Shown here in pieces: positions 1 to 43,227 of a stretch of 43,227 nt of DNA. The notes under the pieces were generated by a model. It saw nothing but the letters and a program-made list of their open reading frames with translations. It was not told where the DNA came from and ran no database searches. A program made the position numbers and the translations under genes. The stretch is taken from the NCBI GenBank assembly GCA_029865835.1, contig JARXAL010000053.1, positions 1 to 43,227 on the forward strand. The letters run 5' to 3'. Position 1 is the first letter of the stretch; the number at the start of each line of letters is the position of its first letter. This DNA comes from Verrucomicrobiaceae bacterium. GTDB lineage: Bacteria; Verrucomicrobiota; Verrucomicrobiia; Verrucomicrobiales; Verrucomicrobiaceae.

Positions 1-2
1 GG

Positions 3-260
3 TTTGGGGCGAGTCGATGGGGGGTGGCGGGAGTGTTTGTGGGAGGGCTGGTGGGGTTGTTTTTGGGATTGCCGGGGTTGATTCTGGGGCCGCTGGTGGG
101 TGGGTTTGCGTTTGAGATGCTGTTTGCGAAGATGGAGTTGAAGCCGGCGGCGAAGTCGACGTGGGGGACTTTGCTGGGGACGGGAGTGGGACTGGTGGCG
201 GGGATGGGGGTGAGTGTGATGATGAACGGGGTGGTCGTGGTGGACGCCTTGTTTTGGTGA
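3..260 (+). CDS. DUF456 family membrane protein, C-terminal part (5' end outside window)
   Basis: The reading frame is open from the first bases of the window, so this is the C-terminal ~85 residues of a longer protein; the GTG at 24 is probably not the true start. The visible part has two glycine-rich hydrophobic segments separated by a short polar stretch (FAKMELKPAAKS), and a GLPGLILGPLVG motif typical of DUF456 proteins, which are small polytopic membrane proteins of unknown function. The stop lies 6 bases before the ATG of the pseudouridine synthase, so the two are probably co-transcribed. The family call rests on the glycine-rich pattern only. Confidence 0.7.
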   Translation, partial: FGASRWGVAGVFVGGLVGLFLGLPGLILGPLVGGFAFEMLFAKMELKPAAKSTWGTLLGTGVGLVAGMGVSVMMNGVVVVDALFW

Positions 261-266
261 TTGGGT

Positions 267-1049
267 ATGTCCGGGATTGCCAACAACACGCGTTTCACGG
301 TGCTGGATGAGACGGAGGACTACATTGTGGTGAACAAGCCAGCGCCGTTGAAGATCCATCCGAGCACACCGGACGGGGTGCCGACGCTGTGGGATGGTTT
401 GAAGGATTTGCTGTCCTACGAAATGGCGAACGGGGGGCAGATCTCGATCATCAATCGGTTAGATCGTGAGACGAGCGGGGTGGTGTTGGTGGCGAAGCAT
501 GCGAAGGCGGCGCGGCGGTTTGGGCTGGCGATGCAACGGAGGCAGGTGAGCAAGGGGTATGTGGCGCTGGTGCATGGGTGGCCGGAGTGGGAGGCGATGG
601 AGGTGGTGGCGCCGATTTTGCGGGCGGGGGAGGTGGAGGAGTCGGCGATTTGGGTGCGGCAGCGGGTGCATGAGGATGGGACGCCGTGTGAGACGGGGTT
701 CCGGGTGCTGGCGCGGGGGGAGCGGGCGTTTGGGCGGGTGGCGCTGGTGGAGGCGCGGCCGAAGACGGGGCGGATGCATCAGATTCGGGTGCATTTGGCG
801 CATTTGGGGCATCCGGTGGTGGGGGACAAGATTTACAATGGGGATGGGAGCGGGTATTTGGATTTTATTGAGAGTGGGTGGACGCCGGAGTTGGCGGGGA
901 GGCTGCATTTTCCGAGGCAGTTGCTGCATTCGAAGACGCTGGAGGTGGCGGGAGGGGAGGGGGCGGAGGGGTTGGTTTGGGAGGCGCCTTTGCCGGTGGA
1001 GTTTGGGTTTTCGGAGGCCGAACTGGGCGGAAACGCCATTTCCTGTTGA
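267..1049 (+). CDS. RluA-family RNA pseudouridine synthase
   Basis: This 260-residue protein converts a uridine in rRNA or tRNA to pseudouridine. The signature NRLDRETSGVVLVAK (around residues 64-78) contains the catalytic Asp of the RluA family, and the later KTGRMHQIRVHLAHLGHPVVGD block is the conserved second half of the fold. There is no N-terminal S4 RNA-binding domain, as in the short RluA/TruC-like members, so the target position cannot be predicted. ATG 267 is preferred over an in-frame TTG at 261. The gene sits between a DUF456 gene and rpmB, consistent with a small translation-related cluster. Confidence 0.9.
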   Translation: MSGIANNTRFTVLDETEDYIVVNKPAPLKIHPSTPDGVPTLWDGLKDLLSYEMANGGQISIINRLDRETSGVVLVAKHAKAARRFGLAMQRRQVSKGYVALVHGWPEWEAMEVVAPILRAGEVEESAIWVRQRVHEDGTPCETGFRVLARGERAFGRVALVEARPKTGRMHQIRVHLAHLGHPVVGDKIYNGDGSGYLDFIESGWTPELAGRLHFPRQLLHSKTLEVAGGEGAEGLVWEAPLPVEFGFSEAELGGNAISC

Positions 1050-1108
1050 CGTTGGGGTCTGCGTGGTTACTCTTCCGGCCCTTTTTCACCCCCAACCTTT
1101 TCAACATT

Positions 1109-1372
1109 ATGGCCAAAGTTTGTCAAATCACCGGAGTCGGAGTCACCGTCGGCCACAAGATCCATCGCAGTGGTAAAGCCAAGAAGGAAGGTGGTATCGG
1201 TAAGCACATCACGAAGCGTGTGAAGCGGAAGATTCACCCGAACCTGCGTGACAAGCGCATCTGGGTGTCCGAGTTGGGCAAGTTTGTGAATGTTCGCCTT
1301 TCGGCTCGTGCGTTGAAGACCCTGGACAAGAATGGGGCTTTTGCGACGCTGAAGGAAGCGGGTTTGATCTGA
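1109..1372 (+). CDS. rpmB: Large ribosomal subunit protein bL28
   Basis: The 87-residue basic product is L28. It begins MAKVCQITG, has the GHKIHRSGKAK stretch and the conserved HPNLRDKRIWV block, and ends in an Ala/Leu-rich helix. The L33 gene that often accompanies rpmB is not adjacent. An in-frame open frame continues upstream into the pseudouridine synthase gene, but homology starts exactly at ATG 1109. Codon choice is less G-biased than in the neighbouring genes, as expected for a highly expressed gene. A strong terminator follows 27 bases after the stop. Confidence 0.97.
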   Translation: MAKVCQITGVGVTVGHKIHRSGKAKKEGGIGKHITKRVKRKIHPNLRDKRIWVSELGKFVNVRLSARALKTLDKNGAFATLKEAGLI

Positions 1373-1399
1373 GATCGAATCTGACTGAGTTTTGAGAGA

Positions 1400-1427
1400 A
1401 GCGGGTTCTTTGGAGCCCGCTTTTTTT
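1400..1427 (+). terminator. Rho-independent terminator of rpmB
   Basis: A 9-bp stem (AGCGGGTTC paired with GAGCCCGCT, one G-U pair) closes a TTTG loop and is followed directly by seven T. On the opposite strand the tail is only TCTCTC, so it works mainly for rpmB, although it also lies just past the stop of the convergent DUF1501 gene. Confidence 0.9.
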
Positions 1428-1434
1428 GTGGTGG

Positions 1435-2868
1435 TTACGCGAGGATGCCTTTCACGACGTGGGCGGGGTCGACGCCGGTGAGGCGGAAGTCGAGGCCTTG
1501 GGAGCGGACGGAGAGGCGTTCGTGGTCGAGGCCGAGCTGGTGGAGGAGGGTGGCGTGGATGTCGTGGACGTGGACGGGGTTTTCGACGGGGCCGAAGCCG
1601 AATTCGTCGGTTTGACCGTAGACGGTGCCGCGTTTGAAGCCGCCGCCGGCGAACCACATGGTGAAGGCGTCGATGTGGTGGTTGCGGCCGGTGGATTCAC
1701 GAACTTCGCCCATGGGGGTGCGGCCGAATTCGCCGCCCCAGATGACGATGGTGTCATCTAGGAGGCCGCGTTGTTTGAGGTCTTTGACGAGGGCGGCGGA
1801 GGCTTGGTCGATGTCGAGGCATTTCGGGGGGAGGTGTTTCTCGAGGTTTTCGGTGGGGCCGCCGTGGTGGTCCCAGTTGGTGTCGTAGAGCTGGACGAAG
1901 CGGACACCGCGTTCGACGAGTCGGCGGGCGAGGAGGCAGTTGCGGGCGAAGCTGGTTTCTTTGGGGTCTTTGATGCCGTAGAGGTCGAGGGTGGCCTGGG
2001 ATTCGTCACTGGTGTCCATCAATTCTGGGGCACTGGTTTGCATGCGGTAGGCCATTTCATAGGCATTGATGCGGGTGGCGATTTCGTCGTCGCCGGTTTC
2101 GACGAGGTGTTTCAGGTTCAGTTCGCGAACGGAGTCGACGACTTGGCGTTGCTGAGTGGGGGTGATTTGGGAGGGGGTGGAGAGGTTGACGATGGGGTCG
2201 CCCTGGTTGCGGAGGGGGACGCCCTGGTAGGTGGTGGGCAGGACGCCGCTACCCCAGAGGACGGAGCCGCCGCGAGGGCCGCGGGGGCCGCTTTGGAGTA
2301 CGACAAAGCCGGGGAGGTCTTCGCACTCGCTGCCGAGGCCGTAGGTGACCCATGAGCCCATGCTGGGGCGGCCGAAGAGGCCGCTGCCGGTGTTCATGTA
2401 GAGTTTGGCGGGGGCGTGATTGAAGAGGTCGGTTTTGCAGGTGGTGACGATGCTGATGTCGTCGACGATGGAGGTGGTGTGGGGAAGGAGATCGCTGACC
2501 CAGGCGCCGGATTGGCCGTATTGTTTGAAGGAGCGGCGGGAGGCGAGGAGGTCGCTGCGATGGCTGCTGTCCATGAAGGCGAAGCGCTTGCCGGCGGTGT
2601 AGCTTTCGGGGATGGGTTTGCCGTTGAGTTTGGTGAGTTGAGGTTTGTGTTCGAAGAGGTCGAGTTGGGAGGGGCCGCCGGCCATGAAGAGGAAGATGAC
2701 GTTTTTGGCCTTGGCGGGGAAGTGGGTCTTTTTGGGCTCCAGGGGGTTGCGCATTTTGGGTGCGGGCGCTGCCATGAGGGATGACAGAGCGATGGAGCCG
2801 AGGCCGACGGAGCAACGGCTGAAGAAGTGGCGGCGGGTTTGATGCTGGAGCGGGTGCATGGAGGTCAT
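1435..2868 (-). CDS. DUF1501 domain protein, Tat-exported, sulfatase-like fold
   Basis: The 477-residue protein starts with a twin-arginine-type signal (TRRHFFSRC, then a hydrophobic run to ~residue 34), so export in folded form is likely. The remainder matches DUF1501, a member of the alkaline phosphatase/sulfatase superfamily that is abundant in Planctomycetes and Verrucomicrobia. Visible marks are FLFMAGGPSQLDLFEHKP near the N-terminus, YDTNWDHHGGP in the middle, and IWGGEFGRTP with GRNHH near the C-terminus, which carry the likely metal-binding Asp and His residues. Its ATG overlaps the stop of the upstream cytochrome gene by 4 bases, so the two are translationally coupled, as is usual for this pair. 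The substrate is unknown; roles in polysaccharide breakdown have been suggested for such pairs. Confidence 0.93.
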   Translation of the reverse strand: MTSMHPLQHQTRRHFFSRCSVGLGSIALSSLMAAPAPKMRNPLEPKKTHFPAKAKNVIFLFMAGGPSQLDLFEHKPQLTKLNGKPIPESYTAGKRFAFMDSSHRSDLLASRRSFKQYGQSGAWVSDLLPHTTSIVDDISIVTTCKTDLFNHAPAKLYMNTGSGLFGRPSMGSWVTYGLGSECEDLPGFVVLQSGPRGPRGGSVLWGSGVLPTTYQGVPLRNQGDPIVNLSTPSQITPTQQRQVVDSVRELNLKHLVETGDDEIATRINAYEMAYRMQTSAPELMDTSDESQATLDLYGIKDPKETSFARNCLLARRLVERGVRFVQLYDTNWDHHGGPTENLEKHLPPKCLDIDQASAALVKDLKQRGLLDDTIVIWGGEFGRTPMGEVRESTGRNHHIDAFTMWFAGGGFKRGTVYGQTDEFGFGPVENPVHVHDIHATLLHQLGLDHERLSVRSQGLDFRLTGVDPAHVVKGILA

Positions 2869-5165
2869 TCGCGGGTGACGGTTTCGTCGAGGTTGAGGAG
2901 GGTGCGAGCGGCGGTGAGGGGATCGAGTTTTTGGAGGATGGCGAGTTCGTCCGGATGAGGGGGGCGTGAGGTGCAGCGGCGGAAGGCGGCGTCGAGGCTT
3001 TCTGATTGGATGATTTTTTCGAGAGCGGTGGCGAACTCGAAGAAGCCGGAGTCGTTCATGAGGGTGAGGGCCTGGAGGGGGGTGTTACTGCGGATGCGGC
3101 GGGTGCAGGTGGTGAAGCCTTCCAGGGCGTCGAAGACGGTGAGGGTGGGGGGTGGGGAGGCGCGGTAGATGAAGGTGTAGAGGCCGCGGCGGTATCTGTC
3201 GGCGCCTTTGCTGACGGTCCAGGTGCGTTTGACCTGGCCCTGGCCCATGACGCCATCGGGGATGGGCGGGTAGACTGGGGGGCCGCCGATTTGAGGGGCG
3301 AGCAGGCCGCTAGCGGAGAGGGCGACGTCGCGCACGACTTCGGCGTCGAGGCGGAGGCGGGACTGGCGGGCGAGGAGGTAGTTGCCGGGGTCTTTTTCCC
3401 GGAGGTCGGGGCGGTTTGAGGAGCTTTGGCGGTAGGTGTTGGAGGTGACGATGAGGCGGTGGATGTCTTTGAGGCTCCACTTTTTGGCGAGGAGTTCGGT
3501 GGCAAGCCAGTCGAGGAGTTCGGGGTGAGAGGGGGTGGTGCCTTGCATGCCGAAGTCGTTTTCGGTTTCGACGAGGCCGCGTCCGAAGTATTGCTGCCAG
3601 ATGCGGTTGACGATGACGCGTGCGGTGAGGGGGTTTTCAGGGCTGACGATCCATTTGGCGAGATCGAGGCGGTTGGGTTGAAGGGGCGTGGACTTGAAGG
3701 GGTGGAGGACGCCGGGGGTGCCGGGAGTGACTTCGTCGGCGGGGCGGGTGAAGTCGCCTTTGATGAAGACGGTGGTTTTGCGGGGTTTGGGGAGTTCCTT
3801 CATGACCAGGGTGGTGACGCCTTGGTTCAAGAGGGTATCGATTTCTTTGTAGCGGTCGTTGAGTTCGCGGAAGGTTCCGACGCCACCGACGCTGGCAGCG
3901 AACAGGCTTTGGTTTTGGGCGAAGGAGCGTTTGTTTTTGGGGAGGGCGAGGATTTTGGTGAGGAAGGATGAGAGGCTTTTTTTGATGGCGGGGGTGAGGC
4001 CGGCTTCCCAGGCGTCGAGTTCGGAGGTGTGGTCTTGGATGAAGGTTTTGATTTGGGTTTCGAGCTGTTTGAATTCCCGGGTGAGTTCGCGGACATCCAG
4101 ATTTTGATCGAAGATCTTGAGGGTGGGTTCGTCCTGGTTGTTGAAGAAGGCGAAGAGCTGGTAGTATTCCTTTTGCTCGATGGGATCGAATTTGTGGTCG
4201 TGGCATTGGGCGCAGCCGATGGAGAGGCCGAGCCAGACGGTGCCGGTGGTGGCGACGCGATCGAAGACGCTGTCGATGCGGAACTGTTCTTTGTCGATGC
4301 CGCCTTCCTGATTGATCTGGGTGTTGCGATGGAAGCCGGTGGCGATTTTTTGGCTTTCGGATGCGTTGGGGAGGAGGTCGCCGGCGAGTTGTTCGATGGT
4401 GAATTGATCGAAGGGCATGTCGGCGTTGAGGGCGTCGATGACCCAGTCGCGGAATTTCCAGATTTGGCGGGGGGCGTCGATGGAGTAGCCGTTGCTGTCG
4501 GCGTAGCGGGCTTGGTCGAGCCACCAGCGGCCCCAGCGCTCGCCGTAGTGGGGGCTTTGGAGGAGGCGGTCGACGAGTTTGGAATAGGCTTGGTCGGAGG
4601 GGTCGGCGAGGAAGGCGGCGACTTCTTCCGGGGTCGGGGGGAGGCCGGTGAGGTCGAGGGAGACGCGGCGGATGAGGGTAGCGGGTGAGGCAGCGGGGGA
4701 GGGGGAGAGTTTTTCCTGGGCGAGGCGGTCTTGAATGAAGGAGTCGATGCTGCTGCCCGGGGAGGGTTTTGGGGGTTCGAACGACCAATGGCGCTCGTAT
4801 TTGGCGCCTTGCTCGATCCAGGTTTTGAGGATGGTGCGTTGGGCGGGGGAGAGCGGTGGTTTGTGGGATTTGGGTGGAGGCATGACCTCGTCGGGGTCGG
4901 TGCTGATGATGCGTTGCCAAGCGGCGGATTGGGTGAGGTCTCCAGGGACGATGCCGCGAATGCCGTCGTGGTCTTCGGTGGCTCCGGCGAAGGTGTCGAG
5001 GCGGAGGTCGGCCTGGCGGTGTTTGGGGTCGAAGCCGTGACAGGCGAAGCAATTTTCAGAGAGGATGGGGCGGACGTCGCGGTTGAAACTGATTTGGGGC
5101 TGCGGTTGGGCGGCGTGGAGGGTTGCTCCAGCGAGGGAGGATAAGAAAATGAGGAGGCGTTTCAT
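2865..5165 (-). CDS. Planctomycete-type cytochrome with DUF1549 and DUF1553 domains
   Basis: The 766-residue protein has a signal peptide (residues 1-19) and then a single haem c site CFACH (Cys39, Cys42, His43) in the PSCyt1 domain. DUF1549 follows from about residue 138 (FIQDRLAQ, then SLDLTGLPPTPEEV, and a second CAQCHDHKFDP motif typical of the family). DUF1553 starts at about residue 490 (NPLTARVIVNRIWQQYFGRGLV). It lacks the LamG/concanavalin-like domain often inserted between these parts, which makes it shorter than the ~1000-residue versions. It is the first gene of a coupled pair with the DUF1501 gene. The probable role is periplasmic redox or sugar oxidation; no substrate can be named. 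Confidence 0.93.
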   Translation of the reverse strand: MKRLLIFLSSLAGATLHAAQPQPQISFNRDVRPILSENCFACHGFDPKHRQADLRLDTFAGATEDHDGIRGIVPGDLTQSAAWQRIISTDPDEVMPPPKSHKPPLSPAQRTILKTWIEQGAKYERHWSFEPPKPSPGSSIDSFIQDRLAQEKLSPSPAASPATLIRRVSLDLTGLPPTPEEVAAFLADPSDQAYSKLVDRLLQSPHYGERWGRWWLDQARYADSNGYSIDAPRQIWKFRDWVIDALNADMPFDQFTIEQLAGDLLPNASESQKIATGFHRNTQINQEGGIDKEQFRIDSVFDRVATTGTVWLGLSIGCAQCHDHKFDPIEQKEYYQLFAFFNNQDEPTLKIFDQNLDVRELTREFKQLETQIKTFIQDHTSELDAWEAGLTPAIKKSLSSFLTKILALPKNKRSFAQNQSLFAASVGGVGTFRELNDRYKEIDTLLNQGVTTLVMKELPKPRKTTVFIKGDFTRPADEVTPGTPGVLHPFKSTPLQPNRLDLAKWIVSPENPLTARVIVNRIWQQYFGRGLVETENDFGMQGTTPSHPELLDWLATELLAKKWSLKDIHRLIVTSNTYRQSSSNRPDLREKDPGNYLLARQSRLRLDAEVVRDVALSASGLLAPQIGGPPVYPPIPDGVMGQGQVKRTWTVSKGADRYRRGLYTFIYRASPPPTLTVFDALEGFTTCTRRIRSNTPLQALTLMNDSGFFEFATALEKIIQSESLDAAFRRCTSRPPHPDELAILQKLDPLTAARTLLNLDETVTRE

Positions 5166-5316
5166 GCAAGTGGGCCGGGCCGATCATCATAACGAGCGTT
5201 TGGGGTGATGTCTGGCACGGTGAAAGTGCAATTTGGTGAGACATTGGGCCACGCAGGTGCGGGAGGATGCGTCGGTGATTTTGACGGCCTTGCATCGGGG
5301 ACGGATGTTTGGTGGA

Positions 5317-5368
5317 CAAAAAGAACCCTGGAGCCGACACACAACGCGCAAGGTGTCGATCTCCAGGG
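5317..5368 (-). terminator. Rho-independent terminator after the AraC-type regulator
   Basis: Read on the - strand, CCCTGGAG pairs with CTCCAGGG and an inner CGACAC pairs with GTGTCG around a 12-base loop, and the stem is followed by TTCTTTTTG. It lies 63 bases past the regulator's stop and isolates it from the downstream cytochrome operon. The rest of the 266-base gap (5166-5431) shows no gene. Confidence 0.8.
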
Positions 5369-5431
5369 CTGTTTACCAACCAAACAGGGCCGGTAAAGGG
5401 GAGGGCAGTTTGAACTGCTAATGGAATCAGG

Positions 5432-6268
5432 TTAGGCGGCTGCCTTGGCGCGGGAACGGAACTCGCTTGGGGATTCGTCAGCGATCCGGCGGAAGCTGCG
5501 ATTGAAGTGGGAGAGGCTTTGGAAGCCGACGTCGTAGGCGATTTCGGTGATGCGCGCGGCGGGGCGAAGGAGCATGCGCTTGGCTTTTTCGACCCGGGCT
5601 CGGTTGACGAAGTCGGTGAAGGTGAGGCCGGTGGAGCGCTTAAAGAGCTTGCAGAAGTGGAAGGGACTGACGTTCACGGCGGTCGCGACAGCTTCGAGGC
5701 TCATTTGTTCGCCGAGGTGACGATGGATGAAGTTTTTGGCGTTGCGAACGGGTTCGGGTTCGTGGGTGGCGTGGGCGAAGAGGAGGCGGTGGGCGGACTC
5801 GCCGAGTTGGAGGGAGAAGGAGGTGAGGATGGCGATGGCGGCCTCATAGCGGACGGGGTCCATGATGGGGACGTGCTCGAAATGGACTTTGGCACCTCGG
5901 ATCTCGGCGGCGGAGTGGTCGCCGTCGAGGAGGGCTTTGGCGACCGGGGCGAAATGGTCGGCGGTGGCGGGTTGGAGGCGAACACCTCCGGTGCGAAGGG
6001 CGGCGAGGTGAGATTTGCCAATTTTAACCGGGACGAGGGTTTCGACGACTCCGGCGACGCCTGTGGTGGTTTGAGTTTCAGAGAACTCGGCGCCTTCGGC
6101 AATGACTTCGAGGCCGAGGGGCAGGCCGGTCAAGGTGTGGAAGGCGTGGTGATAGTGCTGGAAGAGCTCGCTATCTGCGAGATTTTGGACGAATCGACGG
6201 CGACCGGCGGCTTGGGCACGGGTGTTGTCGGTGGCAGGGGTGGTGACGGGATTGAGTTCGATATTCAT
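5432..6268 (-). CDS. AraC-family transcriptional regulator with PocR-like sensory domain
   Basis: The C-terminal ~100 residues form an AraC/XylS double helix-turn-helix: MSLEAVATAVNVSPFHFCKLFKRSTG for the first and ITEIAYDVGFQSLSHFNRSFRR for the second, with the family's typical spacing. The N-terminal ~150 residues (from FVQNLADSELFQHYHHAFHTLTGLPLGL) resemble a PocR ligand-binding domain, but the Cys residues common in PocR domains are missing. ATG 6268 was chosen; an in-frame GTG at 6298 would add 10 residues and neither has a clear ribosome-binding site. The gene is transcribed alone between two terminators. Its target is unknown; the downstream cytochrome/DUF1501 operon is a candidate by position only. 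Confidence 0.88.
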   Translation of the reverse strand: MNIELNPVTTPATDNTRAQAAGRRRFVQNLADSELFQHYHHAFHTLTGLPLGLEVIAEGAEFSETQTTTGVAGVVETLVPVKIGKSHLAALRTGGVRLQPATADHFAPVAKALLDGDHSAAEIRGAKVHFEHVPIMDPVRYEAAIAILTSFSLQLGESAHRLLFAHATHEPEPVRNAKNFIHRHLGEQMSLEAVATAVNVSPFHFCKLFKRSTGLTFTDFVNRARVEKAKRMLLRPAARITEIAYDVGFQSLSHFNRSFRRIADESPSEFRSRAKAAA

Positions 6269-6433
6269 GGCGCGCTGTGGTTTGAGGTTGTTGGACACAG
6301 GGCGACATTAGGGTGAGGCGATGGTTTTGAATATTGGGGTTGGATACGGTTCTTGGCATGCGGGGGGGCCGCAACAGGGCCATAGTGGAATCCATTAGAG
6401 GGGTGGGTGAAGGTGGGTGGAGGCGACTGGGCA

Positions 6434-6473
6434 CAAAAAAACACCTGTCTACGGGCTGGCCGTGGACAGGTGT
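6434..6473 (-). terminator. Rho-independent terminator of the P-II gene
   Basis: Read on the - strand, ACACCTGTC and an inner CCGT pair with ACGG and GACAGGTGT around a 5-base loop, followed by seven T. It lies about 33 bases past the P-II stop codon. Confidence 0.9.
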
Positions 6474-6506
6474 CGGATTAAGGCTTCAGGTCTTGGGGGA
6501 AATCAA

Positions 6507-6866
<360 letters not shown>

Positions 6867-7050
6867 TTATGATGTGTTTCCGCAAAATGCAACGACCAAG
6901 GGAGTGCGGTTGCTAAATAACCCCTGGACGCAGTGCGTGTTGCTTCAATAAGCGGCAACCGTGCCAAGTTTCAAAATTTATTTTGGATAGTTTTGATTGG
7001 GGGAGGATCAAGTTTCCCTGGGGTTGCATTTTCTGGTGGGTCTTTTAGCA

Positions 7051-8004
7051 ATGGGGATGCCCGAATTTCAATCGTTGCGATGGTCTCAGATGCTGTGTTT
7101 TTTGCTCCTCAATGTGAGCGGGATCGGGGCATTGAAGGCGCAGGAAGCGGGGAAGGTAGATGAGAACACGAGGCGGTTGGCATGGCGTTGGGAGCTGGGG
7201 AAGCGCTATCTGTTTCAAACGGAGACGGAGACTATTCTGTCGTTGAAGGCGCTGGATAAGGAAGGGGACCAGGTGCTTCAGGTGATTCAGACGACCGATG
7301 TGACGGTGCGGCCTGGCAAGGTGGCAGGAACGAAGGAATTGAGCGTACGGTTTGTGACGTTGCGAGCGCGGATGCAGGCGGAGGGGAAGACGTTTCTTTA
7401 TGATTCCGAGGAGCCTAGTGAGTCGGATCCGGCGTTGAGGCAGATGCTGGCGGATAGTTCGGGGCGGGGGTTCAGTTTGATTTACTCAGCGGAGGATCGG
7501 TTTGTCGAACTTGGGACGGTGGACCAACCGGCGGCGACGCCGGACAGTGAACCGAGTCTGCTGGCGGTGGTGGACGCCCGGCAAGTGGCGGAGCTTTACC
7601 GAAGGTCGTTGGAGATGGTGCTGCCGAGGCCGGAGGTGATGGTGGGGGACAAGTGGACCTCGATTGAGCAGATGACCTTTCCGCAGTCGGGGGAAATGGA
7701 CGTGAAAATGAGCTGTCATTATGTGGAGAACCTGGATCGCGATGCGAGGAAGCATGCGAAGGTGTCCTTTCAGGGGCGTATGGCGCAGGCGGCGAAGGGA
7801 GCTGGAGAGGCGGATCAGCGGGCGATCAAGCTGGGGGGGGATTCGACGATTTCGGGGCACATCTTTTTTGATTTGGAGAGGCATGCGGTTTCGCTTTCGA
7901 TGTTCCTGGGGAGCCTTGTGATTGTGCATGAGGGCAAGAATTTGCCGATTCGGCAGAGTGTGACGACACGGTTGGAGGGGATCGAGGCCGCGCCGGAGTC
8001 CTGA
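7051..8004 (+). CDS. Secreted protein of unknown function
   Basis: The frame encodes about 317 residues from ATG 7051, with a signal peptide ending near GIGALKAQ. The mature part is a mixed alpha/beta sequence without Cys clusters or repeats, beginning WRWELGKRYLFQTETE and later showing DKWTSIEQMTFP and a charged segment rich in Ala/Lys. The pattern is reminiscent of DUF6263-like exported proteins, but this is only an impression. An in-frame TTG at 6997 would extend it by 18 residues ahead of the signal and is less likely. It is co-directional with the SHD1 protein gene, 86 bases upstream of it. Confidence 0.8.
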   Translation: MGMPEFQSLRWSQMLCFLLLNVSGIGALKAQEAGKVDENTRRLAWRWELGKRYLFQTETETILSLKALDKEGDQVLQVIQTTDVTVRPGKVAGTKELSVRFVTLRARMQAEGKTFLYDSEEPSESDPALRQMLADSSGRGFSLIYSAEDRFVELGTVDQPAATPDSEPSLLAVVDARQVAELYRRSLEMVLPRPEVMVGDKWTSIEQMTFPQSGEMDVKMSCHYVENLDRDARKHAKVSFQGRMAQAAKGAGEADQRAIKLGGDSTISGHIFFDLERHAVSLSMFLGSLVIVHEGKNLPIRQSVTTRLEGIEAAPES

Positions 8005-8090
8005 TATTTGAAGCCGGAGGCATGCTTCCAGGCTTGACCTAGGCGGTGAAAGCCGTTGTTTTGGAGGGTAATTCCAACCCTGAATTTTCT

Positions 8091-10298
8091 ATGCAGCGCT
8101 CTTCGTTGATTTTGGCCGGTGTGCTCGGTGTTTTTGTTTGTTCGGCAGATGATCTGCCGGGGCAGGAATTTCGGATGTGGAAGGACAAGTCGGGTCGGGC
8201 GCTTGAGGCTGAGATGGTGGGGGTTGATACGGCGGCTGGGGCGGTGAAGATGCGGCGGAAGGATGGCACGGAGGTGAGTGTGCCGATTGCGCTTTTGAGT
8301 CCTGAGGATGTGACCTATGCGAAGGCGAAGTGGCAGGAGATGCAGGCGGCACCGGCTGGGACGGCACCGATGCCGGCCCCAAGTGGTGCGCCAGCTCCGG
8401 CGCCGGTGGCAGCGGCTCCGACAGGGGCGCCTGCTCCAGCGAGACCGGCCTTAACGGTGACTCCTGCGGCGAAGTTCAAGGTGCCTGCGGCGACCGAGTA
8501 TCTGAGGACGGTGCCGAGGGTTCGGCCGAGGTTGATTCATGCGAAGGCAGGCTGGGATTTTGTTGCGAATCTGGCCAAGACCGAGCCGACAGCGGTGGCC
8601 TTGTTGGGGCGGATTCAGGAATCTGGAACGAAGCTGCTTGAGGCACCAGAGTTGACGCGGATCTTTGGCGAGCAGACGGGACGAACGACGCCAGGGTCGC
8701 AGGCGTTGTTTCGGATTGCGCAGTTAGGGACGTTGCATTTCACGCAGCAGGACCCGCGGTGGTTGGATCGGGGGGTGCGGGAGTTGGCGGCGCTTTGTGA
8801 TGCGTCGAGTTTTGCGGATTGGTATCCCGATCAACCGCATGTGACGACGGATTTCCTGATCGCGACCTGCCTGGGGTATGACTGGTTGCATGCGGGATTG
8901 AACAAGCAGCAGATTGATCGGGCGCGTGAGTGCATTGTGAATCAGGGGGTGGGGCCGTTGGTGGCGTTTTTGGAGAAGATTGAGGCTGACAAGACGATGG
9001 CGGATCTGCCTCCTGGAAAAGAAGAGTTTGGGGCGGCGAGCGCTTTGTTGATCGCGGCGCTATGTTTGGCTGATGATGATGCGGCGACGGCGAAGAAGGC
9101 GGCGGGGGCTGGGGCGAAGATTTTTGGCAAGGGGATGCTGCGGTTTGCGCCGTCCGGGGTGTGGCCGGATGGACCGGATGATGGTGACCGGGTGCTGGAT
9201 TATGCGATCATGGTGATTCAGAGTTTGAAGTCGTGCAGTGGCGGGGACTTGGGATTCACGTTGCTGGAGGGGTTTGTGCGTGCGGGTGATGCGCGGGTTT
9301 TTCTGACGAATCCGGCGGGGCAACTTTTCAACTATGGGGATGCGGGCGGGGTGACGCTTTCGGCGCCTTGGGTGGGAAGTTGGTTGAGCGGGGTGCACGG
9401 GAATCCTGGATTGCCGGCGGTGGTGGCGGGACCGGCTCAGGGGACGGAATCGGCTTACTTTGGACTTGCTGGTTCGTTGCTTTATCACAATCCGCATGCG
9501 GCGGGCAATGGCACGGCGGCAGCGCTGGATGCGGCTTTTACCGGGGCTGAGGTGGCGACTTTGCGTTCGGCTTGGAATGACAAGAGCGCGATGTATGTGG
9601 GGATCAAGGGAGGGGATACGAACCAGCTTCTGAGCCAACTGGATCTGGGGACCTTTATTCTTGATGCGGGCGGGGCGCGCTGGGGGATCGAGCTGGGAGC
9701 GGAGGGGGATCGGGGACCGGGGATGAAGAAGCCGAGTGACCGGGTCAAGCGCTATGGCAACTATCGGGAAGGATCGGGCGGGCAGAATGTGATTACGAGT
9801 GCGGGAGAGAATCAGCCATTGGATGCGAAGGCGGCGATAGCGGGTTTTGTTTCGACCCCTGAGCGTGGCGTGGCGATTGTGGACTTGAAGGGGGCGTATT
9901 CGAAGGAAGCGAAGGAGTATAAGCGCGGGGCGATGGTGGTGCGTGGGGCGCAAACTTATGCGGTGATTCAGGATGATTTTTCGGTCAAGGGGACGCAGGC
10001 GTTGACGTGGTCGATGCACACGCGGGCGACGGTGGCGGTGGATGGGAAGAAGGCTTTGTTGACGCAAGGCAAGCAGACGCTGGCGGCGGTGATTCTTTCG
10101 CCGGAAGGAGCGACGTTTACGAGTGAGGAAGCGCCGGAGCAGGTGACGCCGTTGACTTCTTTGAAGGGGGTGAATGTGCTGAAGGTGAAACTGAATGAGG
10201 CGTCAGGGGATCAGCGGGTCACGGTGGCGTTTGCGCTGGGGGCGGAGGTGCCAGCAGCACCGGTGCTGCCGTTGAGCGAGTGGATTCCGAAGAAGTGA
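8091..10298 (+). CDS. Secreted SHD1-domain protein with heparinase II/III-like C-terminal region
   Basis: ATG 8091 gives a 735-residue protein with a clear signal peptide (MQRSSLILAGVLGVFVCSA). An upstream in-frame GTG at 8046 would put 15 residues before it. Residues ~25-82 match SHD1 (FRMWKDKSGRALEAEMV, then DGTEVSVPIALLSPEDV), a small beta domain very common in secreted proteins of Planctomycetes and Verrucomicrobia. An Ala/Pro-rich linker of ~45 residues follows. The rest looks like a polysaccharide-lyase-type protein: an alpha-helical half (TTDFLIATCLGYDWLHAGL) and a beta-rich half with ARWGIELGAE, RYGNYREGSGGQN and later sheet repeats, resembling heparinase II/III. The catalytic residues were not identified. 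It ends directly against the convergent sufE gene with no gap. Confidence 0.8.
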   Translation: MQRSSLILAGVLGVFVCSADDLPGQEFRMWKDKSGRALEAEMVGVDTAAGAVKMRRKDGTEVSVPIALLSPEDVTYAKAKWQEMQAAPAGTAPMPAPSGAPAPAPVAAAPTGAPAPARPALTVTPAAKFKVPAATEYLRTVPRVRPRLIHAKAGWDFVANLAKTEPTAVALLGRIQESGTKLLEAPELTRIFGEQTGRTTPGSQALFRIAQLGTLHFTQQDPRWLDRGVRELAALCDASSFADWYPDQPHVTTDFLIATCLGYDWLHAGLNKQQIDRARECIVNQGVGPLVAFLEKIEADKTMADLPPGKEEFGAASALLIAALCLADDDAATAKKAAGAGAKIFGKGMLRFAPSGVWPDGPDDGDRVLDYAIMVIQSLKSCSGGDLGFTLLEGFVRAGDARVFLTNPAGQLFNYGDAGGVTLSAPWVGSWLSGVHGNPGLPAVVAGPAQGTESAYFGLAGSLLYHNPHAAGNGTAAALDAAFTGAEVATLRSAWNDKSAMYVGIKGGDTNQLLSQLDLGTFILDAGGARWGIELGAEGDRGPGMKKPSDRVKRYGNYREGSGGQNVITSAGENQPLDAKAAIAGFVSTPERGVAIVDLKGAYSKEAKEYKRGAMVVRGAQTYAVIQDDFSVKGTQALTWSMHTRATVAVDGKKALLTQGKQTLAAVILSPEGATFTSEEAPEQVTPLTSLKGVNVLKVKLNEASGDQRVTVAFALGAEVPAAPVLPLSEWIPKK

Positions 10299-10706
10299 TC
10301 AGCTTTGGGCGAGCTGCACGATGCGCTCTCTGAGGGCGCGCAGGCCGTTGAGGCGGGTGGGGGAGAGCATTTTGTGCAGTTGGCAGGCTTCCCAGACTCG
10401 GGGTTCCTCGGTGGTGATTTCGGTGGGGTCGGCGTGGCTGTAGAGATCGCAGAGGAGGGCGGCGAGGCCTTTGACCATAGGGCTATCGGCATCGCAGAGG
10501 AAGACGGGGAGGCTGGAGATGGGGTCGATGGATTTTTCGACCCAGACGCCGGAGACGCAGCCTGGGACGCGGCGGTCGGGGGATTTGAGAGAGTCAGGGA
10601 GGGCGTGGCGGGTGCCGCGGCGGACGATTTCGGCGAGGCGCTCTTGGGGATCGGGGAGGAAGTTGAGGTCTTCGATGAGGGTATCTTGTTTTGCGGTGAG
10701 GGACAT
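10299..10706 (-). CDS. sufE: SufE family cysteine desulfurase sulfur acceptor
   Basis: The 135-residue cytoplasmic protein accepts persulfide sulfur from the cysteine desulfurase SufS and passes it to the SufBCD scaffold for Fe-S cluster assembly. The active Cys50 sits in the hallmark RRVPGCVSGVW loop, and the C-terminal LSPTRLNGLRALRERI helix is also typical of SufE. No suf genes are adjacent, so the gene is detached from the operon. Its stop codon abuts that of the convergent SHD1 protein gene. About 230 bases downstream of the toxin gene (10707-10936) contain no gene. Confidence 0.93.
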   Translation of the reverse strand: MSLTAKQDTLIEDLNFLPDPQERLAEIVRRGTRHALPDSLKSPDRRVPGCVSGVWVEKSIDPISSLPVFLCDADSPMVKGLAALLCDLYSHADPTEITTEEPRVWEACQLHKMLSPTRLNGLRALRERIVQLAQS

Positions 10707-10936
10707 GGGCGGGGCAGTCTAGCGTTGTCTAGTTGACGAGGGAAAGGGGGAAATCGTCTGTGACGGTGAGTGGCTCTGCTGGCAAGGGGATCCTGTTTGA
10801 GCAGCCCAGAGAAAGTAGCGCAACGGCTACCTGTAGGGACTGCAACCCACCATTTCTGTGGCGAAAACGGAGATTGGACGGGAGGTTGATTTCGGGTGCT
10901 GCTGGGCGTGGTGTTTGGAGAGAGAGGCAACCAGCA

Positions 10937-11260
10937 TCATGGAAGCGAGAGCCAGCGTTTGAGAGCGGCTTCGACTTGAGCCAACGTCGCTGCGTCGCAG
11001 ACGGTAAGGCGGCGGATCAATTGGACGTCTGGCATGGTTCCGATGGATTGAACATCGAAGGCGCCGGGGAGGAATCTGGGGGCTTGGTGAGGCACTTCGT
11101 ATTCTGTGCCTCGCAGGCTGGTGGTGCGTGCTACGTAGCTGATCAAGGCTCGCTCTTCGTCCTTGTAAGCGACGCTGAGGACGAGGACGGGGCGGGTCTT
11201 TTGGGCCATACCGAGATCGACCAACCAGACCTCGCCGCGCAGAGCCGTCAATCTTCCCAT
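10937..11260 (-). CDS. PemK/MazF-type endoribonuclease toxin
   Basis: This 107-residue protein has the MazF/PemK fold signature: LRGEVWLVDLG at the N-terminus (the RGEVW beta strand), KTRPVLVLSV with the catalytic Arg23, and VARTTS at ~44-48 with the conserved Thr/Ser. Family members cleave mRNA at short sequences and inhibit translation. Its ATG lies inside the antitoxin gene (13-base overlap in another frame), a standard toxin-antitoxin arrangement. An open frame continues upstream of this ATG, but that part is antitoxin sequence read out of frame. The G bias of the + strand is weaker here than in neighbouring genes, which may reflect recent acquisition. Confidence 0.87.
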   Translation of the reverse strand: MGRLTALRGEVWLVDLGMAQKTRPVLVLSVAYKDEERALISYVARTTSLRGTEYEVPHQAPRFLPGAFDVQSIGTMPDVQLIRRLTVCDAATLAQVEAALKRWLSLP

Positions 11261-11415
11261 TGCTGAGCCTCCGCTTCTTCTGAGTCGTAAAGCTCGAACA
11301 TGCTGGCTGAGGCGGCGAGGGTGGCCTCGCGCTCGGCGAACCACTCGCGCAGTTTGCTGAGCTCCTCGGGTGGGAGCGTCTCGATGGCTTTTTCGATTTC
11401 GAGGGCGGTGCTCAT
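11248..11415 (-). CDS. Small antitoxin partner of the PemK/MazF-type toxin
   Basis: The ATG at 11415 opens a 55-residue acidic protein (STALEIEKAIETLPPEELS, then KLREWFAEREATLAAS) made of one amphipathic N-terminal helix and a Glu/Asp-rich tail ending QQWED. It is too short for an AbrB-type MazE DNA-binding domain and looks like the small antitoxins that pair with PemK-like toxins in many environmental bacteria. It overlaps the toxin start by 13 bases, so translation is coupled. It begins 42 bases after the glyQS stop on the same strand and may be read through from it. The function is inferred from gene order and length; the family was not identified. Confidence 0.75.
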   Translation of the reverse strand: MSTALEIEKAIETLPPEELSKLREWFAEREATLAASASMFELYDSEEAEAQQWED

Positions 11416-11442
11416 GGGCGGATTTTAATCTCACGCCCGCTG

Positions 11443-11453
11443 AGCTTCAAGCT
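11443..11453 (-). promoter_or_regulatory. Perfect dyad upstream of the toxin-antitoxin genes
   Basis: AGCTTGAAGCT is an 11-base perfect dyad in the 42-base gap between glyQS and the antitoxin gene. A second, looser GGGCG/CGCCC pair lies between it and the antitoxin start, with TAAAAT between its arms. These could be an autoregulatory operator, but a short dyad in so small a gap may also be chance. Confidence 0.3.
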
Positions 11454-11457
11454 TGGA

Positions 11458-13239
11458 TCATGACACTAGCGGCAGCAGCTTGCCGAGGAGGTCGGTGATT
11501 TTGATGCGTTCTTGTTCGCCGCCGTCGCGGTGGCGGAGGGTTACGGTGTCGAGCAACTCGGGGCCTTTTTCGCCGAGGGTTTCGAAGTCGATGGTGATGC
11601 CGAAGGGGGTGCCGGCTTCGTCCTGGCGGGCGTAGCGGCGGCCGATGGAGGCGGTCTCGTCGTAGAAGCAGTTCATGTGCTTTTTCAGCAGGGCATACAC
11701 TTCGCGGGCTTTGGCGACGAGTTCGGGTTTGTTCTTCAACAGGGGGAAAACACCGACTTTGATGGGGGCGATGCGGGGGTGGAAGCGGAGGACGGTGATG
11801 GTCTCTTTTTTGCCTTTGTCATCAACCTTCTCCGACTCGTCGAAGGCTTTGGCGATGACGGCGAGGGCCATGCGGTCGAGGCCGGCGGAGGGTTCGATGA
11901 CGTGGGGGACATAGTTGCCTTTGAAGAGGCGCTCGAACCAGGCGCGGACGTCGGCTTCCGGCATGGGGCTGCCTTTGGGTTTGGCGGCTTCGGCGGCGAG
12001 GCGTTTTTGGATGAGGGCTTCTTTTTGCTCGTCGCTGAGCTGGGCGGCGGCTGTTTTGAGTTCCTCGTCGAAGACTTCCTGGGACTTGGTGCTGTGCTTT
12101 TGGTGCTGGGAGAGATCGAAGTCGCTGCGGGCGGCGATGCCTTCGAGTTCTTCGGTGCCGAAGGGGAACTCGCAGAGAATGTCGACGCAGGCGCGGGCGT
12201 AGTGGGCGAGGTCGTCGTTGGTTTGCCAGTAGTATTCGAGTACGTTGCCGAGGCCGATGCCTTCATAGAAGCGGGTGCGCTCCTGGACCCAGTAGCGGTG
12301 CCACATGTCCCAGCCCCAGTTGGGTTTGGGTTCGGTGAGGTCGGCGCCTTCATGCCAGGTGGCGACCTCGCCAGAGATGATCTGGACGGCTTCGTCGGGT
12401 TTGATGAAGAATTCGAGTTCCATTTGCTCGAACTCGCGGGAGCGGAAGGTGAAGTTCTTGGGTGTGACTTCGTTGCGGAAGGCTTTGCCGATTTGGCAGA
12501 TGCCGAAGGGGACCTTCACGCGGGAGGAGTCGAAGACGTTCTTGAACTGGGCGAAGATGGCCTGGGCGGTTTCGGGGCGGAGGTAGGTGACGTCGGCCTC
12601 GGTGGCGGTGGGGCCGAGGTAGGTCTTCAACATGAGGTTGAAGGGGCGGGCCTCGCCGAGCATGCCGCCGGTTTCAGGGTGGAAGTCGACGCTGTCGGTG
12701 ACGACGTCGATTTTCTCTTCGTTGAGGAGTTCGATTTCTTCGGGTTTGCCGGCGGATTCACCGGCGTTTTGGGCGATGAGAGCGCGGATGCGTTTGCGGA
12801 AGCTTTCGATGTGTTCGCCGCTTTTGGTGAGGGCGGTGATGGTGCGATCCCAACGCCAGCCGGTGGGGGATTGGGCACCGCTGTATTTGAGGACCGTGCC
12901 GGATTGGGGGTCGACATGATCAGCGCGGACGCGTTTGTTGGTGAGGGAACATTCGCGCATGAGGTCGGCGAAGGTTTCGACGTGGCCGCTGGCTTTCCAG
13001 ATGGCGGGGTTCATGAGGATGCCGGCGTCGAGGCCGAGGATGTCCTCGCGTTCGCGAGTCATGGCTTTCCACCAGGCTTCGCGGAGGTTGCGCTTCAGTT
13101 CGGCGCCGAGCGGGCCGTAGTCCCAGATGCCGCCGCAGCCGCCGTAGATCTCGCTGCTTTGGTAGATGAAGCCGCGGCGTTTGCAGAGGGAGACGATTTT
13201 CTCCATGAGGGCGGTGTTGTTCTTGGATTCGGTGGACAT
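11458..13239 (-). CDS. glyQS: Glycine--tRNA ligase, homodimeric class II type
   Basis: The 593-residue enzyme charges tRNA-Gly with glycine. It is the dimeric single-chain type (as in Thermus and eukaryotes), not the alpha2beta2 bacterial type. It begins with the motif 1 region (RRGFIYQSSEIYGGCGGIWDYGP), then motif 2 (FRNEVTPKNFTFRSREFEQMELEFF) and motif 3 (EPSAGLDRMALAVIAKAFDE). The C-terminal anticodon-binding domain carries FHPRIAPIKVGVFPL and DEAGTPFGITIDFETLG. ATG 13239 matches the family N-terminus; an open frame extends ~65 codons further but lacks homology. The promoter should lie in the 182-base divergent gap (13240-13421). A toxin-antitoxin pair follows directly downstream. Confidence 0.97.
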   Translation of the reverse strand: MSTESKNNTALMEKIVSLCKRRGFIYQSSEIYGGCGGIWDYGPLGAELKRNLREAWWKAMTREREDILGLDAGILMNPAIWKASGHVETFADLMRECSLTNKRVRADHVDPQSGTVLKYSGAQSPTGWRWDRTITALTKSGEHIESFRKRIRALIAQNAGESAGKPEEIELLNEEKIDVVTDSVDFHPETGGMLGEARPFNLMLKTYLGPTATEADVTYLRPETAQAIFAQFKNVFDSSRVKVPFGICQIGKAFRNEVTPKNFTFRSREFEQMELEFFIKPDEAVQIISGEVATWHEGADLTEPKPNWGWDMWHRYWVQERTRFYEGIGLGNVLEYYWQTNDDLAHYARACVDILCEFPFGTEELEGIAARSDFDLSQHQKHSTKSQEVFDEELKTAAAQLSDEQKEALIQKRLAAEAAKPKGSPMPEADVRAWFERLFKGNYVPHVIEPSAGLDRMALAVIAKAFDESEKVDDKGKKETITVLRFHPRIAPIKVGVFPLLKNKPELVAKAREVYALLKKHMNCFYDETASIGRRYARQDEAGTPFGITIDFETLGEKGPELLDTVTLRHRDGGEQERIKITDLLGKLLPLVS

Positions 13240-13421
13240 GGCGTGGCGGGGACTGTTATGAAGGGGCGGGTAAAGAGCGCCATGGCGGGGCGGGTGCAAG
13301 GGGAAAAGGGCGGGTGCTGAGACTGCGGATTTTGCGCAGGTGTGTGCTGGAAGGGTTTCTGCGATTGCAAGGGGGCGTGAGGCGCGTAATGCTTTGCTCA
13401 CTAACCAACCTATTTTTGAAC

Positions 13422-14543
13422 ATGGACCTGACACGATTGGCTTACGGCACCTGGAGCGGTGGCAAATTCATGCACTTTGGCGAGATGCTGGATGATGCGG
13501 CTTATCAGGCGATGATTGGCAAGTCATTCGATGCGGGGGTGCGGACGTTTGTGACAGCGGATGTTTATGGGTCCGGGCGGGCGGATGCGATGCTGGGGGA
13601 GGCGCTGAAGGGATTGCCGCGCGATGAGTACTCGCTGGTGGGCATTGTGGGGCATGACTTTTACACGGGGCAGCGGGCGGGGTCGAAGGGGTATCCGCGG
13701 TTTACGGATCCGGAATTGCGCGGGCCTGAGGGGTATGCGGAGTATTTGAAGATGGCGACGGAGAAGTCGCTGGAGCGGTGCGGGGTGGCGAAGTTTGATT
13801 GCCTGCTGCTGCACAATCCGGACACGATTGGATACACGAGTGAGGCGGTGTGGGAGGGGATGGCGGCGTTGAAGACGAGTGGGTTGGCGGATCGGTTGGG
13901 GATTGCGCCGGGGCCGGCGAACGGGTTCACGCTGGACATGATCGATTGTTTTGAGCGGTTTGAGGCCTTGATGGACTGGGCGATGATCATTTTGAATCCG
14001 TTCGAGCCGTGGCCGGGTCAGCATGTGCTGCCGGCGGCGAAGAAGCATGGGGTGGATATTTTGGCGCGGGTGGTGGATTACGGCGGGATTTTCCATGATG
14101 ATGTGAAGCCGAACCACAAGTTCCGTGATGGGGATCATCGGGCGTATCGGCCGGCGGGTTGGGTGGAGCATGCGAATGAGAAGCTGGAGAAGATCCGGCC
14201 GATCGCGGAGAAGCACGGGCTGACGATGATTCAGTTGGCGTGTCTGTGGACGCTGGCGAATGAGCCGGTGAAGAGTGTGGTGCCGACGCTGATTCAGGAG
14301 GCGGGTGAGGGGGCGAAGTCGATTGATGCGAAGCTGGCGGAGATTGCGGCGCTTCCGGCGGTGAATCCGCTGACGGCGGAGGATGTGGAGGCGATTCGGG
14401 CAATTGGCGACAATACGGGCTGCATGGCGCTGAAGGGCGCGAGTGCGCGGCACGAGGGTCAGGAGGCGCGGCCGGATGAGTGGCCGATGCGGCCGGAGTT
14501 GCTGGCGCTGGCGGGGCGCTGGGATTTGGGCGCGAGCTGGTAG
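13422..14543 (+). CDS. Aldo/keto reductase-like protein with incomplete catalytic tetrad
   Basis: The 373-residue protein has the (beta/alpha)8 aldo/keto reductase plan: the TRLAYGTWSGG start, TADVYGSGRADAMLGEAL, LLLHNPD on strand 4, a GLADRLGIAPG strand, and a long C-terminal helix region. Two of the four usual catalytic residues are replaced: the position of the Asp in the FDTA motif is Val44 (RTFVTADVYG), and the Lys of the TKVG motif is Ile75 (LVGIVGHD). Tyr49 and His131 remain. Whether it still reduces carbonyls is therefore doubtful. It is transcribed divergently from glyQS and faces the S41 peptidase gene. ATG 13422 fits the domain start. Confidence 0.85.
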   Translation: MDLTRLAYGTWSGGKFMHFGEMLDDAAYQAMIGKSFDAGVRTFVTADVYGSGRADAMLGEALKGLPRDEYSLVGIVGHDFYTGQRAGSKGYPRFTDPELRGPEGYAEYLKMATEKSLERCGVAKFDCLLLHNPDTIGYTSEAVWEGMAALKTSGLADRLGIAPGPANGFTLDMIDCFERFEALMDWAMIILNPFEPWPGQHVLPAAKKHGVDILARVVDYGGIFHDDVKPNHKFRDGDHRAYRPAGWVEHANEKLEKIRPIAEKHGLTMIQLACLWTLANEPVKSVVPTLIQEAGEGAKSIDAKLAEIAALPAVNPLTAEDVEAIRAIGDNTGCMALKGASARHEGQEARPDEWPMRPELLALAGRWDLGASW

Positions 14544-14588
14544 AGCGACGCGACTTTTTCGGGAAATCTGCGAACCCTTAGGCCGGAG

Positions 14589-16034
14589 TTACTCGGGCTT
14601 TTTGGGGCTGGGAGCGGTTGGCTTGGCGGCTTTAGACGGTGTGGGGGCGGTCTTTTTGGGTGAGGCGGGTGGGTTGCCTGCGGGTTTCGTGGTGGGAGCG
14701 GGCTTTGGGGTGGACTTCGATGGGGGTGGGGACGGGGCGGGCGCGGTGTTTTTGGCGAAGTCGGCGTAGACGAGGACGCCTTTGAGGGCGTCGACGGCGC
14801 GTTCGAGTTGGCGGTCGCCGAGGGAGGCGAGTTCGAGGGCGGCGGCTTCGCCGGTGCTGTGGGAGGCGCGCCATTTGCTGATTTCGAGTTCGTCTTTGGT
14901 GGAGAGGGTGGAGACGATGTTGGGTTCGACGCCGTGCTCGTGGATGGTGCGGTGGCTGGGTGTGTAGTATTTGGCGGTGGTGAGGCGCATGGCGGCGCCG
15001 GTGTTAAGGGGCATGATGGTTTGCACGGAGCCTTTGCCGAAGCTGGTGGTGCCGACGACGAGGGCGCGTTTGAGGTCCTGGAGGGCACCGGCGACGATTT
15101 CGGCGGCGCTGGCACTGCCGTGGTTGATAAGGACAGCCATAGGGTAACGGCGGGGGGATTTGCCGGGGCGTTTGGGGGTGCGATAGGGGGGAGGATTGTC
15201 GGAGGCGATGCGGCCTTCGGTGGTGACGACGAGGGTGGATTCGGGGAGGAATTCGCCGCAGACACCGACGGCGCCGTCGAGCAGACCGCCGGGGTTGTTG
15301 CGGAGGTCGAGGACGAGGGCGGTCATGCCTTGTTTTTCGAGGCTGTCGAGGGCCTGACTGAGGTCTCTGACGGTGGGCTGGGTGAACTGGGAGATGCGGA
15401 CGTAGCCGATGCGATGGCCGGCGGCGAGTTTGGGGTGCAGGAGCATGGGATCATGCACGGAGGATTCGATGAAGGTTTCACGAATCATTTTGAATTCGAG
15501 GAACTGCTGGGTGCCGGGGCGGCGGACGGTGAGGCGGAGGGGGTCACCGGCATTGCCTTTGAGGAGTTGGACGCATTCGACGACGCCGACGGTGTCGGTC
15601 AACACGTCATCGATGCGGACGATTTGATCGCCGCCGAGGACGCCTGCGCGGGCGGCGGGGCCTTCGGAGCGGACGGTGATGATGGTGAGCACGCCGGAGC
15701 GCAGAGCGACGGTGATGCCGACGCCTTCGGAGGTGTCGGTTTGTTCTTTTTGCATGTCCTCGAAGAGCGAACGGCCCATGAACTCGCAGTGGGGATCGAG
15801 CTTGCGGAGCATGCCCTCGAGGGCGCCTTCGATGAGGTCGCCATAGGTGACTTTGTCGGCTTCGACGTAGTTTTGGCGGATGATTTCCATGGCCCGGGTG
15901 AGGACTTCCATTTGGGCGAAGGGATCATCCTGGGCGGGAGTGAAGGGATCGCTGGGGCGGCTGGATTGGGCAGGGGCGGAAGAGATCAGCGCGAGCTGGG
16001 CCGCGATCCAAAGGGCGAGGAGCTGTTTCCACAT
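14589..16034 (-). CDS. S41-family C-terminal processing peptidase
   Basis: The 481-residue exported serine protease starts with a signal peptide (MWKQLLALWIAAQLALISSAPAQ). A helical N-terminal region follows, then a PDZ domain at ~103-175 (EGVGITVAL, GPAARAGVLGGDQIVRIDD) and the peptidase core (LVLDLRNNPGG). The catalytic Ser309 lies in GSASAAE and Lys334 in SFGKGSVQ, the Ser/Lys dyad of CtpA/CtpB/Prc proteins. The last ~60 residues are a Pro/Lys/Ala-rich low-complexity tail. Such enzymes trim or degrade envelope proteins from their C-terminus. ATG 16034 was chosen because the signal peptide begins there; the open frame reaches to 16196. The gene is divergent from ogt, with a gap of ~110 bases. 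Confidence 0.92.
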   Translation of the reverse strand: MWKQLLALWIAAQLALISSAPAQSSRPSDPFTPAQDDPFAQMEVLTRAMEIIRQNYVEADKVTYGDLIEGALEGMLRKLDPHCEFMGRSLFEDMQKEQTDTSEGVGITVALRSGVLTIITVRSEGPAARAGVLGGDQIVRIDDVLTDTVGVVECVQLLKGNAGDPLRLTVRRPGTQQFLEFKMIRETFIESSVHDPMLLHPKLAAGHRIGYVRISQFTQPTVRDLSQALDSLEKQGMTALVLDLRNNPGGLLDGAVGVCGEFLPESTLVVTTEGRIASDNPPPYRTPKRPGKSPRRYPMAVLINHGSASAAEIVAGALQDLKRALVVGTTSFGKGSVQTIMPLNTGAAMRLTTAKYYTPSHRTIHEHGVEPNIVSTLSTKDELEISKWRASHSTGEAAALELASLGDRQLERAVDALKGVLVYADFAKNTAPAPSPPPSKSTPKPAPTTKPAGNPPASPKKTAPTPSKAAKPTAPSPKKPE

Positions 16035-16144
16035 GGTGGGAACATGCACGAAGAGGCGGACCTGCGACAGTGAAAAGGAGGGGAAGTGGGGTGGGAGGAC
16101 AAAGTGGGATCGACGCGGAGCCTTGAGGCGATTAGGATGGCGCG

Positions 16145-16669
16145 ATGAAACCCTCTCCTTCTCCGCGTTCGCTTCTGGTTGGTAAGCTAGCGACATCTGC
16201 CGGGCCGTTTGCGGTGGCGTGTGATGCGACGGGCGCGGTGGTGGCGACGGCGTTTGGTGATGTGGCGGCGTTATCGAGGCGGTTGGAGTCGGGGGTGGAA
16301 TTGATCGAGGGTTCGGAGGCGGACCGGGTTTTGGCGCCGGTGGTGGCGCAGTTGGAAGCGTTTTTTAGCGGACGGCGGCGTGACTTTGAGGTGGCGATGG
16401 CGCCGAAGGGGTCTGCCTTTCAGCTTCGAGTGTGGCAGGCACTGCGGGCGATCCCGATCGGGGAGACGCGGAGTTATGGTGAGCTGGCGAAGGGGTTGGG
16501 CAGTTCCGCGCGGGCGGTGGGGCGTGCGAATGCGACGAATCCGATTTGTGTGATTGTGCCGTGCCATCGGGTGATCGGGGCGAATGGGGATTTGACGGGG
16601 TTTGCGTTTGGGGTGGAGATCAAGCAGTGGTTGCTTGAGATTGAGCGGGGTGAAGGCAAGATGAAGTGA
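16145..16669 (+). CDS. ogt: Methylated-DNA--protein-cysteine methyltransferase
   Basis: The 174-residue suicide enzyme removes alkyl groups from O6-alkylguanine in DNA by transferring them to its own cysteine. The acceptor Cys140 lies in IVPCHRVIG, preceded by the helix-turn-helix with SARAVGRANATNP (Arg finger) and the ETRSYGELA segment that carries the flipping Tyr. The N-terminal domain is of usual length, and there is no AdaA regulatory domain. Its TGA overlaps the ATG of the next gene by one base (TGATG), so the two are co-translated with an alkyltransferase-like protein. Confidence 0.95.
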   Translation: MKPSPSPRSLLVGKLATSAGPFAVACDATGAVVATAFGDVAALSRRLESGVELIEGSEADRVLAPVVAQLEAFFSGRRRDFEVAMAPKGSAFQLRVWQALRAIPIGETRSYGELAKGLGSSARAVGRANATNPICVIVPCHRVIGANGDLTGFAFGVEIKQWLLEIERGEGKMK

Positions 16670-17214
16670 TGTCGAAGAAGCCGTCCCCTGCATTCAACCT
16701 AAAAATGGAAATGGCCGAGGGCGAATCTGCCGCCGTCATTGGCCCCACAAGGCATCCCGCTTCTCGGGTGGCATCACCTTATCGATGCAACCGCTGCGAA
16801 CCGGGAAGCCTTGTGGAACCAAGCACGACGCCATCTTCATCCCTTTCCATTCCCGTTTCTAGGTTCAAGCGGATCCGAGCCGAAGTGATCCGGCTGGTGG
16901 GGTTGGTGCTGGAGGGGAAGTTCACGACGTATGGGTCAATCGCGGTACACATGAATGTGATGGCGCGGCATGTGGCGTTTGTGATGAGTCGATTGACGGA
17001 GGAGGAAGCGGAGAGGTTGCCGTGGCATCGGGTGGTGGGTGCGGACGCGAGGATTAGTCCGAAGATGGATGTGGAATTGGCGCGGGTGCAGAGGGAGCGG
17101 CTGGAGAAGGAAGGGATGAAGGTGAATGAGAAGGGCTTCATTTTGGATGATGAGGCGCATTTTCACTCGGTGGGTGTGCGGAGGGAGATTCGGTGGAGCG
17201 AGGGTGAGGATTGA
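16669..17214 (+). CDS. Alkyltransferase-like (ATL) protein with Trp in place of the acceptor Cys
   Basis: The domain from ~residue 66 is an MGMT-like DNA-binding domain: KFTTYGSIA (Tyr88), MARHVAF with Arg100 at the finger position, and LPWHRVVG, where Trp119 replaces the alkyl-accepting Cys. PWHR is the hallmark of ATL proteins (E. coli YbaZ, S. pombe Atl1), which bind O6-alkylguanine without repairing it and hand the lesion to nucleotide excision repair. Residues 1-64 form an unusual extension with CNRC and a Ser/Pro-rich stretch. The DNA coding it (16669-16862) is C-rich, unlike all its surroundings. In-frame GTGs at 16768 and 16813 are alternative starts. It is coupled to ogt. Confidence 0.88.
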   Translation: MSKKPSPAFNLKMEMAEGESAAVIGPTRHPASRVASPYRCNRCEPGSLVEPSTTPSSSLSIPVSRFKRIRAEVIRLVGLVLEGKFTTYGSIAVHMNVMARHVAFVMSRLTEEEAERLPWHRVVGADARISPKMDVELARVQRERLEKEGMKVNEKGFILDDEAHFHSVGVRREIRWSEGED

Positions 17215-17265
17215 AAGGGGGAGATTGGGATTTGAAGGGAAGAGAGATGTGGGGCAGGCTGGGAG

Positions 17266-18600
17266 ATGAAGAAGGGTGACATTGGGCATGGGCCGGCGGT
17301 GGCGCTGGTGGTGGCGAACATGATTGGGACGGGGGTTTTTACTTCGCTGGGGTATCAGTTGGAGGCGCTGCCTTCGGCGTTTCCGATTTTGGTGTTGTGG
17401 GCGGTGGGCGGGGTGCTTTCGTTTTGCGGGGCGTTGTGTTATGCGGAGCTGGTTTCGATGTGGCCCAGGTCGGGTGGGGAGTATCATTTGCTGCGGGAGG
17501 CATATCATCCGCTGGCGGGCTTTTTGGCGGGTTGGGTGTCGCTGGTGGCGGGATTTGCGGCGCCGATCGCGTTGGCGGCGATGGCGTTTGGGCGTTATTT
17601 GGCGAAGCTGGGAGTGCCGGTGGAGCCGATCTGGCTGGCGGGTGGAGCGGTGGTGTTGGTGACGTTGATCATGCTGGGATCGACATCGGCGGTGGGGCGT
17701 TTTTTGGGAGGGCTGACGATTTTGAAGGTGACGTTGATTGTGGCGTTCATGGTGGGGGCGATGATGCCTGCGGGAGGAGGTGAGGTGGTCGCGAGTGTGT
17801 CATTGATGCCAAAGGCGGGGGATTGGGATTTGATCTTGAGCGGGGGGTTTGCGACGTCGCTGGTGTATGTGATGTATGCTTACACGGGGTGGAATGGGGC
17901 GGCGTATGTGGCGGGGGAATTGCGGGATCCGCAGAGGACGGTGCCGCTGGCTTTGCTGGGGGGGACGGCTTTGGTGATGGTGCTGTATGTGGGGTTGAAT
18001 GCGGCGTTTTTGGTGAGGGCGCCCTGGGAGATGTTGCGGAGTGAACCGGAGGTGGCGCTGGCTGCGGCGAAGGCGATTTTCGGGGAGCGTGGGGGGGCGT
18101 GGATGGGTGGGTTGATTGCGTTTGGGTTGCTGTCGATGCTGACGGGTTTGACTTGGGCGGGATCGAGGGTGCATCAGCGGTTGGGGCAGGATTTGATGCG
18201 GCTGGGATTTCTGGCGAAAGTGAACCGGCATGGGGCACCTGTGGGTGCGGTTTTGCTGCAAGGTGGGTTGGCTTTGCTGCTGCTTTTTTCGGGCACGTTC
18301 GATGCGGTTTTGAACTACGTGGAGGCGCTGCTGCTGGTGTCATCGCTGCTGGCGGTGGTGGCGGTGATTTGGCTGAGGTGGCGGCGGCCGGAGGTGGCGA
18401 GGCCGTTCAAGGTGCCGCTGTATCCGGTGCCGCCTTTGTTGTTTGCGGCGGCGACGAGTTACATGCTGATTTATCTGGTTCAGCGGCGTCCGCAGGAGCT
18501 GATGTGGGGGGCGGTGACGTTGCTAGCGGGGTGGTTGATCTATGTCATGGTCCGGGCTGGCGAGCCGGATGGGGCCTCTGACGAGGGTGGCGGGAAGTGA
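17266..18600 (+). CDS. APC-superfamily amino acid permease
   Basis: The 444-residue integral membrane protein has about 12 hydrophobic segments. The first helix carries the substrate-binding VVANMIGTGVFTSLG motif of APC transporters, and helix 3 is preceded by CYAELVSMWPRSGGEY, a strongly conserved APC block. A YTGWNGAAYVAGEL motif on helix 6 and KVPLYPVPP before the last helices also fit. It probably imports or exchanges amino acids; the substrate cannot be told. The last 78 bases overlap the convergent DUF3253 gene. It lies 51 bases after the ATL gene on the same strand. Confidence 0.93.
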   Translation: MKKGDIGHGPAVALVVANMIGTGVFTSLGYQLEALPSAFPILVLWAVGGVLSFCGALCYAELVSMWPRSGGEYHLLREAYHPLAGFLAGWVSLVAGFAAPIALAAMAFGRYLAKLGVPVEPIWLAGGAVVLVTLIMLGSTSAVGRFLGGLTILKVTLIVAFMVGAMMPAGGGEVVASVSLMPKAGDWDLILSGGFATSLVYVMYAYTGWNGAAYVAGELRDPQRTVPLALLGGTALVMVLYVGLNAAFLVRAPWEMLRSEPEVALAAAKAIFGERGGAWMGGLIAFGLLSMLTGLTWAGSRVHQRLGQDLMRLGFLAKVNRHGAPVGAVLLQGGLALLLLFSGTFDAVLNYVEALLLVSSLLAVVAVIWLRWRRPEVARPFKVPLYPVPPLLFAAATSYMLIYLVQRRPQELMWGAVTLLAGWLIYVMVRAGEPDGASDEGGGK

Positions 18601-18801
18601 GATGGGTTGCCCGCGCTGGAGGATTTTGAGCCGCTGCTTTTGGCTGAGTTGCTGGGCGATGCGGCGGATTTCGGGCATGAGGGGGCGCCAGTCGGTGGGG
18701 GCGAGGGAGCGGGCGACTTCGGAGGGGCAGAGGGACTTATTTGGGCCGCGTTGTTTGACGAGGCTGAGGATGCGTTCAGCGATGGCGTCATCGGGAACCA
18801 T
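18523..18801 (-). CDS. DUF3253 domain protein
   Basis: The 92-residue protein matches DUF3253, small proteins with a winged-helix-like pattern: AERILSLVKQRG, then LCPSEVARSLAPTDWRPLMPEIRRIAQQL and a short wing LKILQRGQ, ending in the conserved RGPIRL. The function is unknown. It starts 6 bases after the flavin reductase gene and is the last gene of a PBP1A, flavin reductase, DUF3253 run. Its 3' 78 bases overlap the permease gene on the other strand; the conserved RGPIRL motif falls within this overlap, so both frames appear to be under constraint there. Confidence 0.85.
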   Translation of the reverse strand: MVPDDAIAERILSLVKQRGPNKSLCPSEVARSLAPTDWRPLMPEIRRIAQQLSQKQRLKILQRGQPISLPATLVRGPIRLASPDHDIDQPPR

Positions 18802-18807
18802 GGAGGA

Positions 18808-19410
18808 TTACTTGGGGCGTTTGAGTTCGAACTGGTCGTTGGTTCGGCAATACCAATTGGGGCCCTGCATGCGACCGATGGGGCGGTAGTGGGCGGGGTT
18901 AACGAGCCAGGTTTCGGGATTGAGGATGCCGTCGCGGACATGGACGCGGAGGATTTCGCCGATGATGAGGCGGTTTTCGCCGATCTCGAAGATGCCAACG
19001 TTTTTGCACTCGAGGCTGACGGGGGACTCGGCGATACGGGGCGGTTTGACGAGGGTTGAGGGCAGGGTGGTGAGGCCGGCGATGCGGGTTTCGTCCTCGC
19101 CGGGAGGGAGGGAGCTGGCGCAGAGGTTCATGGCTTCGGCGAGCGGTTCGTCGACGAGGTTGACGACAAATTCCTGGGTGAGGCGGATGTTGCGGGCGGT
19201 GTCTTTGGGGACGCCGGGGGAGCGATCGCCGGGGCAGATGCCGAGGATGGGAGGGCTATCACCGAGGAGGTTGAAGAAGCTGAAGGGGGCGGCATTGACG
19301 CGGCCATGCTCGTCCACGGTGGTGGTAAGAGCGATGGGGCGCGGGGTGACGAGACCGGAGAGGATGCGATAGGCGTCCTCCCGGTGAGGGCCTGTGAGAT
19401 CCAGTTCCAT
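18808..19410 (-). CDS. Flavin reductase family (FMN-binding split-barrel) protein
   Basis: The 200-residue protein has the flavin reductase-like split barrel: LVTPRPIALTTTVDEHGRVNAAPFSFFNLLGDSPPI at the N-terminus, where TPRPIAL and NAAPFSFF line the FMN site, then KDTARNI and EFVVNLVDE. Related proteins reduce flavins with NAD(P)H or bind FMN/haem. There is no partner monooxygenase in the window. It starts 11 bases after the PBP1A stop and ends 6 bases before the DUF3253 start, so the three are likely one transcript, although no functional link is obvious. Confidence 0.9.
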   Translation of the reverse strand: MELDLTGPHREDAYRILSGLVTPRPIALTTTVDEHGRVNAAPFSFFNLLGDSPPILGICPGDRSPGVPKDTARNIRLTQEFVVNLVDEPLAEAMNLCASSLPPGEDETRIAGLTTLPSTLVKPPRIAESPVSLECKNVGIFEIGENRLIIGEILRVHVRDGILNPETWLVNPAHYRPIGRMQGPNWYCRTNDQFELKRPK

Positions 19411-19421
19411 GGTGAGGGATG

Positions 19422-22022
19422 TTATTGAGCGCCTGACTCGGTCGGGAAGTTGGGTTTGTCGTCCTCGATGAAGATGCGAGGCGGTGGGGACAGGCGGATG
19501 GGCAGTTCCTGGGGGCCGTCTTCGAGGGATTCGACGGGTTCGGCGCGTTTGATTTCGCCGCCATCTTCGTCAACGAGCACGGCGCGGGGGAGGGGTTGGA
19601 CGGAGTTGTAGGGGTCTTGGCCGAGGATGGTGAGGCCTTGGAGACGAACGGGTTCGACGTTTTTGAAGAGGCCGGAGCCACCGGCTTCTTGACGACGTCC
19701 GCCAAGACCGATGCGGCTGAAGGCGAGGATGTCCATGTTGACGCCTTCACCGGTATGGGCGGTGCAGTAGAGGTCGAAGCGGGTGCCTGGGCGGGCGTAT
19801 TCGAAGTAGGTGGAACGGACGGATTGTTCGCGGCCGTCGTCGCGGGCGACGCGATCGAAGCAGAAGTCGGTGGCTTTCATGCCGCTTTTTTTGCAGAGTT
19901 CGACGCGTTCGACGCCTGGGGGGACGGGGATGTCGGCTGGGGGGTAGGAATCGATGGTGGTGTTGACGATGTCAGACCAGATGGGGAGGGCGATGCGGCT
20001 CGAGAAAGCGCCGTCGTAGATGGGTTTTTGTTTGTCGAAGCCGACCCAGACGCCGCAGGTGATGGCGGAGGTGTAGCCCATGAACCAGAGGTCTTTGAAG
20101 CCGTCGTAGGTGCCGGTTTTGCCAGCGACGGGGAAGTCGCCAAGGCCGAATTCGGCGCGGGCGGCTTTGCCGGTGCCACGTTCGAGGGCATCGACAAGGC
20201 AGGAGTGAGTTTGGTAGGCGGCGATGGGGTCCATGGCGGTGGAGCGGCCCTGTTTTTCGAGATCGACTTGGAAGATGACTTTGTCTTCGCCCTCGGTGAT
20301 GCGTTCGACGAGATGGAGTTTGGGGGGGCGGACACCGCCGTTGGGGAAGGTGGAGTAGGCGAGGCAGAGTTCGTCGAGTTTGACTTCGCTGGCACCGAGG
20401 AAGGTGGAGGGGTACTCTTTGAGGGGGGAATTGATCCCGGCATTTTTGGAGAGTTGCTGGATGGAGGCGAGGGCGGTGGTCCAGGGAATGGCTTTTTGGC
20501 GTTGGGCTTCGGGAAGGAGTTTGATGAGGTTGTTGCCGATCAAGTCACCCAGGCGAACGGTGGCAGCGTTCCAGGATTGCACGAGGGATTCGCGCAGGCT
20601 GATGGTGGACATGCTGTAGGTTTTGGAGTCTTCGATACCCCACTCGCCGAGGATGCCGGTGGTGGCGCCGACCATGACGCGGCGGTTGTCGATGGGGGCG
20701 TCCTCAACGAGGGTGCCGGGGAAGATATCGGGGGTGGAGAAGGCGGCGGCGTAGACGAAGGGCAGGAAGGCGGTGCCGGCGGGACGGCGGCTATGGAGGG
20801 CGCGGTTGAACTGGCCGTCGAGGAAGTCGCGACCGCCGACCATGGCGAGGATGGCGCCGGATTCATTGTCGATGACGAGGGCGGCGCCTTGGAGGTATTC
20901 GGCGGTGGGTTTGGGTTCGGTGGGTTTGATGATGCCGGCTTTGATTTTTTGGGCGTGGTCGGCGGTGAGGGCGCGATACTGGGTGAAGGTTTGATGGGGG
21001 TAGTTGGCGCGTTCTTCGACCTGGAGGAGGCGTTTGTGGACGGCTTCTTCGGCGTTTTTTTGGAGGCTTTTGTTGATGCTGGTGAAGATTTGGAAACCGC
21101 CGACGGCGGCGCGGTCTTCGCCGACTTGATCGACGATGAATTTGCGGACTTCATCGAAGATGTAGCTGAGGTGGGCGTTGGGATTTTGGGGCGCGGTGAT
21201 CATGGGCAGGCGCTTCAATTCGGCGGCCTTTTGGGAGCCGAGGTAGCCTTCGGTGACCATGCGATCGAGCACTTGGTTGCGCTCTTTGAGGGCGCGTTCG
21301 GGGTGGCGGATGGGTTGGATGTTGTTGGGGCTTTTGATGAGGCCGCAAAGGGTGGCGGCCTCGGGGATGGTGATGTCTTTGACGTCTTTGCCGAAGTAGC
21401 CTTTGCAGGCGGCCTGGATGCCGTAGAACCCGCCGCCGAAGTAGATGCGGTTGAGGTAGAGTTCGAGGATTTGGGATTTGGAGAAGTTTTCCTCGATCCG
21501 CATGGCGGTCATGGCTTCGAGGAGTTTCCGTTTGTAGTTTTTCTCGGTGAGTTTGAAGGTGTTGCGGGCGAGTTGCTGGGTGATGGTGCTGGCGCCTTGG
21601 GTGTCACGACCGGCTAGGAAATTGAGCCAGATGGCGCGTGCGATGCCCTGGTAATCGACGCCGTTGTGGCCGAAGTAGCGGGAGTCTTCCTGGGATACGA
21701 GGGCGTCGACGAGGTGCTGGGGGACTTCTTTGAACTGCACGGGGGTGCGGTTGAGCATGTAGAGCTTGGCGAGTTCTTCGCCGTTGCGATCGAAGATGAC
21801 GCTGGCGGCTTCGAGTTTGCGGAGTTCGTTGAGGTCGAAGGTTTCGGCTTTGGCTTTGAGCGGAGCGAGGGTGAGGCTGGCGACGATGAAGGCGGCGATG
21901 CCACCGACGATGAAAAGGGCGATGAGAGCGCCGAACCAGCCGCGCTTGTAGAAGGGAGGTTTGAAGCGCTGGTTGCCACGCCAGTTGCTCTTGGTTTCAA
22001 GTTCGATATGGTCCGGGAACAT
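19422..22022 (-). CDS. mrcA: Class A penicillin-binding protein (PBP1A type) with atypical transpeptidase SxxK motif
   Basis: The 866-residue protein is anchored by one N-terminal helix (~30-53). The GT51 glycosyltransferase domain (~75-250) is intact: QEDSRYFGHNGVDYQG with catalytic Glu112, then GASTITQQLARN and RKLLEAMTAMRIE. The transpeptidase domain (~375-690) keeps SWN (483-485) and KTGT (635-638), but where the acylation motif SxxK is expected (normally PGSTFKPF) it reads PAGTAFLPF: Thr417 at the Ser position and Leu420 at the Lys position. Cross-linking activity is therefore doubtful. A ~170-residue C-terminal tail includes a PPGVERVELC segment and a Cys-containing region. It would polymerise glycan strands at the inner membrane. 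The symbol follows the E. coli PBP1A name by domain type. Confidence 0.93.
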   Translation of the reverse strand: MFPDHIELETKSNWRGNQRFKPPFYKRGWFGALIALFIVGGIAAFIVASLTLAPLKAKAETFDLNELRKLEAASVIFDRNGEELAKLYMLNRTPVQFKEVPQHLVDALVSQEDSRYFGHNGVDYQGIARAIWLNFLAGRDTQGASTITQQLARNTFKLTEKNYKRKLLEAMTAMRIEENFSKSQILELYLNRIYFGGGFYGIQAACKGYFGKDVKDITIPEAATLCGLIKSPNNIQPIRHPERALKERNQVLDRMVTEGYLGSQKAAELKRLPMITAPQNPNAHLSYIFDEVRKFIVDQVGEDRAAVGGFQIFTSINKSLQKNAEEAVHKRLLQVEERANYPHQTFTQYRALTADHAQKIKAGIIKPTEPKPTAEYLQGAALVIDNESGAILAMVGGRDFLDGQFNRALHSRRPAGTAFLPFVYAAAFSTPDIFPGTLVEDAPIDNRRVMVGATTGILGEWGIEDSKTYSMSTISLRESLVQSWNAATVRLGDLIGNNLIKLLPEAQRQKAIPWTTALASIQQLSKNAGINSPLKEYPSTFLGASEVKLDELCLAYSTFPNGGVRPPKLHLVERITEGEDKVIFQVDLEKQGRSTAMDPIAAYQTHSCLVDALERGTGKAARAEFGLGDFPVAGKTGTYDGFKDLWFMGYTSAITCGVWVGFDKQKPIYDGAFSSRIALPIWSDIVNTTIDSYPPADIPVPPGVERVELCKKSGMKATDFCFDRVARDDGREQSVRSTYFEYARPGTRFDLYCTAHTGEGVNMDILAFSRIGLGGRRQEAGGSGLFKNVEPVRLQGLTILGQDPYNSVQPLPRAVLVDEDGGEIKRAEPVESLEDGPQELPIRLSPPPRIFIEDDKPNFPTESGAQ

Positions 22023-22095
22023 AACGCGATGTTTGCCGCCGTCCGAATGCCGCGTAGGACTGGAACGGCACCCAACCTAGCCCGATCTGATTCTT

Positions 22096-23241
22096 TTGCC
22101 ACCGGATTCCACATTCTTTGACTCGAACGCGCACCAAAAGCGAGGGAAGGGATGTCCGGCGTGGCTTGGGGAGCGGTTGAGAGTGGCTGGCGGGTGGTTG
22201 CCATGGTCAGAAGTGATGGAGAAGGCGCTCTATGATCAAAGTCATGGCTATTATTCGGGGAAGCCTCGGCGGATTGGAAGGACGGGTGACTTTTACACGG
22301 CGGTGAGCGTGGGGCCTTTGTATGGGAAGCTGATTGGGCAGCAGGCGGTGCGGTTGTGGGAGGCAGCGGGCAAGCCGGGGCGATGGGTTTTGGCGGAGCA
22401 GGCGGCGCATGACGGGCAATTGATGGCTGACATTTTGAGTGAGATTCAAGTGGGGTGCGGGGAGTTGGCGGCATTGCTGGAGGTGGTTTTGATTGAGCCG
22501 CAGGTGGGCTATCGAGAGGTGCAAGGTGACACGCTCCGAGATGTTTGGCGGGGGGAGGTGAAGTGGATCGATGGGGTGGGGGAATTGGAGGGGACGGATG
22601 GTTTGCTGGTTTGCAATGAGTTGTTGGATGCTTTTGCGGTGCGGCGGGTGGTGAAGGGGGAGGGGCAATGGATGGAATGTGGAGTCGCGCTTGAGGGGGA
22701 TGGAGCGTCGATTTTTTGGGAGGACAGGGCGATTCGAGATGAGGAACTGAGGGCGGAGGTGGAGCGTTTGCCGGAGGATTTGCCGGAGGGGTTTGTGACG
22801 GAGGTGCAAGTGGCGGTGAAGGGCTGGGTGGATCAGTTGGGGCGGAGTGGGTTTCAGGGGGCTGTTTGGTTAGCGGACTATGGGTTGGATGCGGAGGAAT
22901 ATTGGAGTCTGGAGCGGCCTGAGGGGACGCTGAGGCGATATTGGGAGCACCGGATGGATGACCGAGTTTTGGAGGATTTGGGGAACTCGGATTTGACGTG
23001 CCACGTGAATTTCACGGTGGTTCATGAAGCCGCGACGGCTGCGGGGTTTCGGGTGACGGCGTATGAGGACCAGGGGCGGTTTTTGACGCGGTTGGCGGCG
23101 CCTTGGCTGCGCTCGTTGGAGGGCAAGGTGCCGATGGGCGAGGTGGGGGCGTTGCTGCGGCAGTTTCAGAGTTTGACGCACCCGGGGATCATGGGGCGGT
23201 CGTTTCGGGTGATGCTGCTGGAGCGGGTGGCGGGTCTTTGA
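22096..23241 (+). CDS. MidA/NDUFAF7-like SAM-dependent methyltransferase
   Basis: The 381-residue protein matches the MidA family (COG1565), arginine methyltransferase-like proteins related to mitochondrial NDUFAF7. Supporting motifs are LYDQSHGYYSG, RTGDFYTAVSVGPLYGKLIG, EQAAHDGQLMADIL (SAM-binding loop region), VCNELLDAFAVRR, and VWLADYGLDAEEY. The usual conserved Gly of the EvGAH motif is Ala/Gln-shifted (EQAAHDG). The start is uncertain: TTG 22096 is the first in-frame option, and homology begins near WLGERLRVAG. It is divergent from PBP1A, and its 3' 53 bases overlap the convergent putative lipoprotein gene. The substrate is unknown in this organism. Confidence 0.87.
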   Translation: MPPDSTFFDSNAHQKRGKGCPAWLGERLRVAGGWLPWSEVMEKALYDQSHGYYSGKPRRIGRTGDFYTAVSVGPLYGKLIGQQAVRLWEAAGKPGRWVLAEQAAHDGQLMADILSEIQVGCGELAALLEVVLIEPQVGYREVQGDTLRDVWRGEVKWIDGVGELEGTDGLLVCNELLDAFAVRRVVKGEGQWMECGVALEGDGASIFWEDRAIRDEELRAEVERLPEDLPEGFVTEVQVAVKGWVDQLGRSGFQGAVWLADYGLDAEEYWSLERPEGTLRRYWEHRMDDRVLEDLGNSDLTCHVNFTVVHEAATAAGFRVTAYEDQGRFLTRLAAPWLRSLEGKVPMGEVGALLRQFQSLTHPGIMGRSFRVMLLERVAGL

Positions 23242-24121
23242 CGCCGAAGGATTTGCGGAAGCTTTTTTTGCTGTATTCGAGCATTTTGCTGGAGGTCTTG
23301 AGGTTGGCTTTCAGGTCGGCTTTGATTTGGGCCATGTCGTCTGCGAACTCGTTGTTGGCGGCCTTGATGTCGGCTTTGAATTGGGCATTTGCGTCGGCCA
23401 AAGAGGGTTCCTTCTTGGCTTTCGATCCAGCGGCCGAGCGAGAGTTGATGCCTGCAGCAGTGGCGGCGCGTGTTGCTGCTTTGGCGGCGGTGCGGAGGAG
23501 GGCTGCCGGGAGGGATTGATCTTTCGGTACCTTTTCGAATTCTGAAATGAGAGCGTAGTCGATTCGCGATCCGGTCTTCGCATCAAAGATGATCACCGTG
23601 AACTCACAGCCTGCGGAGCGATCCACCTTTGCGCCGAGGAGGAAGCCTTCCTGCATGAAGAGTCCACGGCGATTGGAGTAACTCGGGATGTAGGCACCTG
23701 CGGCTGCGTTGTAGTAGCCTCCGCTGGCGTTGAGGGTGCTGCCATCGAGGAGCAGGATGAGGTCGCAGTCGGTGCGAGGGGGCACTTTTGCTGGAATGGG
23801 GGAATAGGCGGCGGCCATGGCACCGGCGAAGCCTTTTTTCTGTGGAGGGAAGGGGATCTGGCGAAGCGAGAGGCCGGGGCGGAGCTGGCTTGCGATTCCG
23901 TTGACGAGGTTGAGCCCTGGGACGGAGACGACCGAGGACTCATTGGTGAAGACGGTGGTTCCGACGATGATCTTGTTGGCGCGTCCTGCGGGCATGTTGC
24001 TGGCGATGCCAACGACCTTGGCCTGGGCGACAGCGGGATTGGAAGCCGGGCTGACGGTGCAGGCCACGGGGCCAAAGGGGATCGCTGCGGCGAGCAGGTA
24101 GCGAATGCCTTTGACGGTCAT
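23189..24121 (-). CDS. Putative exported or lipid-anchored protein of unknown function
   Basis: No family was recognised. The 310-residue protein begins with a hydrophobic signal that ends in GPVAC (Cys21), which could be a divergent lipobox. The central part (~45-195) looks globular and beta-rich: NKIIVGTTVFTNESSVVSVPG, CDLILLLDG, FMQEGFLLGAKVDRS, FTVIIFDAKTGSRIDYALISE. The C-terminal ~110 residues are Ala/Lys-rich with a likely coiled coil (NAQFKADIKAANNEFADDMAQ region) and a Pro-rich tail. The middle loosely recalls outer-membrane-associated lipoproteins that assemble on surfaces, but this is only a resemblance. The 3' end overlaps the MidA-like gene by 53 bases on the opposite strand. Confidence 0.75.
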   Translation of the reverse strand: MTVKGIRYLLAAAIPFGPVACTVSPASNPAVAQAKVVGIASNMPAGRANKIIVGTTVFTNESSVVSVPGLNLVNGIASQLRPGLSLRQIPFPPQKKGFAGAMAAAYSPIPAKVPPRTDCDLILLLDGSTLNASGGYYNAAAGAYIPSYSNRRGLFMQEGFLLGAKVDRSAGCEFTVIIFDAKTGSRIDYALISEFEKVPKDQSLPAALLRTAAKAATRAATAAGINSRSAAGSKAKKEPSLADANAQFKADIKAANNEFADDMAQIKADLKANLKTSSKMLEYSKKSFRKSFGVKDPPPAPAASPETTAP

Positions 24122-24142
24122 TGGCGAATCCGGGGAAGGAAC

Positions 24143-25123
24143 TCAGGCAGACAACTTGGCGCGGACTTCTTCGAGGGCGCGTTTGGTGCGGGCGATGCCG
24201 TCCATTTCGGTGTGGGCGTCGCCTTCGTATTCGATGCCGATGTAGCCGTTGTAGCCGGCGGCGACGACGATTTTGAGGAGGCGTTCGAAGTCGAGCGTCA
24301 TTTCGCGTCCTTCGCGGCGGTCTTCGGTGAAGAAGGGGCCGGCGCCGGTGTCCCAGTCGTAGGCTTTGGCGCTCATGCCTTGTTTGACCCAGGGCATGAA
24401 TTCGCGGAGGCCTTTGTAGGGGTTGTAGAGTTCGCCTGTTTCGCGGTTGGTGTAGAAGTTACCGAAGTCGGGGAGGATACCGACGCGTGGGTGGTCGGCC
24501 ATTTTCATGACGCTGGTGAGCCAGAGGGCGTTGGAGGAGAGGCCGCCGTGGTTTTCGACGACGACGAAGAGGTTGCGCTTATCGGCTTCGAGGCAGAGGC
24601 GGTGGAGGCCGTCGGCGGCGAGTTTCATTTGCTCGTCGTAGGGGAGTTTGGCGTTGCTGGCAGCGTTGACGCGGAGGCTGTGGCAGCCGAGGGAGGCGGC
24701 GGCGTCGAGCCATTTGAGGTGATTGGAGACGGCGGTGGCGCGTTTGGCTTCGTCGGGTTCGCCGAGGTTGCCTTCGCGGTCGACCATGATGAGGAGGCCT
24801 TTGACGCCCTCGTCATCCTGGCGCTTTTTCATTTCGGCGAGGTAGGCTTTGTCCTCAGCTTTGTCGAAGAACATTTGGTTGACGTATTCGACGCCGTCGA
24901 TGCCGAAGGAGCGGGCGGTTTTGCAGAAGTCGAGGTGGTCGAGAGGTTCGGCGCCTTTGCGCTTGAGGATGCGCTTGTTGAGGGACCACTCGGCGAGGGA
25001 GATTTTGAAGAGGGGGTCTTTGGAAGCGGCTTGCGCGATGGCGCGGGGAGCGATGAGGGAGGCGGCGGCGGTGCCGAGGGCGAGCTTGAGGAAGCCACGG
25101 CGAGCGGTGGAAGAGGAGGTCAT
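24143..25123 (-). CDS. Tat-exported sugar phosphate isomerase/epimerase-like TIM-barrel protein
   Basis: The 326-residue protein carries a twin-arginine signal (TARRGFLKLALGTAAASLIAPRAIAQA) followed by an AP-endonuclease-2/xylose-isomerase-like TIM barrel. Candidate metal ligands are Glu in VVVENHGG, Asp in VGILPDFGNF and Glu in YIGIEYEG; the usual His of the HxKD region is replaced by SAKAYDWD. Such exported barrel proteins are very common in Planctomycetes and Verrucomicrobia and are usually annotated as hydroxypyruvate isomerase-like, with unknown sugar substrates. ATG 25123 starts the signal peptide. It lies 28 bases after clpX on the same strand. Confidence 0.9.
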   Translation of the reverse strand: MTSSSTARRGFLKLALGTAAASLIAPRAIAQAASKDPLFKISLAEWSLNKRILKRKGAEPLDHLDFCKTARSFGIDGVEYVNQMFFDKAEDKAYLAEMKKRQDDEGVKGLLIMVDREGNLGEPDEAKRATAVSNHLKWLDAAASLGCHSLRVNAASNAKLPYDEQMKLAADGLHRLCLEADKRNLFVVVENHGGLSSNALWLTSVMKMADHPRVGILPDFGNFYTNRETGELYNPYKGLREFMPWVKQGMSAKAYDWDTGAGPFFTEDRREGREMTLDFERLLKIVVAAGYNGYIGIEYEGDAHTEMDGIARTKRALEEVRAKLSA

Positions 25124-25151
25124 GGTGGTTGGTTGGGAGGATGGAGGCGGG

Positions 25152-26429
25152 TTAGGCGGCGTTGCGGTCGGGTTTTTTGCGAATGAGGGGTGGGCGGTCG
25201 CCACGGACGACGGCTTCGTTGATGCTAACGGCGCGAACGTCATTGCGGCTGGGGACGTCGTACATGACATCGAGCATGAGGCGTTCGAAAATGCTGCGGA
25301 GACCGCGGGCGCCGGTGCCGCGAGTGCGGGCTTCTTTGGCCATGGCGAGCATGCCGTCGCGGGTGATGTTGAGTTCGACGCCTTCCATTCCGAGGAGGCG
25401 TGAGAATTGTTTGACCAAGGCGTTTTTGGGTTCGGTCAGGACGCGAACGAGTTCGGGTTCGGTGAGTTCCTCGAGGGCGCAGATGACGGGGAGGCGGCCG
25501 ATGAATTCGGGGATCATGCCGAAGGAGAGCAGGTCCTCGGGTTCGATGCCTTTGCTGGGGGATTCGAGTTTGGTTTCGTGGCCGAGGAAACCCATGACGG
25601 TTTTGCCGCGGCGGCGTTCCATGATTTTGTCGAGACCGACGTAGGCGCCGCCGCAGATGAAGAGGATGTTCTCGGTATTGACCTGGATGTACTCCTGCTG
25701 GGGATGTTTGCGACCGCCTTGGGGAGGGACGTTGCAGACGGTGCCTTCGATGATCTTCAATAGAGCCTGTTGGACACCTTCGCCAGAGACGTCGCGGGTG
25801 ATGCTGACGTTTTCGGTTTTGCGGCCGATCTTGTCGATTTCGTCGATGTAGATGATGCCGATTTCGGCGCGGGCGACATCGTAGTCGGCGGCCTGGAGGA
25901 GGCGGAGGATGATGTTTTCGACGTCTTCACCGACATAACCGGCTTCGGTGAGGGTGGTGGCGTCGGCGATGCTGAAGGGGACGTTGAGGATGCGGGCGAG
26001 GGTTTTGGCGAGGAGGGTTTTGCCGCAGCCGGTGGGGCCGATGAGGAGGACGTTGCTTTTTTCGATTTCGACGTCCTCAGCGGTGGGCATGGTCAAGGTG
26101 CCGCGTTTTCCGGAGCCGGAGCGTTGCTGCATTTGCTGGCTGTGGACGATGCGCTTGTAGTGATTGTGAACGGCGACGCTGAGGACTTTTTTGGCGTGGG
26201 TTTGGCCGATCACGTGCTGGTCGAGCAGGGCGGAGATATCGGCCGGTTTTGGGACGGACAGGGCTGGGGAGATATCGCTCTCTGTGGCGGCTTCTTTGTC
26301 GAGGATGGTTTTGCAGACGTTGATGCAGCTGTCGCAGATGTAGACGCCGGGGCCGGCGATGAGTTTGCGCACCTCCGCATGGCTTTTACCGCAGAAAGAA
26401 CAGAGAGTGACGTTAGAGGCGCGTGCCAT
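25152..26429 (-). CDS. clpX: ATP-dependent Clp protease ATP-binding subunit ClpX
   Basis: The 425-residue AAA+ unfoldase feeds substrates to ClpP. The N-terminal zinc-binding domain has CSFC and CDSC (Cys10, 13, 32, 35). The AAA core has Walker A GPTGCGKT (131-138), the [11 protein letters not shown] pore loop, Walker [12 protein letters not shown], and arginine motifs in [12 protein letters not shown] and [11 protein letters not shown]. The ClpP-docking loop reads MGF instead of the more common IGF, a conservative change. clpP and tig are not adjacent, so the gene is detached from the usual tig-clpP-clpX order within this window. The start [10 protein letters not shown] is clear. Confidence 0.97.
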
Positions 26430-26485
26430 GAGGGATGGTTGGAGTGTCGCACGATTCTCCCTGCGCCGTCAAGGTGGAACAGGAA

Positions 26486-26821
26486 TCACTGGAGGGAGTG
26501 GTTGGTGTCGGGCGAGGGCGGGGTGGGAGCCGAATGGGGAGGGGTAGGGAGAGGCGGTTCGGGATCTGACAGAGTGACCCAGCCGTCGCCTTCGCGGTTG
26601 ATCCGCCATTGGTTGTAGGTGACCACGGCGATGAGGCCGCCGATGGCGATACTGGCTTCGAGAATAAACGGGGTGGTGAAGAAGCCGAAGAGGCCGGCGA
26701 AGGCGTCTCTGACGACTTCACGCGCGGTGGGGTTCTGGCGGACGGCGAGGGTGATGCCGATGACGCCGATCACGAGAAGAAGCGCCTGGAGCAATCGTTT
26801 GGGCGTGAGAAGGGCTTTCAT
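26486..26821 (-). CDS. Small membrane protein of unknown function
   Basis: From ATG 26821 the product has 111 residues: a short basic start (MKALLTPKRLLQ), a first hydrophobic helix (ALLLVIGVIGITLAV), a soluble stretch, a second hydrophobic segment (FFTTPFILEASIAIGGLIAVVTYNQW), and a Pro-rich acidic tail. A longer frame begins at 26857. No family was recognised. It is located 56 bases upstream of clpX on the same strand. Confidence 0.6.
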   Translation of the reverse strand: MKALLTPKRLLQALLLVIGVIGITLAVRQNPTAREVVRDAFAGLFGFFTTPFILEASIAIGGLIAVVTYNQWRINREGDGWVTLSDPEPPLPTPPHSAPTPPSPDTNHSLQ

Positions 26822-26920
26822 GAGGGCGACGATAGAGCAGGGGGCGTCGTTGTTCAACTGCCGTGGGCGAGGGCGTGACCTGCTAAGTAGGTACGCCCTT
26901 GGGCGAGTTTTGGGCTGAAG

Positions 26921-27235
26921 TTACTCTTTGGTCTTGAGGTCGAGGGGCAGGGCGGCGACGCGTTCTTTCATCTCGCGACCGGGCTTGAAGCGGATGACGT
27001 GGCGAGGGGGGATTTCCATTTCGATTTCGGGGTGGGTTGGGTTGCGGCCAAGCTTGCCTTTGGTGAGTTTCAATTCGAAGGTGCCGAAGGTGCGGAGGGC
27101 GATGTCGTGGCCTTCCATGAGGGAGGAGCTGATGATCTCGATGAGGTTCTCGAGGGCCGCCGTTGATTGGGCCTGGGTGATTCCGAGTTTGTCACTCAGA
27201 CGGTTTACGATGTCTTTTTTGGTGACGGTTGCCAT
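26921..27235 (-). CDS. HU/IHF family DNA-binding protein
   Basis: The 104-residue protein is a histone-like DNA-bending protein. TKKDIVNRLSDKLG and the helix ALENLIEIISSSLMEG form the dimer core, FGTFELK begins the beta arm, and GRNPTHPEIEMEIPPRHVIRFKPG holds the DNA-intercalating Pro and the conserved RFKPG. It dimerises and shapes the nucleoid. Which of HU-alpha, HU-beta or IHF it equals cannot be told. ATG 27235 gives the canonical N-terminus. It lies 103 bases downstream of rnhC; the AT-rich stretch 27240-27330 probably holds its promoter. Confidence 0.95.
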   Translation of the reverse strand: MATVTKKDIVNRLSDKLGITQAQSTAALENLIEIISSSLMEGHDIALRTFGTFELKLTKGKLGRNPTHPEIEMEIPPRHVIRFKPGREMKERVAALPLDLKTKE

Positions 27236-27338
27236 GGTGTTCGAGTTACCGCACATCCTTGGTTCTGCAAACGTATTCTTACATGAAGGGTCTCTTTTTA
27301 TTAAGAAGAGTGGTTGGGCGTAGATACGTAAGGTCCGG

Positions 27339-28247
27339 TTATATCTCGGTGGTGGTTTTGAAATGGAGTTTGGCGATTTCTGACAATGAATCGCGGCCAT
27401 TGTGGGCGACGAAGTGGGTGGCGGTGGCTTTGACCTGGGCGGAGACGCCTTTGCCGAGGTCGAGGCCCCAGTGTTCGCTGGCTGATTTGAGCCAGCGGAC
27501 GAAGGCTTCGCGAGCGAGGATGGAGGCGGCGGCGACGGCGGGGTCGCTTTCGGCTTTGGTGCGTTGGACGAGTTCGATTTGGCGGCCGCGTTCCTGGAGG
27601 GCTTTTTGGAGGACGGCGGGGTTGGCGAATTGGTCGGAGAGGGCGCGGGGGCAGGAGGGGACGCGCTCGAGGAGGGTTTCGATGACTTTGGCGTGGCCCC
27701 AGGCTAGGAGGCGGTTGAGATTGCTGAACTTGGCGTAAAGCTCGTTGTAGCGTTTTGGGGCGATGATGATGACTTCGTGTTTGATGCCGGGGGTTTCGCG
27801 GATGGTTTTGGCGAGGGATTCGATGCGGGCGTCGCTGCCGATTCGTTTGCTGTCCATGACGCCTGCGGAGCGGAGGGCGCGGGCGGAATCGGCATCGACG
27901 TAGGCGCCGGCGATGACGAGGGGGCCGAAGAAGTCGCCTTTGCCGCTTTCATCGACGCCGATGTGGGGTTCGAACATTTCGGGGGCGAGGACTTCCTCGT
28001 AGCCAAGTTCAGCGGTGCCTAGGATTTCGGGTTCGAGAAGGAAGGAGACGAAGTCGCTGGTTTCCTTGCCTTGGACGACGATTTTGGGTCCTTTTTCGTA
28101 GACGGCGATGTTGACGCCGGGTTTGGTGGCGGCGTAGAGGCAGTAGGGTTTGGTTTCGAAGTGCCAGCCGCGCGCCTCCAACAGATCGCGCAGCTTGGAG
28201 GCTTGCGGGGACGTAAGCGGTTTGGTGTAGGTGGTGGGGTTTGACAT
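27339..28247 (-). CDS. rnhC: Ribonuclease HIII
   Basis: The 302-residue enzyme cuts the RNA strand of RNA/DNA hybrids. The N-terminal ~80 residues (SPQASKLRDLLEARGWHFETKPY, YEKGPKIVVQGKE) form the TBP-like substrate-binding domain that separates HIII from HII. The catalytic DESGKGDFFGPLVIAG carries Asp99 and Glu100; further acidic residues are in the MDSKRI and ESDPAVAAASILAR blocks. ATG 28247 is the first good start. It is divergent from mutY with a 52-base gap. RNase HIII is typical of Firmicutes, Chlamydiae and related PVC bacteria, supporting the taxonomic guess. Confidence 0.95.
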   Translation of the reverse strand: MSNPTTYTKPLTSPQASKLRDLLEARGWHFETKPYCLYAATKPGVNIAVYEKGPKIVVQGKETSDFVSFLLEPEILGTAELGYEEVLAPEMFEPHIGVDESGKGDFFGPLVIAGAYVDADSARALRSAGVMDSKRIGSDARIESLAKTIRETPGIKHEVIIIAPKRYNELYAKFSNLNRLLAWGHAKVIETLLERVPSCPRALSDQFANPAVLQKALQERGRQIELVQRTKAESDPAVAAASILAREAFVRWLKSASEHWGLDLGKGVSAQVKATATHFVAHNGRDSLSEIAKLHFKTTTEI

Positions 28248-28299
28248 TCGGGTGCAGAGAAGCCACCGGAAGGGTGCCGCTGCAATCTGCTTTTGACTC

Positions 28300-29325
28300 A
28301 TGCCCCATTCGACATCGCTCAATTCTGCCGCTTTAGCCGCTGCCTTGGAGGCTTGGTTTGCTGAGTGCGGGAAGGATTATCCGTGGCGTCGGACGCGGGA
28401 TCCGTATGCGATTTTGGTTTCGGAGGTGATGCTGCAGCAGACGCAGATCAGCACGGTGTTGGATCGAGGTTATTACACGAAGTGGATGGAGCGGTTTCCT
28501 GATTTTCAATCGCTAGCGGAGGCGTCAGAGGAGGTGGTTTTGCAGGCGTGGGAGGGTTTGGGTTATTACCGGAGAGCGCGCAATTTGCAAAAGTTGGCGA
28601 GGGTGGTGATGGAGAGGCATGGGGGTGTTTTGCCTGCGGATCCGGCTTTGATTTTGGCCTTGCCGGGCATTGGGCCTTACACGGCGGGGGCGCTTTCGAG
28701 TTTTGCGTTTGGGCTGCCGGAGCCAATTGTGGATGGGAATGTGAGCCGAGTTTTGGCGCGGTTGTTTCATGATGCGACGCCGATTGATAGTCGGGAGGGG
28801 ATTGCCATGCAGTGGAGTCGTGCGCGGGAGTTGGTGGCGGCGGCGAGTGATCCGGCGGCGTTCAATTCGGCGCTGATGGAGTTGGGGCAGACGATTTGCC
28901 GGACGGGGCAACCGGATTGTGAAAGCTGTCCGGTGCGGCGATTTTGTCAGGCGGTGGATCCGGCGAGTTTGCCGGTGAAGACGAACCGGATGGTGTTGAC
29001 GGATGTGACGGAGCGGGTTTTTTTTCAGAGCACGATTGAGGGGGTGATGCTGCAGCAGGAGATGGGGACGCGGCGAACGGGGCTATGGAAATTGCCGGCG
29101 TTGCCGGAGGGTGGCGAGTTGCCGCCGGTGCTGTTGAAGAGCAAGTATGGGATCACGCGCTATCGGGTGACTTTGTGGGTGCATGCGGCGCCGGAAGAGG
29201 TGCCTGAGGTGGAGGGGATGCGTTTGATCCGGTATGAGGATCTTTTTCAGACGCCGATGCCGAGTCCGTATCGGCGGGCGTTGGATGCGGTGATGAAGGG
29301 GCAGGGAGAGTTTGTTTTGGAGTGA
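28300..29325 (+). CDS. mutY: A/G-specific adenine DNA glycosylase
   Basis: The 341-residue base-excision repair enzyme removes adenine mispaired with 8-oxoguanine. The catalytic Glu42 is in SEVMLQQTQ, and the helix-hairpin-helix LPGIGPYTAGA and Asp145 in VDGNVSRVLAR are as in E. coli MutY. The [4Fe-4S] cluster motif CRTGQPDCESC...C fits the C-x6-C-x2-C-x5-C rule. The C-terminal NUDIX-like domain that checks the 8-oxoG strand is present (~240-341). The rnhC and mutY genes probably share a short divergent promoter region. Confidence 0.96.
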   Translation: MPHSTSLNSAALAAALEAWFAECGKDYPWRRTRDPYAILVSEVMLQQTQISTVLDRGYYTKWMERFPDFQSLAEASEEVVLQAWEGLGYYRRARNLQKLARVVMERHGGVLPADPALILALPGIGPYTAGALSSFAFGLPEPIVDGNVSRVLARLFHDATPIDSREGIAMQWSRARELVAAASDPAAFNSALMELGQTICRTGQPDCESCPVRRFCQAVDPASLPVKTNRMVLTDVTERVFFQSTIEGVMLQQEMGTRRTGLWKLPALPEGGELPPVLLKSKYGITRYRVTLWVHAAPEEVPEVEGMRLIRYEDLFQTPMPSPYRRALDAVMKGQGEFVLE

Positions 29326-29373
29326 GCTAAGGTGGTGTGATCGATGGGTCGGTGGCGATTCGGTTTTGGTGAC

Positions 29374-31755
29374 TTATTCGATTTCGGCGGTGATGCTGAT
29401 GGCGCGGGAGTGAGTGGGCTTTCCGGATTCGTCCACGGCGATGACGCCTGAGAGGAATACCGTTTGTCCTGGCCAGATGGTGACGGTGGTGGTCATGCCG
29501 GGTTTTTCATCTTGTTTCAGGACGTGAAGGTTGAGGTCGATGGTTTGTCCGTCTGCGCCGATGGTGGGGGTGACTTGGAGGACTTGCTCGGCGTTGATTC
29601 GGGCCAGGGTGGCTTCTCCAGTGATGACGCGTTCGACAGGAACATCGGTGATTTGCACACGGGAATCTTGTTTCAGGTCTTTGACCAAGGCGGTGAATTG
29701 ATCTGATGACATCACGCCACCCATAGCGAGAGCGCCTGGAGGTGGAAGGGTATTGGTTGGAGCGATGGCTGACGGGGCACCTGCGTTGGGTGAAGCGTCA
29801 GTTAGGGGCATTGGTAGAATGGCTTTGAGGGCTTCTGCTTCGGTTGCCTCCAGGATTTTGGCGAGGATTCGAATGGGTTTCTTGGGGGTTGCCGCCACGG
29901 GTTGATGGGGTGGGGCATTGGTGGCGGCGGAGGCCAATTGATGAAGCTGACCTGGAGCGAGTTTTTGGCCGGTGGGCCGAATGAGGGCGGCGGTGACAAA
30001 GAGCATGACTTGGCGATCTGGTTCGGCATTTCCGATCGGGATTAGCAAGGTTTCGCCATCGTTCAGAGTGGCGGTTTTGGTGGCGTAGAGGTGAAGAATT
30101 TTCAGCGATGACGAGGTCATGGCTTTCCAGTCTTTCAGGCGCTTGCCATCCTGAAAGGCCACGCCCATGTCGGCGGAGGCCATCACTTCGATTTGGCCGT
30201 TTTGGCGGTTGGCGGTTTTTTGGATGGTGGCGGTTAAATCACAGCGAATGCCGGCGAAGTCCTCCCGCCCCGAAGGTGAGACATAAACTTCGCGCAGGAC
30301 CTCGACCGTGGCTTGCTGGCCGTCTCGGGTGGTGACGCTGGGAGCGGTGAGCAAGTCGACGTCCTTCGTTTGAGACAACGCGCGGATCACGGCTTGAAGC
30401 TGAGAGTCGGTCAGGAGGGGACCCAGGCGGGTCAATTCACGCGCCAGAGGGTCATCTGGCGATGGATTGGCCGGCATTTCGACCCATTTCGTGGTGAGGT
30501 AAACTTGTACTTCGTCGAACTCGACTCCTGCCTGCCATTTCTTGAGCACCTCTGCGGTTTGGTTCAAGGCGTCCGAAGTGTTGCGGGTGACGAGCTGGCT
30601 TGTGGTGGGATTGTAAACGGCAGAGGAGCCTTCGGGGAAAACGACACCGAGTTTGCTCAGCCAGTCTTTGGCGTTGTTGGCTCCGTCGAAATTGGGAGGC
30701 AGTTTAAACGCCCGGGTTTCGAGTTCTCCGGTTGTTTTTGGGGTCGTCGGGGAGGTCGGCTCCACGCCCAAGGTGCGGACGGTGAGGCCAGCGAGGGAGG
30801 TGAGAAGCAGAGCGGCAGCGATGAAGGCAGGGTGGAGGCGAGGGGCGACGGGACGCTGCTCGAGCAGAGCTTCGAGTCGGCGTCTCATGCGGCGGGCGGG
30901 GCGGGAGGTTGCCATGGAAAGGGTTTGGAGGTGAGGTTGTCGGTGGTTTGCGACCAAATCGAGCAGGAAGCTGGAGTAGGCGGTGGCGTGATGGGATTGA
31001 CCTGATAACGCGGTGGCGTCACAGATTTCTTCGCGCGCTTGTTCCCATTGAGAGACGAGCGCATGAACAAACGGGTTCCACCATTGCCAGACAGTGAGAA
31101 GGCCGAGCCATTCGCTCATCCAGGTGTCGCCGCTGCGGCGGTGTTCGCCTTCGTGGGCGAGCATCCAGCGCCAGCGTTCCGGAGTCCATGACTGGAAGGC
31201 TTCGGCAGGAACGACGATGAGCGGATTAAAGCAGCCGCTGAGGCAGGGGCCTTGACCGGTTTCAGAGACACGGAGTTTCTCTGGAGAGGTTAGGGTGGAC
31301 AGAGTCAAAGATTCTTCGTCTGTGAGTCGCCGGAGGGTTTGCCGCCAGCGATAGGTTTTCCAAAGGCGGAAGGTGCGTTGAGACGCGAGCACGAGAGAGA
31401 TGGTCAGCCACAAACCTGTGAGGAGGCGTGCCCAGGAAAAGTCGGGGAAGATGAGGGCCGACGACGGGGCACCTGAGAGGCTGGGATTGGTTTGAACTGG
31501 GGTGGGGTCCAGGTGGATTTTCCAGTTGAGGGAGGAAGGGGATGACTTTGCGGAGGATTCGAACTGAACTGGAGGAGCGGAGGAAATGGGGAAGGCGAGT
31601 AATGCGAGAGGCAGAAGGGCGGTCGCGAAGAGCACCAGCAGGGCGGTCCATGCGCGGTGTCGGGCGTCTTTGATCCCTGAGCGAAGGGTGATCCAGCCGA
31701 GGGCGGAGAGCGCCAACGCTTGAAATCCGAGGTTGAGAAGGGTGATTTCGTTCAT
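29374..31755 (-). CDS. BlaR1-like M56 metallopeptidase fused to secretin-like domains
   Basis: The 793-residue protein has an N-terminal membrane module with hydrophobic segments at ~8-23, 36-58, 108-125 and 309-327. Between the last two is a zinc peptidase domain with HEGEH (201-205) and a downstream EQAREEICDATAL helix (Glu242/243) as the likely third ligand, as in BlaR1/MecR1. Instead of the penicillin-binding sensor of BlaR1, the outside part is a ~460-residue region resembling secretin pieces: an N-domain-like stretch (WLSKLGVVFPEGSSAVYNP, then LVTRNT) at ~345-410, a secretin-core-like stretch with VDLLTAPSVTTRDGQQATVEV at ~415-595, and a second partial copy (LQVTPTIGADGQTIDLNL, WPGQTVFLSGVI) at ~625-793. 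Its ATG overlaps the blaI stop by 4 bases. Confidence 0.85.
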   Translation of the reverse strand: MNEITLLNLGFQALALSALGWITLRSGIKDARHRAWTALLVLFATALLPLALLAFPISSAPPVQFESSAKSSPSSLNWKIHLDPTPVQTNPSLSGAPSSALIFPDFSWARLLTGLWLTISLVLASQRTFRLWKTYRWRQTLRRLTDEESLTLSTLTSPEKLRVSETGQGPCLSGCFNPLIVVPAEAFQSWTPERWRWMLAHEGEHRRSGDTWMSEWLGLLTVWQWWNPFVHALVSQWEQAREEICDATALSGQSHHATAYSSFLLDLVANHRQPHLQTLSMATSRPARRMRRRLEALLEQRPVAPRLHPAFIAAALLLTSLAGLTVRTLGVEPTSPTTPKTTGELETRAFKLPPNFDGANNAKDWLSKLGVVFPEGSSAVYNPTTSQLVTRNTSDALNQTAEVLKKWQAGVEFDEVQVYLTTKWVEMPANPSPDDPLARELTRLGPLLTDSQLQAVIRALSQTKDVDLLTAPSVTTRDGQQATVEVLREVYVSPSGREDFAGIRCDLTATIQKTANRQNGQIEVMASADMGVAFQDGKRLKDWKAMTSSSLKILHLYATKTATLNDGETLLIPIGNAEPDRQVMLFVTAALIRPTGQKLAPGQLHQLASAATNAPPHQPVAATPKKPIRILAKILEATEAEALKAILPMPLTDASPNAGAPSAIAPTNTLPPPGALAMGGVMSSDQFTALVKDLKQDSRVQITDVPVERVITGEATLARINAEQVLQVTPTIGADGQTIDLNLHVLKQDEKPGMTTTVTIWPGQTVFLSGVIAVDESGKPTHSRAISITAEIE

Positions 31756-32150
31756 GGCTTGGGTTTGGCATGGGCTTGGTTGACGAGTTTCTTCAGCTCG
31801 GCGAGCTCGGAGTCGCTGATCTCACCGTCTTCGACGAGGCAGCGGACGAGGGCGAGGCTGCTGCCGCCGAAGAGGCGTTGTTTGAGTTCCCCGAGCACAC
31901 TTTTTCGGCCGCGGGATTCAGCGATGGCGGCGGAGTAGAGGTGGGCCCGGGAGGAGTCATCGCGACGTAACCAGCCTTTGGATTCCAGCCGGGTGAGCTG
32001 GGTTTGCAGGGAGGCGCGTGAGAGGGGTTGGAGGCGCGCCTCGTTGATATCGGTCAGCAAATCATTGAGGCCGACGGGCTGTTTTTTCCAGACATGGTCC
32101 ATGATGGCCTGTTCAGCGGCGGAGAGAGGGGACGGCTTTTTTGTCGACAT
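31752..32150 (-). CDS. blaI: BlaI/MecI/CopY-family transcriptional repressor
   Basis: The 132-residue protein has the winged-helix domain of BlaI/MecI (SPLSAAEQAIMDHVWKK, LTRLESKGWLRRDDSSRAHLYSAAI) and a C-terminal dimerisation helix (LALVRCLVEDGEISDSELAELKKLV). In this family a membrane M56 peptidase senses a signal and causes the repressor to be cleaved, freeing the operon. Here the peptidase gene follows with a 4-base ATGA overlap, and two matching operators sit in its promoter, so autoregulation is very likely. No beta-lactamase gene is present; the regulated targets are probably the two genes themselves and perhaps others elsewhere. The symbol indicates family only. Confidence 0.92.
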   Translation of the reverse strand: MSTKKPSPLSAAEQAIMDHVWKKQPVGLNDLLTDINEARLQPLSRASLQTQLTRLESKGWLRRDDSSRAHLYSAAIAESRGRKSVLGELKQRLFGGSSLALVRCLVEDGEISDSELAELKKLVNQAHAKPKP

Positions 32151-32156
32151 GGCGCT

Positions 32157-32206
32157 GTTATGCCGACAAATGTCAGATTTGACAAGAACAAAATACGACA
32201 TTTGTC
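32157..32206 (-). promoter_or_regulatory. blaI promoter with two BlaI-type operators
   Basis: Two copies of the dyad GACA-NN-TGTC lie at 32165-32174 (GACAAATGTC) and 32197-32206 (GACATTTGTC), matching the TACAnnTGTA pattern of BlaI/MecI/CopY operators. Their centres are 32 bp apart, about three helix turns, and they are embedded in a 14-bp inverted repeat (TGCCGACAAATGTC). Read on the - strand, a -35 TTGTCA (32180-32185) and a weak -10 CATAAC (32157-32162) are separated by 17 bp, and the proximal operator occupies the spacer, so repressor binding would block polymerase. Confidence 0.85.
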
Positions 32207-32216
32207 GGCAAAGAGG

Positions 32217-32247
32217 CAAAAAAGAAGGGCGTCCGGTGGGACGCCCT
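32217..32247 (-). terminator. Rho-independent terminator of ndk
   Basis: Read on the - strand, AGGGCGTCC pairs perfectly with GGACGCCCT around a CACC loop and is followed by TCTTTTTTG. It lies about 25 bases past the ndk stop and separates ndk from the blaI promoter. Confidence 0.92.
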
Positions 32248-32271
32248 TTGGGGGGAAGGTTTGAGGTGGGC

Positions 32272-32697
32272 TTAGTAGGTGAAGATTTCGCCGTCCTTGA
32301 AGAAGCGCTTGAGTTCGACTGCGGCGGCTTCGGGGGAGTCGGAGGCGTGGACGACGTTGGTCATTTTGTCGTCGCCGAAGTCGCCGCGGATGGTGCCTTT
32401 GGGGGCTGCTTTGGAGTCGGTGGGGCCGAGGAGGTCGCGGACATGGGAGATGATGTTTTCTCCGCTGAGGGCGACGGCGATGACGGGTGCGCTCTTCATG
32501 AAGTCGGCGACGTCCGGGAAGAAGGGTTTGTCGGCGATGTGGGAGTAGTGCTCTTTGAGCAGTTCGTCGGTGAGTTGCATCATTTTGCAGCCGCGAACGC
32601 GGAAGCCTTCGGCTTCGAAACGTTTGAGGACTTCGCCGTTGAGGCCTTTGGCGACGCAATCGGGCTTGAGGAGGATGAGGGTGGTTTCTTGAGCCAT
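32272..32697 (-). CDS. ndk: Nucleoside diphosphate kinase
   Basis: The 141-residue enzyme balances nucleoside triphosphate pools by moving phosphate from ATP to other NDPs through a phosphohistidine. The active His117 lies in NVVHASDSPEAA; LILLKPDCVAKG at the start and GTIRGDFG are the other family signatures. It is a single-gene unit with a strong terminator. ATG 32697 gives the canonical MAQETTLILLKPD start. Confidence 0.97.
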   Translation of the reverse strand: MAQETTLILLKPDCVAKGLNGEVLKRFEAEGFRVRGCKMMQLTDELLKEHYSHIADKPFFPDVADFMKSAPVIAVALSGENIISHVRDLLGPTDSKAAPKGTIRGDFGDDKMTNVVHASDSPEAAAVELKRFFKDGEIFTY

Positions 32698-32822
32698 GGT
32701 TTTTTGGGAAAAGGGGTCAGAACAATGCGGGCTGAACCCGTAGAGTCAAGGGATTCCCCAAATCCCAGGCGGGAGATGGTTTTGCCACTGCCATGCCGCT
32801 CGGCCGTTTACCGGGGACAGAG

Positions 32823-33020
32823 CTAGGCCAGAGCGAGTTTTCTTTTGCCTGCTTCGACGAGTTGGCGGGCGACGTCGGGTTCGTAGCGGGAGATTTCCCA
32901 GGCGAGCAGTCCCAGTCGGGTGTCGCTTTGCCAGGAATCGTCCAGGTCGGTGAGTTCTACTTGAGCGAGGGTGCCGAAGACATCGGCTTCATAGGTTTCT
33001 TCTTCGACTAAGGCAGTCAT
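32823..33020 (-). CDS. Small acidic protein of unknown function
   Basis: The 65-residue frame begins MTALVEEETYEADVFGT and ends in a basic helix (VARQLVEAGKRKLALA). No family was recognised. It follows the ribbon-helix-helix-like gene on the same strand after 60 bases that contain a GT repeat. The length, an ATG start and the same orientation support a real gene, but the evidence is limited. Confidence 0.5.
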   Translation of the reverse strand: MTALVEEETYEADVFGTLAQVELTDLDDSWQSDTRLGLLAWEISRYEPDVARQLVEAGKRKLALA

Positions 33021-33034
33021 GGGCGGGAGCTTGG

Positions 33035-33058
33035 GGTGTGTGGTGTGTGTGTGTGTGG
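33035..33058. repeat. Short GT-rich microsatellite
   Basis: A run of GTGTGTGG(TG)n lies in the 60-base gap between two small genes. Such tracts can vary in length through slippage; here it would change only the spacing upstream of the 65-residue gene. Confidence 0.8.
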
Positions 33059-33080
33059 GAAATCATAAAAAAGACGGAAA

Positions 33081-33311
33081 TCAGGCGTCGACGGCGACGA
33101 CTTGGTTGTCTTTGAGCGCAAATTGACGACGTTGGAGGGACCCGCGGTCGACCAAATCATCAATGGCTTTGCTGAGTACCATTCGAGCTGCTTCGGCAGC
33201 GCTGCATCCGTATGTGCCTTTGAGCGTGAGATCCTCGAGGTACATGCGGATCTGCGGGGTGACCGCGATCGTCATGGTGAGGGATTCGAAATTGTTGCTC
33301 GGGCGGGCCAT
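33081..33311 (-). CDS. Small ribbon-helix-helix-like DNA-binding protein
   Basis: The 76-residue protein has the pattern of a CopG/Arc-type ribbon-helix-helix: a short strand (LTMTIAVTP), a first helix (QIRMYLEDLTL), a turn (KGTYGCS) and a second helix (AAEAARMVLSKAIDDLVDRG). The family match is by pattern, not by a recognised relative. An inverted repeat directly upstream (33319-33348) would be a natural autoregulatory site. A small acidic gene follows downstream; the pair has the size of an antitoxin-toxin module, but the second protein does not look like any known toxin. Confidence 0.65.
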   Translation of the reverse strand: MARPSNNFESLTMTIAVTPQIRMYLEDLTLKGTYGCSAAEAARMVLSKAIDDLVDRGSLQRRQFALKDNQVVAVDA

Positions 33312-33318
33312 TCGGGAG

Positions 33319-33348
33319 ATTAAAACCGGGTTATTATGGGGTTTTAAT
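33319..33348 (-). promoter_or_regulatory. Inverted repeat upstream of the ribbon-helix-helix-like gene
   Basis: ATTAAAACC (33319-33327) and GGTTTTAAT (33340-33348) form a 9-bp perfect inverted repeat with a 12-base spacer that contains CATAAT in the - direction, a plausible -10 element. The repeat begins 8 bases from the start codon. The position and symmetry fit an operator for the downstream gene's own product. Confidence 0.55.
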
Positions 33349-33438
33349 GCTCGAAAGGCGGATGGTCAAGGTTTGAGTGGATTCTTTTGGGGTTTTTACT
33401 CGGTTAAAATGAGGAAATTATTTAACTTTTCTTAACTA

Positions 33439-33840
33439 ATGATCACGGACATTGAGTTGATGGATCGCGCCCGGGGGGTGGCGGAGTTGGCGTACAGCCC
33501 TTATTCCAGCGCGAAGGTGGGGTGTGCGTTGGTGACTGAAGCGGGGCGGATTTACCTGGGGTGCAATGTGGAGAATGCGTCATATGGGCTGACGATGTGT
33601 GCGGAGCGGGTGGCGGTTGGGCGTGCGGTGGCGGAAGAGGGGGCGGGGATGCGGTGGGTGCGGGCGGCGGTGGTGGCGTTGGGATTGGAGTTTCCGCCGT
33701 GCGGGGCGTGTCGGCAGGTGTTGGCGGAGTTTGCGATGGCGGAGTCGAGGGTGATTTTTCTATCGCAGGGCGAGCTGGTGTCGATGGGAATGAGCGAGCT
33801 TTTGCCGGCTGGATTTGCGCCGGCGGACCTGAATGGGTAG
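33439..33840 (+). CDS. cdd: Cytidine deaminase
   Basis: The 133-residue enzyme hydrolyses cytidine and deoxycytidine to uridine derivatives in pyrimidine salvage. The zinc ligands and general base are in TMCAERVAVGRA (Cys54, Glu56) and FPPCGACRQVLAEF (Cys88, Cys91), and NVENASYGLTMCAER is the substrate-binding stretch. Its length fits the homotetrameric short form. The AT-rich upstream 100 bases (33350-33438) differ from the usual GC-rich gaps and likely hold the promoter. Confidence 0.95.
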   Translation: MITDIELMDRARGVAELAYSPYSSAKVGCALVTEAGRIYLGCNVENASYGLTMCAERVAVGRAVAEEGAGMRWVRAAVVALGLEFPPCGACRQVLAEFAMAESRVIFLSQGELVSMGMSELLPAGFAPADLNG

Positions 33841-34035
33841 TGCGGGCAGGGCTTGGAAAACATTTGCGCTGGGGCGCAGTTGATTCGAACCATGGGCGGG
33901 TAAGAACCGTATTAGAGGCTGTGTCGAGAGTGCTTTTGTGCTCGCGAAGTGGCACGGGGGTCTTCCTCGGTGGTGCTACGGACGGCACGCATAAACAATT
34001 GAATCCAATGCCGATTCGTCGGCGCATTATTTACA

Positions 34036-35043
34036 GTGAACGAAATAGACTCTCCCGCAGGCAAATCCATTCTAACCCGACTCGGGGATTTTGGTCGTCA
34101 CTTTGGTCTCATGCTGAAGCAGTGGGTGGATTCGGATTATCATCCGGAGGGGGAAGAGGTGGTGCGGGCGCGACCTGACAAGGTGGACATCAAGCGGACG
34201 GTGCCCTTCATCATTTTGCATGTTGGCTGTCTTTTGGTGATTTGGGCGGGATTCAGTTGGTTCGCGGTGTTTGCGGCGGTGGCGCTTTATTTGGTTCGGA
34301 TGTTTGCGATCACGGCGTTTTATCATCGGTATTTCTCGCATCGCACGTTTCGGACATCCCGGGCGGGGCAGTTTTTGTTTGCGGTGTGGGGCAATACGGC
34401 GATGCAGCGGGGGGCACTTTGGTGGGCGTCGGTGCATCGGCATCATCACCAGCATTCGGACGAGGAGCCGGACGTGCACTCGCCGAAGCAGTTTGGGTTT
34501 TGGTGGTCGCACATTGGATGGATCACGAGCCAGCGGAATTTCCCGACGGATTACAGTCGGATCAAGGATTTGGCGGCGTTCCCTGAGTTGAAGTTTTTGA
34601 ACCGGCATGACCAAGTGGTGCCGATCGTTTATGGCATTGTGCTTTGGGCGGTGGGTGCGGCGTTGGAGCGATGGGCGCCGGGATTGGGGACGAACGGGTT
34701 TCAGTTGTTCGTTTGGGGATTCTTTATCAGCACGGTGTTTTTGCTGCACGGCACTTTTTGCATCAATTCGATGGCGCACGTGTTGGGGAGTCGGCGGTTC
34801 AAGACGGATGATGACAGCCGGAACAATTTTTGGCTGGCGCTGATCACGCTGGGAGAGGGCTGGCACAACAATCACCACCGGTATGCGTTTTCGGCGCGGC
34901 AGGGGTTCATGTGGTGGGAGATTGATGTCTCTTATTATGCCCTGAAGGTGATGTCGTGGACGGGGTTGATCTGGGATTTGCGGCCGGTGCCGAAGGCGGT
35001 GTATGCGGAGATTGGTAAGGCCAAGGAGGAGACGAAGGCATGA
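34036..35043 (+). CDS. Membrane fatty acid (acyl-CoA/acyl-lipid) desaturase
   Basis: The 335-residue membrane di-iron enzyme introduces a cis double bond into acyl chains. The three His boxes are clear: HRYFSH (97-102), HRHHHQH (134-140) and HNNHH (277-281), with hydrophobic pairs of helices between them, as in Delta9 stearoyl-CoA desaturases. The GTG at 34036 was taken as the start since it precedes a hydrophilic N-terminus of usual length; the upstream 195-base gap has no gene. It opens a four-gene operon and its stop overlaps the next ATG by 4 bases, so the products probably act on the same acyl chains. Confidence 0.93.
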   Translation: MNEIDSPAGKSILTRLGDFGRHFGLMLKQWVDSDYHPEGEEVVRARPDKVDIKRTVPFIILHVGCLLVIWAGFSWFAVFAAVALYLVRMFAITAFYHRYFSHRTFRTSRAGQFLFAVWGNTAMQRGALWWASVHRHHHQHSDEEPDVHSPKQFGFWWSHIGWITSQRNFPTDYSRIKDLAAFPELKFLNRHDQVVPIVYGIVLWAVGAALERWAPGLGTNGFQLFVWGFFISTVFLLHGTFCINSMAHVLGSRRFKTDDDSRNNFWLALITLGEGWHNNHHRYAFSARQGFMWWEIDVSYYALKVMSWTGLIWDLRPVPKAVYAEIGKAKEETKA

Positions 35044-36317
35044 AACCGAGGTTAGCGATCGTCGGCACTGGCGTCGCTGGGCTAGGGTGCGCGCATTTTT
35101 TGCAGCATCAGTTTGATCTGACATTGTTTGAGCAAAACGCCCATGTGGGCGGGCATTCCAACACGGTGACCGTGCGGGAGGAGGGTCGTGATTTGCCGGT
35201 GGATACGGGGTTCATGGTGTTCAACCATGTGACTTATCCGCATCTGACGCGGTTGTTCAGGGAACTGGATGTGCCGACGAAGCCGACGGCGATGTCATTC
35301 AGTGTGAAGCATGAGGCGAGCGGGATCGAATACAACGGACATGATCTGGACACGCTTTTTGGGCAGCGGAAGAACGTGGTGAATGTGCGTTACTGGCGGT
35401 TTTTGCTGAAGATCAATCGCTTCAACAAGGAGACGGTGGAGGCGCTGGAGGATCCGAAGTTTGCGAAGATGACGCTGGGAGAGTATGCGGCGTATCGGGG
35501 CTACGGGCAGGACTTTTTGGATCTTTACATCGTGCCGATGGGATCGGCCGTGTGGTCGACGCCGCCTTCGTTGATGCTGCAGTTTCCGGCAACGACGTTG
35601 ATGCGGTTTTGGTACAACCATGGGTTTTTGGGGATGCGGACGCGGCATCCGTGGTGGACGCTGGATGGGGGATCGCGGGAGTATGTGAAGCGGTTGATTG
35701 TGCCGTTTGCGGATCGGATTCGGAGGGAGGATGCGGTGGTGAGGGTGGAGCGGGTGGAAGGTGGGCATCGGGTGATCACGAAGGGCGGGGGCGATGAGAC
35801 TTTTGACCGGGTGATTTTGGCGTGTCATGGTGATGAGGCGCGGGCGTTGCTGGGCGATGCGACGGAATTGGAGGCGGAGCTTTTGGATTGCTTCCGGTAT
35901 CAGCCGAATCTGGCGACGTTGCACACGGATGAGCAGTTCATGCCGGTGACGAAGAAGTGCTGGGCGTCGTGGAATTATTTGGTGGAGAAGGGAAGCGGAA
36001 AGGAGCCGGTGACGAGCACGCACTACTGGATGAACCGGCTGCAGGGGGTATCGGAGAAGGTGAATTACTTTGTGTCGATCAACGCACCGAAGTCATTGGA
36101 CCGGTCGAAGGTGATCCGTGAGATTCACTATGATCATCCGCTGTTTGATTTGCCGGCGATTCAGGCGCAGAAGCGGTTACCGGAGTTGAATGCGGTGGGA
36201 GAGGGGACTGGGAGGCAGTTTTGCGGGAGTTACTTCCGGTATGGGTTTCATGAGGACGCTTTTGGTTCGGCCGTGCAACTGAGTGAATTGATTCTCGGGC
36301 GAGATCCATGGGCATGA
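35040..36317 (+). CDS. FAD-dependent oxidoreductase of the COG2907 type
   Basis: The 425-residue protein begins with a Rossmann fold (IVGTGVAGLGCAHFL) and the second FAD-binding run EQNAHVGGHSNTV, followed by VDTGFMVFNHVTYPHL, as in the predicted NAD/FAD-binding proteins encoded next to Cfa genes in many bacteria. The C-terminal part includes GGSREYVKRLI and an acidic FAD-binding end. Relatives in alphaproteobacterial furan fatty acid loci are believed to oxidise the acyl chain before or after methylation. The ATG overlaps the desaturase stop (ATGA). Confidence 0.9.
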   Translation: MKPRLAIVGTGVAGLGCAHFLQHQFDLTLFEQNAHVGGHSNTVTVREEGRDLPVDTGFMVFNHVTYPHLTRLFRELDVPTKPTAMSFSVKHEASGIEYNGHDLDTLFGQRKNVVNVRYWRFLLKINRFNKETVEALEDPKFAKMTLGEYAAYRGYGQDFLDLYIVPMGSAVWSTPPSLMLQFPATTLMRFWYNHGFLGMRTRHPWWTLDGGSREYVKRLIVPFADRIRREDAVVRVERVEGGHRVITKGGGDETFDRVILACHGDEARALLGDATELEAELLDCFRYQPNLATLHTDEQFMPVTKKCWASWNYLVEKGSGKEPVTSTHYWMNRLQGVSEKVNYFVSINAPKSLDRSKVIREIHYDHPLFDLPAIQAQKRLPELNAVGEGTGRQFCGSYFRYGFHEDAFGSAVQLSELILGRDPWA

Positions 36318-37117
36318 ATGCGCAATCGGCCATTTACGAATGCACGGTGATGCACCAGCGGCTGTCGCCGAAGCGGCATGGGTTTCGCTATGGGGTGTTT
36401 TATCTTTGGCTGGATCTGGATGAGCTGCCGCAGTGGGATCGGTCACTGCATTTTTTGAGTCGGAACCGGTTCAATTTGTTTTCGTTTTGTGACGAGGATC
36501 ATTTGGGTGGGAGCGCGAAGGATTTGAAGCGGGGGGTGATGGGGAAGATGGCGGAGGAGGGGGTGGATGTTTCGCGGGTGGCGGCGGTGAGGATGCTGGC
36601 GTTTCCGAGGGTGCTGGGGTACATTTTCAACCCGGTGACTTTCTACTTTGCGTATGCGGTGGATGGGCAAGTGGTGGCGGCGATGGTGCAGGTGACGAAC
36701 ACGTTTCGCGAACAGAAGCTTTATGTGGTGAAGGAGGCGGGGGCTGGTGGAGGATGGCGGTTGGTGACGCCGAAGGCGTTTTATGTGTCGCCCTTTTCGG
36801 AGTTGGATTTGAAGTTTGATTTTCAGTTGCGGGAGCCGAATGAGGGATTGCGGATCGGGGTGGATGATCTGGATGCGGGAGGGGAGAAGGTGCTGGTGAG
36901 TTTATTGACTGGAAAACGCCAGGAGCTTTCCGACGGGCATCTCTTAAAATGTGCGTTGACGTATCCCCTGCTTACTTTGAAGGTGATTTTCTTGATTCAT
37001 TGGCAGGCTTTTCGGCTGTGGTTGAAGAAGTTGCCGGTGCATCGGAAATCGGCGAATCCGCATCTGCAAACAGACGTTCTCAACCCCCATTTTTCCATTC
37101 AGACCCCAAAACTATGA
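36314..37117 (+). CDS. DUF1365 domain protein
   Basis: The 267-residue protein matches DUF1365: IYECTVMHQRLSPKRHGFRYGVFYLWLDLDEL at the N-terminus, then LAFPRVLGYIFNPVTFYFAY and PKAFYVSPFSELD. The biochemical role is unknown; genes of this family almost always sit between a COG2907 oxidoreductase and a Cfa-type methyltransferase, as here. The second of two close ATGs (36314) was preferred to 36308 because it gives the same ATGA overlap seen at the other two junctions of the operon. Confidence 0.9.
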   Translation: MNAQSAIYECTVMHQRLSPKRHGFRYGVFYLWLDLDELPQWDRSLHFLSRNRFNLFSFCDEDHLGGSAKDLKRGVMGKMAEEGVDVSRVAAVRMLAFPRVLGYIFNPVTFYFAYAVDGQVVAAMVQVTNTFREQKLYVVKEAGAGGGWRLVTPKAFYVSPFSELDLKFDFQLREPNEGLRIGVDDLDAGGEKVLVSLLTGKRQELSDGHLLKCALTYPLLTLKVIFLIHWQAFRLWLKKLPVHRKSANPHLQTDVLNPHFSIQTPKL

Positions 37118-38391
37118 GTTCTTCCGCATGCTCTGAATCTGCTGGTGTGATTGAAACCGTGGTGCCGGCGCAGTCCACCGGGTTTTATGAGAGGCTGGTG
37201 ATGCTGAGTTTGAAGCAGATGCGGCATGGGGGGCTTCGGATGACGATGCCGGACGGCACGGTTTGTCATTTGGGGAATCCTGAGGCGGCGGTGACGGCGG
37301 AGATGCGGATCAATGACCGGGACTTTTTCAGGCGGTGCGCGATGTATGGCAACGTGGGTTTTGGGGAGTCCTATGTGGATGGGGACTGGGACACGCCGGA
37401 CATTGCGGCGGTGATTGCGTTCTTCATCAAGAACATTGCGAGGACGCCGAAGTATGGGGGATCATCGGGCAAGGTGGCGTTTACGAATGTGCTCAAGCTG
37501 GTGAATCGGGCGCATCACCTTTTGCGGCCGAACAGTGTGACGACGAGCCGGAAGAACATCTCTGAGCACTACGATTTGGGGAATGCGTTTTACACCCTGT
37601 GGCTGGATGAGACGATGACGTATTCGTCGGCCTTGTTTGCGGACTCGGAGCAGACGTTGGAGGCGGCGCAGTTTGCGAAGTATGAGGCGCTTTGTCAGAA
37701 GCTGGAGTTGAAGGCGACGGATCATGTGTTGGAGATCGGCTGCGGCTGGGGTGGCTTTTGCACGCATGCGGCGCGGGAGCATGGGTGCCGGGTGACGGCG
37801 GTGACGATTTCGGTGGAGCAGCACAAGTTTGCGACGGAGCGGGTGGCGCGGGAGGGATTGAGCGACCGGGTGGAGATCCGGCTTCAGGATTACCGGCATG
37901 TGACGGGGCAGTTCGACAAGATCGCGTCGATCGAGATGCTGGAGGCGGTGGGGGATGCGTTTTTGGAGACGTACTTTGCGAAGTGCCATGAGGTGTTGAA
38001 GCCGGATGGGCTGCTGGCGTTTCAGGCGATCACGGTGCCGGACTCGCGGTATGCGGCGCTGAAGAAGGGGGTGGACTGGATTCAGAAGCACATTTTCCCG
38101 GGGTCGCTGCTACTGAGCGTGGGTCGGTTGAATGAGGCGATCAACAAGACGGGGAATTTGTCGATGGCGGGGCTGCACGATTTCGGGCTCGACTATGGGC
38201 GGACGCTGGCGCGGTGGTTTGACAAGTTCAACGGGCGCTGGGAGCAGGTGGCGGCCTTGGGGTTTGATGATCGATTCCGGCGGAAGTGGAACTTTTATTT
38301 GAAGTATTGTGAGGCGGCGTTTGCGACGCGGAACATCGGGGTGATGCAGGCGGTGTATCAGCGGCCGAACCGGGGGTTGCTGGAGGATTGA
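37114..38391 (+). CDS. cfa: Cyclopropane-fatty-acyl-phospholipid synthase family methyltransferase
   Basis: The 425-residue protein uses S-adenosylmethionine to modify double bonds of phospholipid acyl chains. The SAM loop is VLEIGCGWGGFCTHAA, preceded by ISEHYDLGNAFYTLWLDETMTYS, a strong Cfa signature. Where E. coli Cfa has FEHVG, this protein reads MLEAVG, so the His of that motif is Ala. This makes another methyl-type modification (methylation or furan precursor) as possible as cyclopropane formation. ATG 37114 overlaps the DUF1365 stop by 4 bases; an open frame runs further upstream but belongs to the overlapped gene. It is the last gene of the operon. Confidence 0.92.
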   Translation: MSSSACSESAGVIETVVPAQSTGFYERLVMLSLKQMRHGGLRMTMPDGTVCHLGNPEAAVTAEMRINDRDFFRRCAMYGNVGFGESYVDGDWDTPDIAAVIAFFIKNIARTPKYGGSSGKVAFTNVLKLVNRAHHLLRPNSVTTSRKNISEHYDLGNAFYTLWLDETMTYSSALFADSEQTLEAAQFAKYEALCQKLELKATDHVLEIGCGWGGFCTHAAREHGCRVTAVTISVEQHKFATERVAREGLSDRVEIRLQDYRHVTGQFDKIASIEMLEAVGDAFLETYFAKCHEVLKPDGLLAFQAITVPDSRYAALKKGVDWIQKHIFPGSLLLSVGRLNEAINKTGNLSMAGLHDFGLDYGRTLARWFDKFNGRWEQVAALGFDDRFRRKWNFYLKYCEAAFATRNIGVMQAVYQRPNRGLLED

Positions 38392-38397
38392 GGTTGT

Positions 38398-39336
38398 TCA
38401 GTCCTTCTTGAGAGTGGTGATGAGGAAGGCGGTGGGGGTGGGGTGTTGGGTGTCGGGGGCGTCGGGGTAGAAGAGTTCGCAGGGGACGCCGAGGGTTTTG
38501 CAGTGTTGCTGGAGTTTGAGGCCGAAATTGGAGGTGTGGGTGGGGTCTTTTTGGGGTTGGCCGAGGGCGGGCGGGGCGCTGTAGGTGAGGTAGACGGGGG
38601 GATCGTCTGAGGTGACGAGGGCGTAGGGGGAGTATTCGGCGATCCAGGGGAGGATTTTTTCGCGAGCGGCGAGGAATTTGGGGAAGGTTTTGAGGCCGAA
38701 GGCGTGGGCGCCGTATTTGCTGTTGGGGGTCCACTCGACCATTTGTTGGGGATCGAGCGTGGTTTGGGCGCCGGTGACGGCGGCGCATTGGAGGCGGGAG
38801 GATTCGCGGGCGACGGGATCGGCGTTGGCGGGGTCGGCGAGGTCGTTGTGGAAAGCGAGCCAGAGGCTGGAGCAGGCGCCGGCTGAGCCGCCGGCGGCGC
38901 CGATGCGGTTTTTGTTGAGGTTCCATTCGGCGGCTTTGCTGCGGACGAATTGGAGGGCGCGGGCGGCGTCGTGGAGGGGGGCTTTGACGGGGGGTTGGAT
39001 GCCTTCGGCTTCGGCCATTTTGACGAAGCGGTAGTTGATGGCGACGACGGAGACGCCGGCTTTCAATAAATCTGGGAGATCGACAAAGCGGTCGACGCGC
39101 TCTTTTTCGCCGCCCTGCCAGCCGCCGCCGTGGATGATGAAGGCGAGGGGAGTGGGGGCGGTGGAGTCAGCTTTCCAGAAGTCGAGGATGTGGCGTTCGT
39201 GAGTGCCGTAGCGGACTTCGGTGAGGGTGGGTTTGGGAACGGTGGGGGCGTAGGCGGGAGCGGGTTTGGCCTGGTCTTGGGCGGTGGTGGAAACCGCGGT
39301 GGCGAGGAGAGTGAGGAGGAGCAGGGATTTCATCAT
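38398..39336 (-). CDS. Secreted alpha/beta hydrolase (esterase/lipase-like)
   Basis: The 312-residue protein has a signal peptide (MMKSLLLLTLLATAVSTTAQ). HGGGW (69-73) is the oxyanion-hole motif and GGSAG carries the nucleophile Ser151, as in the hormone-sensitive-lipase/BD-FAE-like branch. A late HTSNFG may hold the catalytic His. The substrates are probably esters of polysaccharides or small acyl compounds. It ends 7 bases from the convergent cfa stop and follows a secreted protein gene by 74 bases on the same strand. Confidence 0.9.
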   Translation of the reverse strand: MMKSLLLLTLLATAVSTTAQDQAKPAPAYAPTVPKPTLTEVRYGTHERHILDFWKADSTAPTPLAFIIHGGGWQGGEKERVDRFVDLPDLLKAGVSVVAINYRFVKMAEAEGIQPPVKAPLHDAARALQFVRSKAAEWNLNKNRIGAAGGSAGACSSLWLAFHNDLADPANADPVARESSRLQCAAVTGAQTTLDPQQMVEWTPNSKYGAHAFGLKTFPKFLAAREKILPWIAEYSPYALVTSDDPPVYLTYSAPPALGQPQKDPTHTSNFGLKLQQHCKTLGVPCELFYPDAPDTQHPTPTAFLITTLKKD

Positions 39337-39410
39337 GCGATGCGTGATGAAACGTGGGCTGGGGGAGAATCGTTCGCGGAATGGGCAAAAATGGGGGCAG
39401 CCGTAGCGGG

Positions 39411-39998
39411 TTATTTGAGGCCGGTGAGGACGGTTTGGAAGTCGGCTTGTTTGTTGGTGACGGGGACTGAGAGTTCGAGGGCGTGTTTGGGGTTGCGAGG
39501 GTCGGTGATGGTGAGGGTGATGGAATCGGCGGGTTCCGAAGCGAGGGTTTTGAGGATGGAGCGGGGAGTGCTTTTGGCTTTTTTGCTGACTTCGGCGACG
39601 CTGAAGACGAAGACATCGGCCTCGGTGTAGAAGCCGCTGGCGGAGGTTTTGAAGGTGAGTGGGGGTTTGCCGGGGCGGGTGATGGTGAGGCGGACATCGG
39701 GGGCGGCGACGGCGTCCGGGCCTTCGAAGTCGTTGAAGGGGAAGGACTTGAGTTTGGAGACGTTTTTGATGGAGAGATCGAAGCCGAGGGTGCCAGAGCT
39801 TTGTTTGTCTGAGGTGGGGTCACAGCCGAACACGAGGTCGATGGGTGTGGTTTGACCGAGGAGGGTGGCTTTGATGGAGTAGGTGAGGGAGTGGCGGGTG
39901 TGTGTGGAGGCGCTTTGCCATTTCCCCGGGGTGTCCGCGAGGAGGGTGGTGGTGAGCAGGAGCGTGAGTGCGGCGAGGAGGAGGTGGTGGGGTCTCAT
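39411..39998 (-). CDS. Secreted protein of unknown function
   Basis: The 195-residue protein has a signal peptide (MRPHHLLLAALTLLLTTTLLA) and a beta-rich mature part (LTYSIKATLLGQ, VRLTITRPGKPPLTFKTS, ADSITLTITDPRNP) with a single Cys in VFGCDP. No family was recognised. It lies between the UDP-xylose synthase and the hydrolase genes, in the same direction; the gaps of 77 and 74 bases leave operon membership open. Confidence 0.75.
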   Translation of the reverse strand: MRPHHLLLAALTLLLTTTLLADTPGKWQSASTHTRHSLTYSIKATLLGQTTPIDLVFGCDPTSDKQSSGTLGFDLSIKNVSKLKSFPFNDFEGPDAVAAPDVRLTITRPGKPPLTFKTSASGFYTEADVFVFSVAEVSKKAKSTPRSILKTLASEPADSITLTITDPRNPKHALELSVPVTNKQADFQTVLTGLK

Positions 39999-40075
39999 GC
40001 GGGTATGCGAGGAGATGCCGGCGTGCCGGGGGGCGCGCCGAGAGTGTTGCGGGGGAGCGCTGCGGGAAGTGGGGG

Positions 40076-41008
<933 letters not shown>

Positions 41009-41039
41009 GGGAGGTGTGTGGGGTTGGGAGTGAGTGAGA

Positions 41040-42410
41040 TTATTTGCCGATGGCGTAGACGTTGAAGCCGAGGGTGCGAAGGGATTCGTGGTCGAGGAGA
41101 TTGCGACCGTCAAATAGGAAGGCGGGTTTGAACATGTGTTCGTGGATTTGTTTCCAGTCGAGGTGGCGGAACTGGTCCCATTCGGTGAGGACGGCGATGC
41201 CGTGGGCCTGGTGGGCGGCGGTGATGGGGTCGGCGGAGAAGGTGAGCTGGCGGTCGAGGGTTTCGGAGGGGACGCCGAGGTAGATGAGTTCTTCGCGGAT
41301 TTGGGTGAGGGGGACTTGGGGGTCGTGGACGACGACGTTGGCTTGTTCCATGAGGAGGTCGCGGACGATGTAGATGGCGGCGGATTCGCGGGTGTCGTTG
41401 GTGTCTTTCTTGAAGGCGAAGCCGAGGACGGCGATTTTTTTGCCGGAGACGGTGTTGAAGAGGGTTTGGACGATGTGGCGGGCGAAGCGGGTTTTTTGCC
41501 AGTCGTTCATTTGGATGACCTGATCCCAATAGGTGGCGACTTCGGGGAGGCCGAAGTGTTCGCAGAGGTAGGTGAGGTTGAGGACGTCTTTTTGGAAGCA
41601 GGAGCCGCCGAAGCCGACGGAGGCTTTGAGGAATTTGGGGCCGATGCGGGAGTCGGTGCCGATGGCGCGGGCGACTTCGTCGATGTCGGCGCCGGTGCGT
41701 TCGCAGAGGGCGGAGATGGCGTTGATGGAGGAGATGCGCTGGGCGAGGAAGGCGTTGGCGACGAGTTTGGAGAGTTCGGAGGACCAGAGGTTGGTGGTGA
41801 GGATGCGATCGCGGGGGATCCAGCGGGCGTAGATGCTGACGAGGGTTTCGATGGCGGTTTGGCCTTCGGGGGTGGTTTCACCGCCGATGAGGATGCGGTC
41901 GGGGTTTTCGAGGTCGGCGATGGCGGTGCCTTCGGCGAGGAACTCGGGGTTGGAGAGGATTTGGAATTTGCCGTTGGGGGAGTTGGCGCTGAGGACGGTT
42001 TTGAGGGCTTCGGCGGTTTTGACGGGGATGGTGGATTTTTCGACGACGATTTTGGGGCCGTCGGAGACTTCGGCGATGGTGCGGGCGGCGAGTTCGATGA
42101 AGCGGAGGTCGGCGGCGCGTCCGGCGCCGGCGCCGTAGGTTTTGGTTGGGGTGCCGACGGAGACGAAGATGATGTCGGCGTCTTTGATGGCCTGGGTGAC
42201 GTTGGTGGTGAAGAAGAGGTTTCGGCCGCGGGCGGGTTGGACGATTTCATTGAGGCCGGGTTCGTAGACGGGGAGGGAGGCGGAGTTCCAGGCGGCGATG
42301 CGGGCCTCGTTGAGGTCACAGACGGTGACTTGGATGTCGGGGCATTTGTGGGCGATCATCGCCATGGTAGGACCGCCGACGTAGCCGGCTCCGAGACAGC
42401 AGATTTTCAT
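41040..42410 (-). CDS. ugd: UDP-glucose 6-dehydrogenase, animal/plant-like type
   Basis: The 456-residue enzyme oxidises UDP-glucose to UDP-glucuronate with two NAD. It starts with the NAD-binding [14 protein letters not shown], the catalytic Cys271 is in GGSCFQKD, and Lys215 in [16 protein letters not shown] is the usual catalytic Lys. The length and the motifs VYEPGL, TPTKTYG and [13 protein letters not shown] match the eukaryote-like branch rather than the ~390-residue bacterial form. It is the first gene of a unit with uxs, feeding UDP-sugars to extracellular polysaccharide, lipopolysaccharide or glycan synthesis. Confidence 0.95.
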
Positions 42411-42895
42411 GGGGGAGAGAGTGGGAGAGAGTGGACTGAGAGCTATTGGATGAGCGTTTCAGGTAGGGAATTGAGATGGAGTCAATCGGGTAGACTGGGC
42501 GTTGAGGCAAGCGCAAGTTCGGGCGCGAGTGCTTGGGGATGGTGACGAAAACGTGAGGTGGGGAGGGTGGGGTGGGGACGTCTTGTGCGAACTCGCGGCG
42601 ATTGAGGAAGCGGATGGGGAGATGGACGGCGTTGAAGGCGATTTCGGGTTGGGCGAGGCACCCCCTAAAAGGTTCAGAAATCTTAACGATATCGATATTG
42701 CGCCGCCGCCTATCGATTGGGTTGGGGGCCTGAAAAATCCGGATAACAAAAAGATCAAAAAATGTGAAGTAATGTGTTGGAGCCTTGACTTTACTTGGGC
42801 TTCCGGCGAATCATGGCCGCGTTTGAGGATGAAAATATCGCTCGGAACCGATATCAAATCGCACTAATTACACTGTTGGGCAAAAAATACACGGC
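42411..42895. other. Long intergenic region with an AT-rich ATATCG-containing part
   Basis: No convincing gene was found. The first ~240 bases are ordinary G-rich sequence. From ~42660 the DNA becomes AT-richer and holds a perfect ATATCGATAT dyad (42689-42698) and a second pair ATATCG...CGATAT with 8 bases between (42835-42854). Promoters for ugd (- strand) and for the partial gene at 42896 (+ strand) should lie here. A TTGACT on the + strand near 42784 could be a -35 box, but its -10 is poor. Confidence 0.55.
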
Positions 42896-43227
42896 ATGTC
42901 GCTGAAGAACTACTACCACCAAACGTTTCCCAGCGATCTCGCTCATTTGTTCCGAGGTTTCGATCCCCACGAGCACGCTGGCACATTGGCGCTCGGCTCC
43001 ATTTGGGCGTTTTCCAACTGCGCACAGCTTGCTCAGGTTTCAGCCGATCATCGTCCTCAGTTCCTCGCATGCCTGTATTTTACGGTGCTAGTCGATCAGG
43101 CCATGCACACACATTTTGGGTGGCAGGCACGCCGCTTCGAGGAGCTTACTCGCTATCCCAAGTTTCGTGTTGGACTCGGCCATCCCGCGCATATGAACCC
43201 TATCTTGATTTTTGAGAAGCCCATTCA
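42896..43227 (+). CDS. Unrecognised protein, N-terminal part (3' end outside window)
   Basis: ATG 42896 opens a frame that stays open for 110 codons to the window end. The translation begins MSLKNYYHQTFPSDLAHLF and contains GSIWAFSNCAQLAQV, LYFTVLVDQAMHTHFGWQARRF and LGHPAHMNPILIFEKP, so it is a globular-looking, His-rich soluble sequence. No family was recognised. Its DNA has more C than G on the + strand and more evenly used third positions, unlike every upstream gene, so it could be the first gene of an acquired segment or of a differently biased neighbourhood. Confidence 0.55.
   Translation, partial: MSLKNYYHQTFPSDLAHLFRGFDPHEHAGTLALGSIWAFSNCAQLAQVSADHRPQFLACLYFTVLVDQAMHTHFGWQARRFEELTRYPKFRVGLGHPAHMNPILIFEKPI

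Follow-up and report, generated by a model that had tools for sequence, protein, structure and literature searches.

The question raised by this locus is what a BlaR1-type membrane protease might sense when its outer part does not resemble a penicillin-binding domain. The window considered here is the whole stretch of Verrucomicrobiaceae DNA that was analysed, 43,227 nucleotides in length, taken from a genome assembly of 292 contigs that is 85.6% complete. One reading frame in this window had been predicted, from the letters of the sequence, to encode an M56 sensor peptidase fused to secretin-like domains and signalling through BlaI. The features that bear on this prediction are collected in Table 1.

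Table 1. Features of the blaI-M56-secretin locus, in coordinates of the window.
Feature	Coordinates	Strand	Basis
M56-secretin fusion protein, 793 aa	29374..31755	-	Single open frame, ATG start
Peptidase_M56 (BlaR1-type) domain, residues 34-297	30865..31656	-	Pfam, phmmer, Foldseek
HEGEH zinc-binding motif, residues 201-205	31141..31155	-	Motif scan
Last transmembrane helix (predicted), residues ~307-331	30763..30837	-	Hydropathy; AF2 helix 309-326
Secretin N3-like domain, residues ~344-430	30466..30726	-	HH alignment; structural alignment, model residues 7-263
Secretin core copy 1, residues ~431-600	29956..30465	-	Pfam, NCBIfam, Foldseek, pairwise alignment
Secretin core copy 2, residues ~624-792	29380..29886	-	HH alignment, shuffled control
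blaI, penicillinase-repressor family regulator, 131 aa	31752..32147	-	Pfam, BlaI structure match
Predicted promoter: -35 TTGTCA (32180-32185), 17-bp spacer, -10 CATAAC (32157-32162)	32157..32185	-	Sequence, 23 loci compared
Operator 2, CTGACATTTGTCGG, within 17-bp spacer of predicted promoter	32163..32176		Sequence, 23 loci compared, pair search
Operator 1, CCGACAAATGTCGT, 32 bp from operator 2	32195..32208		Sequence, 23 loci compared, pair search
Intrinsic-terminator-like hairpin and T-run	32218..32248	-	Sequence; perfect inverted repeat in relatives too

The membrane half of the protein has been assigned using both sequence and structure comparisons. The Pfam model PF05569 (Peptidase_M56) matches this half with an E-value of 1.9e-25 (90.1 bits, cut-off 31) and also matches all 20 homologues, while BlaR1 structures are matched by the fusion protein in a phmmer search (8exs) and by the full fusion model in a Foldseek search. 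In the 20-sequence alignment, H201, E202 and H205 and the distal E242 and E243 are invariant, and the HExxH plus distal glutamate zinc site is thus present. The score of the NCBIfam BlaR1 equivalog model is 46.5 bits, below its cut-off of 400. The fusion ORF accounts for the only M56 match in the source genome at its 85.6% completeness. The secretin core comes after the predicted transmembrane helices of the M56 protein, the last of which is predicted to tether the periplasmic part to the inner membrane; this order speaks against a free secretin exported to the outer membrane.

Sequence profiles and structural models together confirm that this periplasmic part (residues ~340-793) derives from secretins and is no penicillin-binding domain. 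The Pfam Secretin model scores 30.1 bits against a cut-off of 27.5 (4.4e-7) and matches 13 of the 20 homologues at E<=0.01. The NCBIfam model of the Amuc_1098 type IV pilus secretin matches several stretches of the fusion at E=4.6e-28, with an equivalog score (97.7 bits) that lies below the cut-off of 750, and the Amuc_1098 and BlaR1 models each match 20/20 aligned homologues. Furthermore, a profile of the periplasmic part built from 20 homologues was compared with the PDB, and all 19 of its 19 matches are secretins. Family-profile searches reveal no transpeptidase or beta-lactamase family on the fusion up to E=10, in agreement with the claim that the outer part carries no beta-lactamase-like motifs. 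The suggestion that a penicillin-binding domain had been overlooked by eye was rejected for the same reason, as well as for the restriction of the PDB profile matches to secretins.

Structure prediction points in the same direction. The AlphaFold2 models are of moderate confidence (mean pLDDT 71.7 for the full-length protein and 70.0 for the periplasmic part; pTM 0.41-0.45). All 28 Foldseek matches of the full fusion model at E<=0.001 are BlaR1 or secretins, ranks 1-29 for the periplasmic part alone are secretins, and in VIA-align 28 secretin entries reach Z-scores of 12.8-7.8, above the leading unrelated row (5.4). The unrelated fold that would have spoken against the original prediction is therefore missing from the significant matches. 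This structural support applies mainly to copy 1; copy 2 is weakly modelled and little informed by the VIA alignment. The anatomy of the fusion, an M56 protease followed by secretin-derived modules, can be regarded as very nearly certain.

Judged by sequence comparison, both secretin copies come from the Verrucomicrobial Amuc_1098 pilus secretin. In HH alignments to a family of 23 Amuc_1098-type secretins, copy 1 (periplasmic residues 8-156, N3-like domain and core) is matched at 100% probability with an E-value of 1e-50, and copy 2 (periplasmic residues 283-441, core) at 97.6% probability with an E-value of 4e-12. The pairwise scores of 313 and 152 exceed the respective shuffled maxima of 133 and 104, and the partial repeat of the core proposed at the outset is thereby upheld. 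The stretch originally described as N-domain-like is a secretin N3-like domain, whereas an STN/N0 domain is absent from the window protein and present in related fusions. Copy 2 has no N3-like domain of its own. The best conserved stretch of the modules (~residues 446-490, DLLTAPSVTTRDGQQATVEV) is also the closest to secretin, with 42% identity over the HH alignment and ~60% in matches, and between genera the modules are only ~30% identical. An orthologue of the fusion protein is 95% identical, and comparison with a relative at this identity gives a dN/dS of 0.18-0.20 in all three segments of the fusion, indicating that the periplasmic part is also under purifying selection. In one genome (G002), the corresponding copy (L062) stops after copy 1, suggesting that copy 2 may not be essential everywhere.

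Unlike their parent secretins, these modules are devoid of a conserved motif, VPxLGDIPxxGxLF. It is present in 19 of 23 Amuc_1098-type secretins and in 0 of 45 fused ORFs, some of which are near-duplicates or, in a few cases, lie at contig edges. Neither copy 1 nor copy 2 contains this motif, and in copy 1 the gap sits between the last two strands. When the Amuc_1098 secretin from a relative in the same genus is taken as the reference, long loops are absent from the fused copies, as is the segment IPVLGDIPILGRLF, which lies between the final two strands; most barrel strands seem to be retained. From where it lies, between these strands, we take the motif to be the amphipathic helical loop (AHL). 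The amphipathic helical loop is located between two transmembrane strands of secretins, is essential for membrane insertion and constitutes a secretin signature (PMC8134430; also PMC6532946, PMC7545093). Consequently, the fused modules are probably not outer-membrane pores.

Full-length fusions are found in ~28 of 68 Verrucomicrobiaceae genomes, with a few fragmented copies counted, and in named isolates including Verrucomicrobium sp. BvORR034/BvORR106 and Brevifollis gellanilyticus. In this form the fusion is not PVC-wide, and full-length fusions with two modules were found in Verrucomicrobiaceae only: in a 387-genome sample of the phylum, matches spanning both halves are confined to this family, and in a second family of the order M56 proteins bear weaker secretin modules, either one or two. 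In a tree of M56 proteins, sampled by similarity to the window protein so that frequencies are not representative, the clade of the window protein groups with the second family (99/98). The majority of the remaining M56 proteins that have secretin cores or STN domains belong to a separate group (97/97) that includes non-fused members, indicating at least two acquisitions of secretin parts (or repeated loss). Since nearly all of the sampled group has Amuc_1098-type secretins, finding these together with the fusion is uninformative. Interrupted genes have also been observed, including a split M56-secretin gene in one MAG, in which the frame is broken directly behind the HExxH motif (L059:5988-8365), and an interrupted copy beside blaI in Brevifollis (L078/L208).

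The related genomes also encode M56 proteins with other periplasmic parts. One carries PBP dimerisation and transpeptidase domains in a BlaR-like architecture whose periplasmic part resembles an entire class B PBP (L209:1443-4337, +), another carries a SurA-like N-terminal domain and a PPIC-type PPIase domain (L220:1881-4448, +), and a third ends in a C-terminal ExbD/TolR domain (L218:1859-3889, +). Carboxypeptidase-regulatory-like repeats are a further type of periplasmic part. Repeated STN-like domains, akin to the N-terminal part of Amuc_1098, occur in four M56 proteins (L215, L227, L228 and L202), the last of which has a core in addition. Two long proteins (L203:1146-11285, 3380 aa; L204:3172-6999, at least 1276 aa) contain repeated Amuc_1098-type STN and N3-like modules, and no M56 domain was detected in either.

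The gene upstream of the fusion encodes a BlaI-type repressor. PF03965 (Penicillinase_R) matches its product at 2e-21 (76.9 bits, cut-off 22.6), residues 2-125 match the S. aureus BlaI structure 1sd4 over the full length, and this product is the sole BlaI-family match in the source genome. The stop codon of blaI (TGA) and the start codon of the fusion gene (ATG) overlap as ATGA. A blaI gene is located directly upstream of the fusion gene at 20 of the 22 loci examined and slightly further upstream at L079, with none at L073. The blaI promoter contains two operator-like sites of the form CCGACAnnTGTCGG, which are spaced by 32 bp in 22 of 23 sequences and by 33 bp in the remaining one, and operator 2 is flanked by -35/-10-like elements across the 23 sequences. 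The terminator-like hairpin follows an upstream ndk-like gene, parting that gene from the blaI promoter. The best reading of blaI and the fusion gene is an autoregulated BlaI/M56 signalling operon; the overlapping upstream blaI, present at nearly all related loci, and the conserved tandem operators fit the signalling partner that had been proposed.

The reach of this putative operon has been probed using operator searches. Among 35 genomes searched, the spaced operator pair (<=1 mismatch) was found in nine, once per genome and always at the blaI-fusion operon, with no control matches. The 32-bp-spaced pair thus reveals no distal BlaI target in these 35 genomes, although single or diverged operators elsewhere are possible. 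Single sites show no excess over a reversed-pattern control in six relatives, and a distal regulon drawn from single sites with one mismatch was rejected, as these are mostly intragenic or unconserved. One other tandem operator site occurs in the genus, before a different blaI-M56 pair (L157). In Brevifollis, an operator pair directly precedes a fusion gene that has no blaI nearby (L073), and a second locus holds blaI with an interrupted fusion gene (L078), an arrangement that suggests BlaI action in trans. No pilus or secretion gene was recognised among the neighbouring genes examined. Conserved neighbours were discarded as a clue to function since they reflect clade-level synteny only, such as a divergent MFS-like transporter gene in one group of nine loci. 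Elsewhere in the window, a mutY-like ORF (28300-29325, +) and an RNase H-type ORF (27339-28322, -) are divergent, and their starts overlap at 28300-28322.

A mechanism can be proposed for this operon, in which the topology, protease activation and BlaI cleavage are likely by analogy to BlaR1. In the resting state, BlaI dimers bound to both operators would keep the promoter blocked. The M56 protein would span the inner membrane, its zinc protease facing the cytoplasm and its secretin-derived modules lying in the periplasm. These modules appear to retain the N3-like and core parts through which secretins bind one another and to have lost the insertion motif, and as such they should act as a tethered mimic. 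Gain or loss of a secretin-type partner, candidates being unassembled or mislocalised secretin subunits and a pilus/secretin assembly factor, would then rearrange the modules, freeing the protease to cleave BlaI and derepress the operon. That a secretin or pilus component, or its assembly state, is the signal of the switch is put forward tentatively, as a proposal with somewhat less than an even chance of being correct. The lack of a recognised pilus or secretion gene beside the operon argues against it, and with no BlaI target found besides the operon itself, there is no sign of an output that would remedy secretin problems. Furthermore, Psp senses multimeric secretins, and the mimic model needs the sensing of subunits or partners.

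Other roles for the modules have been considered. They may serve only to gather M56 proteases into a ring or cluster, with control residing in another input such as membrane state, a small ligand or the first extracellular loop. In secretins, the ring is built by the N3-like and core parts that are retained here, duplication would favour self-association, and the M56 proteins of the separate clade that carry STN only or a single core only indicate that no one secretin part is essential. However, BlaR1 is functional as a dimer that has no scaffold of this kind (PMC9834060), and two unequal, diverged copies would be odd for a simple ring subunit. A purely oligomerising role is rather unlikely. 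The modules could instead have turned to the binding of an unrelated ligand such as a peptide, cell-wall fragment, antibiotic or phage component, with the secretin fold as no more than a scaffold. This would be consistent with the variety of periplasmic domains borne by M56 sensors (PBP transpeptidase, SurA-like PPIase, ExbD, carboxypeptidase-regulatory-like repeats) and with the low identity of the modules between genera, but the best conserved stretch is also the most secretin-like, suggesting that secretin-type contacts have been retained, and an unrelated ligand is rather unlikely.

It is improbable that the fusion is an effector and not a sensor, in which case induction would yield more of a periplasmic mimic that itself sequesters or caps stray secretin subunits, with BlaI doing no more than setting the mimic's level. 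Such a role would account for an operon that holds the sole detectable operator pair per genome and has the fusion and BlaI as its only visible outputs, and PspBC both help activate Psp and neutralise secretins (PMC5596341). A passive trap would nevertheless have no need of a conserved protease (HExxH) or of a BlaI encoded alongside it, and single or diverged operators may exist elsewhere. Finally, the fragmented genome and the split (L059, L078) or truncated (L062) relatives might speak for a pseudogene in decay or for an artefact of assembly or annotation. This reading is rejected because full-length fusions recur in independent genomes, named isolates among them, and because the single open frame in the window evolves under the low dN/dS given above.

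In a wider reading, Verrucomicrobia may equip BlaR1-type proteases with decoy inputs made of truncated copies of their own envelope machines, in a modular form of proteolytic envelope surveillance. This wider proposal is speculative and, on balance, unlikely. Were it true, the secretin mimic would detect stray secretin or pilus subunits as a functional counterpart of Psp, and would work alongside the PBP transpeptidase-, SurA-like PPIase- and STN-bearing M56 proteins. In the small sample available, envelope-machine parts as inputs may be a general theme among M56 sensors, which suggests that these sensors form a general platform whose inputs are able to copy envelope machines. The fusion operon is a testable candidate for the monitoring of pilus/secretin assembly in Verrucomicrobia, the relatives of Akkermansia. 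No description of M56-secretin fusions was found in the part of the literature covered by our search.

Several known systems share features with this operon. In receptors of the FecA/FpvA type, an STN domain, which is a secretin/TonB N-terminal domain, serves as a periplasmic signalling element acting via an anti-sigma factor. STN domains are likewise present in some related M56 fusions, whereas the window protein has none and would signal through BlaI proteolysis and not through an anti-sigma factor. The Amuc_1098 type IV pilus secretin, as the apparent source of both modules, shares the N3-like domain and core with up to ~60% local identity. In contrast to this secretin, the fusion is tethered to an M56 protein, has tandem core copies and is without the STN/N0 domain, TPR parts, long loops and VPxLGDIPxxGxLF motif.

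At the inner membrane, mislocalised secretins are found in complexes with Psp proteins (PMC5596341), which provides a precedent for secretin surveillance in bacteria. In the proposed reading, in which secretins are the putative signal, the fusion operon would similarly be an inner-membrane system that reacts to secretins. The Psp system (PspA/B/C/F) differs in recognising multimeric secretins, and the fusion system is not known to be homologous to it.

The closest parallels are with the BlaR1/MecR1-BlaI/MecI systems of Staphylococcus and Bacillus, which also comprise an M56 gluzincin membrane protease with an HExxH motif and similar predicted topology, a periplasmic C-terminal input domain, a co-encoded BlaI-family repressor and operator-like palindromes in their own promoter. 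The operator core of the fusion operon, GACAnnTGTC, differs from the BlaI/MecI core, TACAnnTGTA. No beta-lactamase or PBP target gene was seen near the fusion operon, unlike in the BlaR1/MecR1 systems. In S. aureus, BlaR1 cleaves BlaI directly under the control of its sensor domain (PMC9834060); the corresponding input domain of the fusion is secretin-derived and not penicillin-binding. The BlaR1/BlaI switch, known almost only for the sensing of beta-lactams, has here taken up parts of a secretion or pilus pore, and apparently has done so at least twice.
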